Shown one piece after another: positions 1 to 64,000 of a DNA stretch of 64,000 nucleotides (its first letter is position 1; the number at the start of each line of letters is the position of its first letter). The stretch comes from Mastigias papua (lineage: Eukaryota > Cnidaria > Scyphozoa > Rhizostomeae > Mastigiidae): contig OZ025278.1 in NCBI GenBank assembly GCA_964019165.1, positions 8,050,028 through 8,114,027 on the forward strand, given 5' to 3'. The notes below the pieces were generated by a model that saw only the letters and a list, made by a program, of their open reading frames with translations, had not been told where the DNA came from and did no database searches. A program made the translations under genes and the position numbers.

Positions 1-641
1 AAAATCAACGACTAAGGCTAATATGAGTAGGAAACATTGGCTAAACTACTGGCATCGATGCAAGCATAGATGTAAAAGACGTTTAATGCATGAGATTGAC
101 GCACTTGCACTCAATTTCAATCATAGAGCAGTATATGCACACATTGTGATTGCTTGTGATGGGCCTAAAATACGTATGTGTGCAAGGTCTGACAATACAG
201 CAATGACCACTGATCTGATGGTTATATGATATTATAAATGCTAGATTCACTGTACAAATATGCTTAGATTATGTTTTGGAGCTATGACACACGTACTTAT
301 AGTGATTGTAGGCCTTGCATAGTATTGTCACTTTTGCCACATGTAAAGCACTTTAAAGCTGTATATAGTGTAAAATCAAAGACTAAGGCTAATGTGAGTA
401 GGAAACATTGGCTAAACTACTGGCATCGATGCAAGCATAGATGTAAAGGACGGTTAATACATCAGGTTGATGCACTTGCACTCAATTTCAATCATACAGC
501 AGTATATGCACACATTGTGATTGCCTGTGACGGGCCTAAAATACGTATGTGTGCAAAGTCTGACAATACAGCAATGACCACTGATCTGATGGTTATATGA
601 TATTATAAATGCTAGATTTAATGTACAAATATGCTTAGATT

Positions 642-3609
642 ATGTTTTGGAGCTATGACACACGTACTTATAGTGATTGTAGACCCTGCATAGTATTGTC
701 AGTTTTGCCACATGTAAAGCACCTTAAAGCTGTATATAGTGTAAAATCAAAGACTAAGGCTAATATGAGTAGGAAACATTGGCTAAACAACTGGCATCGG
801 TGCAAGCATAGATGTAAAAGACGTTTAATGCATGAGATTGACGTACTTGCACTCAATTTCAATCATACAGCAGTATATGCACACATTGTGATTGCTTGTG
901 ATGGGCCTAAAATACGTATGTGTGCAAAGTCTGACAATACAGCAATGACCTCTGATCTGATGGTTATATGATATTATAAATGCTAGAATAACTGTACAAA
1001 TATGCTTAGATTATGTTTTGGAGCTATGACACACGTACTTATAGTGATTGTATGTCGTTCATAGTATTGTCAGTTTTGCCACATGTAAAGCACTTTAAAG
1101 CTGTATATAGTGTAAAATCAAAGACTAGGGCTAATATGAGTAGGAAACATTGGCTAAACTACTGGCATCGGTGCAAGCATAGATGTAAAAGACGTTTAAT
1201 GCATGAGATTGACGCACTTGCACTCAATTTCAATCATACAGCAATATATGCACACATTGTGATTGCTTGTGATGGGCCTAAAATACCTATGTGTGCAAAG
1301 TCTGACAATACAGCAATAACCACTGATCTGATGGTTATATGATATTATAAATGCTAGATTTACTGTACAACTATGCTTAGATTATGTTTTGGAGCTATGA
1401 CACACGTACTTATAGTGATTGTAGACCTTGCATAGTATTGTCAGTTTTGCCACATGTAAAGCACTTTAAAGCTGTATATAGTGAAAAAACACAGACCAAG
1501 GCTAATTTGAGTAGGAAACATTGGCTAAACTACTGGCATCGGTGCAAGCATAGATGTAAAAGACGGGTAATACATCATGTTGATGCACTAGCACTCAATT
1601 TCAATCATACAGCAGTATATGCACACATTGTGATTGCTTGTGATGGGCCCAAAATACGTATGTGTGCAAAGTCTGACAATACAGCAATGACCACTGATCT
1701 GATGGTTATATGATATTATAAATGCTAGATTTACTGTACAACTATGCTTAGATTATGTTTTGGAGCTATGACACACGTACTTATAGTGCTTGTAGACCTT
1801 GCATAGTATTGTCAGTTTTGCCACATGTAAAGCACTTTAAAGCTGTATATAGTGTAAAATCAAAGACTAAGGCTAATATGAGTAGGAAACATTGGCTAAA
1901 CTACTGGCATCGCTGCAAGCATAGATGTAAAAGACGTTTAATGCATGAGATTGACGCAGTTGCACTCAATTTCAATCATACAGCTATATATGCACACATT
2001 GTGATTGCTTGTGATGGGCCTAAAATACGTATGTGTGCAAAGTCTGACAATACAGCAATGACCACTGATCTGATGGTTATATGATATTATAAATGCTAGA
2101 TTTAATGTACAAATATGCTTAGATTATGTTTTGGAGCTATGACACACGTACTTATAGTGATTGTAGACCCTGCATAGTATTGTCAGTTTTGCCACATGTA
2201 AAGCACTTTAAAGCTGTATATAGTGTAAAATCAAAGACTAAGGCTAATATGAGTAGGAAACATTGGCTAAACAACTGGCATCGGTGCAAGCATAGATGTA
2301 AAAGACGTTTAATGCATGAGATTGACGTACTTGCACTCAATTTCAATCATACAGCAGTATATGCACACATTGTGATTGCTTGTGATGGGCCTAAAATACG
2401 TATGTGTGCAAAGTCTGACAATACAGCAATGACCTCTGATCTGATGGTTATATGATATTATAAATGCTAGAATAACTGTACAAATATGCTTAGATTATGT
2501 TTTGGAGCTATGACACACGTACTTATAGTGATTGTACACCTTGCATAGTATTGTCCGTTTTGCCACATGTAAAGCACTTTAAAGCTGTATATAGTGTAAA
2601 ATCAAAGACTAGGGCTAATATGAGTAGGAAACATTGGCTAAACTACTGGCATCGGTGCAAGCATAGATGTAAAAGACGTTTAATGCATGAGATTGACGCA
2701 CTTGCACTCAATTTCAATCATACAGCAATATATGCACACATTGTGATTGCTTGTGATGGGCCTAAAATACGTATGTGTGCAAAGTCTGACAATACAGCAA
2801 TAACCACTGATCTGATGGTTATATGATATTATAAATGCTAGATTTACTGTACAACTATGCTTAGATTATGTTTTGGAGCTATGACACACGTACTTATAGT
2901 GATTGTAGACCTTGCATAGTATTGTCAGTTTTGCCACATGTAAAGCACTTTAAAGCTGTATATAGTGAAAAAACACAGACCAAGGCTAATTTGAGTAGGA
3001 AACATTGGCTAAACTACTGGCATCGGTGCAAGCATAGATGTAAAAGACGGGTAATACATCATGTTGATGCACTAGCACTCAATTTCAATCATACAGCAGT
3101 ATATGCACACATTGTGATTGCTTGTGATGGGCCTAAAATACGTATGTGTGCAAAGTCTGACAATACAGCAATGACCACTGATCTGATGGTTATATGATAT
3201 TATAAATGCTAGATTTACTGTACAACTATGCTTAGATTATGTTTTGGAGCTATGACACACGTACTTATAGTGCTTGTAGACCTTGCATAGTATTGTCAGT
3301 TTTGCCACATGTAAAGCACTTTAAAGCTGTATATAGTGTAAAATCAAAGACTAAGGCTAATATGAGTAGGAAACATTGGCTAAACTACTGGCATCGCTGC
3401 AAGCATAGATGTAAAAGACGTTTAATGCATGAGATTGACGCAGTTGCACTCAATTTCAATCATACAGCTATATATGCACACATTGTGATTGCTTGTGATG
3501 GGCCTAAAATACGTATGTGTGCAAAGTCTGACAATACAGCAATGACCACTGATCTGATGGTTATATGATATTATAAATGCTAGATTAAATGTACAAATAT
3601 GCTTAGATT
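642..3609 (+). repeat. Four-monomer higher-order repeat, two copies (1484 bp each)
   Basis: The monomers at 642, 1013, 1384 and 1755 recur in the same order at 2126, 2497, 2868 and 3239. Diagnostic variants match pairwise: EIDVLALN, an AGGGCTAAT variant, SEKTQTK with a HHV change, then SACRPC with DAVALN. This is a 4-mer unit duplicated once. The last three types appear again near 9441-10512, so the unit has spread within the array. Confidence 0.9.
2497..2826 (+). other. Representative 109-codon ORF of the satellite monomer
   Basis: One example of a frame found intact at exactly 109 codons in 36 monomers (34 forward, 2 inverted). The predicted peptide starts MFWSYDTRTYSD, ends TTDLMVI, and is rich in His, Cys, Lys and Trp; it has no signal peptide, membrane segment or recognised domain. 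The monomer length is not a multiple of three and every copy has its own stop, so copies do not fuse into one long protein. A TATTATAAATG stretch about 50 bp upstream resembles a TATA box, but this is weak. Amino-acid-changing differences between copies are common and many monomers are frameshifted, so the frame may persist only through homogenisation. I do not claim it is expressed. Confidence 0.3.
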
Positions 3610-4349
3610 ATGGTTTGGAGCTATGATACACGTACTTATAGCGATTGTAGGAAGTTCATAGTAGTGTCAGTTTTGCCACTTCTAAAGACCTGTAAACCTG
3701 AATATAATGTAACAAAAAGACTAAGGCGAATTTGAGTAGGAAACATTGGCTAAACTACTGGCATTGATGCAAGCATAGATGTAAAAGACGTTTAATGCAT
3801 GAGATGCCCGTACCTCCACTCAATTTCAATCATACAGCAGTATATGCACATATTGTGATTGCTTGTGATGGGCCTAACATACGTATGTATGCAATATCTG
3901 ACAATACAGCAATGACCACTGATCTTATGGTCATATGATATTATAAATGCTAGATTCACTGTACAAATATGCTTAGATTATGTTTTGGAGCTATGACACA
4001 CGTACTTATAGCGATTGTAGGCAGTTCATAGTAGTGTCAGTTTTGCCACATCTAAAGACCTGTAAACCTGAATATAATGTAACAAAAAGACTTAGGCGAA
4101 TTTGAGTAGGAAACATTGGCTAAAGTACTGGCATCGATGCAAGCATAGATGTAAAACACATTTAATGCATGAGATGACCGTACCTCCACTCAAATTCAAT
4201 CATACAGCAGTATATGCACATATTGTGATTGCCTGTGATGGGCCTAACATACGTATGTATGCAATATCTGACAATACAGCAATGACCACTGATCTTATGG
4301 TCATATGATATTATAAATGCTAGATTCACTGTACAAATATGCTTAGATT
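3610..4349 (+). repeat. Type B satellite monomers that have lost the ORF (2 x 370 bp)
   Basis: These two monomers have GCAGTTCATAGTAGTG or GAAGTTCATAGTAGTG and AATATAATGTAACAAAAAGA where type A has a longer version. They are 370 bp; the missing base shifts the 109-codon frame into a TGA just before GTAGGAAACATTGG. Similar copies recur near 10552, 14270, 15380 and 16120. They are as well maintained as type A. Confidence 0.85.
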
Positions 4350-6919
4350 ATGTTTTGGAGCTATGACACACGTACTTATGGTGATCGTATGTCGTTCATA
4401 GTATTGTCAGTTTTGCCACATGTAAAGCACTTTAAAGCTGTATATAGAGTAAAATCAAAGACTAAGGCTAATTTGAGTAGGAAACATTGGCCAAACTACT
4501 GGCATCCATGCAAGCATAGATGTCAAAGACGTGTAATGTATGAGATGACGTACCTCCACTCAATTTCAATCACACAGCAGTATATGCGCATAGTGTGATT
4601 GTTTACGATGGGCCTAACATACGTATGTATGCAACGTCTGACAATACAGTAATGACCACTGATCTTATGGTCATATGATATTATAAATACTAGATTCACT
4701 GTACAAATATGCTTAGATTATGTTTTGGAGCTATGAAACACCTACTTATAGTTAGTGTAGGCCTTGCATAGCATTGTCACTTTTGCCACATGTAAAGCAA
4801 TTTACAGCTGTATATAGTGAAAAACACAGACTAAGGCTAATTTGAGTAGGAAACATTTGGCTAAACTACTGGCATCGGTGCAAGCATAGATGTAAAACAC
4901 ATTTAATGCATGAGATGACCGTACCTCCACTCAAATTCAATCATACAGCAGTATATGCACATATTGTGATTGCCTGTGATGGGCCTAACATACGTATGTA
5001 TGCAATATCTGACAATACAGCAATGGCCACTGATCTTATGGTCATATGATATTATAAATGCTAGATTCACTGTACAAATATGCTTAGATTATGTTTTGGA
5101 GCTATGACACACGTACTTATGGTGATCGTATGTCGTTCATAGTATTGTCAGTTTTGCCACATGTAAAGCACTTTAAAGCTGTATATAGAGTAAAATCAAA
5201 GACTAAGGCTAATTTGAGTAGGAAACATTGGCCAAACTACTGGCATCCATGCAAGCATAGATGTCAAAGACGTGTAATGTATGAGATGACGTACCTCCAC
5301 TCAATTTCAATCACACAGCAGTATATGCGCATAGTGTGATTGTTTACGATGGGCCTAACATACGTATGTATGCAACGTCTGACAATACAGTAATGACCAC
5401 TGATCTTATGGTCATATGATATTATAAATACTAGATTCACTGTACAAATATGCTTAGATTATGTTTTGGAGCTTTGACACACGTACTTATAGTGATTGTA
5501 GGCCTTGTATAGCATTGTCAGTTTTGCCACATGTAAAGCACTTTACAGCTGTCTATAGTGTAAAAACAAAGACTAAGGCTAATTTGAGTAGGAAACATTG
5601 GCTAAACTACTGGCATCGATGCAAGCATAAATGTAAAAGACATTTAATGCATGAGATGACCGTACCTCCACTCAATTTCAATCATACAGCAGTATATGCG
5701 CATAGTGTGATTGTTTACGATGGGCCTAACATACGTATGTATGCAAAGTCTGACAATACAGTAATGACCACTGATCTTATGGTCAAATGATATTATAAAT
5801 GCTAGATTCACTGTACAAATATGCTTAGATTATGTTTTGGAGCTATGATACACCTACTTATAGTTATTGTATGCCTTGCATAGCATTGTCAGTTTTGCCA
5901 CATGTAAAGCAATTTACAGCTGTATATAGTGAAAAAACACAGACTAAGGCTAATTTGAGTAGGAAACATTTGGCTAAACTACTGGCATCGGTGCAAGCAT
6001 AGATGTAAAACACATTTAATGCATGAGATGACCGTACCTCCGCTCAAATTCAATCATACAGCAGTATATGCACATATTGTGATTGCTTGTGATGGGCCTA
6101 ACATACGTATGTATGCAATATCTGACAATACAGCAATGACCACTGATCTTATGGACATATGATATTATAAATGCTAGATTCACTGTACAAATATGCTTAG
6201 ATTATGTTTTGGAGCTATGACACACGTACTTATGGTGATCGTATGTCGTTCATAGTATTGTCAGTTTTGCCACATGTAAAGCACTTTAAAGCTGTATATA
6301 GAGTAAAATCAAAGACTAAGGCTAATTTGAGTAGGAAACATTGGCTGAACTACTGGCATCGATGCAAGCATAGATGTAAAAGACGTGTAATGCATGAGAT
6401 GACGTACCTCCACTCAATTTCAATCACACAGCAGTATATGCGCATAGTGTGATTGTTTACGATGGGCCTAACATACGTATGTATGCAACGTCTGACAATA
6501 CAGTAATGACCACTGATCTTATGGTCATATGATATTATAAATACTAGATTCACTGTACAAATATGCTTAGATTATGTTTTGGAGCTTTGACACACGTAAT
6601 TATAGTGATTGTAGGCCTTGTATAGCATTGTCAGTTTTGCCACACGTAAAGCACTTTAAAGTTGTCTATAGCGTAAAACCAAAGACTAAGGCTAATTTGA
6701 GTAGGAAACATTGGCTAAACTACTGGCATCGATGCAAGCATAGATGTAAAAGATGTTTAATGCATGAGAAAGACGTACTTGAACTCAATTTCAATCATAC
6801 AGCAGTATATGCACATAGTGTGATTGTTTGCGATGGGCCTAACATACGTATGTATGCAATATCTCACAATACAGCAATGACCACTGATCTGATTGTCAAA
6901 TGATATTATAAATGCTAGA

Positions 6920-7184
6920 GTCACTCTATGGGTGAGTGGCCACGTGGTTAGAGCGCTTAACTGCCGTGCGAAACATCGATGGTTCGAGACGAACCCTCGG
7001 ATCAAAGTTAGGATGCTTGCTCACTGGTCACCCAGCAGCAAATGGGTACTTGGTGGCAACACTGGGGAAATTAAAGGAGGCGAGGAAAGGACCTGGCCAC
7101 CCTACCTCACTAGGCCGGCGGCTGAGGATAAGTGTCTCTCTAATGGGCACTCGCCCAACGTACGGAATCGTACACGGGACTCAT
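6920..7184 (+). mobile_element. tRNA-derived SINE, copy 1, inside a satellite monomer
   Basis: A 265-bp insert flanked by a CTAGA duplication (6915-6919 and 7185-7189). Its head, GGGTGAGTGGCCACGTGG followed by TTAGAGCGC, fits a pol III A box; GGTTCGAGACG about 45 bp further on fits a B box and is followed by GAACCC, as in a tRNA T-arm. The remainder is an unrelated GC-richer body. The tRNA-like part does not fold into a convincing cloverleaf, so this is a SINE and not a working tRNA gene. Protein-like frames across it are incidental. Confidence 0.85.
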
Positions 7185-10100
7185 CTAGATTCACTGTACA
7201 TATATGCTTAGACTATGTTTTGGAGCTATGAAACACGTTCTTATACTGATTGTAGGCATTGCATACTATTGTCAGTTTTGCCAAATGTAAAGCACTTTAA
7301 AGCTGTATATAGTGACAAATCAAAGACTAAGGCTAATTTGAGTAATAAACATTGGCTAAACTACTGGCAACAGTGCAAGCATAGGTGTAAAAGAAGTTTA
7401 ATGCATGAGATGGACGCACTTCCCCTCAATGTCAATCAAATAACAGTATATGCACACATTGTGATTGCTTGTGATTGGCCAAAAATACGTATGTGTGCAA
7501 AGTCTGACAATATAGCAATGACCACTGATCTTATGGTCATATGATATTATAAATGCTAGATTCACTGTACAAATATGCTTAGATTATGTTTTGGAGCTAT
7601 GACAAACGTACTTATAGTGATTGTAGACCTTGCATAGTATTGTCAGTTTTGCGACAAGTTAAGCACTCTAAAGCTGTATATAGTGTAAAAACACAGACTA
7701 AGGATAATTTGAGTAGGAAACATTGGCTAAACTACTGGCATCGGTGCAACTATAGATGTAAAAGATGTTTGGTGCATGCGATTGACGCACTTCCACTCAA
7801 TTTCAATCATATAGCAGTATGTGCATATATTGTGATTACTTGTGATGGGCCCAAAATACGTATGTGTGCAAAGTCTGACAATACAGCAATGACGACAGAT
7901 CTGATGGTTATATGATATTATAAATGCTAGATTCACTGTACAAATATGCTTAGATTATGTTTTGGAGCTATGACACACGTACTTATAGTGATTGTAGACC
8001 TTGCATAGTATTGTCAGTTTTGCCACATGTAAAGCACTTTACTGCTGTATATAGTGTAAAATCAACGACTAAGGCTAATATGAGTAGGACACATTGGCTA
8101 AACTACTGGCATCGATGCAAGCATAGATGTAAAAGACGTTTAATGCATGAGATTGACGCACTTCCACTCAATTTCAATCATAGAGCAGTATATGCACACA
8201 TTGTGATTGCTTGTGATGGGCCTAAAATACGTATGTGTGCAAGGTCTGACAATACAGCAATGACCACTGATCTGATGGTTATATGATATTATAAATGCTA
8301 GATTCACTGTACAAATATGCTTAGATTATGTTTTGGAGCTATGACACACGTACGTATAGTGATTGTAGACCCTGCATAGTATTGTCAGTTTTGCCACATG
8401 TAAAGCACTTTAAAGCTGTATATAGTGTAAAATCAAAGACTAAGGCTAATATGAGTAGGAAACATTGGCTAAACAACTGGCATCGGTGCAAGCATAGATG
8501 TAAAAGACGTTTAATGCATGAGATTGACGCACTTGCACTCAATTTCAATCATAGAGCAGTATATGCACACATTGTGATTGCTTGTGATGGGCCTAAAATA
8601 CGTATGTGTGCAAGGTCTGACAATACAGCAATGACCACTGATCTGATGGTTATATGATATTATAAATGCTAGATTCACTGTACAAATATGCTTAGATTAT
8701 GTTTTGGAGCTATGACACACGTACTTATAGTGATTGTAGGTCTTGCATAGTATTGTCACTTTTGCCACATGTAAAGCACTTTAAAGCTGTATATAGTGTA
8801 AAATCAAAGACTAAGGCTAATGTGAGTAGGAAACATTGGCTAAACTACTGGCATCGATGCAAGCATAGATGTAAAGGACGGTTAATACATCAGGTTGATG
8901 CACTTGCACTCAATTTCAATCATACAGCAGTATATGCACACATTGTGATTGCCTGTGATGGGCCTAAAATACGTATATGTGCAAAGTCTGACAATACAGC
9001 AATGTCAACTGATCTGATGGTTATATGATATTATAAATGCTAGATTTACTGTACAAATATGCTTAGATTATGTTTTGGAGCTATGACACACGTACGTATA
9101 GTGATTGTAGACCCTGCATAGTATTGTCAGTTTTGCCACATGTAAAGCACTTTAAAGCTGTATATAGTGTAAAATCAAAGACTAAGGCTAATATGAGTAG
9201 GAAACATTGGCTAAACTACTGGCATCGATGCAAGCATAGATGTAAAGGACGGTTAATACATCAGGTTGATGCACTTGCACTCAATTTCAATCATACAGCA
9301 GTATATGCACACATTGTGATTGCTTGTGATGGGCCTAAAATACGTATGTGTGCAAAGTCTGACAATACAGCAATGTCAACTGATCTGATGGTTATATGAT
9401 ATTATAAATGCTAGATTTACTGTACAAATATGCTTAGATTATGTTTTGGAGCTATGACACACGTACTTATAGTGATTGTAGACCTTGCATAGTATTGTCA
9501 GTTTTGCCACATGTAAAGCACTTTAAAGCTGTATATAGTGTAAAATCAAAGACTAGGGCTAATATGAGTAGGAAACATTGGCTAAACTACTGGCATCGGT
9601 GCAAGCATAGATGTAAAAGACGTTTAATGCATGAGATTGACGCACTTGCACTTAATTTCAATCATACAGCAATATATGCAAACATTGTGATTGCTTGTGA
9701 TGGGCCTAAAATACGTATGTGTGCAAAGTCTGACAATACAGCAATGACCACTGATCTGATGGTTATATGATATTATAAATGCTAGATTCACTGTACAAAT
9801 ATGCTTAGATTATGTTTTGGAGCTATGACACACGTACTTATAGTGATTGTAGACCTTGCATAGTATTGTCAGTTTTGCCACATGTAAAGCACTTTAAAGC
9901 TGTATATAGTGAAAAAACACAGACCAAGGCTAATTTGAGTAGGAAACATTGGCTAAACTACTGGCATCGGTGCAAGCATAGATGTAAAAGACGGGTAATA
10001 CATCATGTTGATGCACTTGCACTCAATTTCAATCATACAGCAGTATATGCACACAGTGTGATTGCTTGTGATGGGCCCAAAATACGTATGTGTGCAAAGT

Positions 10101-13100
10101 CTGACAATACAGCAATGACCACTGATCTGATGGTTATATGATATTATAAATGCTAGATTTACTGTACAAATATGCTTAGATTATGTTTTGGAGCTATGAC
10201 ACACGTACTTATAGTGCTTGTAGACCTTGCATAGTATTGTCAGTTTTGCCACATGTAAAGCACTTTAAAGCTGTATATAGTGTAAAATCAAAGACTAAGG
10301 CTAATATGAGTAGGAAACATTGGCTAAACTACTGGCATCGGTGCAAGCATAGATGTAAAAGACGTTTAATGCATGAGATTGACGCAGTTGCACTCAATTT
10401 CAATCATACAGCTATATATGCACACATTGTGATTGCTTGTGATGGGCCTAAAATACGTATGTGTGCAAAGTCTGACAATACAGCAATGACCACTGATCTG
10501 ATGGTTATATGATATTATAAATGCTAGATTAAATGTACAAATATGCTTAGATTATGGTTTGGAGCTATGATACACGTACTTATAGCGATTGTAGGCAGTT
10601 CATAGTAGTGTCAGTTTTGCCACTTCTAAAGACCTGTAAACCTGAATATAATGTAACAAAAAGACTACGGCGAATTCGAGTAGGAAACATTGGCTAAACT
10701 ACTGGCATTGATGCAAGCATAGATGTAAAAGACGTTTAATGCATGAGATGCCCGTACCTCAACTCAATTTCAATCATACAGCAGTATATGCACATATTGT
10801 GATTGCTTGTGATGGGCCTAACATACGTATATATGCAATATCTGACAATACAGCAATGACCACTGATCTTATGGTCATATGATATTATAAATGCTAGATT
10901 GACTGTACAAATATGCTTAGATTATGTTTTGGAGCTATGACACACGTACTTATGGTAATTGTATGTCGTTCATAGTATTGTCAGTTTTGCCACATGTAAA
11001 GCACTTTAAAGCTGTATATAGTGTTTAAACAAGGACTAAGGCTAATTTGAGTAGGAAACATTGGCTAAACTACTGGCATCGGTGCAAGCATAGACGTAAA
11101 TGATATTTACTGCATGAGATTTACGCACCTCCCCATCAATGTCAATCATACAAGAGTATTTGCACACATTGTGATTGCCTGTCATGGGCCTAACATGCGT
11201 ATGTGTGCAATGTATGACAATACAGCAATGACCACTGATCTGATGGTCATATGATATTATAAATGCTAGATTCACTGTACAAATATGCTTAGATTATGTT
11301 TTGGAGCTATGACACACGTACTTATAGCGATTGTAGGCAGTTCATAGTAGTGTCAGTTTTGCCACATCTAAAGACCTGTAAACCTGAATATAATGTAACA
11401 AAAAGACTTAGGCGAATTTGAGTAGGAAACATTGGCTAAAGTACTGGCATCGATTCAAGCATAGATGTAAAAGACGTTTAATGCATGAGATGACCGTACC
11501 TCCACTCAATTTCAATCATACAGCAGTATATGCGCATAGTGTGATTGTTTACGATGGGCCTAACATACGTATGTATGCAACGTCTGACAATACAGTAATG
11601 ACCACTGATCTTATGGTCATATGATATTATAAATACTAGATTCACTGTACAAATATGCTTAGATTATGTTTTGGAGCTTTGACACACGTACTTATAGTGA
11701 TTGTAGGCCTTGTATAGCATTGTCAGTTTTGCCACATGTAAAGCACTTTACAGCTGTCTATAGTGTAAAAAACAAAGACTAAGGCTAATTTGAGTAGGAA
11801 ACATTGGCTAAACTACTGGCATCGATGCAAGCATAAATGTAAAAGACGTTTAATGCATGAGATGACCGTACCTCCACTCCATTTCAATCATACAGCAGTA
11901 TATGCGCATAGTGTGATTGTTTACGATGGGCCTAACATACGTATGTATGCAAAGTCTGACAATACAGTAATGACCACTGATCTTATGGTCATATGATATT
12001 ATAAATGCTAGATTCACTGTACAAATATGCTTAGATTATGTTTTGGAGCTATGATACACCTACTTATAGTTATTGTATGCCTTGCATAGCATTGTCAGTT
12101 TTGCCACATGTAAAGCAATTTACAGCTGTATATAGTGAAAAAACACAGACTAAGGCTAATTTGAGTAGGAAACATTTGGCTAAACTACTGGCATCGGTGC
12201 AAGCATAGATGTAAAACACATTTAATGCATGAGATGACCGTACCTCCACTCAAATTCAATCATACAGCAGTATATGCACATATTGTGATTGCTTGTGATG
12301 GGCCTAACATACGTATGTATGCAATATCTGACAATACAGCAATGACCACTGATCTTATGGACATATGATATTATAAATGCTAGATTCACTGTACAAATAT
12401 GCTTAGATTATGTTTTGGAGCTATGACACACGTACTTATGGTGATCGTATGTCGTTCATAGTATTGTCAGTTTTGCCACATGTAAAGCGCTTTAAAGCTG
12501 TATATAGTGTAAAATCAAAGACTAAGGCTAATTTGAGTAGGAAACATTGGCTAAACTACTGGCAACAGTGCAAGCATAGGTGTAAAAGAAGTTTAATGCA
12601 TGAGATGGACGCACTTCCCCTCAATGTCAATCAAAGAACAGTATATGCACACATTGTGATTGCTTGTGATTGGCCAAAAATACGTATGTGTGCAAAGTCT
12701 GACAATATAGAAATGACCACTGATCTGATGGTTATATGATATTATAAATGCTAGATTTACTGTACAAATATGCTTAGATTATGTTTTGGAGCTATGACAC
12801 ACGTACGTATAGTGATTGTAGACCCTGCATAGTATTGTCAGTTTTGCCACATGTAAAGCAATTTAAAGCTGTATATAGTGTAAAATCAAAGACTAAGGCT
12901 AATATGAGTAGGAAACATTGGCTAAACAACTGGCATCGGTGCAAGCATAGATGTAAAAGACGTTTAATGCATGAGATTGACGCACTTGCACTCAATTTCA
13001 ATCATAGAGCAGTATATGCACACATTGTGATTGCTTGTGATGGGCCTAAAATACGTATGTGTGCAAGGTCTGACAATACAGCAATGACCACTGATCTGAT

Positions 13101-16100
13101 GGTTATATGATATTATAAATGCTAGATTCACTGTACAAATATGCTTAGATTATGTTTTGGAGCTATGACACACGTACTTATAGTGATTGTAGGCCTTGCA
13201 TAGTATTGTCAGTTTTGCCACATGTAAAGTACTTTAAAGCTGTATATAGTGTAAAATCAAAGACTAAGGCTAATATGAGTAGGAAACATTGGCTAAACTA
13301 CTGGCATCGGTGCAACTATAGATGTAAAAGATGTTTGGTGCATGCGATTGACGCACTTCCACTCAATTTCAATCATATAGCAGTATGTGCATATATTGTG
13401 ATTACTTGTGATGGGCCCAAAATACGTATGTGTGCAAAGTCTGACAATACAGCAATGACGACAGATCTGATGGTCATATGATATTATAAATGCTAGATTC
13501 ACTGTACAAATATGCTTAGATTATGTTTTGGAGCTATGACACACGTACTTATAATGATTGTAGACCTTGCATAGTATTGTCAGTTTTGCCGCATGTTAAG
13601 CACTTTAAAGCTGTATATAGTGTAACATCAAAGATTAAGGCTAATATGAGTAGGAAAGATTGGCTAAACTACTGGCATCGGTGCAAGCATAGATGTAAAA
13701 AAGGTTTAATGCATGAGATTGACGCACTTGCACTCAATTTCAATCATACAGCAATATATGCACATATTGTGATTGCTTGTGATGGGCCTAACATACGTAT
13801 GTATGCAATATCTGACAATACAGCAATGACCACTGATATTATGGTCATATGATAGTATAAATGCTAGATTCACTGTACAAATATGCCTAGATTATCTTTT
13901 GGAGCTATGACACACGTACTTATAGTGATTGTAGACCTTGCATAGTATTGTCAGTTTTGCCACATGTAAAGCACTTTAAAGCTGTATATAGTGTAAAATC
14001 AAAGACTAAGGCTAATATGAGTAGGAAACATTGGCTAAACTACTGGCATCGGTGCAAGCATAGATGTAAATGATGTTTAATGCATGAGATTGACGCACTT
14101 GTACTCAATTTCAATCATACAGCAATATATGCACACATTGTGATTGCTTGTGATGGGCCTAAAATACGTATGTGTGCAAAGTCTCATAATACAGCAATGA
14201 CCACTGATCTGATAGTCATATGATATTATAAATGCTAGATTAAATGTACAAATATGCTTAGATTATGGTTTGGAGCTATGATACACGTACTTATAGCGAT
14301 TGTAGGCAGTTCATAGTAGTGTCAGTGTTGCCACTTCTAAAGACCTGTAAACCTGAATATAATGTAACAAACAGATTAAGGCGAATTTGAGTAGGAAACA
14401 TTGGCTAAACTACTGGCATCGATGCAAGCATAGATGTAAAAGATGTTTAATGCATGAGATGCCCGTACCTCCAATCAATTTCAATCATACAGCAGTATAT
14501 GCACATATAGTGATTGCTTGTGATGGGCCTAACATACGTATGTATGCAATATCTGACAATACAGCAATGACCACTGATCTGATGGTTATATGATATTATA
14601 AATACTAGATTCACTGTACAAATATGCTTAGATTATGTTTTGGAGCTTTGACACACGTACTTATAGTGATTGTAGGCCTTGCATAGTATTGTCAGTTTTG
14701 CCACATGTAAAGCACTTTAAAGCTGTATATAGTGTAAAATCAAAGACTAAGGCTAATATGAGTAGGAAACATTGGCTAAACTACTGGCATCGATGCAAGC
14801 ATAGATGTAAAAGACGTTTAATGCATGAGATTGACGCACTTGCACTGAATTTCAATCATAGAGCAGTATATGCACACATTGTGATTGCTTGTGATGGGCC
14901 TAAAATACGTATGTGTGCAAAGTCTGACAATACAGCAATGACCACTGATCTGATGGTTATATGATATTATAAATGCTAGATTCACTGTACAAATATGCTT
15001 AGATTATGTTTTGGAGCTATGACACACGTACTTATAGTGATTGTAGACCTTGCATAGTATTGTCAGTTTTGCCACATGTAAAGCACTTTAAAGCTGTATA
15101 TAGTGAAACAACACAGACTAAGGCTAATATGAGTAGGAAACATTGGCTAAACTACTGGCATCGGTGCAACACTAGATGTACAAGACGTTTAATGCATGAG
15201 ATTGACGCACTTGCACTCAATTTCAATCATAGAGCAATATATGCACACATTGTGATTGCTTGTGATGGGCCTAAAATACGTATGTGTGCAAAGTCTCATA
15301 ATACAGCAATGACCACTGATCTGATAGTCATATGATATTATAAATGCTAGATTAAATGTACAAATATGCTTAGATTATGGTTTGGAGCTATGATACACGT
15401 ACTTATAGCGATTGTAGGCAGTTCATAGTAGTGTCAGTGTTGCCACTTCTAAAGACCTGTAAACCTGAATATAATGTAACAAACAGATTAAGGCGAATTT
15501 GAGTAGGAAACATTGGCTAAACTACTGGCATCGATGCAAGCATAGATGTAAAAGATGTTTAATGCATGAGATGCCCGTACCTCCAATCAATTTCAATCAT
15601 ACAGCAGTATATGCACATATAGTGATTGCTTGTGATGGGCCTAACATACGTATGTATGCAATATCTGACAATACAGCAATGACCACTGATCTGATGGTTA
15701 TATGATATTATAAATACTAGATTCACTGTACAAATATGCTTAGATTATGTTTTGGAGCTTTGACACACGTACTTATAGTGATTGTAGGCCTTGCATAGTA
15801 TTGTCAGTTTTGCCACATGTAAAGCACTTTAAAGCTGTATATAGTGTTTAAACAAGGACTAAGGCTAATTTGAGTAGGAAACATTGGCTAAACTACTGGC
15901 ATCGGTGCAAGCATAGACGTAAATGATATTTACTGCATGAGATTTACGCACCTCCCCATCAATGTCAATCATACAAGAGTATTTGCACACATTGTGATTG
16001 CTTGTGATGGGCCTAAAATACGTATGTGTGCAAAGTCTGACAATACAGCAATGACCACTGATCTGATGGTCATATGATATTATAAATGCTAGATTAAATG

Positions 16101-19087
16101 TACAAATATGCTTAGATTATGGGTTGGAGCTATGATACACGTACTTATAGCGATTGTAGGCAGTTCATAGTAGTGTCAGTTTTGCAACTTCTAAAGACCT
16201 GTAAACCTGAATATAATGTAACAAAAAGACTTAGGCTAATTTGAGTAGGAAACATTGGCTCAACTACTAGCATCGATGCAAGCATAAATGTAAAAGACGT
16301 TTAATGCATGAGATGACCGTTCCTCCACTCAATTTCAATCATACAGCAGTATATGCACATATAGTGATTGCTTGTGATGGGCCTAACATACGTATGTATG
16401 CAATATCTGACAATACAGCAATGACCACTGATATTATGGTCATATGATATTATAAATGCTAGAATAACTGTACAAATATGCTTAGATTATGTTTTGGAGC
16501 TATGACACACGTACTTATAGTGACTGTAGACCTTGCATAGTATTGTCAGTTTTGCCACATGTAAAGCACTTTAAAGCTGTATATAGTGTAAAATCAAAGA
16601 CTAAGGCTAATATGAGTAGGAAACATTGGCTAAACTACTGGCATCGATGCAAGCATAGATGTAAAAGACGTTTAATGCATGAGATTGACGCACTTGCACT
16701 GAATTTCAATCATAGAGCAGTATATGCACACATTGTGATTGCTTGTGATGGGCCTAAAATACGTATGTGTGCAAAGTCTGACAATACAGCAATGACCACT
16801 GATCTGATGGTTATATGATATTATAAATGCTAGATTCACTGTACAAATATGCTTAGATTATGTTTTGGAGCTATGACACACGTACTTATAGTGATTGTAG
16901 ACCTTGCATAGTATTGTCAGTTTTGCCACATGTAAAGCACTTTAAAGCTGTATATAGTGAAACAACACAGACTAAGGCTAATATGAGTAGGAAACATTGG
17001 CTAAACTACTGGCATCGGTGCAACACTAGATGTACAAGACGTTTAATGCATGAGATTGACGCACTTGCACTCAATTTCAATCATAGAGCAATATATGCAC
17101 ACATTGTGATTGCTTGTGATGGGCCTAAAATACGTATGTGTGCAAAGTCTCATAATACAGCAATGACCACTGATCTGATGGTTATATGATATTATAAATG
17201 CTAGATTTACTGTACAACTATGCTTAGATTATGTTTTGGAGCTATGACACACGTACTTATAGTGATTGTAGACCTTGCATAGTATTGTCAGTTTTGCCAC
17301 ATGTAAAGCACTTTAAAGCTGTATATAGTGAAAAAACACAGACTAAGGCTAATATGAGTAGGAAACATTGGCTAAACTACTGGCATCGGTGCAACACTAG
17401 ATGTACAAGACGTTTATTGCATGAGATTGACGCACTTGCACTCAATTTCAATCATACAGCAATATATGCACACATTGTGATTGCTTGTGATGGGCCTAAA
17501 ATACGTATGTGTGCAAAGTCTCATAATACAGCAATGACCACTTATCTGATGGTTATATGATATTATAAATGCTAGATTTACTGTACAACTATGCTTAGAT
17601 TATGTTTTGGAGCTATGACACACGTACTTATAGTGCTTGTAGACCTTGCATAGTATTGTCAGTTTTGCCACATGTAAAGCACTTTAAAGCTGTATATAGT
17701 GTAAAATCAAAGATTAAGGCTAATATGAGTAGGAAAGATTGGCTAAACTACTGGCATCGGTGCAAGCATAGATGTAAAAAAGGTTTAATGCATGAGATTG
17801 ACGCACTTGCACTCAATTTCAATCATACAGCAGTATATGCACATATTGTGATTGCTTGTGATGGGCCTAACATACGTATGTATGCAATATCTGACAATAC
17901 AGCAATGACCACTGATCTTATGGTCATATGATATTATAAATGCTAGATTCACTGTACAAATATGCTTAGATTATGTTTTGGAGCTATGACACACGTACTT
18001 ATAGTGATTGTATGTCGTTCATAGTATTGTCAGTTTTGCCACATGTAAAGCACTTTAAAGCTGTATATAGTGTTTAACCAAGGACTAAGGCTAATTTGAG
18101 TAGGAAACATTGGCTAAACTACTGGCATCGGTGCAAGCATAGACGTAAATGATATTTACTGCATGAGATTTACGCACCTCCCCATCAATGTCAATCATAC
18201 AAGAGTATTTGCACACATTGTGATTGCCTGTCATGGGCCTAACATGCGTATGTGTGCAATGTATGACAATACAGCAATGACCACTGATCTGATGGTCATA
18301 TGATATAATAAATGCTAGAATAACTGTACAAATATGCTTAGATTATGTTTTGGAGCTATGACACACGTACTTATAGTGATTGTAGACCTTGCATAGTATT
18401 GTCAGTTGTGCCACATGTAAAGCACTTTACAGCTGTATATAGTGCAAAATCTACGACTAAGGCTAATATGAGTAGGAAACATTGGCTAAACTACTGGCAT
18501 CGGTGCAAGCATAGATGTAAAAGACGGTTAATACATCAGGTTGATGCACTTGCACTCAATTTCTAATCATACAGCAATATATGCACACATTGTGATTGCT
18601 TGTGATGGGCCTAAAATACGTATGTGTGCAAAGTCTGACAATACAGCAATGACCACTGATCTGATGGTTATATGATATTATAAATGCTAGAATAACTGTA
18701 CAAATATGCTTAGATTATGTTTTGGAGCTATGAAACACCTACTTATAGTTAGTGTATGCCTTGCATAGCATTGTCACTTTTGCCACATATAAAGCAATTT
18801 ACAGCTGTATATAGTGAAAAACACAGACTAAGGCTAATTTGAGTAGGAAACATTTGGCTAAACTACTGGCATCGGTGCAAGCATAGATGTAAAACACATT
18901 TAATGCATGAGATGACCGTACCTCCACTCAAATTCAATCATACAGCAGTATATGCACATATTGTGATTGCCTGTGATGGGCCTAACATACGTATGCATGC
19001 AATATCTGACAATACAGCAATTACCACTGATCTTATGGTCATATGATATTATAAATGCTAGATTCACTGTACAAATATGCTTAGATT

Positions 19088-22024
19088 ATGTTTTGGAGCT
19101 ATGACACACGTACTTATGGTGATCGTATGTCGTTCATAGTATTGTCAGTTTTGCCACATGTAAAGCACTTTAAAGCTGTATATAGAGTAAAATCAAAGGC
19201 TAAGGCCAATTTGAGTAGGAAACATTGGCTGAACTACTGGCATCGATGCAAGCATAGATGTAAAAGACGTGTAATGCATGAGATGACGTACCTCCACTCA
19301 ATTTCAATCACACAGCAGTATATGCGCATAGTGTGATTGTTTACGATGGGCCTAACATACGTATGTATGCAACGTCTGACAATACAGTAATGACCACTGA
19401 TCTTATGGTCATATGATATTATAAATACTAGATTCACTGTACAAATATGCTTAGATTATGTTTTGGAGCTTTGACACACGTACTTATAGTGATTGTAGGC
19501 CTTGTATAGCATTGTCAGTTTTGCCACATGTAAAGCACTGTAAAGTTGTCTATAGTGTAAAAACAAAGACTAAGGCTAATTTGAGTAGGAAACATTGGCT
19601 AAACTACTGGCATCGATGCAAGCATAAATGTAAAAGACGTTTAATGCATGAGATGACCGTACCTCCACTCCATTTCAATCATACAGCAGTATATGCGCAT
19701 AGTGTGATTGTTTACGATGGGCCTAACATACGTATGTATGCAAAGTCTGACAATACAGTAATGACCACTGATCTTATGGTCATATGATATTATAAATGCT
19801 AGATTCACTGTACAAATATGCTTAGATTATGTTTTGGAGCTATGATACACCTACTTATAGTTATTGTATGCCTTGCATAGCATTGTCAGTTTTGCCACAT
19901 GTAAAGCAATTTACAGCTGTATATAGTGAAAAAACACAGACTTAGGCTAATTTGAGTAGGAAACATTTGGCTAAACTAGTGGCATCGGTGCAAGCATAGA
20001 TGTAAAACACATTTAATGCATGAGATGACCGTACCTCCACTCAAATTCAATCATACAGCAGTATATGCACATATTGTGATTGCTTGTGATGGGCCTAACA
20101 TACGTATGTATGCAATATCTGACAATACAGCAATGACCACTGATCTTATGGACATATGATATTATAAATGCTAGATTCACTGTACAAATATGCTTAGATT
20201 ATGTTTTGGAGCTATGACACACGTACTTATGGTGATCGTATGTCGTTCATAGTATTGTCAGTTTTGCCACATGTAAAGCACTTTAAAGCTGTATATAGAG
20301 TAAAATCAAAGACTAAGGCTAATTTGAGTAGGAAACATTGGCTGAACTACTGGCATCGATGCAAGCATAGATGTAAAAGACGTGTAATGCATGAGATGAC
20401 GTACCTCCACTCAATTTCAATCACACAGCAGTATATGCGCATAGTGTGATTGTTTACGATGGGCCTAACATACGTATGTATGCAACGTCTGACAATACAG
20501 TAATGACCACTGATCTTATGGTCATATGATATTATAAATACTAGATTCACTGTACAAATATGCTTAGATTATGTTTTGGAGCTTTGACACACGTACTTAT
20601 AGTGATTGTAGGCCTTGTATAGCATTGTCAGTTTTGCCACATGTAAAGCACTGTAAAGTTGTCTATAGTGTAAAAACAAAGACTAAGGCTAATTTGAGTA
20701 GGAAACATTGGCTAAACTACTGGCATCGATGCAAGCATAAATGTAAAAGACGGTTAATGCATGAGATGACCGTACCTCCACTCCATTTCAATCATACAGC
20801 AGTATATGCGCATAGTGTGATTGTTTACGATGGGCCTAACATACGTATGTATGCAAAGTCTGACAATACAGTAATGACCACTGATCTTATGGTCATATGA
20901 TATTATAAATGCTAGATTCACTGTACAAATATGCTTAGATTATGTTTTGGAGCTATGATACACCTACTTATAGTTATTGTATGCCTTGCATAGCATTGTC
21001 AGTTTTGCCACATGTAAAGCAATTTACAGCTGTATATAGTGAAAAAACACAGACTTAGGCTAATTTGAGTAGGAAACATTTGGCTAAACTACTGGCATCG
21101 GTGCAAGCATAGATGTAAAACACATTTAGTGCATGAGATGACCGTACCTCCACTCAAATTCAATCATACAGCAGTATATGCACATATTGTGATTGCTTGT
21201 GATGGGCCTAACATACGTATGTATGCAATATCTGACAATACAGCAATGACCACTGATCTTATGGACATATGATATTATAAATGCTAGATTCACTGTACAA
21301 ATATGCTTAGATTATGTTTTGGAGCTATGACACACGTACTTATGGTGATCGTATGTCGTTCATAGTATTGTCAGTTTTGCCACATGTAAAGCACTTTAAA
21401 GCTGTATATAGAGTAAAATCAAAGACTAAGGCTAATTTGAGTAGGAAACATTGGCTGAACTACTGGCATCGATGCAAGCATAGATGTAAAAGACGTGTAA
21501 TGCATGAGATGACGTACCTCCACTCAATTTCAATCACACAGCAGTATATGCGCATAGTGTGATTGTTTACGATGGGCCTAACATACGTATGTATGCAACG
21601 TCTGACAATACAGTAATGACCACTGATCTTATGGTCATATGATATTATAAATACTAGATTCACTGTACAAATATGCTTAGATTATGTTTTGGAGCTTTGA
21701 CACACGTAATTATAGTCATTGTAGGCCTTGTATAGCATTGTCAGTTTTGCCACACGTAAAGCACTTTAAAGTTTTCTATAGCGTAAAACCAAAGACTAAG
21801 GCTAATTTGAGTAGGAAACATTGGCTCAACTACTGGCATCGATGCAAGCATAGATGTAAAAGATGTTTAATGCATGAGAAAGACGTACTTGAACTCAATT
21901 TCAATCATACAGCAGTATATGCACATAGTGTGATTGTTTGCGATGGGCCTAACATACGTATGTATGCAATATCTCACAATACAGCAATGACCACTGATCT
22001 GATTGTCAAATGATATTATAAATG
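19088..22024 (+). repeat. Three-monomer higher-order repeat (1113 bp)
   Basis: Monomers at 19088, 20201 and 21314 are nearly identical, as are those at 19458, 20571 and 21684, giving a 1113-bp unit present twice in full and partly a third time before the SINE interrupts it. A similar pair is at 6204 and 6574. Unequal exchange in register by three monomers would produce this. Confidence 0.88.
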
Positions 22025-22029
22025 CTAGA

Positions 22030-22294
22030 GTCACTCTATGGGTGAGTGGCCACGTGGTTAGAGCGCTTAACTGCCGTGCGAAGCATCGATGGTTCGAGAC
22101 GAACCCTCGGATCAAAGAAAGGATGCTCGCTCACTGGTCACCCAGCAGCAAATGGGTACTTGGTGGCAACACTGGGGAAATTAAAGGAGGCGAGGAAAGG
22201 ACCTGGCCACCCTACCTCACTAGGCCGGCGGCTGAGGATAAGTGTCTCTCTAACGGGCACTCGCCCGACGTACGGAATCGTACACGGGACTCAT
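22030..22294 (+). mobile_element. tRNA-derived SINE, copy 2, same monomer position
   Basis: The same 265-bp SINE with the same CTAGA flanks and the same insertion point within the monomer as the copy at 6920, about six differences between the two. Flanking monomers also match, so this copy arose by duplication of a satellite segment and not by a second transposition. Confidence 0.87.
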
Positions 22295-23187
22295 CTAGAT
22301 TCACTGTACATATATGCTTAGACTATGTTTTGGAGCTATGACACACGTTCTTATAGTGATTTTAGGCATTGCATACTATTGTCAGTTTTGCCACATGTAA
22401 AGCACTTTAAAGCTGTATATAGTGAAAAATCAAAGACTAAGGCTAATTTGAGTAATAAACATTGGCTAAACTACTGGCAACAGTGCAAGCATAGGTGTAA
22501 AAGAAGTTTAATGCATGAGATGGACGCACTTCCCCTCAATGTCAATCAAAGAACAGTATATGCACACATTGTGATTGCTTGTGATTGGCCAAAAATACGT
22601 ATGTGTGCAAAGTCTGACAATATAGCAATGACCACTGATCTTATGGTCATATGATATTATAAATGCTAGATTCACTGTACAAATATGCTTAGATTATGTT
22701 TTGGAGCTATGACACACGTACTTATAGTGAATGTGGGCCTTGGATAGTGTTGTCAGTTTTGCCACATGTAAAGCACTTTAAAATTCAATATATATAGTGT
22801 AAAAACAAAGACTAAGGCTAATATGAGTAACAAACATTGGCTAAACTACTGGCATCGTGCAAGCATACATGTAAAAGACGTTTACTGCATGAGATTTACG
22901 CACTTCCCTCAATGTCAATCATAGAACTGTATATGCACACATTGTGATTGCTTGTGATGGGCCTAAAATACGTATGTGTGCAAAGTCTGACAATACAGCA
23001 ATGACCATTGATCTAATGGTCACATGCTATTAAAAATGCTAGATTCACTGTAGAAATATGCTTATATTATGTTTTGGAGCTATGACACACGTATTTATAG
23101 TGATTGTAGGCCTTGCATAGTATTGTCAGCTTTGCAACATGTAAAGCACCTTAAAGCTTTATATAGTGTAAAAACAACGACTAAGGC

Positions 23188-24223
23188 TCCAAAACATAAT
23201 ATAAGCATTTGTAAACAGTGAATCTAGCATTTATAATATCATATGACCATCAGATCAGTTGTCATTGCTGTATTGTCAGACTTTGCACACATACGAATTA
23301 TTGGCCCATCACAAGCAATCACAGTATGTGGATATACTGTTGTATGATTGAAATTGAGTAGAAGTACGTAAATCTCATGCATTAAAAGTCTTTTACATCT
23401 ATGCTTGCACCGATGCCAGTAGTTTAGCCAATGTTTCCTACTCAAATTAGCCTTAGTCGTTGTTTTTACACTATATACAGCTTTAAAGTTCTTTACATGT
23501 GGCAAATCTGACAATACTATCCAAGGCCTACAATCACTATAAGTACGTTTATCATAGCTCCAAAACATAATCTACGCATATTTTTACAGTGAATCTACCA
23601 TTTATAATATCATATGACCATCAGATCAGTGGTCATTGCTGTATTGTCAGACTTTGCACACATACGTATTTTAGGCCCATCACAAGCAATCACAATGTGT
23701 GCATATACTGCTGTATGATTGAAATTGAGTGCAAGTGCGTCAGGCTCATGCATTAACCGTCTTTTACATCTATGCTTGCACCGATGCCAGTAGTTTAGCC
23801 AATGTTTCCTACTCAAATTAGCATTAGTCTTTGTTTTTACACTATATACAGCTTTAAAGTGCTTTACATGTGTCAATACTGACAATACTATGCAAGGCCT
23901 GCAATCACTATAAGTACGTGTGTCATAGCTCCAAAACATAATCTAAGGATATTTGTACAGTGACTCTAGCATTTATAATATCATATAACCATCAGATCAG
24001 TGGTCATTGCTGTATTGTCAGACTTTGCACACATACGTATTTTAGGCCCAGCACAAGCAATCACAATGTGTGCATATACTGTTGTAAGATTGAAATTGAG
24101 TGGAAGTGTGTCAATCTAATGCATTAAACATCTTTTTACATCTATGCTTGCACCGATGCCAGTAGAGTAGCCAATGTTTCCTACTCAAATTAGCCTTAGT
24201 CTTTTTTTTTACACTATATACAG
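23188..24223 (-). repeat. Inverted block of the same satellite (about 3 monomers)
   Basis: From 23188 the array continues in reverse orientation. Two minus-strand monomers keep the full 109-codon frame (23239-23568 and 23610-23939) and a third is degraded. The switch occurs inside a monomer: the forward copy stops in CTAAGGCT and the reverse copy begins GCTCCAAAACAT, sharing only GCT. The array ends at about 24223 (ACTATATACAG), where unique sequence begins. Confidence 0.93.
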
Positions 24224-24379
24224 TTCGAAGGCATTCGACCGTTTCTCCTTTTATAGAGGTTTATGTATGTTGATCTGTTTTCTCATCCTACCAGTCTTAC
24301 TCATATATTGTTATCTCATCCTGGCAGTCTTACTGATATATATATTTATGCAACAAGTGTCATTATGGTATTACGCATA

Positions 24380-24820
24380 ATGGATACGGTCGAAAACAAA
24401 TACATCTATGCGATTCGAATTTTTCTTACAAATACTTGGAGAAGTAATGATGAAGATATCACCGAATTGTATGAAGGTGCAAACTCTATAATACAGTCAC
24501 ATGCGGATTTATTTCATTCTATAGTGTCAGATATTACAGCTACTAATCTTCGCGAACGATATTATAATGTTACAGAGGCCTGTACAGTTAACGAAGGATT
24601 CAACTGGGGATGATTGTGTGCAATATATGCAATATCCATACATTTGCTGCAACATTTCAGGGGAGATGTTGAAATAGAAGACAAGCTGATGTATTTTCAT
24701 ATTGCAAGAATAAAGCAAGCATTTGAACTACATGGTATGTTGTGGTATAACAATCACAGAAAGAATAAAAACAGAAATATTATATATTGTTTACTACATG
24801 CAATTCTACCATTCCTCTAA
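24380..24820 (+). pseudogene. Bcl-2-family-like gene broken by an in-frame TGA in BH1
   Basis: Bcl-2 proteins regulate apoptosis at mitochondrial membranes; related genes occur in animals and in several large DNA viruses. From ATG 24380 a single frame runs 147 codons to TAA 24820 with one internal stop, TGA at 24611-24613. Before it the peptide reads LRERYYNVTEA then VNEGFNWG, matching the helix-to-BH1 pattern that ends NWGR in the family; the TGA sits exactly at the Arg codon. An upstream stretch LYEGANSII then HADLF resembles BH3 and its following helix. After the stop the frame continues with a hydrophobic helix (CAIYAISIHLLQHF), a weak BH2-like HGMLW and a hydrophobic C-terminus. The length suits a small, virus-like Bcl-2. 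CGA to TGA is one transition. Assignment is by motif pattern only; origin (host or viral) is undecided. Confidence 0.6.
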
Positions 24821-24863
24821 AAAACAGTCGAGTATCACAACGGCAAAAAGATAATAAAGACTG

Positions 24864-24994
24864 ACTGGTCGAACATGTAAAACGGCAGAGATAAAACTGG
24901 TTGATCATGTAAAACGGCAGAGATAAAACTGGTTGAACATGTAAAACGGTAGAGATGGAACTGGTTGAACATGTAAAATGGCAGAGATAAATTG
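24864..24994 (+). repeat. 32-bp tandem repeat, four copies
   Basis: Units beginning ACTGG start at 24864, 24896, 24928 and 24960, exactly 32 bp apart, with core AACATGTAAAACGGCAGAG and a few changes. A fifth ACTGG follows at 24995. The repeat fills the gap between the Bcl-2-like pseudogene and the next ORF and could be a regulatory or simply unstable sequence. Confidence 0.9.
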
Positions 24995-25036
24995 ACTGGT
25001 CGGACTACTATAGACTGGTCAAAGCTTTACAGCCAA

Positions 25037-25618
25037 ATGAATTACAAACAGTTTCTATATATACATGGTAAACAACTTAGACTCTATCATATTACAACCA
25101 TGAACAACTCAAAGATGGTATCTCTGAGTGTAAATCACTACTCTACACTTTTCACTGTTAAACCTATAGCAGATGATGGTTCTACATGGCTTCTGTCTGT
25201 AAAAGATCCATTTCGCAAGAACACATCACCCTCAATTCAACTGGAAAGAAGAGGTCTAGAGATGTTGCTATCCTCGCTAGATATTATTGAAGACAAAGGC
25301 AATGAGATGTATGTATATGGAAAACCGATAAATGTCTTCTTTAAAAACGTAAAAGAAGCTACTTACAATGGTAACCGATATTCTTTTGCAGAGACTAGCG
25401 GTGGTATATTAAAGCGAATTAAGCCAGGCAGTAATATTCGTCAGTCATTTCAATTGATGCAGCGTGAAAATGGTCCTCTACGACTGCAGATTATAATACA
25501 AGAATGGAAAGATAACAAGTGCATAAGCCGAATGAAACTTGAAGAAGGACTAGTACGAAAACTTTTAGCAGATAGACATGAGTTTTTAGATAAACTTCAT
25601 AGATATTCAGTACTTTAA
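25037..25618 (+). CDS. Unrecognised 193-aa protein, possible tandem PC4-like fold
   Basis: An intronless frame from ATG 25037 (MNYKQFLYIHG) to TAA 25618. The frame is open upstream from about 24992, but no earlier ATG exists. I do not recognise the family. Two segments have the same shape: several short beta-like strands followed by an amphipathic helix, at about residues 28-85 (ending IQLERRGLEMLLSSLDII) and 145-190 (LRLQIIIQEW, then KLEEGLVRKLLADRHEF). This strand-strand-helix pattern resembles PC4-type single-stranded-DNA-binding domains, an inference from pattern only. It lies 216 bp after the Bcl-2-like relic and 135 bp before a similar ORF on the same strand, which suggests one compact block. 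No signal peptide or membrane segment is seen. It could also be an orphan gene of a mobile element or an integrated virus. Confidence 0.55.
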   Translation: MNYKQFLYIHGKQLRLYHITTMNNSKMVSLSVNHYSTLFTVKPIADDGSTWLLSVKDPFRKNTSPSIQLERRGLEMLLSSLDIIEDKGNEMYVYGKPINVFFKNVKEATYNGNRYSFAETSGGILKRIKPGSNIRQSFQLMQRENGPLRLQIIIQEWKDNKCISRMKLEEGLVRKLLADRHEFLDKLHRYSVL

Positions 25619-25753
25619 TTTGTTGATAACGAAAATGTGTATTAGCTATAAAAGATTCTTACCATTCTTTAGATATATTGTTCTATATATATATATTACA
25701 TTTCATACGAATTAATATGCTGTCATTTATCGTCCACATCTCACACCGCTAAC

Positions 25754-26224
25754 ATGAAAAAATACTCATTCAATATTAAAGATCATGCTGTAATACTGGA
25801 GAAAAACCCAAAAAAGCAACAATGGAAATTCTCATATTATAAACAATCTGACACTGACAAAGAGAAAAATTTTGTATACATGCAGAGCAAAGATTTAAGA
25901 GCAGCCCTATTACTTGCAAAAGATGTAATCAAAAAAGATTCCATTGGCGTAACAAATATTCAAAATAAGTTTGCCTATAAATTAGCAGAAAGCTTTGATA
26001 TGTCAATATGCACGCAAGAACTAAAATACATCTATGATGATGAACATATAGTAACAGTCGGATTATTAATACATCAACCCGAAGATAACAATGAACACGA
26101 GTGGGCACTAAGGATTACTCACATGCTTGAGTATGATGTCAAAAGAGAGATAGACTTAAACGTAGCAATATTGAAAACATTATTAGAAGAATTAGACAAA
26201 ATTAACTTTATAGATATGTTATAA
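25754..26224 (+). CDS. Unrecognised 156-aa protein, shape like its upstream neighbour
   Basis: ATG 25754 (MKKYSFNIKDHAVILEK) to TAA 26224, intronless and lysine-rich. Not recognised. As in the preceding ORF there are two strand-rich parts each ending in a helix: about residues 5-62 (FVYMQSKDLRAALLLAKDVI) and 85-154 (WALRITHML, then LNVAILKTLLEELDKI). Shared layout, shared strand and close spacing suggest a diverged tandem duplicate, but sequence identity is low and this is inference. The 5' gap contains a TATATATATATATTACA run at about 25685 that could serve as a TATA element. Confidence 0.55.
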   Translation: MKKYSFNIKDHAVILEKNPKKQQWKFSYYKQSDTDKEKNFVYMQSKDLRAALLLAKDVIKKDSIGVTNIQNKFAYKLAESFDMSICTQELKYIYDDEHIVTVGLLIHQPEDNNEHEWALRITHMLEYDVKREIDLNVAILKTLLEELDKINFIDML

Positions 26225-26574
26225 GCATGAACAATTACAGTTTTCTCCCTTATTCGATGCGTTATACTTTCTTAGTCTAATTTATTCTCCTAAAATAATA
26301 CTTTGTAGAAATCATGGGTGCCCATACGATGAAAACTGGGAATTTTGGTTGACTGAAGAGAGAATCATTAATGTTTCCACCTATCACAATAATTTATGGT
26401 ACCTCTACAAACAACTTACCTTATTCTCAAAGTCAACCAAGTTCATTAAACAATATTTACAATTATTACAATCAAACTCAGCACCCTCTATTCAGTCAAC
26501 CAAACTTCTACACCATAATACATCCATTATGAGCCTCTATTCCACGATATGAGCCTTTATTCCATGCATGCGCA

Positions 26575-26599
26575 GCAGCGCTGGCAGAGCCAGCGCTGC
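26575..26599. repeat. Perfect GC-rich hairpin, 11-bp arms
   Basis: GCAGCGCTGGC, loop AGA, GCCAGCGCTGC: a perfect inverted repeat and the most GC-rich spot in an AT-rich neighbourhood. Just before it, ATGAGCCTNTATTCCA is repeated directly at 26529 and 26549. No gene abuts it. It could be a cruciform or an element end; its function is unknown. Confidence 0.9.
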
Positions 26600-26703
26600 A
26601 GCCGGGGGGAAGATATCTATCATCAACCACTATCATACATCTTCTACCTATCCAATCTAATTCTACCCATTCATACATTATACACCCAATCACATTACGT
26701 CAT

Positions 26704-26835
26704 ATCACGTGAACAAATTTAACCAATCTCATTGGACAATTTGTCACGTGATCTTTTCCTCCAATCTCATTGATTGGCTAATCACCCAAATACTGCAATC
26801 TGATTGGTCAGTGGGCCCAAACGACCATTTTATAC
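26704..26835. promoter_or_regulatory. Promoter-like cluster of E-boxes and CCAAT boxes
   Basis: TCACGTGA occurs twice (about 26705 and 26743), facing inward around CCAAT and ATTGG in an imperfect palindrome. Further ATTGG or CCAAT boxes follow (CCAATCTCATTGATTGG, then TGATTGGTC), and ATTTTATACC lies at about 26828. Such spacing is typical of TATA/CCAAT promoters, and CACGTGA is a bHLH site. No downstream gene on either strand could be identified, so it may be a promoter of a missed exon or of a decayed element. Confidence 0.4.
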
Positions 26836-26942
26836 CTACTTTTGCACACATACATTTTTTTGACCCATCACATTGCTTCAAACAAGATTGTTTGAAGGGA
26901 GGGGATTCTATAGCTCGTTTATAGTGTAAATCATGGCTTGTT

Positions 26943-26960
26943 TTCCAAGACTTTTGGCAG
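26943..26960. repeat. Solo Tc1-type terminal repeat fragment
   Basis: TCCAAGACTTTTGGCAG matches the end of the 276-bp MITE family seen at 34065 and 62183. A diverged body may precede it, but no second end was found. Confidence 0.4.
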
Positions 26961-29262
26961 GTATCGTAGTTCTTATTCTCTGAAACTAAGTGTAATCAAA
27001 TTTTTTGCAGAGAGGGACTTTATGTCAATCATTCATTTTAATTTAAAGTAATTACCCTTGGTTATTCCATCAAATGAAGAAGACTGCTTTACTGGGGGCC
27101 GTGCTTAAAATTTAAGAAAAACTATTTATCCATTAAAAACCTTACCCTAATTAGAATAATACATAGATAAATAAAATGAAAGAAATAGCAGAATAAATCA
27201 TTCATTTATCGCGTCCTTAAACGCTATGAAAGAGGATATCTGCCTGACTTCCAAATCTAGCAGACAGTGCCTACTACCCCCCTCCCCCAAATGCACTCTT
27301 CTCGAACAAATCCTTAATGGTTGTCTAATGAATTCTCACAACCTCGTTGGCTTATTACGTAGAAGTGACTGCTTTGCTAGCAAATCAAAACTCAATGCCT
27401 ATGCTAAGGGAGACTCGGAGACAAAATCATAAGCAAAGATATTGTTCAAATTCTAAGAACAAAAGTTAAAGAGTGTATGAGTCAGGATTAGATTTGATAT
27501 CACAACAAAATAAGTTCAGTTTTGGACTTACCCACCGAGAGTACAGTACGCTGATAGCCAAACAGATCGCATATGATTGGGGATGCAAAAGGAGAGGTAC
27601 TTAATTTTGGTTTAGCTTAATTCCAAGAAGTCATTGAAAGAAACAGGGGTTCGTTTAAGAAAGGTCAAAGAAGAATGATGCAACAGTATACAGAGTAATG
27701 TACAGAAGTATCTGCAATAACACATCCGAAAGCTTATTTGCACAATATAAACCTTCCTATTTAACGATGAGAATCCTGAAACAACTATGAAGTACTATGT
27801 GGCAACATTGATTTTTCTCCTGTGGAAAATACACAAGCAGTTGAACTAGTGCTATCAAAAATTTAGGCAATAACTGTCTACAGAAGGAATAAAAAATTAT
27901 AACAGAATGACGCATATGCGAATGCGCAAGTGTGATAATCCGGCATTTCGACGAGAAAATGATTCAGGCCTAGCATTGGTAGTGAATGGTTAGTAAATTG
28001 ACTCTTACCATTCAGAGCGAAAAGATTTAGAAACCAAAGCAGTATTCTAAACGGAGTGAACAAACTATGTAAAATTTTTCTACTATCACGAGGCGTCATA
28101 AATTCTGGTTCTAAAGCACTGAAATAGCACTCTTTCATGAGAAAATGAGTGTTTCTACGGTATTCAATTATGCCACCTATAAGTACTTAATGTCCAAGTA
28201 TTTAATATAACTCTTTCAGCACAATTCCTAATATTCTCCCAAAATATTTCAGTTGGAATATAAAGTTAGTGTCACTTCAAAACTGAGGCTAAAAAGAAGA
28301 TTGTTTTAACCTAAATACAACAAATGGATGCCATGAATCGCAAAATCATGCTATAAAATTTGTCAAAAGCAGGCCCTTGCAAGTTTTTATGTCTAGCAGG
28401 GTGGTGCAATACTTTTCATATGTAAGTGTATATACGAATAAATACGTGATGGTACGTATTGCTTATTCGCCTGTCAAAAGGTGTTGCACATTCATTGCAC
28501 AGCTATCTGATGGCTACATTCTATATGAAATATCATAGAACAAATTGAAATTGTTACTTCACCATCAGCAAACAGGCCCATGATGATAAATCTACGGTTT
28601 CGTGAAGTTATGCGAATATTTCATAGTGATTTTTAAAAAGCTGTCATATACTTCTAAGGAAGATTGGAAGATCGTGTCTATCGTTGTGAAGAAATGTAGT
28701 TCATTCAATTGCCAAATATATTTTTTCAACTGAATGCTTATCACCGGAATTAGCTAATAAAGCACTAGCTTTGTTGGGATTTTCCATAAACCACGCATTT
28801 CAACGCAGTAACAGTTAATGCATAGTCGTAGTCAGTTCCTTTCCGAAAATTTGATGTAGCTGAATTAGAGCTTACCAAACATTACGTAATGGCCTCCATA
28901 TCAAATCGAGTATCGGATATGAACAAGTCTGAGATGAAAGACCACACATCAATTAGTGTTCTCACGTATTTTAGCGCATTTATTGAACCAAAGGTAGCAT
29001 CCTGTATGAATTGAGTCTGCTGACAACATAGTTGATTAGTTGTCTATTCAAATAGTAGCACTGGGTTGAAATGTTTTGTTAGAACTTCAATTCATAGAGA
29101 AAGGATGCATTAACTGAGAAAGTCAGATCTCCTGCAAACATTAAACTAGGCTGTCTTTGTGTTTCATTCCCTGCTCAATGTATCCTTAGAATCAGCGCCA
29201 GACACGCCTGAGAAGTTTCAAAAACCCTGATAAACTGTAAGACCCCAGTGCATCAATTCTAT
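26961..29262. other. No gene recognised (2.3 kb)
   Basis: AT-rich sequence with only short frames, none with a recognisable domain. A simple intron or intergenic stretch is the best description. The 3' side of the minus-strand kelch gene lies beyond its right edge. Confidence 0.6.
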
Positions 29263-29342
29263 TCTAATGAAAATCCATTGAAATACACATAATAACTGGC
29301 CAAATATACATGAAAAACATAAAATACACATACAGTGTGATG

Positions 29343-29919
29343 TTATTGTACCACTCCATTACTATCATAAGTCTTTGGTTCTGGCATTTGAAAAGGCAAG
29401 CATATTGTAACACATCCCGATCGAGCAATCTGTAATGATGGAAAATACCTCCATTTATCTTCAATTTCATCGTAATATTCGGCAGTCTCTATTAGTGACA
29501 TATATATATTTATGCCACTAATCGCTATAATACGTCCAAAGAAAATAGCAGTAGATACGCCACCACGACAGTTTTGCAACCTGGCACAAGGCGACCATGC
29601 ATTAAGAAATGGACTAAACCTCTCTACCAGATCGATCGAACCACGAGCACTATTGACACCACCAATGACATATATAAATCCAGATAATGTAGATGCACCA
29701 AAATCACTTCTTGGCGTTATCATTGGAGTATCTTGGACCCACTTGTCATTACTTATTATATAATGTTCAACACTATTGAGATCGCCAGATTCGTCATCAA
29801 ATCCACCAAGCGCATATAAATTTCCATTCATTGAAACAAGGTTGAATCTTCTACGACGGTTATTCATCTTCTCCAGCTGAGTCCACGTGTTATTTTCAGG
29901 ATCAAAGCGCTCTAGGTAC
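29343..29919 (-). CDS. Kelch-repeat protein, final exon (KLHL-type)
   Basis: This exon encodes the C-terminal kelch beta-propeller part of what is probably a BTB-kelch substrate adaptor for a cullin-3 ubiquitin ligase (role from the family, not shown here). About three and a half repeats are visible, with LYALGGF, IYVIGGV and IIAISGI as the Gly-Gly (one Ser-Gly) strands, and repeated Trp-bearing segments (NTWTQLEKM, DKWVQDTPM, NAWSPCARL, DKWRYFPSL). The exon start is set by a pyrimidine-rich acceptor ending TTCCCCTTAG at 29920, giving a split codon; the ATG a few codons earlier lies in the intron. The stop follows NGVVQ. BTB and BACK exons should lie at higher coordinates on this strand, but I could not find them; transposon relics fill that side. 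Confidence 0.85.
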
Positions 29920-30766
29920 CTAAGGGGAAGCAAATTTACAAAAAAAAATTGACAGGGATCTCAAATATGAAATTTATTCATAGAAATAGACATAATCATT
30001 GCACATTTCGTGTTCCTAAAATATTGCAATGCGTTATAACAATTGAAAGAGTACTATCAGTACACCAAAAGTGACATGATATATCAATGGACAGACTCTC
30101 TTTATTGGAGTTTCCAAAAGTCCTTCCAACACCCAATGAATAATCCAGTTTATATGACATTAGCAAATGTCTTGTTAAATTTGACGACTAGTGATCCCCT
30201 CCCCGCAAAACAATTTTGAAGTGAAAGCTTATTGATTGGGTGCTATTTGAGAGTGGCTCAATATGTTTGCTGCGAGTAGTCGCTCATTAATTCAATATTG
30301 TTCTGAGGGGGGAGTGGGGTATTTGAGAAGTTATCTAAGAGTTCCAAGACTTTCCACAGGGATTTTCTAAGGGAGCTCTTTTAGGAGGCAGAAATCTGAG
30401 AATTAAATCTGTTATACAGTAAGGTTCTCAATGTTGAAGATCTCATTGGTCATAAAGAAATTTTGATATTGTGTGAGGTAAGGGGTCAACTAAGGGGCTG
30501 TAGTGCTGTTCTAGTGTTCTTAGATAGTAAAGATGATTCTAAGAAAATGCAGTACTTTTCCAATCTAAATAAGGATGGAAGAAGCTGATACAGAGTGTAA
30601 ATTTTGCAATATAAATTTTGGAGATTAGATCTTGGCCGCTGATAACCGCCATTTTTATCAAGGGGTTCCCAGTACTTTGGATTAGGGTGTATAGTGGTCA
30701 GAAATTAGCCAAGAAACTGGAATCAAGATAATATTGGTGATACTCTAATCAATACGAATTCTTTGC
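29920..30766. other. Probable intron of the kelch gene; no coding sequence seen
   Basis: Follows the acceptor on the minus strand. It contains G- and C-rich short runs (GAGGGGGGAGTGGGG) and a diverged stretch resembling the Tc1-type MITE body, but no frame with a recognisable domain. Confidence 0.45.
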
Positions 30767-31110
30767 TTGTCTAGACATAAAGAGCATGCTAATGGATTTC
30801 TACAACATACTAATAGTCTTCATAATATTCAATTCACCAATGAAGTTGAAGCAGATAATAAACGATCATTTTTTGATTTTCTTGTTACCAGAGAGCACGT
30901 TGGCTTTTCTGCTAGGTTATATCATGAGAAAACTTTTACTGGCTTGTATACAGATTATTTTAGCCTCTAACCCCATAAATATATGGGTAGTCTAATTCGT
31001 ATTCAGGTTCAGGGCCTTTTCAAAGGATTTTCAAATAGGGGGGCCAACCTTAATAGGGGACATTTCCAATTTCATAGTGAGTACAAAAGCTTGAAGATAA
31101 AAAGTAAAAA
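30767..31110 (+). pseudogene. Penelope-like reverse transcriptase fragment
   Basis: The frame contains LQHTNSLHNIQFTNEVEAD followed by FFDFLVTREHVGFSARLYHEK, the pattern of the Penelope RT region where 'IQFT..E..' precedes 'FLDVLVTR' and 'VYRKPTHTDRYL'. A stop follows YTDYFSL and the similarity resumes in another frame (MGSLIRIQVQGLFKGFSN), so it is frameshifted. Only a part of the RT remains; the GIY-YIG domain is absent. The element is unrelated in position to the Penelope pieces near 38.4 and 52 kb, but may be of the same class. Confidence 0.6.
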
Positions 31111-31169
31111 GCATTCCCAGTCACGAATGGCTATGGAAATAAGGTCATGGGAACTTGATGTATATTGAT

Positions 31170-32880
31170 GTAGAGCATATCTACATATAAGTATGTTGAT
31201 GTAGAGCACATGTAGATATGACAAATAATATTGATATGATAATACAAACTCAAATCAATATACCATATCAATAATAATAGTGACTTGAGTTAGTAGATCT
31301 AGACCCCCATAATCTGTTCCTTTTTAATGCTATGTTGATGCAATGGTACTAATCCGTTGCAAACGCTTATTATAAGTAAGGGTAACAGCACCCAGCCTAC
31401 CACCAACGTACTTACTATTTGAAGAGTGGAAGCAATACTGAACAAGGATGTGATAATAATATGAAGGGAAAGATACATCTACTGAGCGCAATGGTACTGA
31501 CAGTAAAAGTCCTAGCTATAGCAAATGCTAGAGTCCTAGTAGAGTAGATTGGAATTGATATGATATTGACAATTTTGAACCACTGGCATTAGAGTCCTAA
31601 ATTGAAAGGGAAAGTGACTGAAGCACTTGTGGTAGAATCGGAATCGGTATGTATTCTGTTGGACTCTGCAGTTCACTTGCAGTATTAGCTCACATTATAA
31701 ATGAGCAACAATGTGCAAAATGTAAAATTTCACTCCAGCACGAAGAAGTGGCACCATGATTTAAACATACTTAAATAATGCCACTTTTGCATGCAGTAAT
31801 GAAGTTGTGTAGTACCAACAGACCTCTAAAGTGTAAATTCGATAACTTCTATCAACATCAATCCTAAAAGTAATTTACTATGGAATAACTAATGTCGTAC
31901 CATGCATGACAGTCATGGGGATATGCCCCATGGGCACAGATAGATTTGGTAGGAAATAAGCGTAATACAGCCATTCCATGCCAGACTCTTGAAAGTGTGA
32001 AACTTTTAGCTAATATGTGACTTTGATACTAGCAGTTCTAGGCAGCCAAAAATTCACACTTTCACGACATGCATGTTAAAAGCGTACACAAAGTGCCTAC
32101 ATTTTGTACGTTTTGATCAAACACCTTGCAAAAATTGGATACTTACAAAAAACTGAAAGCACTCTCACGCTATATTGTATGCAAGAATTGTGTGTGCTTC
32201 TGTTTCTTTATAATTTTTGAAAATTTTCCAGCTGAAAGATCTCTCTATATACGTGCAATGTCAGATGCTTTTTTGGACAAAAATATCTTTCCATACGCAT
32301 TATTTTATAGCGAATGCAGCATGCATATGTCACGTTGTGACTATTTCAGAGCAAAACACTGGTTCCTGACGTTGTTCCTAAACACTGGCATCATGGTATT
32401 TTGTGGGTAAATAGAAACTGATGTTTTAGAAGAAAATATGTAGAGAAACACTTTGAAAAATACATTTAAATTCTCTAACAGTATCACAAAGGTGGTCATG
32501 CCGAGATGTCACAGCGTGACCATTCTCGTAGCTTGCGCAATGTTGTTTACACAAAAATTTATTAAATACTCCCAAAAGCTGTCAAATGCAACTTCCATGT
32601 AGCAAGATGGATTGTTCTTTTGTCTTCATTAATGTAACATAAGTTGGCTCCCATGGGTACGCCAGTGCAATTGCATTTTGCATGATCATTTCATAATGCA
32701 TGATCATGTTTCTCAAACTTGGAAAGAAGCATCAAGTGAAAGACTGAACAAACAATATAGAACAGCTTGATAGTTTGATTGAAATTCAATCAAGAAGTTG
32801 GAAAAACGGTGAGCAAGACGCTATTGCAAACTCTTTTCAGTTACATATTGCTTATTTATGTAAGTCTAAAATTCCAGTTA
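31170..32880. other. No gene recognised (1.7 kb)
   Basis: AT-rich. Contains a short direct duplication (TTGATGTAGAGCA near 31162 and 31198) and a repeated TGCATGATCAT near 32680-32705. No coding similarity seen. Confidence 0.55.
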
Positions 32881-32888
32881 GCATCCTT

Positions 32889-33560
32889 TTAAGGTGGCAA
32901 TTTCTCCTTGCCTTTCAGCACTGCACAATCCATTAAGATCTTCTGTAGAGTTCCCTGCACAAACTTCTCATATTCTTCTGCGAGAACCACTCCTGTTGAA
33001 TGTGAGATACCCACCAAAAGATGTAACGAACGCCCCCCTGGTAAATTGTTTGATCCCTTACTCGTGTATTTCAGTCCTTCATTGCTTTTCCTCCAGACTT
33101 TTCCATTAGCACATAATACATCTTCGTATGGCTTGTGATTGTGCCTAAAAGAGACATCGTCCCAATACAGAAGAACGTCATCTGTCCAAAAGTATGTATC
33201 ATAGTTTTCTAGAGCTGCTTTTGCATACCACACTCTGCGTTGCCTGTCATCTGGGGAGAGTATATCTTTCTTCTGGATCTCAAAAAGTGATACAGAGCAT
33301 CATTTAATGTACGTATAAGAGCTCTATAGCTGATGCTTGTGATTTCACAATCTTTTGCAACGTCCTCGACTCTGACTTCCGGGTCCTCATATTTCATTTT
33401 TCAGAATGTTCGAATAAATCTCCCCTTGACTTATCCTCACGGCACTTGATGGTGAGATACCACAGCGTCGAGCAATCTCCCTGTACGACAAAGACAACTC
33501 TCGTCTAAGGTAGCAGATATATGCTCTAACTTTCGTACTAATTCTTGCATGAAAAACCAT
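32889..33560 (-). pseudogene. Tc1/mariner (IS630-type) transposase, frameshifted and truncated
   Basis: Reading the minus strand from ATG 33560, the N-terminus has a helix-turn-helix (LSLSYREIARRCGISPSSAVRI), as in Tc1 paired-like DNA-binding domains. A stop and frameshifts follow near 33400. The catalytic part resumes with FWTDDVLLYWDDVSF, then GKVWRKSNEGLKYTSKGS and GRSLHLLVGISHSTGV, the order expected for the first catalytic Asp and following strands of a DDE transposase of this superfamily. The sequence stops near LKGKEKLPP, before the second Asp and the final acidic residue, so it cannot be active. Terminal repeats were not located. Confidence 0.7.
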
Positions 33561-34064
33561 TTTGTCTCAGCTATTCTCAAGTGTGGTGTAGATGAGTATT
33601 AAAGATATGAAATCTTGCCTTAGATTCCCCTATTTGCCACCCATCTTTTCAATCTTGCCACCCATCTTTTCAATTGACCATGTTGGACGGACAGGAAATT
33701 AGTCGTTTTGAATAGAAACTGTATGCCATATGAGCAACATTTGTCATGTATTCAAGAGTTTCCTGCTACCAATATTTTTTTTACTACGCATTAATCACTT
33801 GTTTTTATTGCACGGGTGCTCGATACTGACAAGAACTGAGTCAAAGACAAACATTCATTTGTCACTACCAAACAACAGCCACTATTAGAATAATACAGTT
33901 AAATTATCAACTCATGATGCAGAATACTATGAACCCCTTTAATTCTGGACTTTCCCCCATTATATGTAATTTTAGATGGCACCACTGACCTCAGCACTAT
34001 GGAAAACCCCTACCCCCCACAAACTATTTCCCGTACATCTTACTTTTTACAGATTTCCCTCAGG

Positions 34065-34340
34065 CAATCAATGTCAAAAGTCTTGGAACACTTATGGCAT
34101 TTTATGACCTTGCTGGTGAGCGTTCCTTTCTCCCCTTGAAAACAATGTTGACTTATACAGGTTCTATACGCAATAAATAAGTCAAATTCCTTTCATACAA
34201 CTGTCGACTAACGCAACCGATAGTTCAACGTTGTTCTGGGGAGTAGGGGGGCGTAGTCTGTTCTGCTTCACTAGAATCTCATAATTGTAATATAAAACGC
34301 TGTATCCATAGGGTATTCCAACAACTTTTGGCAGTGATTG
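34065..34340 (+). mobile_element. Tc1-type MITE, copy 1 (276 bp)
   Basis: Begins CAATCAATGTCAAAAGTCTT and ends AACTTTTGGCAGTGATTG: terminal inverted repeats of about 25 bp. It is followed by TA, the expected target for Tc1/mariner. The 276-bp body closely matches 62183-62458, including TTCTGGGG-AGTAGGGGGGCG in the middle. Non-coding. Confidence 0.85.
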
Positions 34341-34637
34341 TATGTTTGTCTAGTATCTGTCTATTGATGAAACATCCAAGTGTTTAGTAAATTCAACTAT
34401 TCCACTCAAATAGTCTTAAGGAAGCTTCATTGTTGTTCCAGTAGCTCAATTCACATTTCCAAAGGCCATACTGTAAATTCTCTATTAAGCCCCAAGGGGC
34501 ATATTGTTTTCAAGCACTCTAGAGGGGAAGCTTAGTTCTGAAATAAGAGAAGATTTTCTATGGTCACAAATATGTAAATTTTAGGAATCTTCATCACTTA
34601 TTATAATTTCTTTATGCCACCCAGAGATGTTTGAGCT

Positions 34638-35295
34638 CAGTGGTGTAGAGCTGTGGGGATCTCAGGGGGCTCAGCCCCCTGGTTTTTCTTGTCTCATTTT
34701 GGGGGGCTAGCGGCCCCCCTAGTTATTCCACACAATAACTGACTTTGTCAAGTATCATAGTACAGCTGAAACGACAAGGTAATTCCTGAAGAGATTCCAT
34801 TCAATGATATGCTGTAGAAGCACCACCACTTCTACATCATTGCTTCCATTGTTAAATAGCCTCGTTTTGGAATAGGATAAATAGCCTTGCTTTGAAATAC
34901 TGGACTTTATACATGAGCTCCCCTAATGATACGTTTTTTTTATAAGAAAAACACTTTTTTTCCTGAGGCTCAATTTTCTTAACTTTTCACGAATTTGAGG
35001 CTGAGATTTTCTTAAGATTTTCTTAACTTCTGAAGGAAACAACCGGCTGAAACAGCCTGCTCTGTATTTGTTGGGCCACCATAAGTCTCGATCTTTGTAC
35101 GAGAGTTTGCAAAAATGAGCCAATATCAATTTCTGGCAAGTAAAGAAGATGAACTGTAATTTTCTTAGCATTTTATTGAACTTGAGCCTTGTGATTTTCT
35201 TAGGATTTTCTTAAGATTTTGGCGATTTGAGCCTCAATTTCTTATAAACTTTTTTCTTGTAAATAAAAAAGCGTGTAGTTAGCTCTACACCACTG
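34638..35295. mobile_element. hAT-type MITE with 8-bp target duplication
   Basis: Terminal inverted repeats CAGTGGTGTAGAGCT (34638-34652) and AGCTCTACACCACTG (35281-35295). The left flank is TTTGAGCT (34630-34637). The matching right flank, TTTGAGCC, is split off by the LINE and found at 38921-38928, giving an 8-bp duplication with one change. Eight-base duplication and a CAGTGGTG end are hAT features. The inside is non-coding: GC-rich near the left end and rich in TTTTCTTAA motifs near the right. Confidence 0.8.
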
Positions 35296-36056
35296 TTTGG
35301 GGAGTATAGGTACGTGTGTCCTAGTACGTTGATTAGTAATACTAGCAAGATTAGTATTAGTCTTAGTTTTAGTTATACAAACATCCTACAAGGGATAGGT
35401 TTGTGGAAACACAGGTTGACAAGGTGAAACGATGAGTAGCCTTCCCAGTCACACGTACAACAGCCAAACCTCACCACCTCGTGGGACTCCCTGGATTTAA
35501 CTAACGAGGTATCATGGCGTGGGAGGAGTGACAGCCCCCACAGCGGTTTCTCCTGCAGCCCCACCGGTGTAAGCGGATACGCCCTGGGGATTAACCAACT
35601 GTCACTGGGTAGATGGCACCCATCAGTCCTGTTAAGACAGGCCGTCTAGGAGAAGGAAAACTTTGATTTCAAACCAACCAGTACTGTGATGCAGCGGTAC
35701 TGTAGTGGCAATGGTGGAGGATATCACCCAAGATACAACAGCATCTGCCACAGTCCAAGTTAGACGGACATAGCCCTAGTTAGATGGGAACTGCTCTGAA
35801 AAAGGCAACGGCAAACCACTTCAGTACTTTGTCAAGATAATTTCATGCACATGACAACTCAAACATGTAAATCATCTGTGCCGTCAAATGGAGCCTCGAG
35901 GTTTGACAGTGTAGTAATAGCTACTGGAGAAGAAGTACAGTTACAGTCCCTTATTGTTAGTAATGCCGAAGATGAACCAAAGGCAATTGGATGTTCATAT
36001 TCTGATTCATATTCTGATCCAAACAGGAAAGGAGAGTGTAACCTGTGCTTAAGAAA

Positions 36057-36520
36057 CCTGCATACAATTGGAGCTTGGAATGTTAGAAGCATGAACATTG
36101 GAAAGTTAGAAATAGAAATGAAATGGAAAGAAAGAACTTAGATATCCTTGGTATTAGTGAAATGAGATGGACTGACAGAGGTCATTTTAATTCAGGGAAT
36201 CATACGATATGCTTTTCAGGAAGTGAACAAAGAAGGAATGGAGTTGCATTTATAATCAACAAAAAATTATCAAAATACATATTAGGATACAACCCAGCAA
36301 ATGATAAAATTGTAACAATAAAACTTCAAGAAAAATCCACAAACATTACAATTATGCAAGTATATGCTTCCACACTTGACAGCGATGACGATGTAAAAGA
36401 ACAGTTTTATTCTGAGTTAGAAACTACCATTAGCAACATATCTAAAAAAGACATAGTAATTATCTGGAGCTCATTATGGATCAGATCATGAATTACTTAT
36501 TGCAAAATTAAAATAAAGCT
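36057..36520 (+). pseudogene. LINE endonuclease domain with large internal deletion
   Basis: The start motif GAWNVRSMN and then LDILGISEMRW, GVAFIINKKL and TIMQVYAS are those of an exonuclease-endonuclease-phosphatase domain. A frameshift lies near 36120. After KKDIVIIW the sequence jumps to GAHYGSDHELLIAKLK in another frame: SDH is the last catalytic motif, so about 80-100 residues including the central GDFN motif are deleted. The endonuclease cannot be active. Confidence 0.8.
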
Positions 36521-38339
36521 ATGAAAAACAAGCAAATAAAAAGAGATATAAAATATGATTCAAGTAACATTAGCGATAACTACACAGTTGCAGTATCTAA
36601 TAGGTTTGAAATTCTGGAAAACGAGAATATATCAGAGAAAGCTCCAAATGAATTATGGGAAGACATTAAAGAGACCATACTGTCAGAAGCAGAAAATCGT
36701 ATTCCAAAGAAAAATATAGTGAAAAGAAGTAAATGGTTATCTGAAGAAACAATTAAAACCGCTGAGAAGAGAAACCTGACTAAATGTAATAAAAAGTGGG
36801 ATGAATTCAAAACATTAAATGCAGAATTTCAACGACAAGCAAGGAAAGACAAGGAATCATTCATCATTAAGGAGTATGAAGAAGTAGAAGATAATATGAA
36901 AAAAGGAAAAACAAAAGAAGTATACAAAACCATCAAACATTTTACAAGACAACTTAGTCCAAAAGTAGGAGTAATCAAAGATGAACAAGGAGATAATCTC
37001 ACTGAGGAAAGAGACATAAAAAACAGGTGGAAAGAATATGTAGAAAATCTTTATAAGAAAAATAACCAAATAAAAGATAATTTCACAAAATCACTCACAC
37101 TAGAAAATGAGCCCAATATTTTAGAAGAGGAAGTAAGGCTAGCACTGAAGAAACTACCAAACAATAAATCACCCGAGTTAGACAATATTCCAATAGAGCT
37201 TCTTAAAACAGCTGGAGAGGATAAACTAATCACTACACTTTGCAGGAAAATATGGGATACTGGCGAGTGGCCTACAGACAGGAAGAGATCAATATATATC
37301 CCACTGCCAAAGAAAGGAGACATATGCATATGTTCAAACAATCGTACCATCACATTAATCTCACATACTAGTAAAATACTACTAAAGATTATACAAAACA
37401 GAATTGAACCATACATGGAAAGAGAAATAGTTAATGAGCAAGCAGGGTTTAGAAAAGGAAGAGGCACTAGGGATCATATTAACAATATCAGATGGATACA
37501 AGAAAAATGTCATGAATTTGGACAACCTTTATACTTATGTTTCATAGATTATAGCAAAGCATTTGACTGTGTAGATCATGAAAAGCCATGGCTAACACTA
37601 CAGGAAATTGGAATTCCAGAACATTTAATTAACATATTGTGCAGTTTGTATAACAGACAAGAGGCTACTGTAAGAACAGACAAGGGTAACACAGAATGGT
37701 TTAATATTGGCAAGGGAGTAAAGCAAGAGTGCATCTTATCACCATTCTTGTTTAATATGTACACTGAGATAATCATGCGAAAAGCACTTGATAGTACAGA
37801 AACAGGGATCAAAATTGGAGGACAAGTAATTGACAATATGCGATATGCTGATGACACCACATCGGTGGAAGACACTGAACATGGGATGAAAAACTAATAA
37901 AAAGAGTAAAAGATGAAAGTGGGAAGGCTGGACTATATCTAAACATAAAAAAGACAAAGCTTGTGACAACAGATGATATAACAGAATTAAAATTGATGAT
38001 GAATATATAGAAATAGTGGAAAGCTTCATATTCTTAGGCAGCCAAATAACAAGAAATGGAGGCAGCGATAGTGAAATAAGAAGGAGGATAGGAATGACCC
38101 GAACAACAATGAAAAAGTTAGCACACGTGATAAAGAACTATGATTTAACTCTGCGCACGAAAATTAGACCAGTAAACACCTTAATATTTTCTGCTTTTTT
38201 GTATGGATGTGAGAGCTGGACTATAAGAAAACAACAACGAAAAAAGATAGATGCTTTAGAGCTCTGGTGTTGGAGAAAACTATTAAAAATTTCATGGATA
38301 GATAAAATTCGTGAAAAGTCTATTGGTACTGCAGAATTT
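36521..38339 (+). pseudogene. LINE reverse transcriptase, frameshifted near its end
   Basis: A 458-codon frame (36521-37897) carries the RT core in order: IYIPLPKKGD, NEQAGFRKGRGTRDHI, CFIDYSKAFDCVDH (motif A with Asp), GVKQECILSPFLFN and MRYADDT (motif C). Both catalytic Asp positions are kept. The frame is lost at about 37897. Coding potential continues in other frames through ESFIFLGSQITRNGG and TLIFSAFLYGCESWTI to the insertion at 38340. Upstream joins to the deleted endonuclease. Confidence 0.88.
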
Positions 38340-38584
38340 CACTATAGCACAAAAAAGCGGGAACATTGTTGAAGAGTCCAAGTAAACAATGGTGACTAGG
38401 TGCTAATTGGCCAATCATAGGGCCAAATAGAAGCATTATTCATCATATCACGTGCACCCGCATCTGGCTATATATTTCGGTTCACCTTTCGGTCTTTATC
38501 CGACCTTTCATACTCTGACGAGTGTCGGACGAAAAAAGCTTTCAATATGCTAAAAGAATGTTCCCGCTTTTTCGTGCTATAGTG
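38340..38584 (+). mobile_element. 245-bp Penelope-derived element with 28-bp inverted ends
   Basis: Left end CACTATAGCACAAAAAAGCG... and right end ...GCTTTTTCGTGCTATAGTG are 28-bp inverted repeats with one mismatch (38340-38367 and 38557-38584). Between them lies the 3' untranslated part and hammerhead of the same Penelope family as at 52.6-52.8 kb (GAGTCCAAGTAAACAATGG, CCAATCATAG, CACGTG). It looks like a MITE but is made of Penelope terminal sequence. Inserted in the LINE. Confidence 0.8.
38509..38549 (+). ncRNA. Minimal type I hammerhead ribozyme, Penelope type (degenerate)
   Basis: CATACT, core CTGACGA, short stem II, GAAA, a three-pair stem III with AGC loop, then TTTC and AATATG. The layout fits a minimal hammerhead with cleavage after the C at 38543. 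Stem I here has one C-A mismatch (AATATG instead of AGTATG), so activity is doubtful. Confidence 0.65.
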
Positions 38585-38911
38585 ATAGATAAATTACCAA
38601 TGCAAATGTATAAGCACAAATCCAACCAGTCATATCACTTGAAGGAAAACTAAACAAACAAAAGCTTAGCTATTTTGGGCACATTATGAAAAGCAAAGAT
38701 AATTTGAAAAAAGTATGCTAGTAGGAAAATGTGAAGGGAAAAGGAAAAGAGGGAGGCAAAAGATGAGGTGGCTTGACCATTTGAAGGAAGTAACTGGTAA
38801 AGATTTGATAGAGTTGAAAGAACTGGTACAAGATAGAAGCAGGAGAAGAAGTTTCGTGCAAGAAATCACCAGAAGTCGAAAACGACTCGATGGAACATGA
38901 TGAAGATGATG
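38585..38911 (+). pseudogene. LINE C-terminal coding part and tail
   Basis: After the inserted element, AYFGHIMKSKDN and, in the frame 38715-38900, MLVGKCEGKRKRGRQKMRW then DLIELKELVQDRSRRRSF match the C-terminal end of RTE-type ORFs. It ends at TGA, followed by GATGAAGATGATG as the 3' tail. Confidence 0.8.
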
Positions 38912-38924
38912 ACACCACTGTTTG

Positions 38925-41640
38925 AGCCTGATTATGATTCTTTTGTTAAGTACTAACGAACGTCGGCAATGCCACTAAGTTTGGGCTTTTATTACAATAT
39001 AGTATTTTTAGCACTGTTCACATTGCGGGGGGGAGCCAACAGAAAGGTAGGCTTAGTAAATTTTTGCTTCTACAATGGCGTTAATTGGAGAGGGGCATAA
39101 AAGAGAAATTGCGGTATTTCTGTCTTACCTTCCCTTAAGTAATTTGGCCTCCCATACTGCCTTTGAGATAATCATTGAACAGCGAGTGCTAGCCTCCTGG
39201 ATGACCAGTGGCAGAGATTTTGCCTTAAAACCAAAGAGTGTTGTATTCAGCAATCCTCTATGATTCTCACCCTAATAGGTATAGAGCAGTAATGCAGAAA
39301 AGTTTACTAATTTAAATTAAGTATTTTATGAGATACTTAATAGCTTAATAGTTAATGTAACGTTTTAATTTTACGTAAATGTTGCTTCCTACACACGGCT
39401 TTGGATATTATCAAATTTGGCACGAAAAGCTAAACTGAAGTGAACCAACTTTGTTTCAATACAAATAAATTACCTTCATTTGATGATAAAGCTTCTTCAC
39501 AGTCTACAATCAACAGCAGATTTATTGAGAAATATCGCATTTTATGTAATTAACTTCAGAATAAATAAACATGCTTGTAGAAATGAGAAAGGTCCAAGTC
39601 CACTAATAATTTAATGCCATATTCAAACAAAATACTCCGTTAAACACCTACTGCGCCAATTGGGGCAAAGGGTAAAGGAGAAAGTCTGTGCTGAAAAATT
39701 TACCATATAACGGCAAACTGTGAACTTGATATTAAAGAGGCAATATTATCTTTCAATTTGATACATAACTACCAGCCAACACACCATTTCTATGAAAATT
39801 GTTTACGAAACGTAAATCGTAAAAGGGAAACGTAAGGTTGAAGTACAAGAAACTCACTGACCTAACGTTCTGTTCGGATCTGCCGCAAATAAGGGCTGAT
39901 CATCAGCTCTGTAATGACCACCGAAGTAAACTTTGCAGATCAACTCAAGGAATGAAGTAAAGCAAACAGGAATGAAGAGGAAAGTAGTATGTGTGCTATT
40001 TCACATGTATGTATACAAGGGCTTTTCATTTAGAACTAATTGTATCTCTCGAACTTGAAGCACATTTTGGCATGGTTAGACGATTTTCAACCATTCAGCT
40101 TTACTGTCTCCTTGGATAAGTTAAAACGCCAAGAGTCTGTTTTCTGCGTTCTCCTAGGTTAGATTGAAGTCTTGCAAGAAAAGAGGCTATATAGTAATTT
40201 CAAATAGATAGAAATCTTCAGGAATTTTTAATGCTAAGTGTGATTTGCCTTTCTCCGTTAAAATCCTACTAATCGTGCAGAGAACACGGAGAGAACCAGA
40301 TATATACGATGTTTTGTCAACTAACTGATGTACAGACTAACATTGAACATAATTTCACTCACACATATACACGAATTTAGCTAACGAAACACTACGTGCG
40401 AATTATCAAATAACTACAAAAAGGTGGTGGGCTGAGTAAGCGAAATGGCCAGATGAAGTAAACAGAAGAAAAATGATAACCTGTATGGATCAAATAAGAG
40501 TTCGTAATATTCTATGGTGTGTTATGTCAGCAAGAATAGCCAGGAATCCGGATGCAGAAAAATTGTGTGGGTGAGACAGTACTGCAATGAGTCGAGTGTG
40601 GTAAGGTGTGTTTTGAGTTACCAGGGCACTACAATGAGCATAGTACAGCGAGAAGAAGGCGGAATTGTTGAAGCTCCATAAAGAGTGATGTGCTAGTCGT
40701 TGGATTGCATCAGCGAAGGGTGTTCATGGCTCGGTCAACACTTAAGAAATATTAAATTCTGAGGGTGTCTTCGAGATGCGAAATGAAAGTAGATGACATG
40801 GCAAAATGTAAAATGCTGGTTGTGAGTGAATGATGGACCAAGATCCAAAAGGAAGGTGTTGTTTGCAGTAAATATGGTTATCTATGGCAAAGAGGCGCAT
40901 GGGAACAGCTCACTATGAACGTAAAGCATTGCTTAGAAAGACCACTTGTTGCACATATCAAAGGCAAATAAAATTGTGTAGCTTGCTAATGGAACTAAAC
41001 ACAGTTATAAATTCTTGGCCTATCACATGAGTATGATAACATGAACTGCACTTCTATCAACTGACACCATACCAATTAATGAATGGTAGAAATTTATCAC
41101 TGCTACCCCTAGAAAGATACTGGTGTAGTCGCCCCCTCCCAATAATTCCAAAGAACAGTGGAATTTTTCGGGTGCAGTCAATAAAAGTGTTCCTGGGGCT
41201 TTGCCCCAGACTCCCATAGTCTGCTTGCCCCCCTCATAACAGCAAAGTGTCCGCCATTGCTTCCAAGGATCAAAAATACTTAAAGGGGAAAAACACACTA
41301 ATGCGCCTATACTGTGTGCGAATCAAGTAGCATCGTCTATTACATTACGACAACCCACCGTAGTGACATTGAGAGTCTATTAGAAGGGATAATATGTAGA
41401 TAATATGACAGCTATTTGTGTAATAGATTTCATTTATGCTAATTAAAAATGCTATAAAAGGTTTGGCAGTTATGCGTACATTTGATAATCTTCATAATAC
41501 TTATTAAAGCTTTTGTAATTGAGTCAATACAGCGCAATTGGGAGAGCATGTTGTGAAGAGAGTAAATGTCATGTTTTTCCCGTAGTTGATTACTTCACAC
41601 ATGCCCATCCCAGTCTCCTCATCAATTTCAACTTGATCAA
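38925..41640. other. No gene recognised (2.7 kb)
   Basis: Flanking DNA of the hAT-type MITE up to the DIRS element. Only short frames without domain similarity. A palindromic TCCTGGGGCTTTGCCCCAGA near 41190 is the only marked structure. Confidence 0.55.
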
Positions 41641-41658
41641 AACAGCGTCTCAAAAGAG

Positions 41659-42263
41659 ATGATCAGCAGAAATAAACTGCAGGAAAACTGCGCTGACCTA
41701 GCAGTGCCAGCTATCAATGATATGATAAAGGATATAAAGAATTCTGAAGCCATACAGCCGGCTGAACATCGGTTTTACAATATACAAACACACATAACGA
41801 GAGCTACTGCAGTTATAGCAAGTATTGCTAACATGGTGCTGATGGCTGACAACGATGCTAAAATCGTAGACTCTAGAACGCTCATCCGCTCGGTGTTAGA
41901 TGATGTTGTATTCCTGGGGCAAGCACAATCGTTGCCTAACAATGCCAGCAAAATCAATGTCAGGACAATCCTGACGGAAGACACGAAACACACTTGTAAT
42001 CTCGCCAAAAACCGACTAAATTCCTCTTTGGTGATGATATGTCTAAAAGCATCAAAGAATCTAATAAAATGCACAGGCTATCAGCTGGTGCTAACCAGAA
42101 AAATCAAATAAAGCGAAAGCCTTACTACCCAGCAGCATCTACTACTGTGAGACCAAGTTATCATCATTATGGCTATGGACATAGAAATGAATCACAGCAG
42201 TCCTTTTCGGACCGGGGCCGCCGTGCCTTCAGAGGAAGGCGGAACCCAAACTCCAGGAGGTAA
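41659..42263 (+). pseudogene. DIRS gag-like protein, frameshifted
   Basis: The first frame (41659 to about 42030) is helical (AEHRFYNIQTHITRATAVI). Near 42033 the frame changes, and LFGDDMSKSIKESNKMHRL followed by a basic, Arg/Gly/Tyr-rich tail (GRRAFRGRRNPNSRR) completes the protein. This helical core, the FGDD-like motif and a basic tail are usual for DIRS gag, which coats the RNA. It is 5'-truncated or its start is upstream and hidden. Confidence 0.65.
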
Positions 42264-42313
42264 AGAAAAACACAATACCCCTGGAGGTAAGCTCAAAAGA
42301 GTTTATCCACTAT

Positions 42314-42955
42314 TTGAAGCAAAAAATTAAAACGTTTAGAGCTAGCTGCATCTCCGTACACCTAGCTAGCTGGGAAAGCATCACCTCTTACCATGAAATA
42401 TTGTCCACAGTAAGGGACCTACCCACAGAATGTCAAATAACCCCGGCTGAGCACCAAGAACATGTCCCGAAAAATAATTTCAGTACAGCTGAGATTCCTA
42501 TTGTAGATGAGGAAATCTCTAAATTGATGAAGAAAATGGTCATTACTGAATCCCAGTATATCACAGGGCAGCATGTCTCACCGATATTTCTAAGGTCCAA
42601 AAGTGATGGCACATTTCGTCTCATTTCAAAATTGACAAAGTTTAATGAGATATAACCTAAAATTTATTTCAAAATGGATACTATTTGGTCTATTTTTTAA
42701 CTTAATACGAAAGGATTGTTATATGACAAAACTTGATATCAAGGATACATATTATTCAGTGCCCATTAAAATACAGGACAGAAAGTTCCTAAAATTTATG
42801 CACAAAGGAAAACTGTATGAATTCTGTGCCATGCCAAATGGTCTATCTACAGGGCCACGGACGTTCACAAAATTGCTCAAGCCCACACTCTCAGTTCTGA
42901 GTGAGCAGGAAATTAATGCAGGGGCCTATATCGATGATCATATTGAACAGCATAG
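42314..42955 (+). pseudogene. DIRS reverse transcriptase, 5' part
   Basis: The first frame ends HVSPIFLRSKSDGTFRLI-type sequence (RT motif 2). After a frameshift at about 42645 come MTKLDIKDTYYSVPI (motif A, Asp kept), FLKFMHKGKLYEFCAMPNGL, STGPRTFTKLLKPTLSVL and AYIDDH (motif C, both Asp kept). Immediately after YIDDH the LINE begins, so the gene is cut at its active site. Confidence 0.85.
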
Positions 42956-43038
42956 GGAGGTGCGTGGACGTGTTTTTAACCTGAGTTTTTGATTGTGTGT
43001 TTAATGCCGTTTATCTGGCATTCATCAGTCTGTTGAAG

Positions 43039-44370
43039 ATGGTAGCAACTATTGACGAAGGTACAATCCATAAAGCAATAAATGAAATCAGATTAAAGCA
43101 GAGGCAAAGACCAGACAAAGAAAGCATCTCGAATCACATACTTACGAAGCGTGGCCTAGCCATGGATGCGACTCTCAACACCATAGATAAGATGCTTGAA
43201 GCAGGCAAAATTTACATCAAGAAAACTCCAAATGGAGAAGATTCATTCTTCTTATCGGAAGGAGCCATTGCAAAGGATGACATAGAAGGTGGGTGCAGAA
43301 GCCGGTTGCAGAGCGTCGACGGGGACCCCAGGCATTCCGTCCTAGACGGCACGAGTCAACAAAGCATGGCCCCGCGGACAACTGGCTCTGAGTCACACCC
43401 AGTGGGAAGTTTCGCAGAGTCAACCAACTTGTTAAGCTCTGTTTTGAAAATGGTGGACAGCATTAACCTTCTCAATCGTCTGCTGCAAGAGGAAAGATCC
43501 AAATCAGATGATTTATTGGCTGAAAATCTTTCATTGAAATTAGAAAACCGAGCTTTGGAAGTGAGAATTGAACAAGTTCGCTCTGAGAATAATGGAATTC
43601 AATCAAATGATTTAAACAAACGTAAAGTAAACAATAGAGAACAAGCAGTAGTGGGAAAAACAATTGAAATTGGATCAGAGCTCATTACTGAAGCAGAACG
43701 TCATCTAAATGAAACAGACAAAAGCCAATTGTCCAATGCTAAAGTTGCAACTCAAAAGCTGAATGAACCACAAAACAAAAACAAAAATGCTGACATAAAC
43801 AAACAGGACTATCACCAAGAAAAAACGAAAATGGTTGGAGAGAGAAATCCGAAAGATGCTGGTAAACAAAAGAAAGTGAAAAAGTTAAAGGTCCTAATTG
43901 TAGAAGATTCACAGCTGCGGCGAATAGATGATACAAAACTATCCAATGACCACCGTGATGTTGAGATTGATTGCAAACCGGGCATGAAAATCAAGCAAGC
44001 TGTAAGCAAAGTTGGGAAAAGCGATAAAGAAATTATCATAGTCCATGCAGCAACTAATGACGCGAAATCCAGCGCACCAGAGCAACTATGTAAAGATGTT
44101 GTCAACACACTTAAACAAATCCAAACAAACAACCCGAAATCACGAATCGCCTTCTCATCAGTGATTAGAAGAAATGACGACCAATCCATAAACGCAAAGG
44201 TAAGAAAGCTAAATGGGTTACTTGAAGAAGAACTCGCTATGAACGGTTTTGACATTATTGATAACGCTAATATTCAGTATAGCAATTTATGGAAAGATGG
44301 GTTACATGTAAATGACGGGGGGATAAGAAAGCTTTCAGGTAATTTGAGTAAATATATAAAGTATTGCTAG
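43039..44370 (+). CDS. LINE ORF1 with coiled coil and SGNH-esterase domain
   Basis: 443 codons from ATG 43039 (MVATIDEGTIHKAI); an ATG-less extension upstream is in the 5' UTR. The N-terminal 75 residues look like a small helical domain. A coiled coil follows (LLAENLSLKLENRALEVRI), then a Lys-rich linker. The C-terminal half resembles the SGNH lipase/esterase domain found in CR1/L2 ORF1: VLIVEDSQLRR (nucleophile Ser about residue 291, with EDS instead of GDS), VHAATND, and DGLHVND (His 423). ORF1 proteins bind element RNA and help transposition. No zinc knuckle is visible. Intact reading frame; 42 bp upstream of ORF2. Whether EDS still works is unknown. Confidence 0.85.
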   Translation: MVATIDEGTIHKAINEIRLKQRQRPDKESISNHILTKRGLAMDATLNTIDKMLEAGKIYIKKTPNGEDSFFLSEGAIAKDDIEGGCRSRLQSVDGDPRHSVLDGTSQQSMAPRTTGSESHPVGSFAESTNLLSSVLKMVDSINLLNRLLQEERSKSDDLLAENLSLKLENRALEVRIEQVRSENNGIQSNDLNKRKVNNREQAVVGKTIEIGSELITEAERHLNETDKSQLSNAKVATQKLNEPQNKNKNADINKQDYHQEKTKMVGERNPKDAGKQKKVKKLKVLIVEDSQLRRIDDTKLSNDHRDVEIDCKPGMKIKQAVSKVGKSDKEIIIVHAATNDAKSSAPEQLCKDVVNTLKQIQTNNPKSRIAFSSVIRRNDDQSINAKVRKLNGLLEEELAMNGFDIIDNANIQYSNLWKDGLHVNDGGIRKLSGNLSKYIKYC

Positions 44371-44412
44371 GGTTCATTCAGCTCAGATAATAAAACGGCA
44401 GCAAGTAGTAAT

Positions 44413-47274
44413 ATGCGCTCTTGTAAGAGAAATGGTCTCAAAATAGCGTTTTTGAATATAGTCTCCCTAAGAAAACATAGAAGGGAGCTCGAAATCGTGC
44501 TCAAGGATAATGACATTGATATCATTGGCCTAAGTGAAACTCGTTTAGATGAAACAGTTAGAGACTCCGATGTAAACATTAATGGCTACAATATTTATAG
44601 AAATGACCGAAATACTAACGGCGGAGGAGTGGCCATTTACGTGAAAGAAAGCTTGTCAGAACCAACTGTTAAGATCAAAAGTGACAAGTTAGAGCTTGTT
44701 GCACTTGAATTCACACCAAATCATGCCAAACCTTTTCTCGTTATGTGCTGGTACCGTCCTCCAACCTCAGGAGTGGACGATGCTTCTTTCGAAAATCTAA
44801 GGGATATATTGAGGAACGTTGACAAAGAGGAAAAGGAGATGATTCTTATTGGTGATACCAACTGTGACTTTAAAAACAATCAAAACGCCAATGCCAAGAA
44901 ACTCAAAACTATTTATTCCGAGTTTCAGTTCACACAGTTAATAAATAAGTACACAAGGGTTGCTATTACGACAAACGAGCAAAACGAACAGAAAACCACA
45001 AAAACGCTAATAGACCATTTCTCAACAACGAGCCCCAGGTACATCTTAAGAGCAGATGTTTTACGGATTGGGATGGTTGACCACTACATGGTGTATTCAA
45101 TAAGAAAAATCAACGCTTGGAGACTCAAGAAGAAAAAGCCAAAAATTATTGAGTCTCGCAGCCTTAGCAGATATAATAAGGAACTATTTCGGAACGACCT
45201 ACGCCAGATTGACTGGTCTACCATCCTTGATCCACTCTCTGAAAATCCAAATGAGATGGCCTCCGCCTTTCAGGAGATTTTTGAGCTTATCTTGGATATG
45301 CATGCACCTCTTAAAAAAAGGAGAGTACGGGGCGAATTTGCACCTTGGCTAAATCAATCCATTAGAAACCTAATGAGGGAGAGGGATTTGGCAAAGAGGG
45401 CTGCTGAAAAATCTCCTGAGAAATGGAGCTTATATAAGCAACTCAGAAATAAAGTAACAAAAGAAATAAGGGTTGCTGTTCAGTCACATTACCACGGGTT
45501 AATCAATGAAAATAAGGACAACCCGAAAAAAATGTGGCAGACTATTAACAATGTATTAGATAGATCCTCGAAATCAACAATGCCTGCGAGTTTGGACATT
45601 GGGGGCAAAAAGCTAACCAAGGAAGGAGATATAGTAGAGGCATTGAATCACCATTTTGTTTCAGTTGGACCAAAGCTTGCGAGTAAAATTGAACAAAATG
45701 CTAATGATGATCCTCTTCAACATATTAATAATGAACCTACTACGATGAGGCTCACCCCGGTAGATGACAACTACGTACCTAAGGCCATTAAGCAACTAAA
45801 AAATGGCAAGGCACCAGGGCCTGATAAGATCCCCATAATTCTGATAAAGGACGCTGTGGATCTCATTTCTAAACCGTTGACACTGATTTTCAACTCTTCT
45901 TTATGGAAGGGTATTTTCCCTGATGTCTGGAAGTTGGCGAGAGTCACCCCTATTTTTAAATCAGGTTCTAAAAGCGAGGCTAACAACTATAGGCCTATCT
46001 CGGTGATCTCTGTATTCTCGAGGATTCTCGAAAGAATTGTGCATGATCAAGTTTATGAATACCTCAAGGTAAATAAAGTTCTAACAATGAGTCAATCAGC
46101 TTTTCAAAAACTTTGTTCGACAATAACACCATTGATTGATAGTACTGACTACTGGTATGAGAATATTGACCACAAGCAACTTAATTTGGCAATAATCCTC
46201 AATCTCAAAAAAGCTTTCGATACCGTTGACCATAAAATTCTTTTAGAAAAATTGAGGAAATACGGTATTCGAGAACTGTCTGGAGACTGGTTTGAATCAT
46301 ACCTCAAAAACAGAAGGCAGTACTGTGCAGCCAACGGTTATGAGTCAAGGCCTAGGACAGTTACATGTGGTATTCCCCAGGGTTCCTGTCTCGGTCCACT
46401 TCTCTTCATAATATACCTGAATGACTTTGAAAAATGTTTGAAAGTTTCTAAGGCTGGTATGTACGCTGATGATACTCACGTGACCGTAACATCTATGAAT
46501 GTTGAAGAACTAGTTCATAAGGCTCAAGAGGAATTGACCCAAATCTCTGAATATATGAGGTTAAATAAATTAAGTGCCAATCCTCAAAAAACGGAGTATA
46601 TGATAATTGGACACCCCCGTAGAACTAACAAAGTCGAGATACATGAAACATTGAGACTGAATGGTGCCGATATAAAACGGGTGAAAAAGACAAAATCACT
46701 TGGAGTTATTGTAGACGAAGGGCTTAACTGGGAAGAACAATTCAAAACTATCAAAGGGAAAGTTTCTGGAGGTCTTACATCTTTAAAAAAGTTGAAAAAT
46801 ATCCTCCCACAATCTCAGCTAAGCAACGTATATCGTGCTCTTGTAGAAAGTCACATGCGATATGCAGATGTTATCTGGGGTAGCCTCACACATTCAAAAA
46901 AGGAATCGCTGCAACGTCTTCAAGACAGGGCCTTCTTTATAATCGAAACAGCTAGGATTAAAGATAAATGGTCAAATAATCTCCTCAGTGCTGAGCAACT
47001 TGTTATGTTTGATCGTGCCGTTATGGCTTATAAGATCATGAATAGACTCTGCCCTGAAAACCTTTGGAACAAATTTCAACGAAGATCCCATTATTCCAAC
47101 TATAACACACGCTTCTGCAGAGATCTTCAGATTCCGAGGTACAATCTGGAGTACGCCAAAAAAGGATTTTCGTATTCAGCTCTTAAGGTCTGGAATGAAA
47201 TCCCAATAAGTATCAGGGAGCTTCCTACCTTGTGCCGATTCAAAAAACAACTGAAAATGCATTTGATGAGCTGA
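44413..47274 (+). CDS. LINE ORF2: endonuclease and reverse transcriptase (motif A Asp changed)
   Basis: An intact 953-codon frame. N-terminal endonuclease (about residues 8-230): LKIAFLNIVSLRKH, IIGLSETRLD, GGVAIYVKE, MILIGDTNCDF and LIDHFSTTSP. The reverse transcriptase runs from about residue 480: ARVTPIFKSGSKSEANNYRPI, SQSAFQKLCSTITPLID, GIPQGSCLGPLLFIIYLNDF and MYADDTHVT (Asp 686 and 687). The motif A segment reads AIILNLKKAFDTVDH: Asn 597 replaces the catalytic Asp of the usual LDLKKAFD. The C-terminus (LYRALVESHMRY-type helices, WNEIPISIREL) fits CR1/L2. One substitution should therefore kill reverse transcription though the frame is otherwise full-length. Confidence 0.92.
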   Translation: MRSCKRNGLKIAFLNIVSLRKHRRELEIVLKDNDIDIIGLSETRLDETVRDSDVNINGYNIYRNDRNTNGGGVAIYVKESLSEPTVKIKSDKLELVALEFTPNHAKPFLVMCWYRPPTSGVDDASFENLRDILRNVDKEEKEMILIGDTNCDFKNNQNANAKKLKTIYSEFQFTQLINKYTRVAITTNEQNEQKTTKTLIDHFSTTSPRYILRADVLRIGMVDHYMVYSIRKINAWRLKKKKPKIIESRSLSRYNKELFRNDLRQIDWSTILDPLSENPNEMASAFQEIFELILDMHAPLKKRRVRGEFAPWLNQSIRNLMRERDLAKRAAEKSPEKWSLYKQLRNKVTKEIRVAVQSHYHGLINENKDNPKKMWQTINNVLDRSSKSTMPASLDIGGKKLTKEGDIVEALNHHFVSVGPKLASKIEQNANDDPLQHINNEPTTMRLTPVDDNYVPKAIKQLKNGKAPGPDKIPIILIKDAVDLISKPLTLIFNSSLWKGIFPDVWKLARVTPIFKSGSKSEANNYRPISVISVFSRILERIVHDQVYEYLKVNKVLTMSQSAFQKLCSTITPLIDSTDYWYENIDHKQLNLAIILNLKKAFDTVDHKILLEKLRKYGIRELSGDWFESYLKNRRQYCAANGYESRPRTVTCGIPQGSCLGPLLFIIYLNDFEKCLKVSKAGMYADDTHVTVTSMNVEELVHKAQEELTQISEYMRLNKLSANPQKTEYMIIGHPRRTNKVEIHETLRLNGADIKRVKKTKSLGVIVDEGLNWEEQFKTIKGKVSGGLTSLKKLKNILPQSQLSNVYRALVESHMRYADVIWGSLTHSKKESLQRLQDRAFFIIETARIKDKWSNNLLSAEQLVMFDRAVMAYKIMNRLCPENLWNKFQRRSHYSNYNTRFCRDLQIPRYNLEYAKKGFSYSALKVWNEIPISIRELPTLCRFKKQLKMHLMS

Positions 47275-47429
47275 AAGCCAAAAAAAAACACGACTCCCTG
47301 GAAGATCAGCAATGCCATTAGTTTTTTAGCTTTAGTATATAGTATTAATTAATAAACCTTTCTTTTTGTATTGTTAGATTTAGCTGAAGGGATTTTGTGT
47401 ATAAATAATTTAAAATGAAAAAAAAAATG

Positions 47430-47776
47430 AATCTTCTGATAACTAATAAAACATTCGAAGAAACTAATAAATCAACAAATATTGCTGCATCCTTACTTGA
47501 CTCGCTTGGATCTATTATTCATCCAGAACAATCGGTGTTCACTCCTACCCAAACGATCGAATACCTAGGATTCATTAGTGATTCTAGGAAAGTACTGGTG
47601 TTCTTGACAAAGAAAAGGAGCGCACAAGTTAAGGAGCTATGCACAGATGTTGGCCATTTAAAACAGCCTACCATTAGGCAGCATAGGTTCCAAATCTTTG
47701 ATTGGCTGAGAGCTTTGATCACATATATATTCTCCATACCGATTTAGACAATTAGAACGTGCGATTCTATCAACAC
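47430..47776 (+). pseudogene. DIRS reverse transcriptase, 3' part, and start of RNase H
   Basis: Resumes with LLITNKTFEETNKS, then LLDSLGSIIHPEQSVFTPTQ and IEYLGFISDSRK, the sequence that follows YIDD in DIRS RT. It ends with YRFRQLERAILSTHAP in a shifted frame, close to the start of the RNase H segment, where the long-TIR element begins. Confidence 0.8.
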
Positions 47777-48335
47777 ATGCCCCTCACAGCTAAATTTAGG
47801 CCCATTTTGGCGATTTTTACTACCCCTCGGAAAAAACATCGTGTAAAATGTGTTTTCAGATATTTTAAATTTTTCTTTTGAAACGATTATTTTAATAAAT
47901 TTAGCAAAAAACTACCGTTGCAGTCAATCAAAATATGTCCGCGATTGCAAGATATCCGTTCGTGTATTTGGTTGTTATCGTCACCCTCTTATACTAGAAG
48001 TAAAAGGGTGGAAGGAAAGGCCCCCTTCCGCGAATCTAATGATTATTGGACTTAAACTATTTCTCAACTACCTTACTTACCATACCAAATGATTGGCTAA
48101 CTCCAACTACCCGTTTCTATGCTACAAACACAGGACAGAATTTGTGGTATTCAACCAGGTGTTTGTGTCTGTCTATTGGAGCAGCATATATAAAATAATA
48201 TATACTCACGTAGTCCTGCATTCACAGTAGAAACTAACGTCTTCTCTTGGTATGTAAGTTCTGTTATCTGTAACGGATTATTTAACCTGCTTATGATCAT
48301 AAACTTAGCCATTCTGCTGCTGACGTGTGCACGAA
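47777..48335 (+). repeat. Left terminal inverted repeat (559 bp)
   Basis: Matches the reverse complement of 54120-54678 from ATGCCCCTCACAGC through CGTGTGCACGAA. It contains an 80-codon frame (47850-48092) that appears in both arms only because the arms are copies. Confidence 0.92.
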
Positions 48336-48558
48336 TGATGAAACGGCGCGAAATGTTTAAACTAAAAAGGAAGAGCGCATGCACAGAATATATCGCGCAC
48401 GTTGTTTTTGAGCAAAGCATTTTTCTCGACCCAGCATGATTGCTCGGTAGTTTTCCTGAAAGATAGGTGTATCACAGGTAATATAATGGAAGTGGAAACT
48501 ATGGGTACTTCTAGAAGTCCGCTTGATGCAAGCTACGAGTCAAATCCGAGATGACAGC

Positions 48559-48822
48559 CTAAGGGCCTGGAATTAAGCCGCAACTAAAGATTTGCTGCTT
48601 CAATCGCAGAATTGTTGTTTCATGGCGTTCATTTGCATCCAGATGATCTGGCTCACTCTCAAGACCAAGATCGTCAGCGTATTCGGTATCACCACACTCA
48701 TTTGATTCGGTATTTTCTTCTTCGTCTCTTTTGTTGTCTTGATGAGTAAGTCCTTCACGAATTTTGTTGAAAATAGACTTTAAGGAGTTAGCGATTTCAC
48801 TGTTGCAAATAAGGCATGTCAT
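48559..48822 (-). pseudogene. Acidic C-terminal exon candidate of the long-TIR element
   Basis: An 87-codon minus-strand frame starting TCLICNSEIANSLKSIF with a CxxC pair, then very acidic (DEEENTESNECGDTEYADD). No family recognised. It lies downstream of the main minus-strand frame, separated by about 380 bp without coding, and may be a further exon. Confidence 0.35.
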
Positions 48823-49202
48823 GTCACCATCAGGAAGACGCTTTATTGATGCTGGAAGAAATTCATGTAAAGTATGGAATTTTTATGATCCATGCAAATG
48901 AATTCTTTGGTGCCTAATAGGCACCTATACACATTGCACATTTGAGAAAATAGTTGACTAGGGAATCTCCCTTTCTTAATCAAATTGGAAATGTGTTCAC
49001 TCACTTAGTTTTAAAAGATTGGTCATCTGCATCAGTTGCAACACTGGCAGGTCAGTACAAAGATATGGTGTATTCCTGATATGTAGTGAGGAAAGCACCT
49101 TCTTTTTCATGAAAAAAGTCAGGAAAAGTTAACGGAAAGTGTTAGGCAGGTTTTGTATGAACCCTGATACCATGTATTATACCTTAGGAAAATATGCAGA
49201 AT

Positions 49203-51190
49203 CTAAGATAAGTCAATTATGTGAAGAAACTTTGATGGGTTTGGTTCTTTTCCTAGAAACTGGTAACCAAGAGGCAGTATTTTTGAGGTTACAATTGATT
49301 CATCTCCATATAGCTGTGGCAATTTCCAGTATGTGAGGTTCCTCTTCTTTCTTTTTGGCCGTGTAATCTGGGTTGCATTGTTTAGATTATCTTTAATATC
49401 CTGAAACGTGTCGATCAAAAATTTTGCTGCCATAATTTTCAATTGGTCAATGTTTTTGTGTCCAAATGTATAATTCTTTGGGATGACAAATGTTGACTCA
49501 AAACTCATTGACACATCGCTCTTGGCATCCAACCCTTTGGCTTTTTTGCAAAGTGTGTCTCCATTGTCATGATCAAAAGTTTGAGCGCGAAGAAGTGAAT
49601 GAAAATTTTCAACAGGATATTCATCAAAAGCATTGAGCATATTCATCATGTAGTGGTATAAAGGATGATCTATTGATTTCCAGTATAAGAAATTGCTTAG
49701 CCATACAAGTGGAGCCTTATCATAATGATGTCGTTTGAAGCAAAACAACATTAACCGGCATCGGAAAAGAGACTTAACAAACATTTCTGTTTTCCCACTT
49801 TTGAATATTACTGAATAGATGGAAAGGACAAGAGGAAGATAGTTATCAATGAGGTTAAGAAATGTGAGGTACTGGATGTCCTTGCAGTTTGAAAAAGCAA
49901 CCAAAACCTGATACCGTATCACAGTCCAACCTCCATACACAACCTCAAGTAGACATGATATTCTCTAAGCTTTTGGCTTGTTTGCCAACACCTTTTTCCC
50001 ATAGATGAATTCATATGCTCCCTTAAAGAACTCAATATTAAGAAGACAGACACATTCCCTAGCATTGAACTGGATATGCAAGGGACCAAGGAAAGGAACA
50101 ACATTCTGAAGAGATGCACCATCAGAAGATTCTTTTGCATGATGTTGTATTTGCCTCATGAAGAATTTTGCCGGCCAGTCACCAGGCAGTGGACAGATGA
50201 ACTTAGAAATGTATGGACTAAGACCTTTTTCAACTGCATGACATGCTGCTTTCTTGAAGTTTTCAAAGCTTTTAAGAGGAATTTCTATTTCATCAAGAAG
50301 TTTACAACCAGTCATTTTCCTCATACATTGTGTTCCTGTCAGGTGCTCTTGGTAGTTATGGATTTCAATTCACGACCTTTCCATTTCAGGATCAAAAAAT
50401 GTTGCTCTTATCCAGTATGGCATTGACATGGCAAATGTTGTTGAGACGCATGAAAATATGTTCTGACTGAATTGAAGCAGCTTGTCTTCGCAAATTCCAT
50501 CAGGATTGATTGTGTCTTTGTGCACTGGAATAGCTGAGCCATCATCAAACCGTTTTAATAAAATTGTTGCCATATTTCTAGCTGTGGAGGTTGCTTGATC
50601 AGATGGTCTCCTCTTAGTATGGATGTTGGTGAAGTCATCAATCATCTGGACAAGAAGTGCATTTTTTTGTCAATGGCATCAGCTACAAATTCTCTTACTA
50701 TCAGTTCATGATTTTCTGCTTTTTTAGTAATCAGTCTACATTGGGTTGACTTTGATACTGCTATCCCACTTTGATTCAAAACAGACAGACCTCCTTCACT
50801 TATGCCCTTTTTTACAACCATATTTGACATAACTTTCTGGAACCAACTAGCTTTTTGTGACTGGCCAAACATCAACATATATATGATGGTAACAGTTTTC
50901 CTTTTATTTTTTTCCTGTTGTTTTGCAGACCTACCTTCAAATGACATGGCATCAAGTATAGCATCAAAGCGGTTAGTGGCACCAGCTGAAATTGAAGCTT
51001 CTCTTAGGGAGTCTGGATCAAATGGAGGCATTCTGTCATGTTTTCGATACAATTACCATAAATATTCAAGGCAACATTGTACTTCCATTTGGAGGTTGGT
51101 GCTTTGTTCGACAATTGTTTTCAACTGTGATATTAGATCTGTTGGAACATACATGACATTGCTCCCAACTTCAACTTCCCCTACTCCTTC
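49203..51190 (-). pseudogene. Main (transposase-like) gene of the long-TIR element, broken
   Basis: Minus-strand frames 51190-51053, 51052-50642, 50645-50370, 50324-49965 and 49940-49203 form one protein interrupted by stops at about 51053, 50370 and 49965, and by a frameshift in a run of seven T's near 50655. Recognisable stretches are QNVVPFLGPLHIQFNARECV, VVYGGWTVIRY, LLNLIDNYLPLVLSIYS-type helices and DEYPVENFHSLLRAQT. I believe a family with this last motif is repeated in several invertebrate genomes, but I cannot name its superfamily; catalytic residues are not assigned. No other function suggests itself. Confidence 0.5.
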
Positions 51191-51216
51191 AAGTAACAGC
51201 GGGAACATTGCTTTAG

Positions 51217-51257
51217 CATACTGAAAGCTTTTTTCGTCCGACACTCGTCAGAGTATG
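51217..51257 (-). ncRNA. Minimal type I hammerhead ribozyme, left arm
   Basis: On the minus strand: CATACT / CTGACGA / GTGTCGGAC / GAAA / AAAGCTTTC / AGTATG. Identical core to 52771-52811, with perfect 6-bp stem I. Confidence 0.72.
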
Positions 51258-51380
51258 AAACGTCGGATAGCGACCAAAAGGTGAAACGAAATATATAGCC
51301 AGATGCGGGTACACGTGATATGATGAATAATGCGTCTATTTGGCTCTATGATTGGCCAATTAGCACATATTCACCATTGT

Positions 51381-51996
51381 TTACTTGAAGAGTCCAAGTG
51401 AAAAAACGAACTCTTTTTGTTTACACAAGACTGGGTTTTGAGTCTTGATGTAAACCGATTCCAAAACACCTAAATGAAAGGACGATCTTGCTTGCCCAAT
51501 GATCCGAAAATTATCGTCTGTATATGTTTTGGCGCATTCTGGATTTGTAATAAGATGTTGTCCTATGGCCGAATCACTTTTCACTTTAGAAATAGAGTTT
51601 TTACACATACGAGGTGGCTGTTCTCTTGTTGTTGTGTTTTTCGTCCTGATGCTCGCGGGGACATGTTGTTTTATTCTGTCTGCTAGTCTCTGCGTGGTGC
51701 GCCCTACGTACCGAGCTTCACATCGGCACGAAAATTCGTAAACTACACAACTTTTTTAATGGTAGGAACGCTATCTTGTTTAGCAGATGGTAGCATGACT
51801 CTAGTGTTATAAACCGCACGGGGCTTCACAGCATAGAAGCAAGATGTAATGGCTTTGTTAATTTGGTTTTCAAATTTTGAAGAAACATTTCCAATCCAGG
51901 GCAATTTTAGGTAGACCGGGCACTTTTCAGGACCAAACTGTTTTTCTGATGAAATGTTGGCTAGTTTTTCCTTAATGCAAGAAACAAGGACATCTT
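51381..51996 (-). pseudogene. Penelope GIY-YIG domain, left arm, frameshifted
   Basis: Same coding segment as the right arm on the opposite strand. Near 51755 it has CCATTAAAAAAG where the right arm has CCACTCAAAAAAG: one base is missing, so the frame breaks just before the GIY-YIG domain. Confidence 0.85.
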
Positions 51997-52017
51997 CTGG
52001 ATATCCATTTTCAATAA

Positions 52018-52647
52018 GCAGTTGTTGACGAAGATGTCCTTGTTTCTTGCATTAAGGAAAAACTAGCCAACATTTCATCAGAAAAACAGTTTGGTCCTGA
52101 AAAGTGCCCGGTCTACCTAAAATTGCCCTGGATTGGAAATGTTTCTTCAAAATTTGAAAACCAAATTAACAAAGCCATTACATCTTGCTTCTATGCTGTG
52201 AAGCCCCGTGCGGTTTATAACACTAGAGTCATGCTACCATCTGCTAAAAAAGATAGCGTTCCTACCACTCAAAAAAGTTGTGTAGTTTACGAATTTTCGT
52301 GCCGATGTGAAGCTCGGTACGTAGGGCGCACCACGCAGAGACTAGCAGACAGAATAAAACAACATGTCCCCGCGAGCATCAGGACGAAAAACACAACAAC
52401 AAGAGAACAGCCACCTCGTATGTGTAAAAACTCTATTTCTAAAATGAAAAGTGATTCGGCCATAGGACAACATCTTATTACAAATCCAGAATGCGCCAAA
52501 ACATATACAGACGATAATTTTCGGATCATTGGGCAAGCAAGATCGTCCTTTCATTTAGGTGTTTTGGAATCGGTTTACATCAAGACTCAAAACCCAGTCT
52601 TGTGTAAACAAAAAGAGTTCGTTTTTTCACTTGGACTCTTCAAGTAA
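52018..52647 (+). pseudogene. Penelope RT tail and GIY-YIG endonuclease domain, right arm (5'-truncated)
   Basis: The frame is open from 52018 to TAA 52647 but begins in mid-protein. EDVLVSCIKEKLANISS and KCPVYLKLPWIGNVS are the end of the RT region. The GIY-YIG nuclease core follows: CVVYEFSCRCEARYVGRTTQ, RLADRIKQHVP, and later GQHLITNPECAK with LESVYIKTQNP. Penelope elements use this nuclease for target cleavage. The Tyr-Val-Gly-Arg turn and following Arg are kept. The RT core and 5' end are missing. Confidence 0.88.
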
Positions 52648-52770
52648 ACAATGGTGAATAGGTGCTAATTGGCCAATCATAGAGCCAAATAGACGCATTA
52701 TTCATCATATCACGTGTACCCGCATCTGGCTATATATTTCGTTTCACCTTTTGGTCGCTATCCGACGTTT

Positions 52771-52811
52771 CATACTCTGACGAGTGTCGGACGAAAAAAG
52801 CTTTCAGTATG
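52771..52811 (+). ncRNA. Minimal type I hammerhead ribozyme, right arm
   Basis: Stem I CATACT (52771-52776) pairs with AGTATG (52806-52811). Conserved core CTGACGA (52777-52783) and GAAA (52793-52796). Stem II is very short (GU/AC with a five-base loop). Stem III is three A-U pairs closed by AGC. Cleavage is predicted after C 52805. Hammerheads of this minimal kind are known in Penelope-like elements. Confidence 0.75.
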
Positions 52812-52846
52812 CTAAAGCAATGTTCCCGCTGTTTCGTGCTATAGTG

Positions 52847-53130
52847 AAGTTCTGTAGTACCAACAGACTTTTCACTCCTTCAAGTATTTCCTTTTTGGTT
52901 AAATATGCTGGGACATATTTTGCCATGTCTTTTGGAACCAGACAGAATGTTTCATTGCCAACTGTTGTTTCATCAAATCTCTGTCCCTCGTCATCATTGA
53001 CAGATTCTTCAATACTCTGTAGCTCCTCTTCATATGATGTATCTATTTGTGAGTCAAGTTTAGAGCTTGGCCAGCTGTTTTCTTGAGACAGAGATGACTC
53101 AGTTTCCAAATCAGCAATGGCATCCATAAG
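52847..53130 (-). pseudogene. Upstream exon of the long-TIR element gene, cut by the Penelope pair
   Basis: Starts after an acceptor CCATAG (53131) with MDAIADLETESSL, acidic throughout, then ETFCLVPKDMAKYVPAYLTKKEILEGV. At 52846 it meets the Penelope palindrome; the coding sequence resumes beyond it at about 51190 with GVGEVEVGSNVMYVPTDL. Confidence 0.5.
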
Positions 53131-53779
53131 CTATGGAATATTTACATGTATTTGGTGTATCACTTTAATGGAAGATTATTTAGATATTGTCAAACAATAG
53201 ATACTGTATTACAAAATACCATTTTCTGAAATTCAAATCTGTTTTAATAAATATAATCCTTGGCACCCCAATGAAGGGGGTCCCTGATTGCAAATTTTTC
53301 CTAAATTTCACTACTCATTTTTATTTAATGACACCTCCCAAATAAGGGATTTTTAGTTTGTATATAGTCCAACCCCTCATTTATTACCACCTCCTCTCAA
53401 CTGAAGATTTCAAAGCTTCCAAGGGGATTAGTAATTAAAACAAGTGTGATATAGTTAATTGCAAGCATGGCAGATAATTAGTTTATTAGATTGTAAGGAA
53501 GAGTACTTAGGGAGGCATATGCGTTTTCAGCATTAGTAGGCGAATGTGAAGAATTCTTCTTTCACTTATAAACATTAAATACTTCTTTAAGGATACCCAA
53601 CATTTACTCTTTTGAACCTCAATCAACACGTCCTGTTTACTTTTTTGACAATTGTGTACTTTATGTTTTCAAGCTGTAATAATGAAGCTAACAAATTGTT
53701 TAAGTTTTGGAATTTAGAAATTCCAAATATTATTGCGAAAAATTCTGATATATAAAGTATGTCAGTAATTATTACTTAC

Positions 53780-54025
53780 AGTTGCATATGAGGGGTAGTC
53801 TTTGTAGTTTTCTGGCAGTTTTGAGGTAAACTCGCGTTTTTCCCAACAGTTTTTAAGACAGTCCGTACAGACATGGTGTCTTTTCCTTGTCGAGCTTTTC
53901 TGGGTAAAGGATTTGTAAAATACGTTGCTCGTACCGACATTCGCTTTAAGATTTACTAGTAATGGAAAGGTATTTCTCCAACGTTCATGCTTTTCGTTTG
54001 CGCAGAGTTTTGAAAACCTTCCCAT
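53780..54025 (-). pseudogene. First exon of the long-TIR element gene (zinc-binding-like)
   Basis: ATG 54025 (MGRFSKLCANEKHERWRN) to a good donor, ACT|GTAAGT, at 53780. It includes HHVCTDCLKNCWEKREF, a Cys/His cluster that could bind zinc and DNA. The frame itself is intact, but the gene is broken further on. The 650-bp gap to the next exon is AT-rich and looks like an intron. Confidence 0.5.
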
Positions 54026-54119
54026 TTTAGTTCATGATAGCTGATATCGCTTATTCATTCACTAAGCAACAACTTCCTGCATAATCACGTGTACACATTG
54101 ATTTTGCGCAGTTTCACCT

Positions 54120-54678
54120 TTCGTGCACACGTCAGCAGCAGAATGGCTAAGTTTATGATCATAAGCAGGTTAAATAATCCGTTACAGATAACAGAACTTA
54201 CATACCAAGAGAAGACGTTAGTTTCTACTGTGAATGCAGGACTACGTGAGTATATATTATTTTATATATGCTGCTCCAATAGACAGACACAAACACCTGG
54301 TTGAATACCACAAATTCTGTCCTGTGTTTGTAGCATAGAAACGGGTAGTTGGAGTTAGCCAATCATTTGGTATGGTAAGTAAGGTAGTTGAGAAATAGTT
54401 TAAGTCCAATAATCATTAGATTCGCGGAAGGGGGCCTTTCCTTCCACCCTTTTACTTCTAGTATAAGAGGGTGACGATAACAACCAAATACACGAACGGA
54501 TATCTTGCAATCGCGGACATATTTTGATTGACTGCAACGGTAGTTTTTTGCTAAATTTATTAAAATAATCGTTTCAAAAGAAAAATTTAAAATATCTGAA
54601 AACACATTTTACACGATGTTTTTTCCGAGGGGTAGTAAAAATCGCCAAAATGGGCCTAAATTTAGCTGTGAGGGGCAT
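54120..54678 (-). repeat. Right terminal inverted repeat (559 bp)
   Basis: Same length as the left arm and nearly identical, reading inward from GGGGCAT at 54678. The element's gene starts just inside it (ATG 54025, minus strand). Confidence 0.92.
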
Positions 54679-54728
54679 TTGTTAAAGCTCTCAGCCAATC
54701 AAAGATTTGGAACCTATGCTCCATTAGG

Positions 54729-55124
54729 CACGACCGTGTAGTTAGTTATTTTGAAGTCAAACCAGATATTGATTTATTTGCTTCCAGGATAAACAATCAA
54801 GTAGAAAAATTTGTGTCTTATCAGCCAGATCCTCATGCTTTTGCGGTGAATGCAGTTTCAATGGACTGGCAGGGACTAAAATTTTATGCCTTCCCACCGC
54901 TCTTATGTGTGGGCAAAATGCTAAGGAAAATATACTCGGACAAAGCATACGGGTATCATAATCGTGCCAAATTGGCCAAGTCAAAATTGGCTTTCATTGA
55001 TCCATGGAGTTACATGTTTGTGAAACCGTTCTTATTTCTCCTAGCAAGAAACAACTTTACCTGCCAATTCAACCTGCGGTGCAACATCCATTGTGCAACA
55101 ATCTGGAATTATTGGCTTATCTAG
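54729..55124 (+). pseudogene. DIRS RNase H, C-terminal part
   Basis: IDLFASRINNQVEKF, VSYQPDPHAFAVNAVSMDW and GLKFYAFPPLLCVGKMLRK match the end of the DIRS RT/RNase H protein. The centre of RNase H, including its catalytic acids, is absent, lost where the long-TIR element sits. A frameshift near 55093 leads into the recombinase. Confidence 0.8.
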
Positions 55125-56066
55125 TTCATGGGTAAACAAGCGAACACTTTCACAAAATTCTGTTGATCTAATTATGGCCTCATGGAGTACGGGTACAACG
55201 AAACAGTACAAAACATACGTTAACAAATGGCTCAGCCACTGCAAAGGAAATCAAATTAATCCAACAAACCAGGAATCACTGAAGTCGCTGATTTCCTTTC
55301 TGAGTTATTTAATACTTCACAAATCGAATATTCAACTATGAACAATGCCAGATCTGCTCTGTCAGCTGTAATTGAACCAATCGATGGACTAACCGTTGGT
55401 AGTCATCCTCTTATTAAGCGAATAATGAAAGGAGTTTTTAAAACCAAACCATCGCTACCCAAATATACTGTCACATATGATGCATCAGGGGTTCTAAAGT
55501 ATTTTTCTACAAGACCACCAAATCATCTTTTGAATATTCAGGAGCTCACATGGAAGCTAGCGACACTAATGGCTCTCTTGAGTGCTCAATGAGCACAGGC
55601 ACTGCACATGCCGGATGTTAATTATATGTACAAGGATATAAACAAGGTCATATGTTATCTTCATGGGGTCACAAAGACCCCTCATCCCTCATATCACCCA
55701 GAGCCTCTCCAATTCCTACCTTTCCCACAAGATGAACAGATTTGTGTTGTTCAAGCTTTGAATACCTACCTAAATAGGACAAAGTCAACTCGAGGGAACT
55801 GCACAAAATTTTTTATTTCAGTTAAAGCTCCTCATAAACCGGTACACACATGTACCATATCTAAGTGGATAAAATCCAGCTTGGCAGCGGCAGGAATTGA
55901 CATAACGGCATTTACCTCCCATTCAACGAGGTCTGCTTCATCTTCATTTGCCAAATCAAAAGGATTAACTGTATCAGCAATAGCTAAAGCGGCAGGGTGG
56001 AGTAACGCCAAAACATTTGCTCAACATTATAATAAAGACATATGTTTATCTTCTAACCTAGGATAG
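55111..56066 (+). pseudogene. DIRS tyrosine recombinase with TGA at the first catalytic Arg
   Basis: Integrates the element by strand exchange. N-terminal helical part: LSQNSVDLIMASWS, YVNKWLSHCKGN. A frameshift at 55335 precedes MNNARSALSAVI. LATLMALLSAQ is followed by TGA (55590-55592) then AQALHMPDV: the family reads (S/T)GQRAQTL here, so the stop replaces the first catalytic Arg. The C-terminal part keeps TSHSTRSASSSF (His and second Arg), AAGWSNAKTF and HYNK (nucleophile Tyr). So the gene has one frameshift and one stop, the rest being well preserved. Confidence 0.88.
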
Positions 56067-56242
56067 TGCATACAAGAAAATTCCCTTTGACAATAAAAAT
56101 CTTTATTGAGTTGGAGTTTTGTTCACAACTTGATGGTAATTTATGAGTCATTTTTCTCCTATTACAAGATAGTAAATCTCATAGCTGGCTTTAAGATCTC
56201 ATAGGGATCCGTGTTCAGGGTCTGGGAACGAGTGGGAAATAA

Positions 56243-56485
56243 TTCGGAAGTCAAACAAAGGCACTGATGTTTGATTAGAATTATTTCCACACTCGTCCCC
56301 CCTGACTAAGATTCACATGCCCACCACAACCCGGCCAACTACGATTTGAGATTGACAAGGAGTGACGGCTTTAAAGAAGGAAGACCCTGGGGGTCTGGGG
56401 TCTATCTCATGTGAATCCTAGTCAGGGGGGAACGAGCGTGGAAATAATTCTAATCAAACATCAGTGCCTTTGTGTAATTTCCGAA
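56243..56485. repeat. 243-bp inverted repeat, 78-bp arms
   Basis: Arms 56243-56320 and 56408-56485 are reverse complements with a few changes (TTCGGAAGTCAAACAAAGGC... / ...GCCTTTGTGTAATTTCCGAA). The spacer is 87 bp. It is a MITE-like or foldback unit just after the DIRS end. Confidence 0.85.
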
Positions 56486-56489
56486 TTAT

Positions 56490-57201
56490 CCGCTGTCTTG
56501 CAAAATATGCCTCAAGGGATGTACTTGATCAAATGTACAAACTCTATGTTAGACCACATTTGGATTATGGGGATATAATCTATCATGATAAAAACATAGT
56601 ATACAATTGAGCTCCAAAATATCTGAGTGAGTGTGCACCCAGTGAAAACAGGAGTGCTTACCACTTAAGACAGACAAATGTCTTCATGCAAGACAGCTGC
56701 TCTTCCCAAAGATATTTAAAGAGCTTCTGTCCTTATTGCGTGAACACATGGAATAAGCTTGATCATCAAACAAGATCCTGTACGACAATATCTCTTTTCA
56801 AAACAGCTCATCTGTCAATAATTCGACAATCAAAAAACCCCATCTATGGAACAACAGATAGCAACCATTCAAAACTTATAACGAAACTTCGAGTAAAGTT
56901 CAGTGAGCTAAATGAGTATAGATTTCACCACAATTTTCTCTGTGTAAGCCCTCCATGTAACAGTAAGGAAGACATTGAAACCGCTGTTCACTTTTTCCTG
57001 CACTGTCCACTCCACCTAGTACACAGGAACAACCTACTTGGTGAACTATCTAACATACTAAATAGTGTTGTGAGGCAACTGCCAGATGATCATTTATGTG
57101 ATCTGCTGCTCTTTGGCAGCCCATCATACAATGAGATTGCTAATAAGATGATCTTAGAAGCCACTGGTTTCTTTGTCATTCACACTAAACGTTTCAAATG
57201 A
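56490..57201 (+). pseudogene. LINE C-terminal domain fragment
   Basis: YKLYVRPHLDYGDIIYHDK followed by a stop and then APKYLSECAPSENRS, CVNTWNKLDHQTRSC and a Cys/His unit (CVSPPCNSKEDIETAVHFF, HCPLHLVHRN) are typical of the end of LINE ORF2 proteins. The frame from 56686 to TGA 57201 is open. RT core and endonuclease are absent, and a deletion lies between the first two motifs. Confidence 0.7.
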
Positions 57202-57340
57202 TCCGGTCATTAAAAAATTAGTTTCTTGGCCTTGAACGATTGTATTGTATTTTGCGAAGATAAATGGGATCATTCAAAGTACGTAACAGAGATCTGTCTT
57301 TCTTACCTTCATCATTTAAGCGATATTTCACGCACAAACT

Positions 57341-57390
57341 CCTACCCCTACCCCTACCCCTACCCCTACCCCTGCCCCTGCCCCTACCAC
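57341..57390 (+). repeat. Hexamer repeat (CTACCC)n, eight units
   Basis: Five CTACCC, two CTGCCC, then CTACCA. On the other strand it reads GGGTAG/GGGGTA-type, G-rich. A Tyr-Pro frame across it is an artefact of the repeat. Confidence 0.92.
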
Positions 57391-57449
57391 CACCACATCT
57401 TCTTTTCCTTATCGGCTTGCCAAATGGCGCCCCCACCCACCAACACACC

Positions 57450-58915
57450 TAACCACCAATACAGTTACGTACGAATGAATGACACCCATTCATTGTATTG
57501 TAACCTATATGGTGTAATGTTATATAGTGCATTGAAATGTAATTTTCAAGGTACTATTTTAATTTGTTAAATCTAATCATTGGCTAGTGATGTTTGGGCT
57601 AGAGGTGGCTCGATAACGAATGTTTTTCCATCTCTAACCCAACATATTGAAGTTCAAAATTTGCAACATGTATCTTTATTAACGTATTTTTTATCATCAT
57701 AAAGAAAACAACCAGCTTAATTAAGGAAGCTCAACCAGTAGAGCCAAGCAGTACTGCAACAAACGAGTGATAAAACCTAGAATCTGCTGTAAAAACTATG
57801 CTGGTATAAGTATTCTCACTGATCATTACCTACTTTAAATCATGTTGTACTAATATCAACATTCAAATTTGCCACTTTGCCATAATTGCCAGGTATGGAA
57901 CACTGAGAGCACATTATTCTCAGAGAGGGTATTCTATTACTTCACCGTATGCATATTTCAAGAAAAATGCTCAAAACCAGCATACTACGACAAAAAATCA
58001 GACTTTTCTCCATACAACAGTATGGTAATATATTTCTTCCTTAGTAAATAGTGCACTATGATAAAATGTTCTAAAGTCCTAAGATTAGTTACTCTCGATA
58101 CTAGGGTACTTCTGGGTAAAAAACGGTACGCTTAAGCAAACATTCTACTCTTGCTTAGCCAGGAATAGGTGAAAAAGACAGCATTCATATACATACTTTA
58201 ACACATGAGCTATACAAAAACAAAAACCATTTTTCCCTAGCTTTCATAATTTCAAAATTTCAAGCTTTTTTTACACCTGATCTCTATGTCTATAACTCTT
58301 AAAGACAAACATATACTAGTAACATTTTAAAATGATAAGAGGCAGAGGTAAGGGACACTTCATTCTACAGTTTCAGCAATTTATTACTAATTAAAATGAT
58401 TGAAATAAATACTTTTACATTCGAAAGTAATTTAATGAAATTTATGAAATTCTTCTAAAAATTTTGTAATTCAATTATGGCTTAGAAATTTTATTTATGT
58501 AATATCTTCCTAAAACATATTTGGTTGCAACTTTGTAAGCATGGTATTAGCAAATTATTAAATAGGGTTTCAATGAAATATGATGCAGCATCAATGAAAC
58601 GTAGGAACTGAATGTTAAATCTTAAAATACAACCTCAACATTTGCAACCATTAACACAGCTAGTCCTGTTAGGGGAAACCGTATCATACCTCTAACAAAG
58701 GTAGCCCATATGCCCCTCTGTACACTTCCCTGAGCAGCTTCAGGAACCTAACACCGAAAAATGAACACATCATATCAAATCTTCTCCAGGTAAAGCATTG
58801 AGCCACCATAACCCACAGATCAAGCACTCGGTATCTTCACCTTCATCCATGCCCAAATTTGGCCTGATTTTATTTCCTGCCCTTTTCTCCAACTTTCTTT
58901 CCTCTTTTCTTTCCT
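57450..58915. other. No gene recognised (1.5 kb)
   Basis: AT-rich; short frames only, no domain similarity. It separates the hexamer repeat from the pogo relic. Confidence 0.55.
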
Positions 58916-58919
58916 TTAG

Positions 58920-60965
58920 ATATTTCAGGCTTGGTATGCATTTTTCTTTTGCTGTTTCTCTCCCTCACTTTGGATGATTTATATGATGCTTTTGCTCTCT
59001 TAACTGATTCCAGCTTTCTTTTGTATGGGGAACTTGTGATGATTTGTGAAGATTCTCCCCTTTTTTATTTTGCAGCATGCAGCTCAGGTATTGGGACAAT
59101 ATCAGGGAAAATTAAATCTTTCTCATGGCCCAAGGCCTCATTCCTCTGCATTGGCAGCTGGTTGTGTGTATCTTGTGTATCTTCCAAAGCTCCAGCAGAT
59201 TCAGTACTTGAGCCTTCTACGTAGGTGCAATCTTCTTCAGGAAGCATTTCAGGATTGAAAGGCTATATTCCAGTTGATGAAAACTCAGATATTGCATTCT
59301 GAACAGTTGCTGATGTATAATATGCTTGTGAAAATAGCTCACCAAGCTGCTCCTGTCTAAGTCTTCTTCCAGAGTGACCTTTTATCCATCCTCCACAAGC
59401 TGTGTTGAGAGCAGTTTCAGTGGCTTGAAGAAACTCTTGCCTAATGGCTGTAGCTTGTGAGATGTGTGAATTGGTAGAGACAGAAGAACTAGCCCGGTAT
59501 TCCTGGCTAAATTCATCACCACAATACTTCAGTTCAGTTCAGTTCAGGTCAGTTCTTCATAATTTTAAAAATCCACTACAAACAATTTTGCAACAAAATT
59601 CAAGAATACATATTAATTAAACAATGATAGTAACATTGAACAACACATTTTACAAAAATAACACAAAAAAGCAAGGAACTGTACGTAGGGAATTTCTTAT
59701 AGAAGGGACTCTCTCGATAGATAGACAAATCGAGGAGAGAGCACCCCCTTATTCAGGAAATCAGGTCTTAAGATATATATTGTTCAGGTTTGTGACTGAT
59801 AATTGATGGAAAATAAATAATGTTTAACTTGATGACGGAATGTGTCTATACAAACTGCTTGTTTGATCTGGAAAGGGATGCCGTTCCATGACTTTGTACC
59901 TGCATATCTAACAGATTTCAAATCACATAGTAGTATGAATTTACGTGTTAGAAAGACGTCACTTTTAGCTGCCTGCCTGATATGATATTGGTGAATATTT
60001 GAACCAAATTAAAGAATGCATGGAAACAAGATGGAGAGATTCCATTTAAGGACTCATAGACAAAAACTTTTGTTCGAATAAATCCTGTAGCTTAAGAAGT
60101 CTAAAATCAATACTCTTGTTGTGGGCTGAGCCCATCAAAAATCAGTAGCACTTTGTTTCTTAGTGAACACCGTGTCTCTCTGATGAGATGCTTAATGTAT
60201 GTCTGGAAAAGTTCAGTTGTTATCCAGCCATTATCAGAGCAGCCACCTATGGTACCTGTAGGTGCACGGTCAATGAGCTCCGTTTTCATTCTCTTTCTAA
60301 AAAATATAATCATGGGATGGACATAATTTCCTGCTGCATTTATTGCTGTTAATATATTTGTTGTTCGTTCTTTCTCTCCGCTTGCAGCTGATGCAACAGA
60401 ATGTTTTCCTTTCACTGATAAAATTTATAGGCTTATGTACAGTAATAAGGCCAGATTCATCGCAGCTGTAGATCTGACTAGGCCGCAAATTTTCTGTGTC
60501 CAAAATTTGCTGTAGCTTTGTGAAACATTTAGAAACTTGCTCTTTGTCTATTCCGAATACTCTATCAAGTGATAAAGATTCGGGCCTTCTTAATGAAATC
60601 TCTGGATGTCTTTCTAGAAATCCGCCAAGAAAGTTTCTTCCAGCTAACTTACTTTCTTCTTTAAAACAATGGCGAATTTTCTTTTTAGTGACATATTCAA
60701 ATACTATTGCCCTCATTTTCATTGATAGCTAAACCAAAAAGCGAGAATCCATTTGCTTGATGTATTGCGCGAGTTCCTCCTCTTAGGCTTCACTCAGAAT
60801 TGTCTTAAATGATCCTAGAGATTTCACGTGAATGATATCTACGTTGAAACTGTTAAGTTTGCTTTGCAATCGTCTATGTAATGCATCCTTTGGTACGTCA
60901 AAATTATGTCCTGCTTTTCTTAATGACATTGCTTTTGTCCGCACTGATTCAACAGCCAGCTTCAT
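58920..60965 (-). pseudogene. Pogo/Tigger-type transposase, broken and interrupted
   Basis: The minus strand from ATG 60965 encodes a psq-type helix-turn-helix (MSLRKAGHNFDVPKDALHRR), a stop after FKTILSEA, then a CENP-B-like domain (GRNFLGGFLERHPEISLRR). The DDE domain opens with IYSCDESGLITVHKP; a frameshift near 60420 leads to ASGEKERTTNIL, YVHPMIIFFRKRMK and LLIFDGLSPQQ (second Asp). About 150 residues that should follow are missing. After an inserted LINE tail come LGELFSQAYYTSATVQNAISEF, PFNPEMLPEED and SSQIITSSPYKRKLE, the usual C-terminus. The element cuts and pastes DNA in the family; this copy cannot. Confidence 0.85.
59529..60107 (-). mobile_element. LINE 3' fragment inserted in the pogo gene
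   Basis: Flanked by CAATACT on both sides (59522-59528 and 60108-60114), a likely target duplication. On the minus strand it reads like the end of a LINE ORF2 (YAGTKSWNGIPFQIKQA-type sequence near 59890) and ends in a GAACT/GAACT repeated tail (AACTGAACTGAACTGAAG), which fits an L2- or CR1-type 3' end. 5'-truncated. Confidence 0.65.
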
Positions 60966-61032
60966 ATTCTCTTCACTCCAGCTTGCTCTGCAGATTTTTG
61001 TTATAAGTGTGGACCATCTGAAATCAAAGTGA

Positions 61033-62180
61033 ATAGAACATATGTTCTAATCCATTTTTAGAAATACTTTTAAGCAACACTTCTCTAATGAGGGACTACT
61101 AGGATTTTCGGCGCAGTCCTTGGCATTTGTATTATCTGTATTATCTGTATTATCTATATTATTTTTGTCAAATGGCACATTAGGTAGTTATGCCTATCAT
61201 ACTCCCAATGGTATTGGCTTTTGTTTGTAAAAGTTCGGTATTGCATATTGTATTGCATTTTGCATTGCTTACAGGTGTAAAAAAGACATACTAGTATATA
61301 CCATAATTCCTAGTGGTAGAATAGGACGGACTTAGGCCATCTTCGCATTTCGCCCCAGTTTGATAATAGAAGAAAGAAAGAAAATAAGCATAAAATTGTG
61401 CATTCAATCTGGCTATGATATTGCGAGTAATATAAAGATGTACTTAACTAAATAATATAGGGAATTGTATCTCACTCACCGTGAATCATTGGCGCCAAAA
61501 TTTGAAAACGTTTTCAAGATATTTTTGCTAGCCTTGGCAAACTTGCTGTTTTAATCATTGATGACTCCGCAACAAAAAATCCTTTTTCTGACATCAGCAT
61601 TTCGTTATCACGGAAAAAACGGTCGAAAAGCTGAAAGAGTTATTCGTTATTCAATTTTTATATCATAGACTGAGCTGATTTTTTTCACCACCGGACAAAC
61701 TGAAAATTCATTATGAAACAAGAACTGTCTCATTTTGCCCCATGTCTCATTCTGCCCCGAATTACAAGCTACAATCGAATATCAACACCAAAGGGAAAAT
61801 GTGGAAGCATGATCACAATGTACATCACCATGACATTTTAAAGTTCAATTTTCTGTTGGGAACATATGGAAACTGCATTTGCGCAAATGGCATTAGGAAC
61901 TAGTCCACCAAGTCTAGCTCACTTTCTAATCATATTTGAACCCGCTACTAACAGAAAACTAACAATTAAGTCAATGCTATGCTCGTAGCTTCCACCACTA
62001 ACGTACGCAATTCAAGGAATCGATTAAATGTTATCCAAAATAAATACCTTTCTGTAATCTGCAATGGATTTCTTTATGATATTTGTTTCTGGCAATGAAA
62101 TACAATGCCTGCCAAAAGTCTTGGAACACTTGCTATGATTTACGCTATGGATGAGCTATAGCATCCCCTGCCCGTTAAAC
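61033..62180. other. No gene recognised (1.1 kb)
   Basis: AT-rich. A short TATTATCTG microsatellite at about 61130, paired TCTCATTTTGCCCC and TCTCATTCTGCCCC at 61730 and 61746, and a solo Tc1-type end (TACAATGCCTGCCAAAAGTC at 62101) are the only notable items. Confidence 0.55.
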
Positions 62181-62182
62181 TA

Positions 62183-62458
62183 CAATCAATGCCAAAAGTC
62201 TTGGAACACTTACGGCATTTTTTGACCTTGCTGGTGAGCGTTCCCCTCTCCCCTTTAAAACAATGTTGATTTAGACAGGTTTTATACGCAATAAATAAGT
62301 CGAATTGCTTTCACACAACTGTCAGCTACCCCAACCGTCAATTCAACATTGTTCTGGGGGGTAGGGGGGCGTAGTCCGTTGTGCTTCACCGGAATCTCAT
62401 AATTGTCATATAAAATGCTGTATTCATAGGGTTTTCCAAGGACTTTTGGCAGTGATTG
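62183..62458 (+). mobile_element. Tc1-type MITE, copy 2 (276 bp)
   Basis: Preceded by TA (62181-62182). Starts CAATCAATGCCAAAAGTCTT and ends GACTTTTGGCAGTGATTG. Same length as the copy at 34065 and about 90% alike by eye. Non-coding. Confidence 0.85.
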
Positions 62459-62750
62459 TCTGAGACAGATACTGCCCATGCACTAGTATGACAATAAAAT
62501 ATATATGTATCATAGGGTTTTCCATGGTCCTGATTCCAATGAAAATATTTTCAAATCGATATCTCTAATGGTTTTGTCAGGAGGCAAGGTGGGATACCCG
62601 AAAAGGTAGTATTTTCACTCTGCCAGAAAAACAATATGTCTTGCAAAAGAACATAAGGTTCTACGTCATATTTTCTGGCATGGATTGAAAAGGAGGTTGT
62701 ATGCTATGAAAACAGAACACTGAGGTAAGACGTAGTATTTAGAGTATTGA

Positions 62751-64000
62751 ATGATATCCACTAGAAAGGTCGAAATGGAAGGGTCTACGTTAAGTAATCC
62801 TAGCGAAGCGATAGGACCTAGAGATGTGAGGAAAGCTTACTTGATAACCTACAGCAATGCTAATACTGAATTGTACGATAGGGAGAAATTTGCAACTATC
62901 ATCACTACAGCATTTGAAGCGTGCATTAGAGGATCTACGGTTACGCAATGGGCATGCTGCCTGGAACAGCATAAGAATGGTAGATATCATTTCCACATGT
63001 GTGTTCTCTTAAACAAATTGCAACGCTGGTTGAAGGTAAAAAATTATGTAAAAGATAAATACGGCATTGTCCTCCACTTTTCTGGCCATGGTGGTTACCA
63101 AACAGCGTTCAGTTATGTCAAAAAGGATGATAAGGAGTATATAACTAGCAATAATCACCCTGTGAATGTCCCATCTCCAAAACCAAAGAGTGCTACTACC
63201 AAAGGCACTTCTCGTCAACAGAAAAAGTCAAAAGTCAAGCGACTGTCTAATCTTGATGTTAGCAATATTGTGCTAAAGCACAAACTTCGCTCAAGAATAG
63301 ATCTATTGGCATTTGCAAAATGTAGATGTGATGCGGGTGATAAACGACTATACGAGTTCGTATTGAACAGGGGTGACAAAAAGTTCAAAGACCTGATTTA
63401 TCTAGTGTGGGAGATGGAGACCGCCAAAGAAAAACAAGAGCGAAGTAAACTCACAAGATTAGATATTTTAAGGCAGCAGGTCAATATCCAGTGCATTTGC
63501 AATGGCCAATGGCTGGATTGTGCACTTGACATTCTAGACAGAAATGCCATCGATAGGGTGGTATTTGCTGATGCTATTGTCACATTGCTAGTTTTAGGCC
63601 GTGGCAAGGGTCGGAAAGTGTATATCACTGGTCCTGCAAACTGTGGGGACACATTTATACTTGATCCACTGAGAGTAATATTTAATACATTCCTGTCTCC
63701 TGCAACTTGCTCGTATGCATGGCTGGGGGTTGAAGAAAAGGAAGTCATTTTTCTGAATGATGTCAGGTGGTCACCCCTCATACTTCCGTGGAGCGATATG
63801 CTACTGCTATTGGAAGGCCATGTCGTCCACTTTGCAGCACCAAAAACGAGCTACAGCAAAGACATCGAATTTTCCAGTGACACACCAATTTTTGCCACAG
63901 CAAAGGCACCAATCTCCTTCATAAAAGGTTCCTTTATAGACGATCGTGAAACTGAAATGATGTATGTACGATGGCGCTTCTTTTCTTTTAAATATCAGTT
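62751..64000 (+). CDS. Rep-type HUH endonuclease / SF3 helicase protein (3'-incomplete)
   Basis: An uninterrupted 416-codon frame from ATG 62751 (directly after TGA) to the window end; a second in-frame ATG lies at 62775. The N-terminal part has a His-Phe-His pair (residues 80-82) and Tyr 122 with Lys 125 in YVKKDD, the HUH and Tyr motifs of rolling-circle Rep nucleases. A Lys-rich linker follows (about 140-165). The C-terminal part is an SF3-helicase-like ATPase: GPANCGDT (294-301), VIFLND (332-337) and TPIFATAK (378-385). Asp 300 stands where Walker A has Lys, so ATP hydrolysis is doubtful. Such genes occur in single-stranded-DNA viruses and, as repeated copies, in invertebrate genomes. It could be an endogenous viral copy or a rolling-circle transposon; neither ends nor origin were found. 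Confidence 0.75.
   Translation, partial: MISTRKVEMEGSTLSNPSEAIGPRDVRKAYLITYSNANTELYDREKFATIITTAFEACIRGSTVTQWACCLEQHKNGRYHFHMCVLLNKLQRWLKVKNYVKDKYGIVLHFSGHGGYQTAFSYVKKDDKEYITSNNHPVNVPSPKPKSATTKGTSRQQKKSKVKRLSNLDVSNIVLKHKLRSRIDLLAFAKCRCDAGDKRLYEFVLNRGDKKFKDLIYLVWEMETAKEKQERSKLTRLDILRQQVNIQCICNGQWLDCALDILDRNAIDRVVFADAIVTLLVLGRGKGRKVYITGPANCGDTFILDPLRVIFNTFLSPATCSYAWLGVEEKEVIFLNDVRWSPLILPWSDMLLLLEGHVVHFAAPKTSYSKDIEFSSDTPIFATAKAPISFIKGSFIDDRETEMMYVRWRFFSFKYQ

What the first reader, a model, noticed from the sequence alone, without database searches (positions are those of the whole stretch)
24380..24820. Bcl-2-like gene whose BH1 arginine codon is a TGA stop
The frame reads the helix-BH1 pattern up to NWG, where the family has Arg, and the Arg position is TGA (24611-24613). 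The same frame then stays open for 69 more codons with suitable helices. One C-to-T change at a CpG would explain it. A small single-exon Bcl-2 next to two unknown AT-rich ORFs recalls cargo of large DNA viruses or virus-like transposons.
Basis: partly seen in the sequence, partly recalled or inferred. Interest (0 to 1): 0.75.

Follow-up and report, generated by a model that had tools for sequence, protein, structure and literature searches.

The report
Broken Bcl-2 cargo of a Maverick
This stretch of an animal genome appears to hold a decayed cell-survival (Bcl-2-like) gene that was brought in by a virus-like mobile element, and younger elements in the same genome still carry an unbroken version of that gene.

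Summary
A frame at 24380-24817 is cut by TGA (24611-24613) directly after FNWG. Pfam recognises neither half as Bcl-2. Bcl-2 sequences of the same genome do recognise the first half: it ranks first in four of four profile searches of 1487 six-frame window segments, E 5.1e-4 with the widest profile and 0.026 to 1.1 with the others. The second half is unsupported.

The own genome (346.8 Mb) holds dispersed, open 172-173 aa Bcl-2 frames. They lie in Maverick/Polinton elements: an A32-like ATPase and an rve+chromo integrase beside one copy, and PolB about 13.2 kb away in 5 of 6 subfamily A copies. In these elements another gene follows Bcl-2. Window ORF2 (25100-25618) matches it in the same order and strand, E 1.1e-4 with one of two profiles. 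The block is best read as a diverged, partial Maverick cargo remnant.

The TGA is probably ordinary decay: two other decayed copies have a stop at the same BH1 arginine, and CpG sites in decayed copies change about five times as often as other C/G sites. The real interest is Mavericks carrying Bcl-2 with PUR-like genes.

The parts
24380..24610 (+). ORF1, first part: Bcl-2-like, helix 1 to BH1 NWG
   Evidence: Profile of 12 genome Bcl-2 proteins: only segment under E 0.1 among 1487, E 5.1e-4; 1 of 5000 shuffles as high
24611..24613 (+). TGA stop at the BH1 arginine position
   Evidence: same position is a stop in L022 and L030
24614..24820 (+). ORF1, second part: 68 codons and stop; presumed rest of the Bcl-2-like gene
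   Evidence: Position and open frame only; no profile or alignment support
24864..24991 (.). Four tandem copies of a 32-bp unit between ORF1 and ORF2
25100..25618 (+). ORF2, 172 aa: relative of the gene that follows Bcl-2 in the Mavericks; PUR-like at best
   Evidence: Eight-row profile E 1.1e-4 among 1487 segments, next 4.3; a six-row profile only E 1.7, rank 2; single copy in the genome
25754..26224 (+). ORF3, 156 aa: predicted double PUR-like fold

Best explanation
The block from 24224 to about 26530 is a diverged, partial and decaying cargo segment of a Maverick/Polinton, the virus-like DNA transposon related to adintoviruses. It carried a single-exon Bcl-2-like gene followed by two genes for PUR-like, probably nucleic-acid-binding, proteins. 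Shown here: similarity of ORF1's first half and of ORF2 to two neighbouring genes of Mavericks in this genome, in the same order and strand; a stop at the BH1 arginine; recurrent loss of that arginine in other decayed copies, with CpG-biased decay. Inferred: in a live element the Bcl-2 protein keeps the replicating cell alive by holding BH3 death ligands in its BH1-BH3 groove, and the PUR-like proteins bind single-stranded DNA or RNA. This copy ends before the groove helix and is most likely inactive.
For: Four profile searches of 1487 window segments rank ORF1's first half first. ORF2 is the only segment under E 1 with an eight-row profile of the element gene after Bcl-2 and a later relative, profile alignment P 9.3e-5 over 132 columns. 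The elements have an A32-like ATPase and an rve+chromo integrase and PolB in 5 of 6 subfamily A copies. In subfamily A the gene after Bcl-2 stands in the same order as ORF2 after ORF1. ORF3's model is closest to Pur-alpha.
Against: Pfam's Bcl-2 model does not match either half even at E 10; the first half's best Pfam match is SHCBP_N, E 0.0012, under its cut-off. Narrower Bcl-2 profiles give only E 0.026, 0.15 and 1.1. Single-sequence comparisons are weak in both directions: element proteins against window segments give E 0.031 for ORF2 and 0.066 for the first half; window proteins against 3610 locus segments give no match below E 0.1. A six-row profile puts ORF2 at E 1.7, rank 2. The second half is unsupported. 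No element core gene was found nearby.
Confidence: 0.78

Rival explanations
1. ORF1 is not a Bcl-2 relative. NWG and the helical pattern are chance in an orphan frame, and only ORF2, if anything, links the block to Mavericks.
For: No Pfam Bcl-2 match; weak single-sequence scores; second half unsupported.
Against: First rank in four of four profile searches over 1487 segments, 1 of 5000 shuffles as high, and a neighbour that matches the neighbour of the element Bcl-2 gene.
Confidence: 0.13
2. ORF2 and ORF3 have been kept by the host (domesticated) while ORF1 decayed.
For: ORF2 and ORF3 are long and open (runs of 172 or more codons in 2 of 2000 shuffles); ORF2 is single copy; block CpG o/e is 0.73 against 0.49 to 0.59 in the other parts of the window.
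Against: No orthologue was available to test selection; open frames are also expected of a fairly recent insertion.
Confidence: 0.1
3. The TGA is not decay but a recoded or read-through codon that makes a short and a long product.
For: Two other copies have a stop at the same position.
Against: The subfamily A and B copies L013, L014, L017, L018, L019 and L020 have a sense codon there; copies with the stop carry other defects; CpG sites in decayed copies change far more often than other C/G sites.
Confidence: 0.02

Closest known systems
Maverick/Polinton elements (adintovirus-like), subfamilies A and B of this genome
   Same: A Bcl-2-like gene followed on the same strand by a relative of ORF2
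   Different: The window block lacks detectable ATPase, integrase and PolB, its proteins are too diverged for pairwise detection, and ORF3 has no detected counterpart
Viral Bcl-2 proteins of dsDNA viruses (review PMC11209288; one passage seen, term counts)
   Same: A small single-exon Bcl-2-like gene in a virus-like element; BH1 and following helix conserved in the intact copies
   Different: Carrier is a Maverick; that review contains none of the words polinton, maverick, adintovir or transposon; the window copy is broken
Pur-alpha (PUR repeats I-II)
   Different: No Pfam PurA or PDB sequence match; the model has low confidence

Membership tests
Bcl-2 family (ORF1) | Match to the family profile | tested here: inconclusive
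   Pfam PF00452: none for either half at E 10, and the window is not among the 26 matches in the genome. Profiles made from this genome: first rank four of four, E 5.1e-4 to 1.1
Bcl-2 family (ORF1) | BH1 motif NWGR at the start of helix 5 | tested here: not met
   NWG is present and aligned to BH1, but the arginine codon is a stop. So ORF1 is filed as a decayed relative, not as a working member
Bcl-2 family (ORF1) | BH2 and helices 5-8 after BH1 | tested here: inconclusive
   Second half: no support
Bcl-2 family (ORF1) | Helical-bundle fold | not tested
Maverick/Polinton (carriers of the intact Bcl-2 copies) | rve-type integrase | tested here: met
   L025:2532-3608, rve E 3.9e-8, chromo 1.6e-5
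Maverick/Polinton (carriers of the intact Bcl-2 copies) | A32-like packaging ATPase | tested here: met
   L025:1562-2257, Pox_A32 E 4.4e-8
Maverick/Polinton (carriers of the intact Bcl-2 copies) | Family B DNA polymerase | tested here: met
   PF03175 about 13.2 kb from 5 of 6 subfamily A copies; none listed within 100 kb of the 3 open B copies (91 of 149 candidates scored)
Maverick/Polinton (carriers of the intact Bcl-2 copies) | Capsid proteins, protease, terminal inverted repeats | not tested
   Only one frame beyond the integrase was scanned with Pfam (L025:3566-4540, no family); ends of the elements were not mapped
Maverick/Polinton (window block itself) | Core element genes | tested here: not met
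   No ATPase or integrase match in the window, L028 or L029; no listed PolB match within 2 Mb. Filed as a cargo remnant, not as an element
PUR family (ORF3) | Double PUR (beta-beta-beta-beta-alpha) fold | tested here: inconclusive

The most novel reading that the evidence does not exclude
Mavericks of this animal have kept a captured host Bcl-2 gene together with PUR-like nucleic-acid-binding genes as a standing cargo cassette, diversified over two subfamilies (A, B), a third lineage (L035, Bcl-2-like frame only seen) and the window's own lineage. These transposons then behave like viruses that hold off cell death while they replicate, and Bcl-2 capture is a lasting trait of Mavericks.
Probability: 0.45. 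Interest if true: 0.65.

Novelty: new variant of a known kind. Interest (0 to 1): 0.5.

Why it matters
Viral Bcl-2 proteins are known from large dsDNA viruses. Finding them as cargo of Mavericks, with three copies 99.97-100% identical over 3.2 kb, suggests that an element usually treated as a transposon meets host cell death as a virus does, and gives a concrete handle on whether animal Mavericks are infectious. The broken window copy matters mainly as a marker of a separate lineage, and as an example of a stop that looks strange alone and ordinary beside its relatives.

Tried and rejected
Searches without result. Pfam on the two halves, ORF2 and ORF3 gave no Bcl-2 or PurA match. PHROGs gave nothing below E 0.2. 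PDB by sequence gave nothing meaningful (best E 0.023 to a periplasmic binding protein for ORF2). The 5.8-billion protein set returned only the window's own proteins for ORF2, ORF3 and the first half; the second half was not searched there. Viral contigs gave no relative of the two halves, ORF2, ORF3 or the element Bcl-2 alignment. In the own genome the first half found only itself and one chance-level match, E 4.15.

Literature. Nine searches listed no paper that the listing or the passages seen show to describe a Bcl-2 gene in a Polinton. The lists were partial in three: 15 of 23, 12 of 48, 12 of 4,687. Six papers hold both 'polinton' and 'bcl'; I looked into one of them, PMC6431247, by term search (9 passages). 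In PMC11071296 a term search for six terms found none, and in PMC11209288 one passage was seen. The paper that proposed adintoviruses is not held, so a report there cannot be excluded.

Not reached. Own-genome searches for ORF3, for the second half, for the block as DNA, and with the element gene after Bcl-2 did not complete, so their copy numbers are unknown. The organism was not identified; from recall the retroelement style suggests a cnidarian, which is only a guess.

Fetched from the unnamed own genome G000: L001, L002-L003, L004-L023, L024-L029, L030-L035. L024, L014 and L025 are neighbouring, overlapping stretches round one subfamily A copy and may together cover much of that element; they were searched as separate loci and never joined. 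Broken copies were compared in pieces or by alignments in which their stops stand; the genome search tool reads through stops by itself and counts them. Profiles were built for single proteins. The alignment tool printed a consensus of the cargo Bcl-2 protein by itself; that string was not used, but alignment A1 was searched in viral contigs. After the genome tool's note asked for no consensus on proviral stretches; the single-protein profiles and the alignment came after it, and a reader may judge them close to that line. One search used the listed 116-aa frame that ends at the stop with a region, so that longer relatives could be candidates without reading through; paper not held. Not answered because the machine was busy. 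The requests were repeated unchanged and answered. The request was repeated with an E-value limit of 1 instead of 10 and answered; the tool had asked for the same request, so this was a change of form. The requests were repeated unchanged without answer; those were not repeated. Some scripts only or partly waited between tries.

Full report
What is in the sequence. Two further open frames follow on the same strand, ORF2 (172 aa from ATG 25100, to 25618) and ORF3 (25754-26224, 156 aa). A 371-bp satellite array, interrupted near 22036-22294, runs from 1 to 24223, where the block begins. Openness alone is weak evidence for ORF1 (12 of 2000 shuffles of the block, but also 5 of 27 tiles of the window). 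It is stronger for ORF2 and ORF3: the longest run reaches 172 codons in 2 of 2000 shuffles and 156 in 6 of 2000.

First tests were negative. Pfam-A at E 10 gave no Bcl-2 match for either half; the first half's best match was SHCBP_N, E 0.0012, under its cut-off. PHROGs, PDB sequences, the large protein set and viral contigs gave no relative.

The own genome changed the picture. The window is G000:C15:8050028-8114027 of a genome of 346.8 Mb in 172 contigs. A PF00452 search gave 26 matches. Nine look like ordinary Bcl-2 genes or exons (L004-L012; not checked as genes). Nine are open frames of 172-173 aa at scattered places: by DNA alignment subfamily A is L013-L016, L018 and L019, and subfamily B is L017, L020 and L021. 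L014, L015 and L016 are 99.97-100% identical over 3.2 kb. Six more are decayed A- or B-like copies (L022, L030-L034; L033 is counted here although the search listed no stop inside its match). One (L035) belongs to a third lineage and one (L023) was not assigned. The window's ORF1 is not among the 26.

The carriers are Maverick/Polinton elements. Beside one A copy lie an A32-like ATPase (E 4.4e-8) and an integrase with rve (3.9e-8) and chromo (1.6e-5) domains; the B copy L017 has relatives of both at 87% and 82% identity (L027). A family B polymerase match lies about 13.2 kb from the Bcl-2 match in 5 of 6 A copies (91 of 149 candidates were scored and 80 matches listed). None listed lies within 100 kb of the three open B copies. 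L035 carries relatives of two A genes downstream of the integrase (32% and 41% identity) and a Bcl-2-like frame. In A copy L013 the order is a 197-aa frame, the Bcl-2 gene, a 174-aa frame, a 142-aa frame.

The window block matches two neighbours in that order. A profile of the 12 genome Bcl-2 proteins in which the script found an NWGR-type motif (L013-L021 and L004, L006, L007; L005, L008-L012, L022 and L023 gave none and were left out) was run against the 1487 six-frame window segments of 25 aa or more. ORF1's first half was the only hit below E 0.1: E 5.1e-4, 16.4 bits. Against shuffles, 1 of 5000 scored as high, and the alignment runs 66 residues with NWG on NWG; a seven-row element profile gave 9.0 bits, 3 of 5000. 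Core-region profiles also rank it first but weakly: E 0.026 (12 rows), 0.15 (3 element rows), 1.1 (9 host rows). In global alignments to six Bcl-2 proteins, 0 to 7 of 1000 shuffles did as well; in local ones 0 to 8 for five of them and 366 for L004. The second half has no support: 965 and 1453 of 5000 shuffles score as high, and 48 to 387 of 1000 in global alignments.

The stop. Seven A/B copies with a changed BH1 region or stops were compared (L021, L022, L030-L034). Two have a stop at the arginine (L022, L030), two read Gln there (L021, L033), one Leu (L032, with a stop at the Trp), one keeps Arg but has a stop at the Trp (L031), and in one the motif is scrambled (L034). L021 is otherwise an open frame. 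Six of them (L034 was not compared) show 20 of 56 CpG sites turned to TpG or CpA and 7 otherwise changed, against transitions at 56 of 845 other C or G sites; three intact copies show 3 of 38 and 7 of 448. The stop in the window is therefore best read as one more case of CpG-biased decay at a codon that is hit repeatedly once constraint is lost.

How it works. In a live element the cargo Bcl-2 most likely keeps the host cell alive during replication by binding BH3 ligands, as viral Bcl-2 proteins do (general knowledge; inferred here). The PUR-like proteins most likely bind single-stranded nucleic acid (inferred from a weak fold match). The window copy ends before the groove helix and is most likely inactive.

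Known and new. A 2024 review of viral Bcl-2 in dsDNA viruses contains none of the words polinton, maverick, adintovir or transposon (PMC11209288, term search). A review of giant transposons mentions a BCL2-like motif in Burro retroelements in the passages seen (PMC6431247). The searches named in Tried and rejected found no paper shown to describe a Bcl-2 gene in a Polinton, but the paper that proposed adintoviruses is not held. So the broken gene itself is ordinary decay, and the Maverick cassette of Bcl-2 with PUR-like genes is the part worth following.

Noticed in passing
window 1-24223, and 26841-26872: A 371-bp satellite array, interrupted near 22036-22294, ends where the block begins; a 32-bp stretch resembling the satellite unit (up to 87.5% identity, E 1.8e-4) recurs on the other side of the block.
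   Followed up: partly
window 26575-26599: A perfect GC-rich hairpin of two 11-base arms with a 3-base loop in an AT-rich surrounding, read by eye.
   Followed up: no
window 44413-47274 and 36521-37897: Long open frames that look like non-LTR retroelement proteins; named by eye, with relatives in L024 and L026.
   Followed up: no
L035:2306-2752: A Bcl-2-like frame of 149 codons (PF00452 E 0.057) beside relatives of Maverick genes: a third carrier lineage.
   Followed up: partly
G000, whole genome: 80 listed matches to DNA_pol_B_2 at E 0.001 or better, many in frames of 1300-1400 codons, so Mavericks or related elements seem abundant and partly intact here.
   Followed up: no
window 29343-29933: A 196-aa minus-strand frame that looks kelch-like; named by eye.
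   Followed up: no
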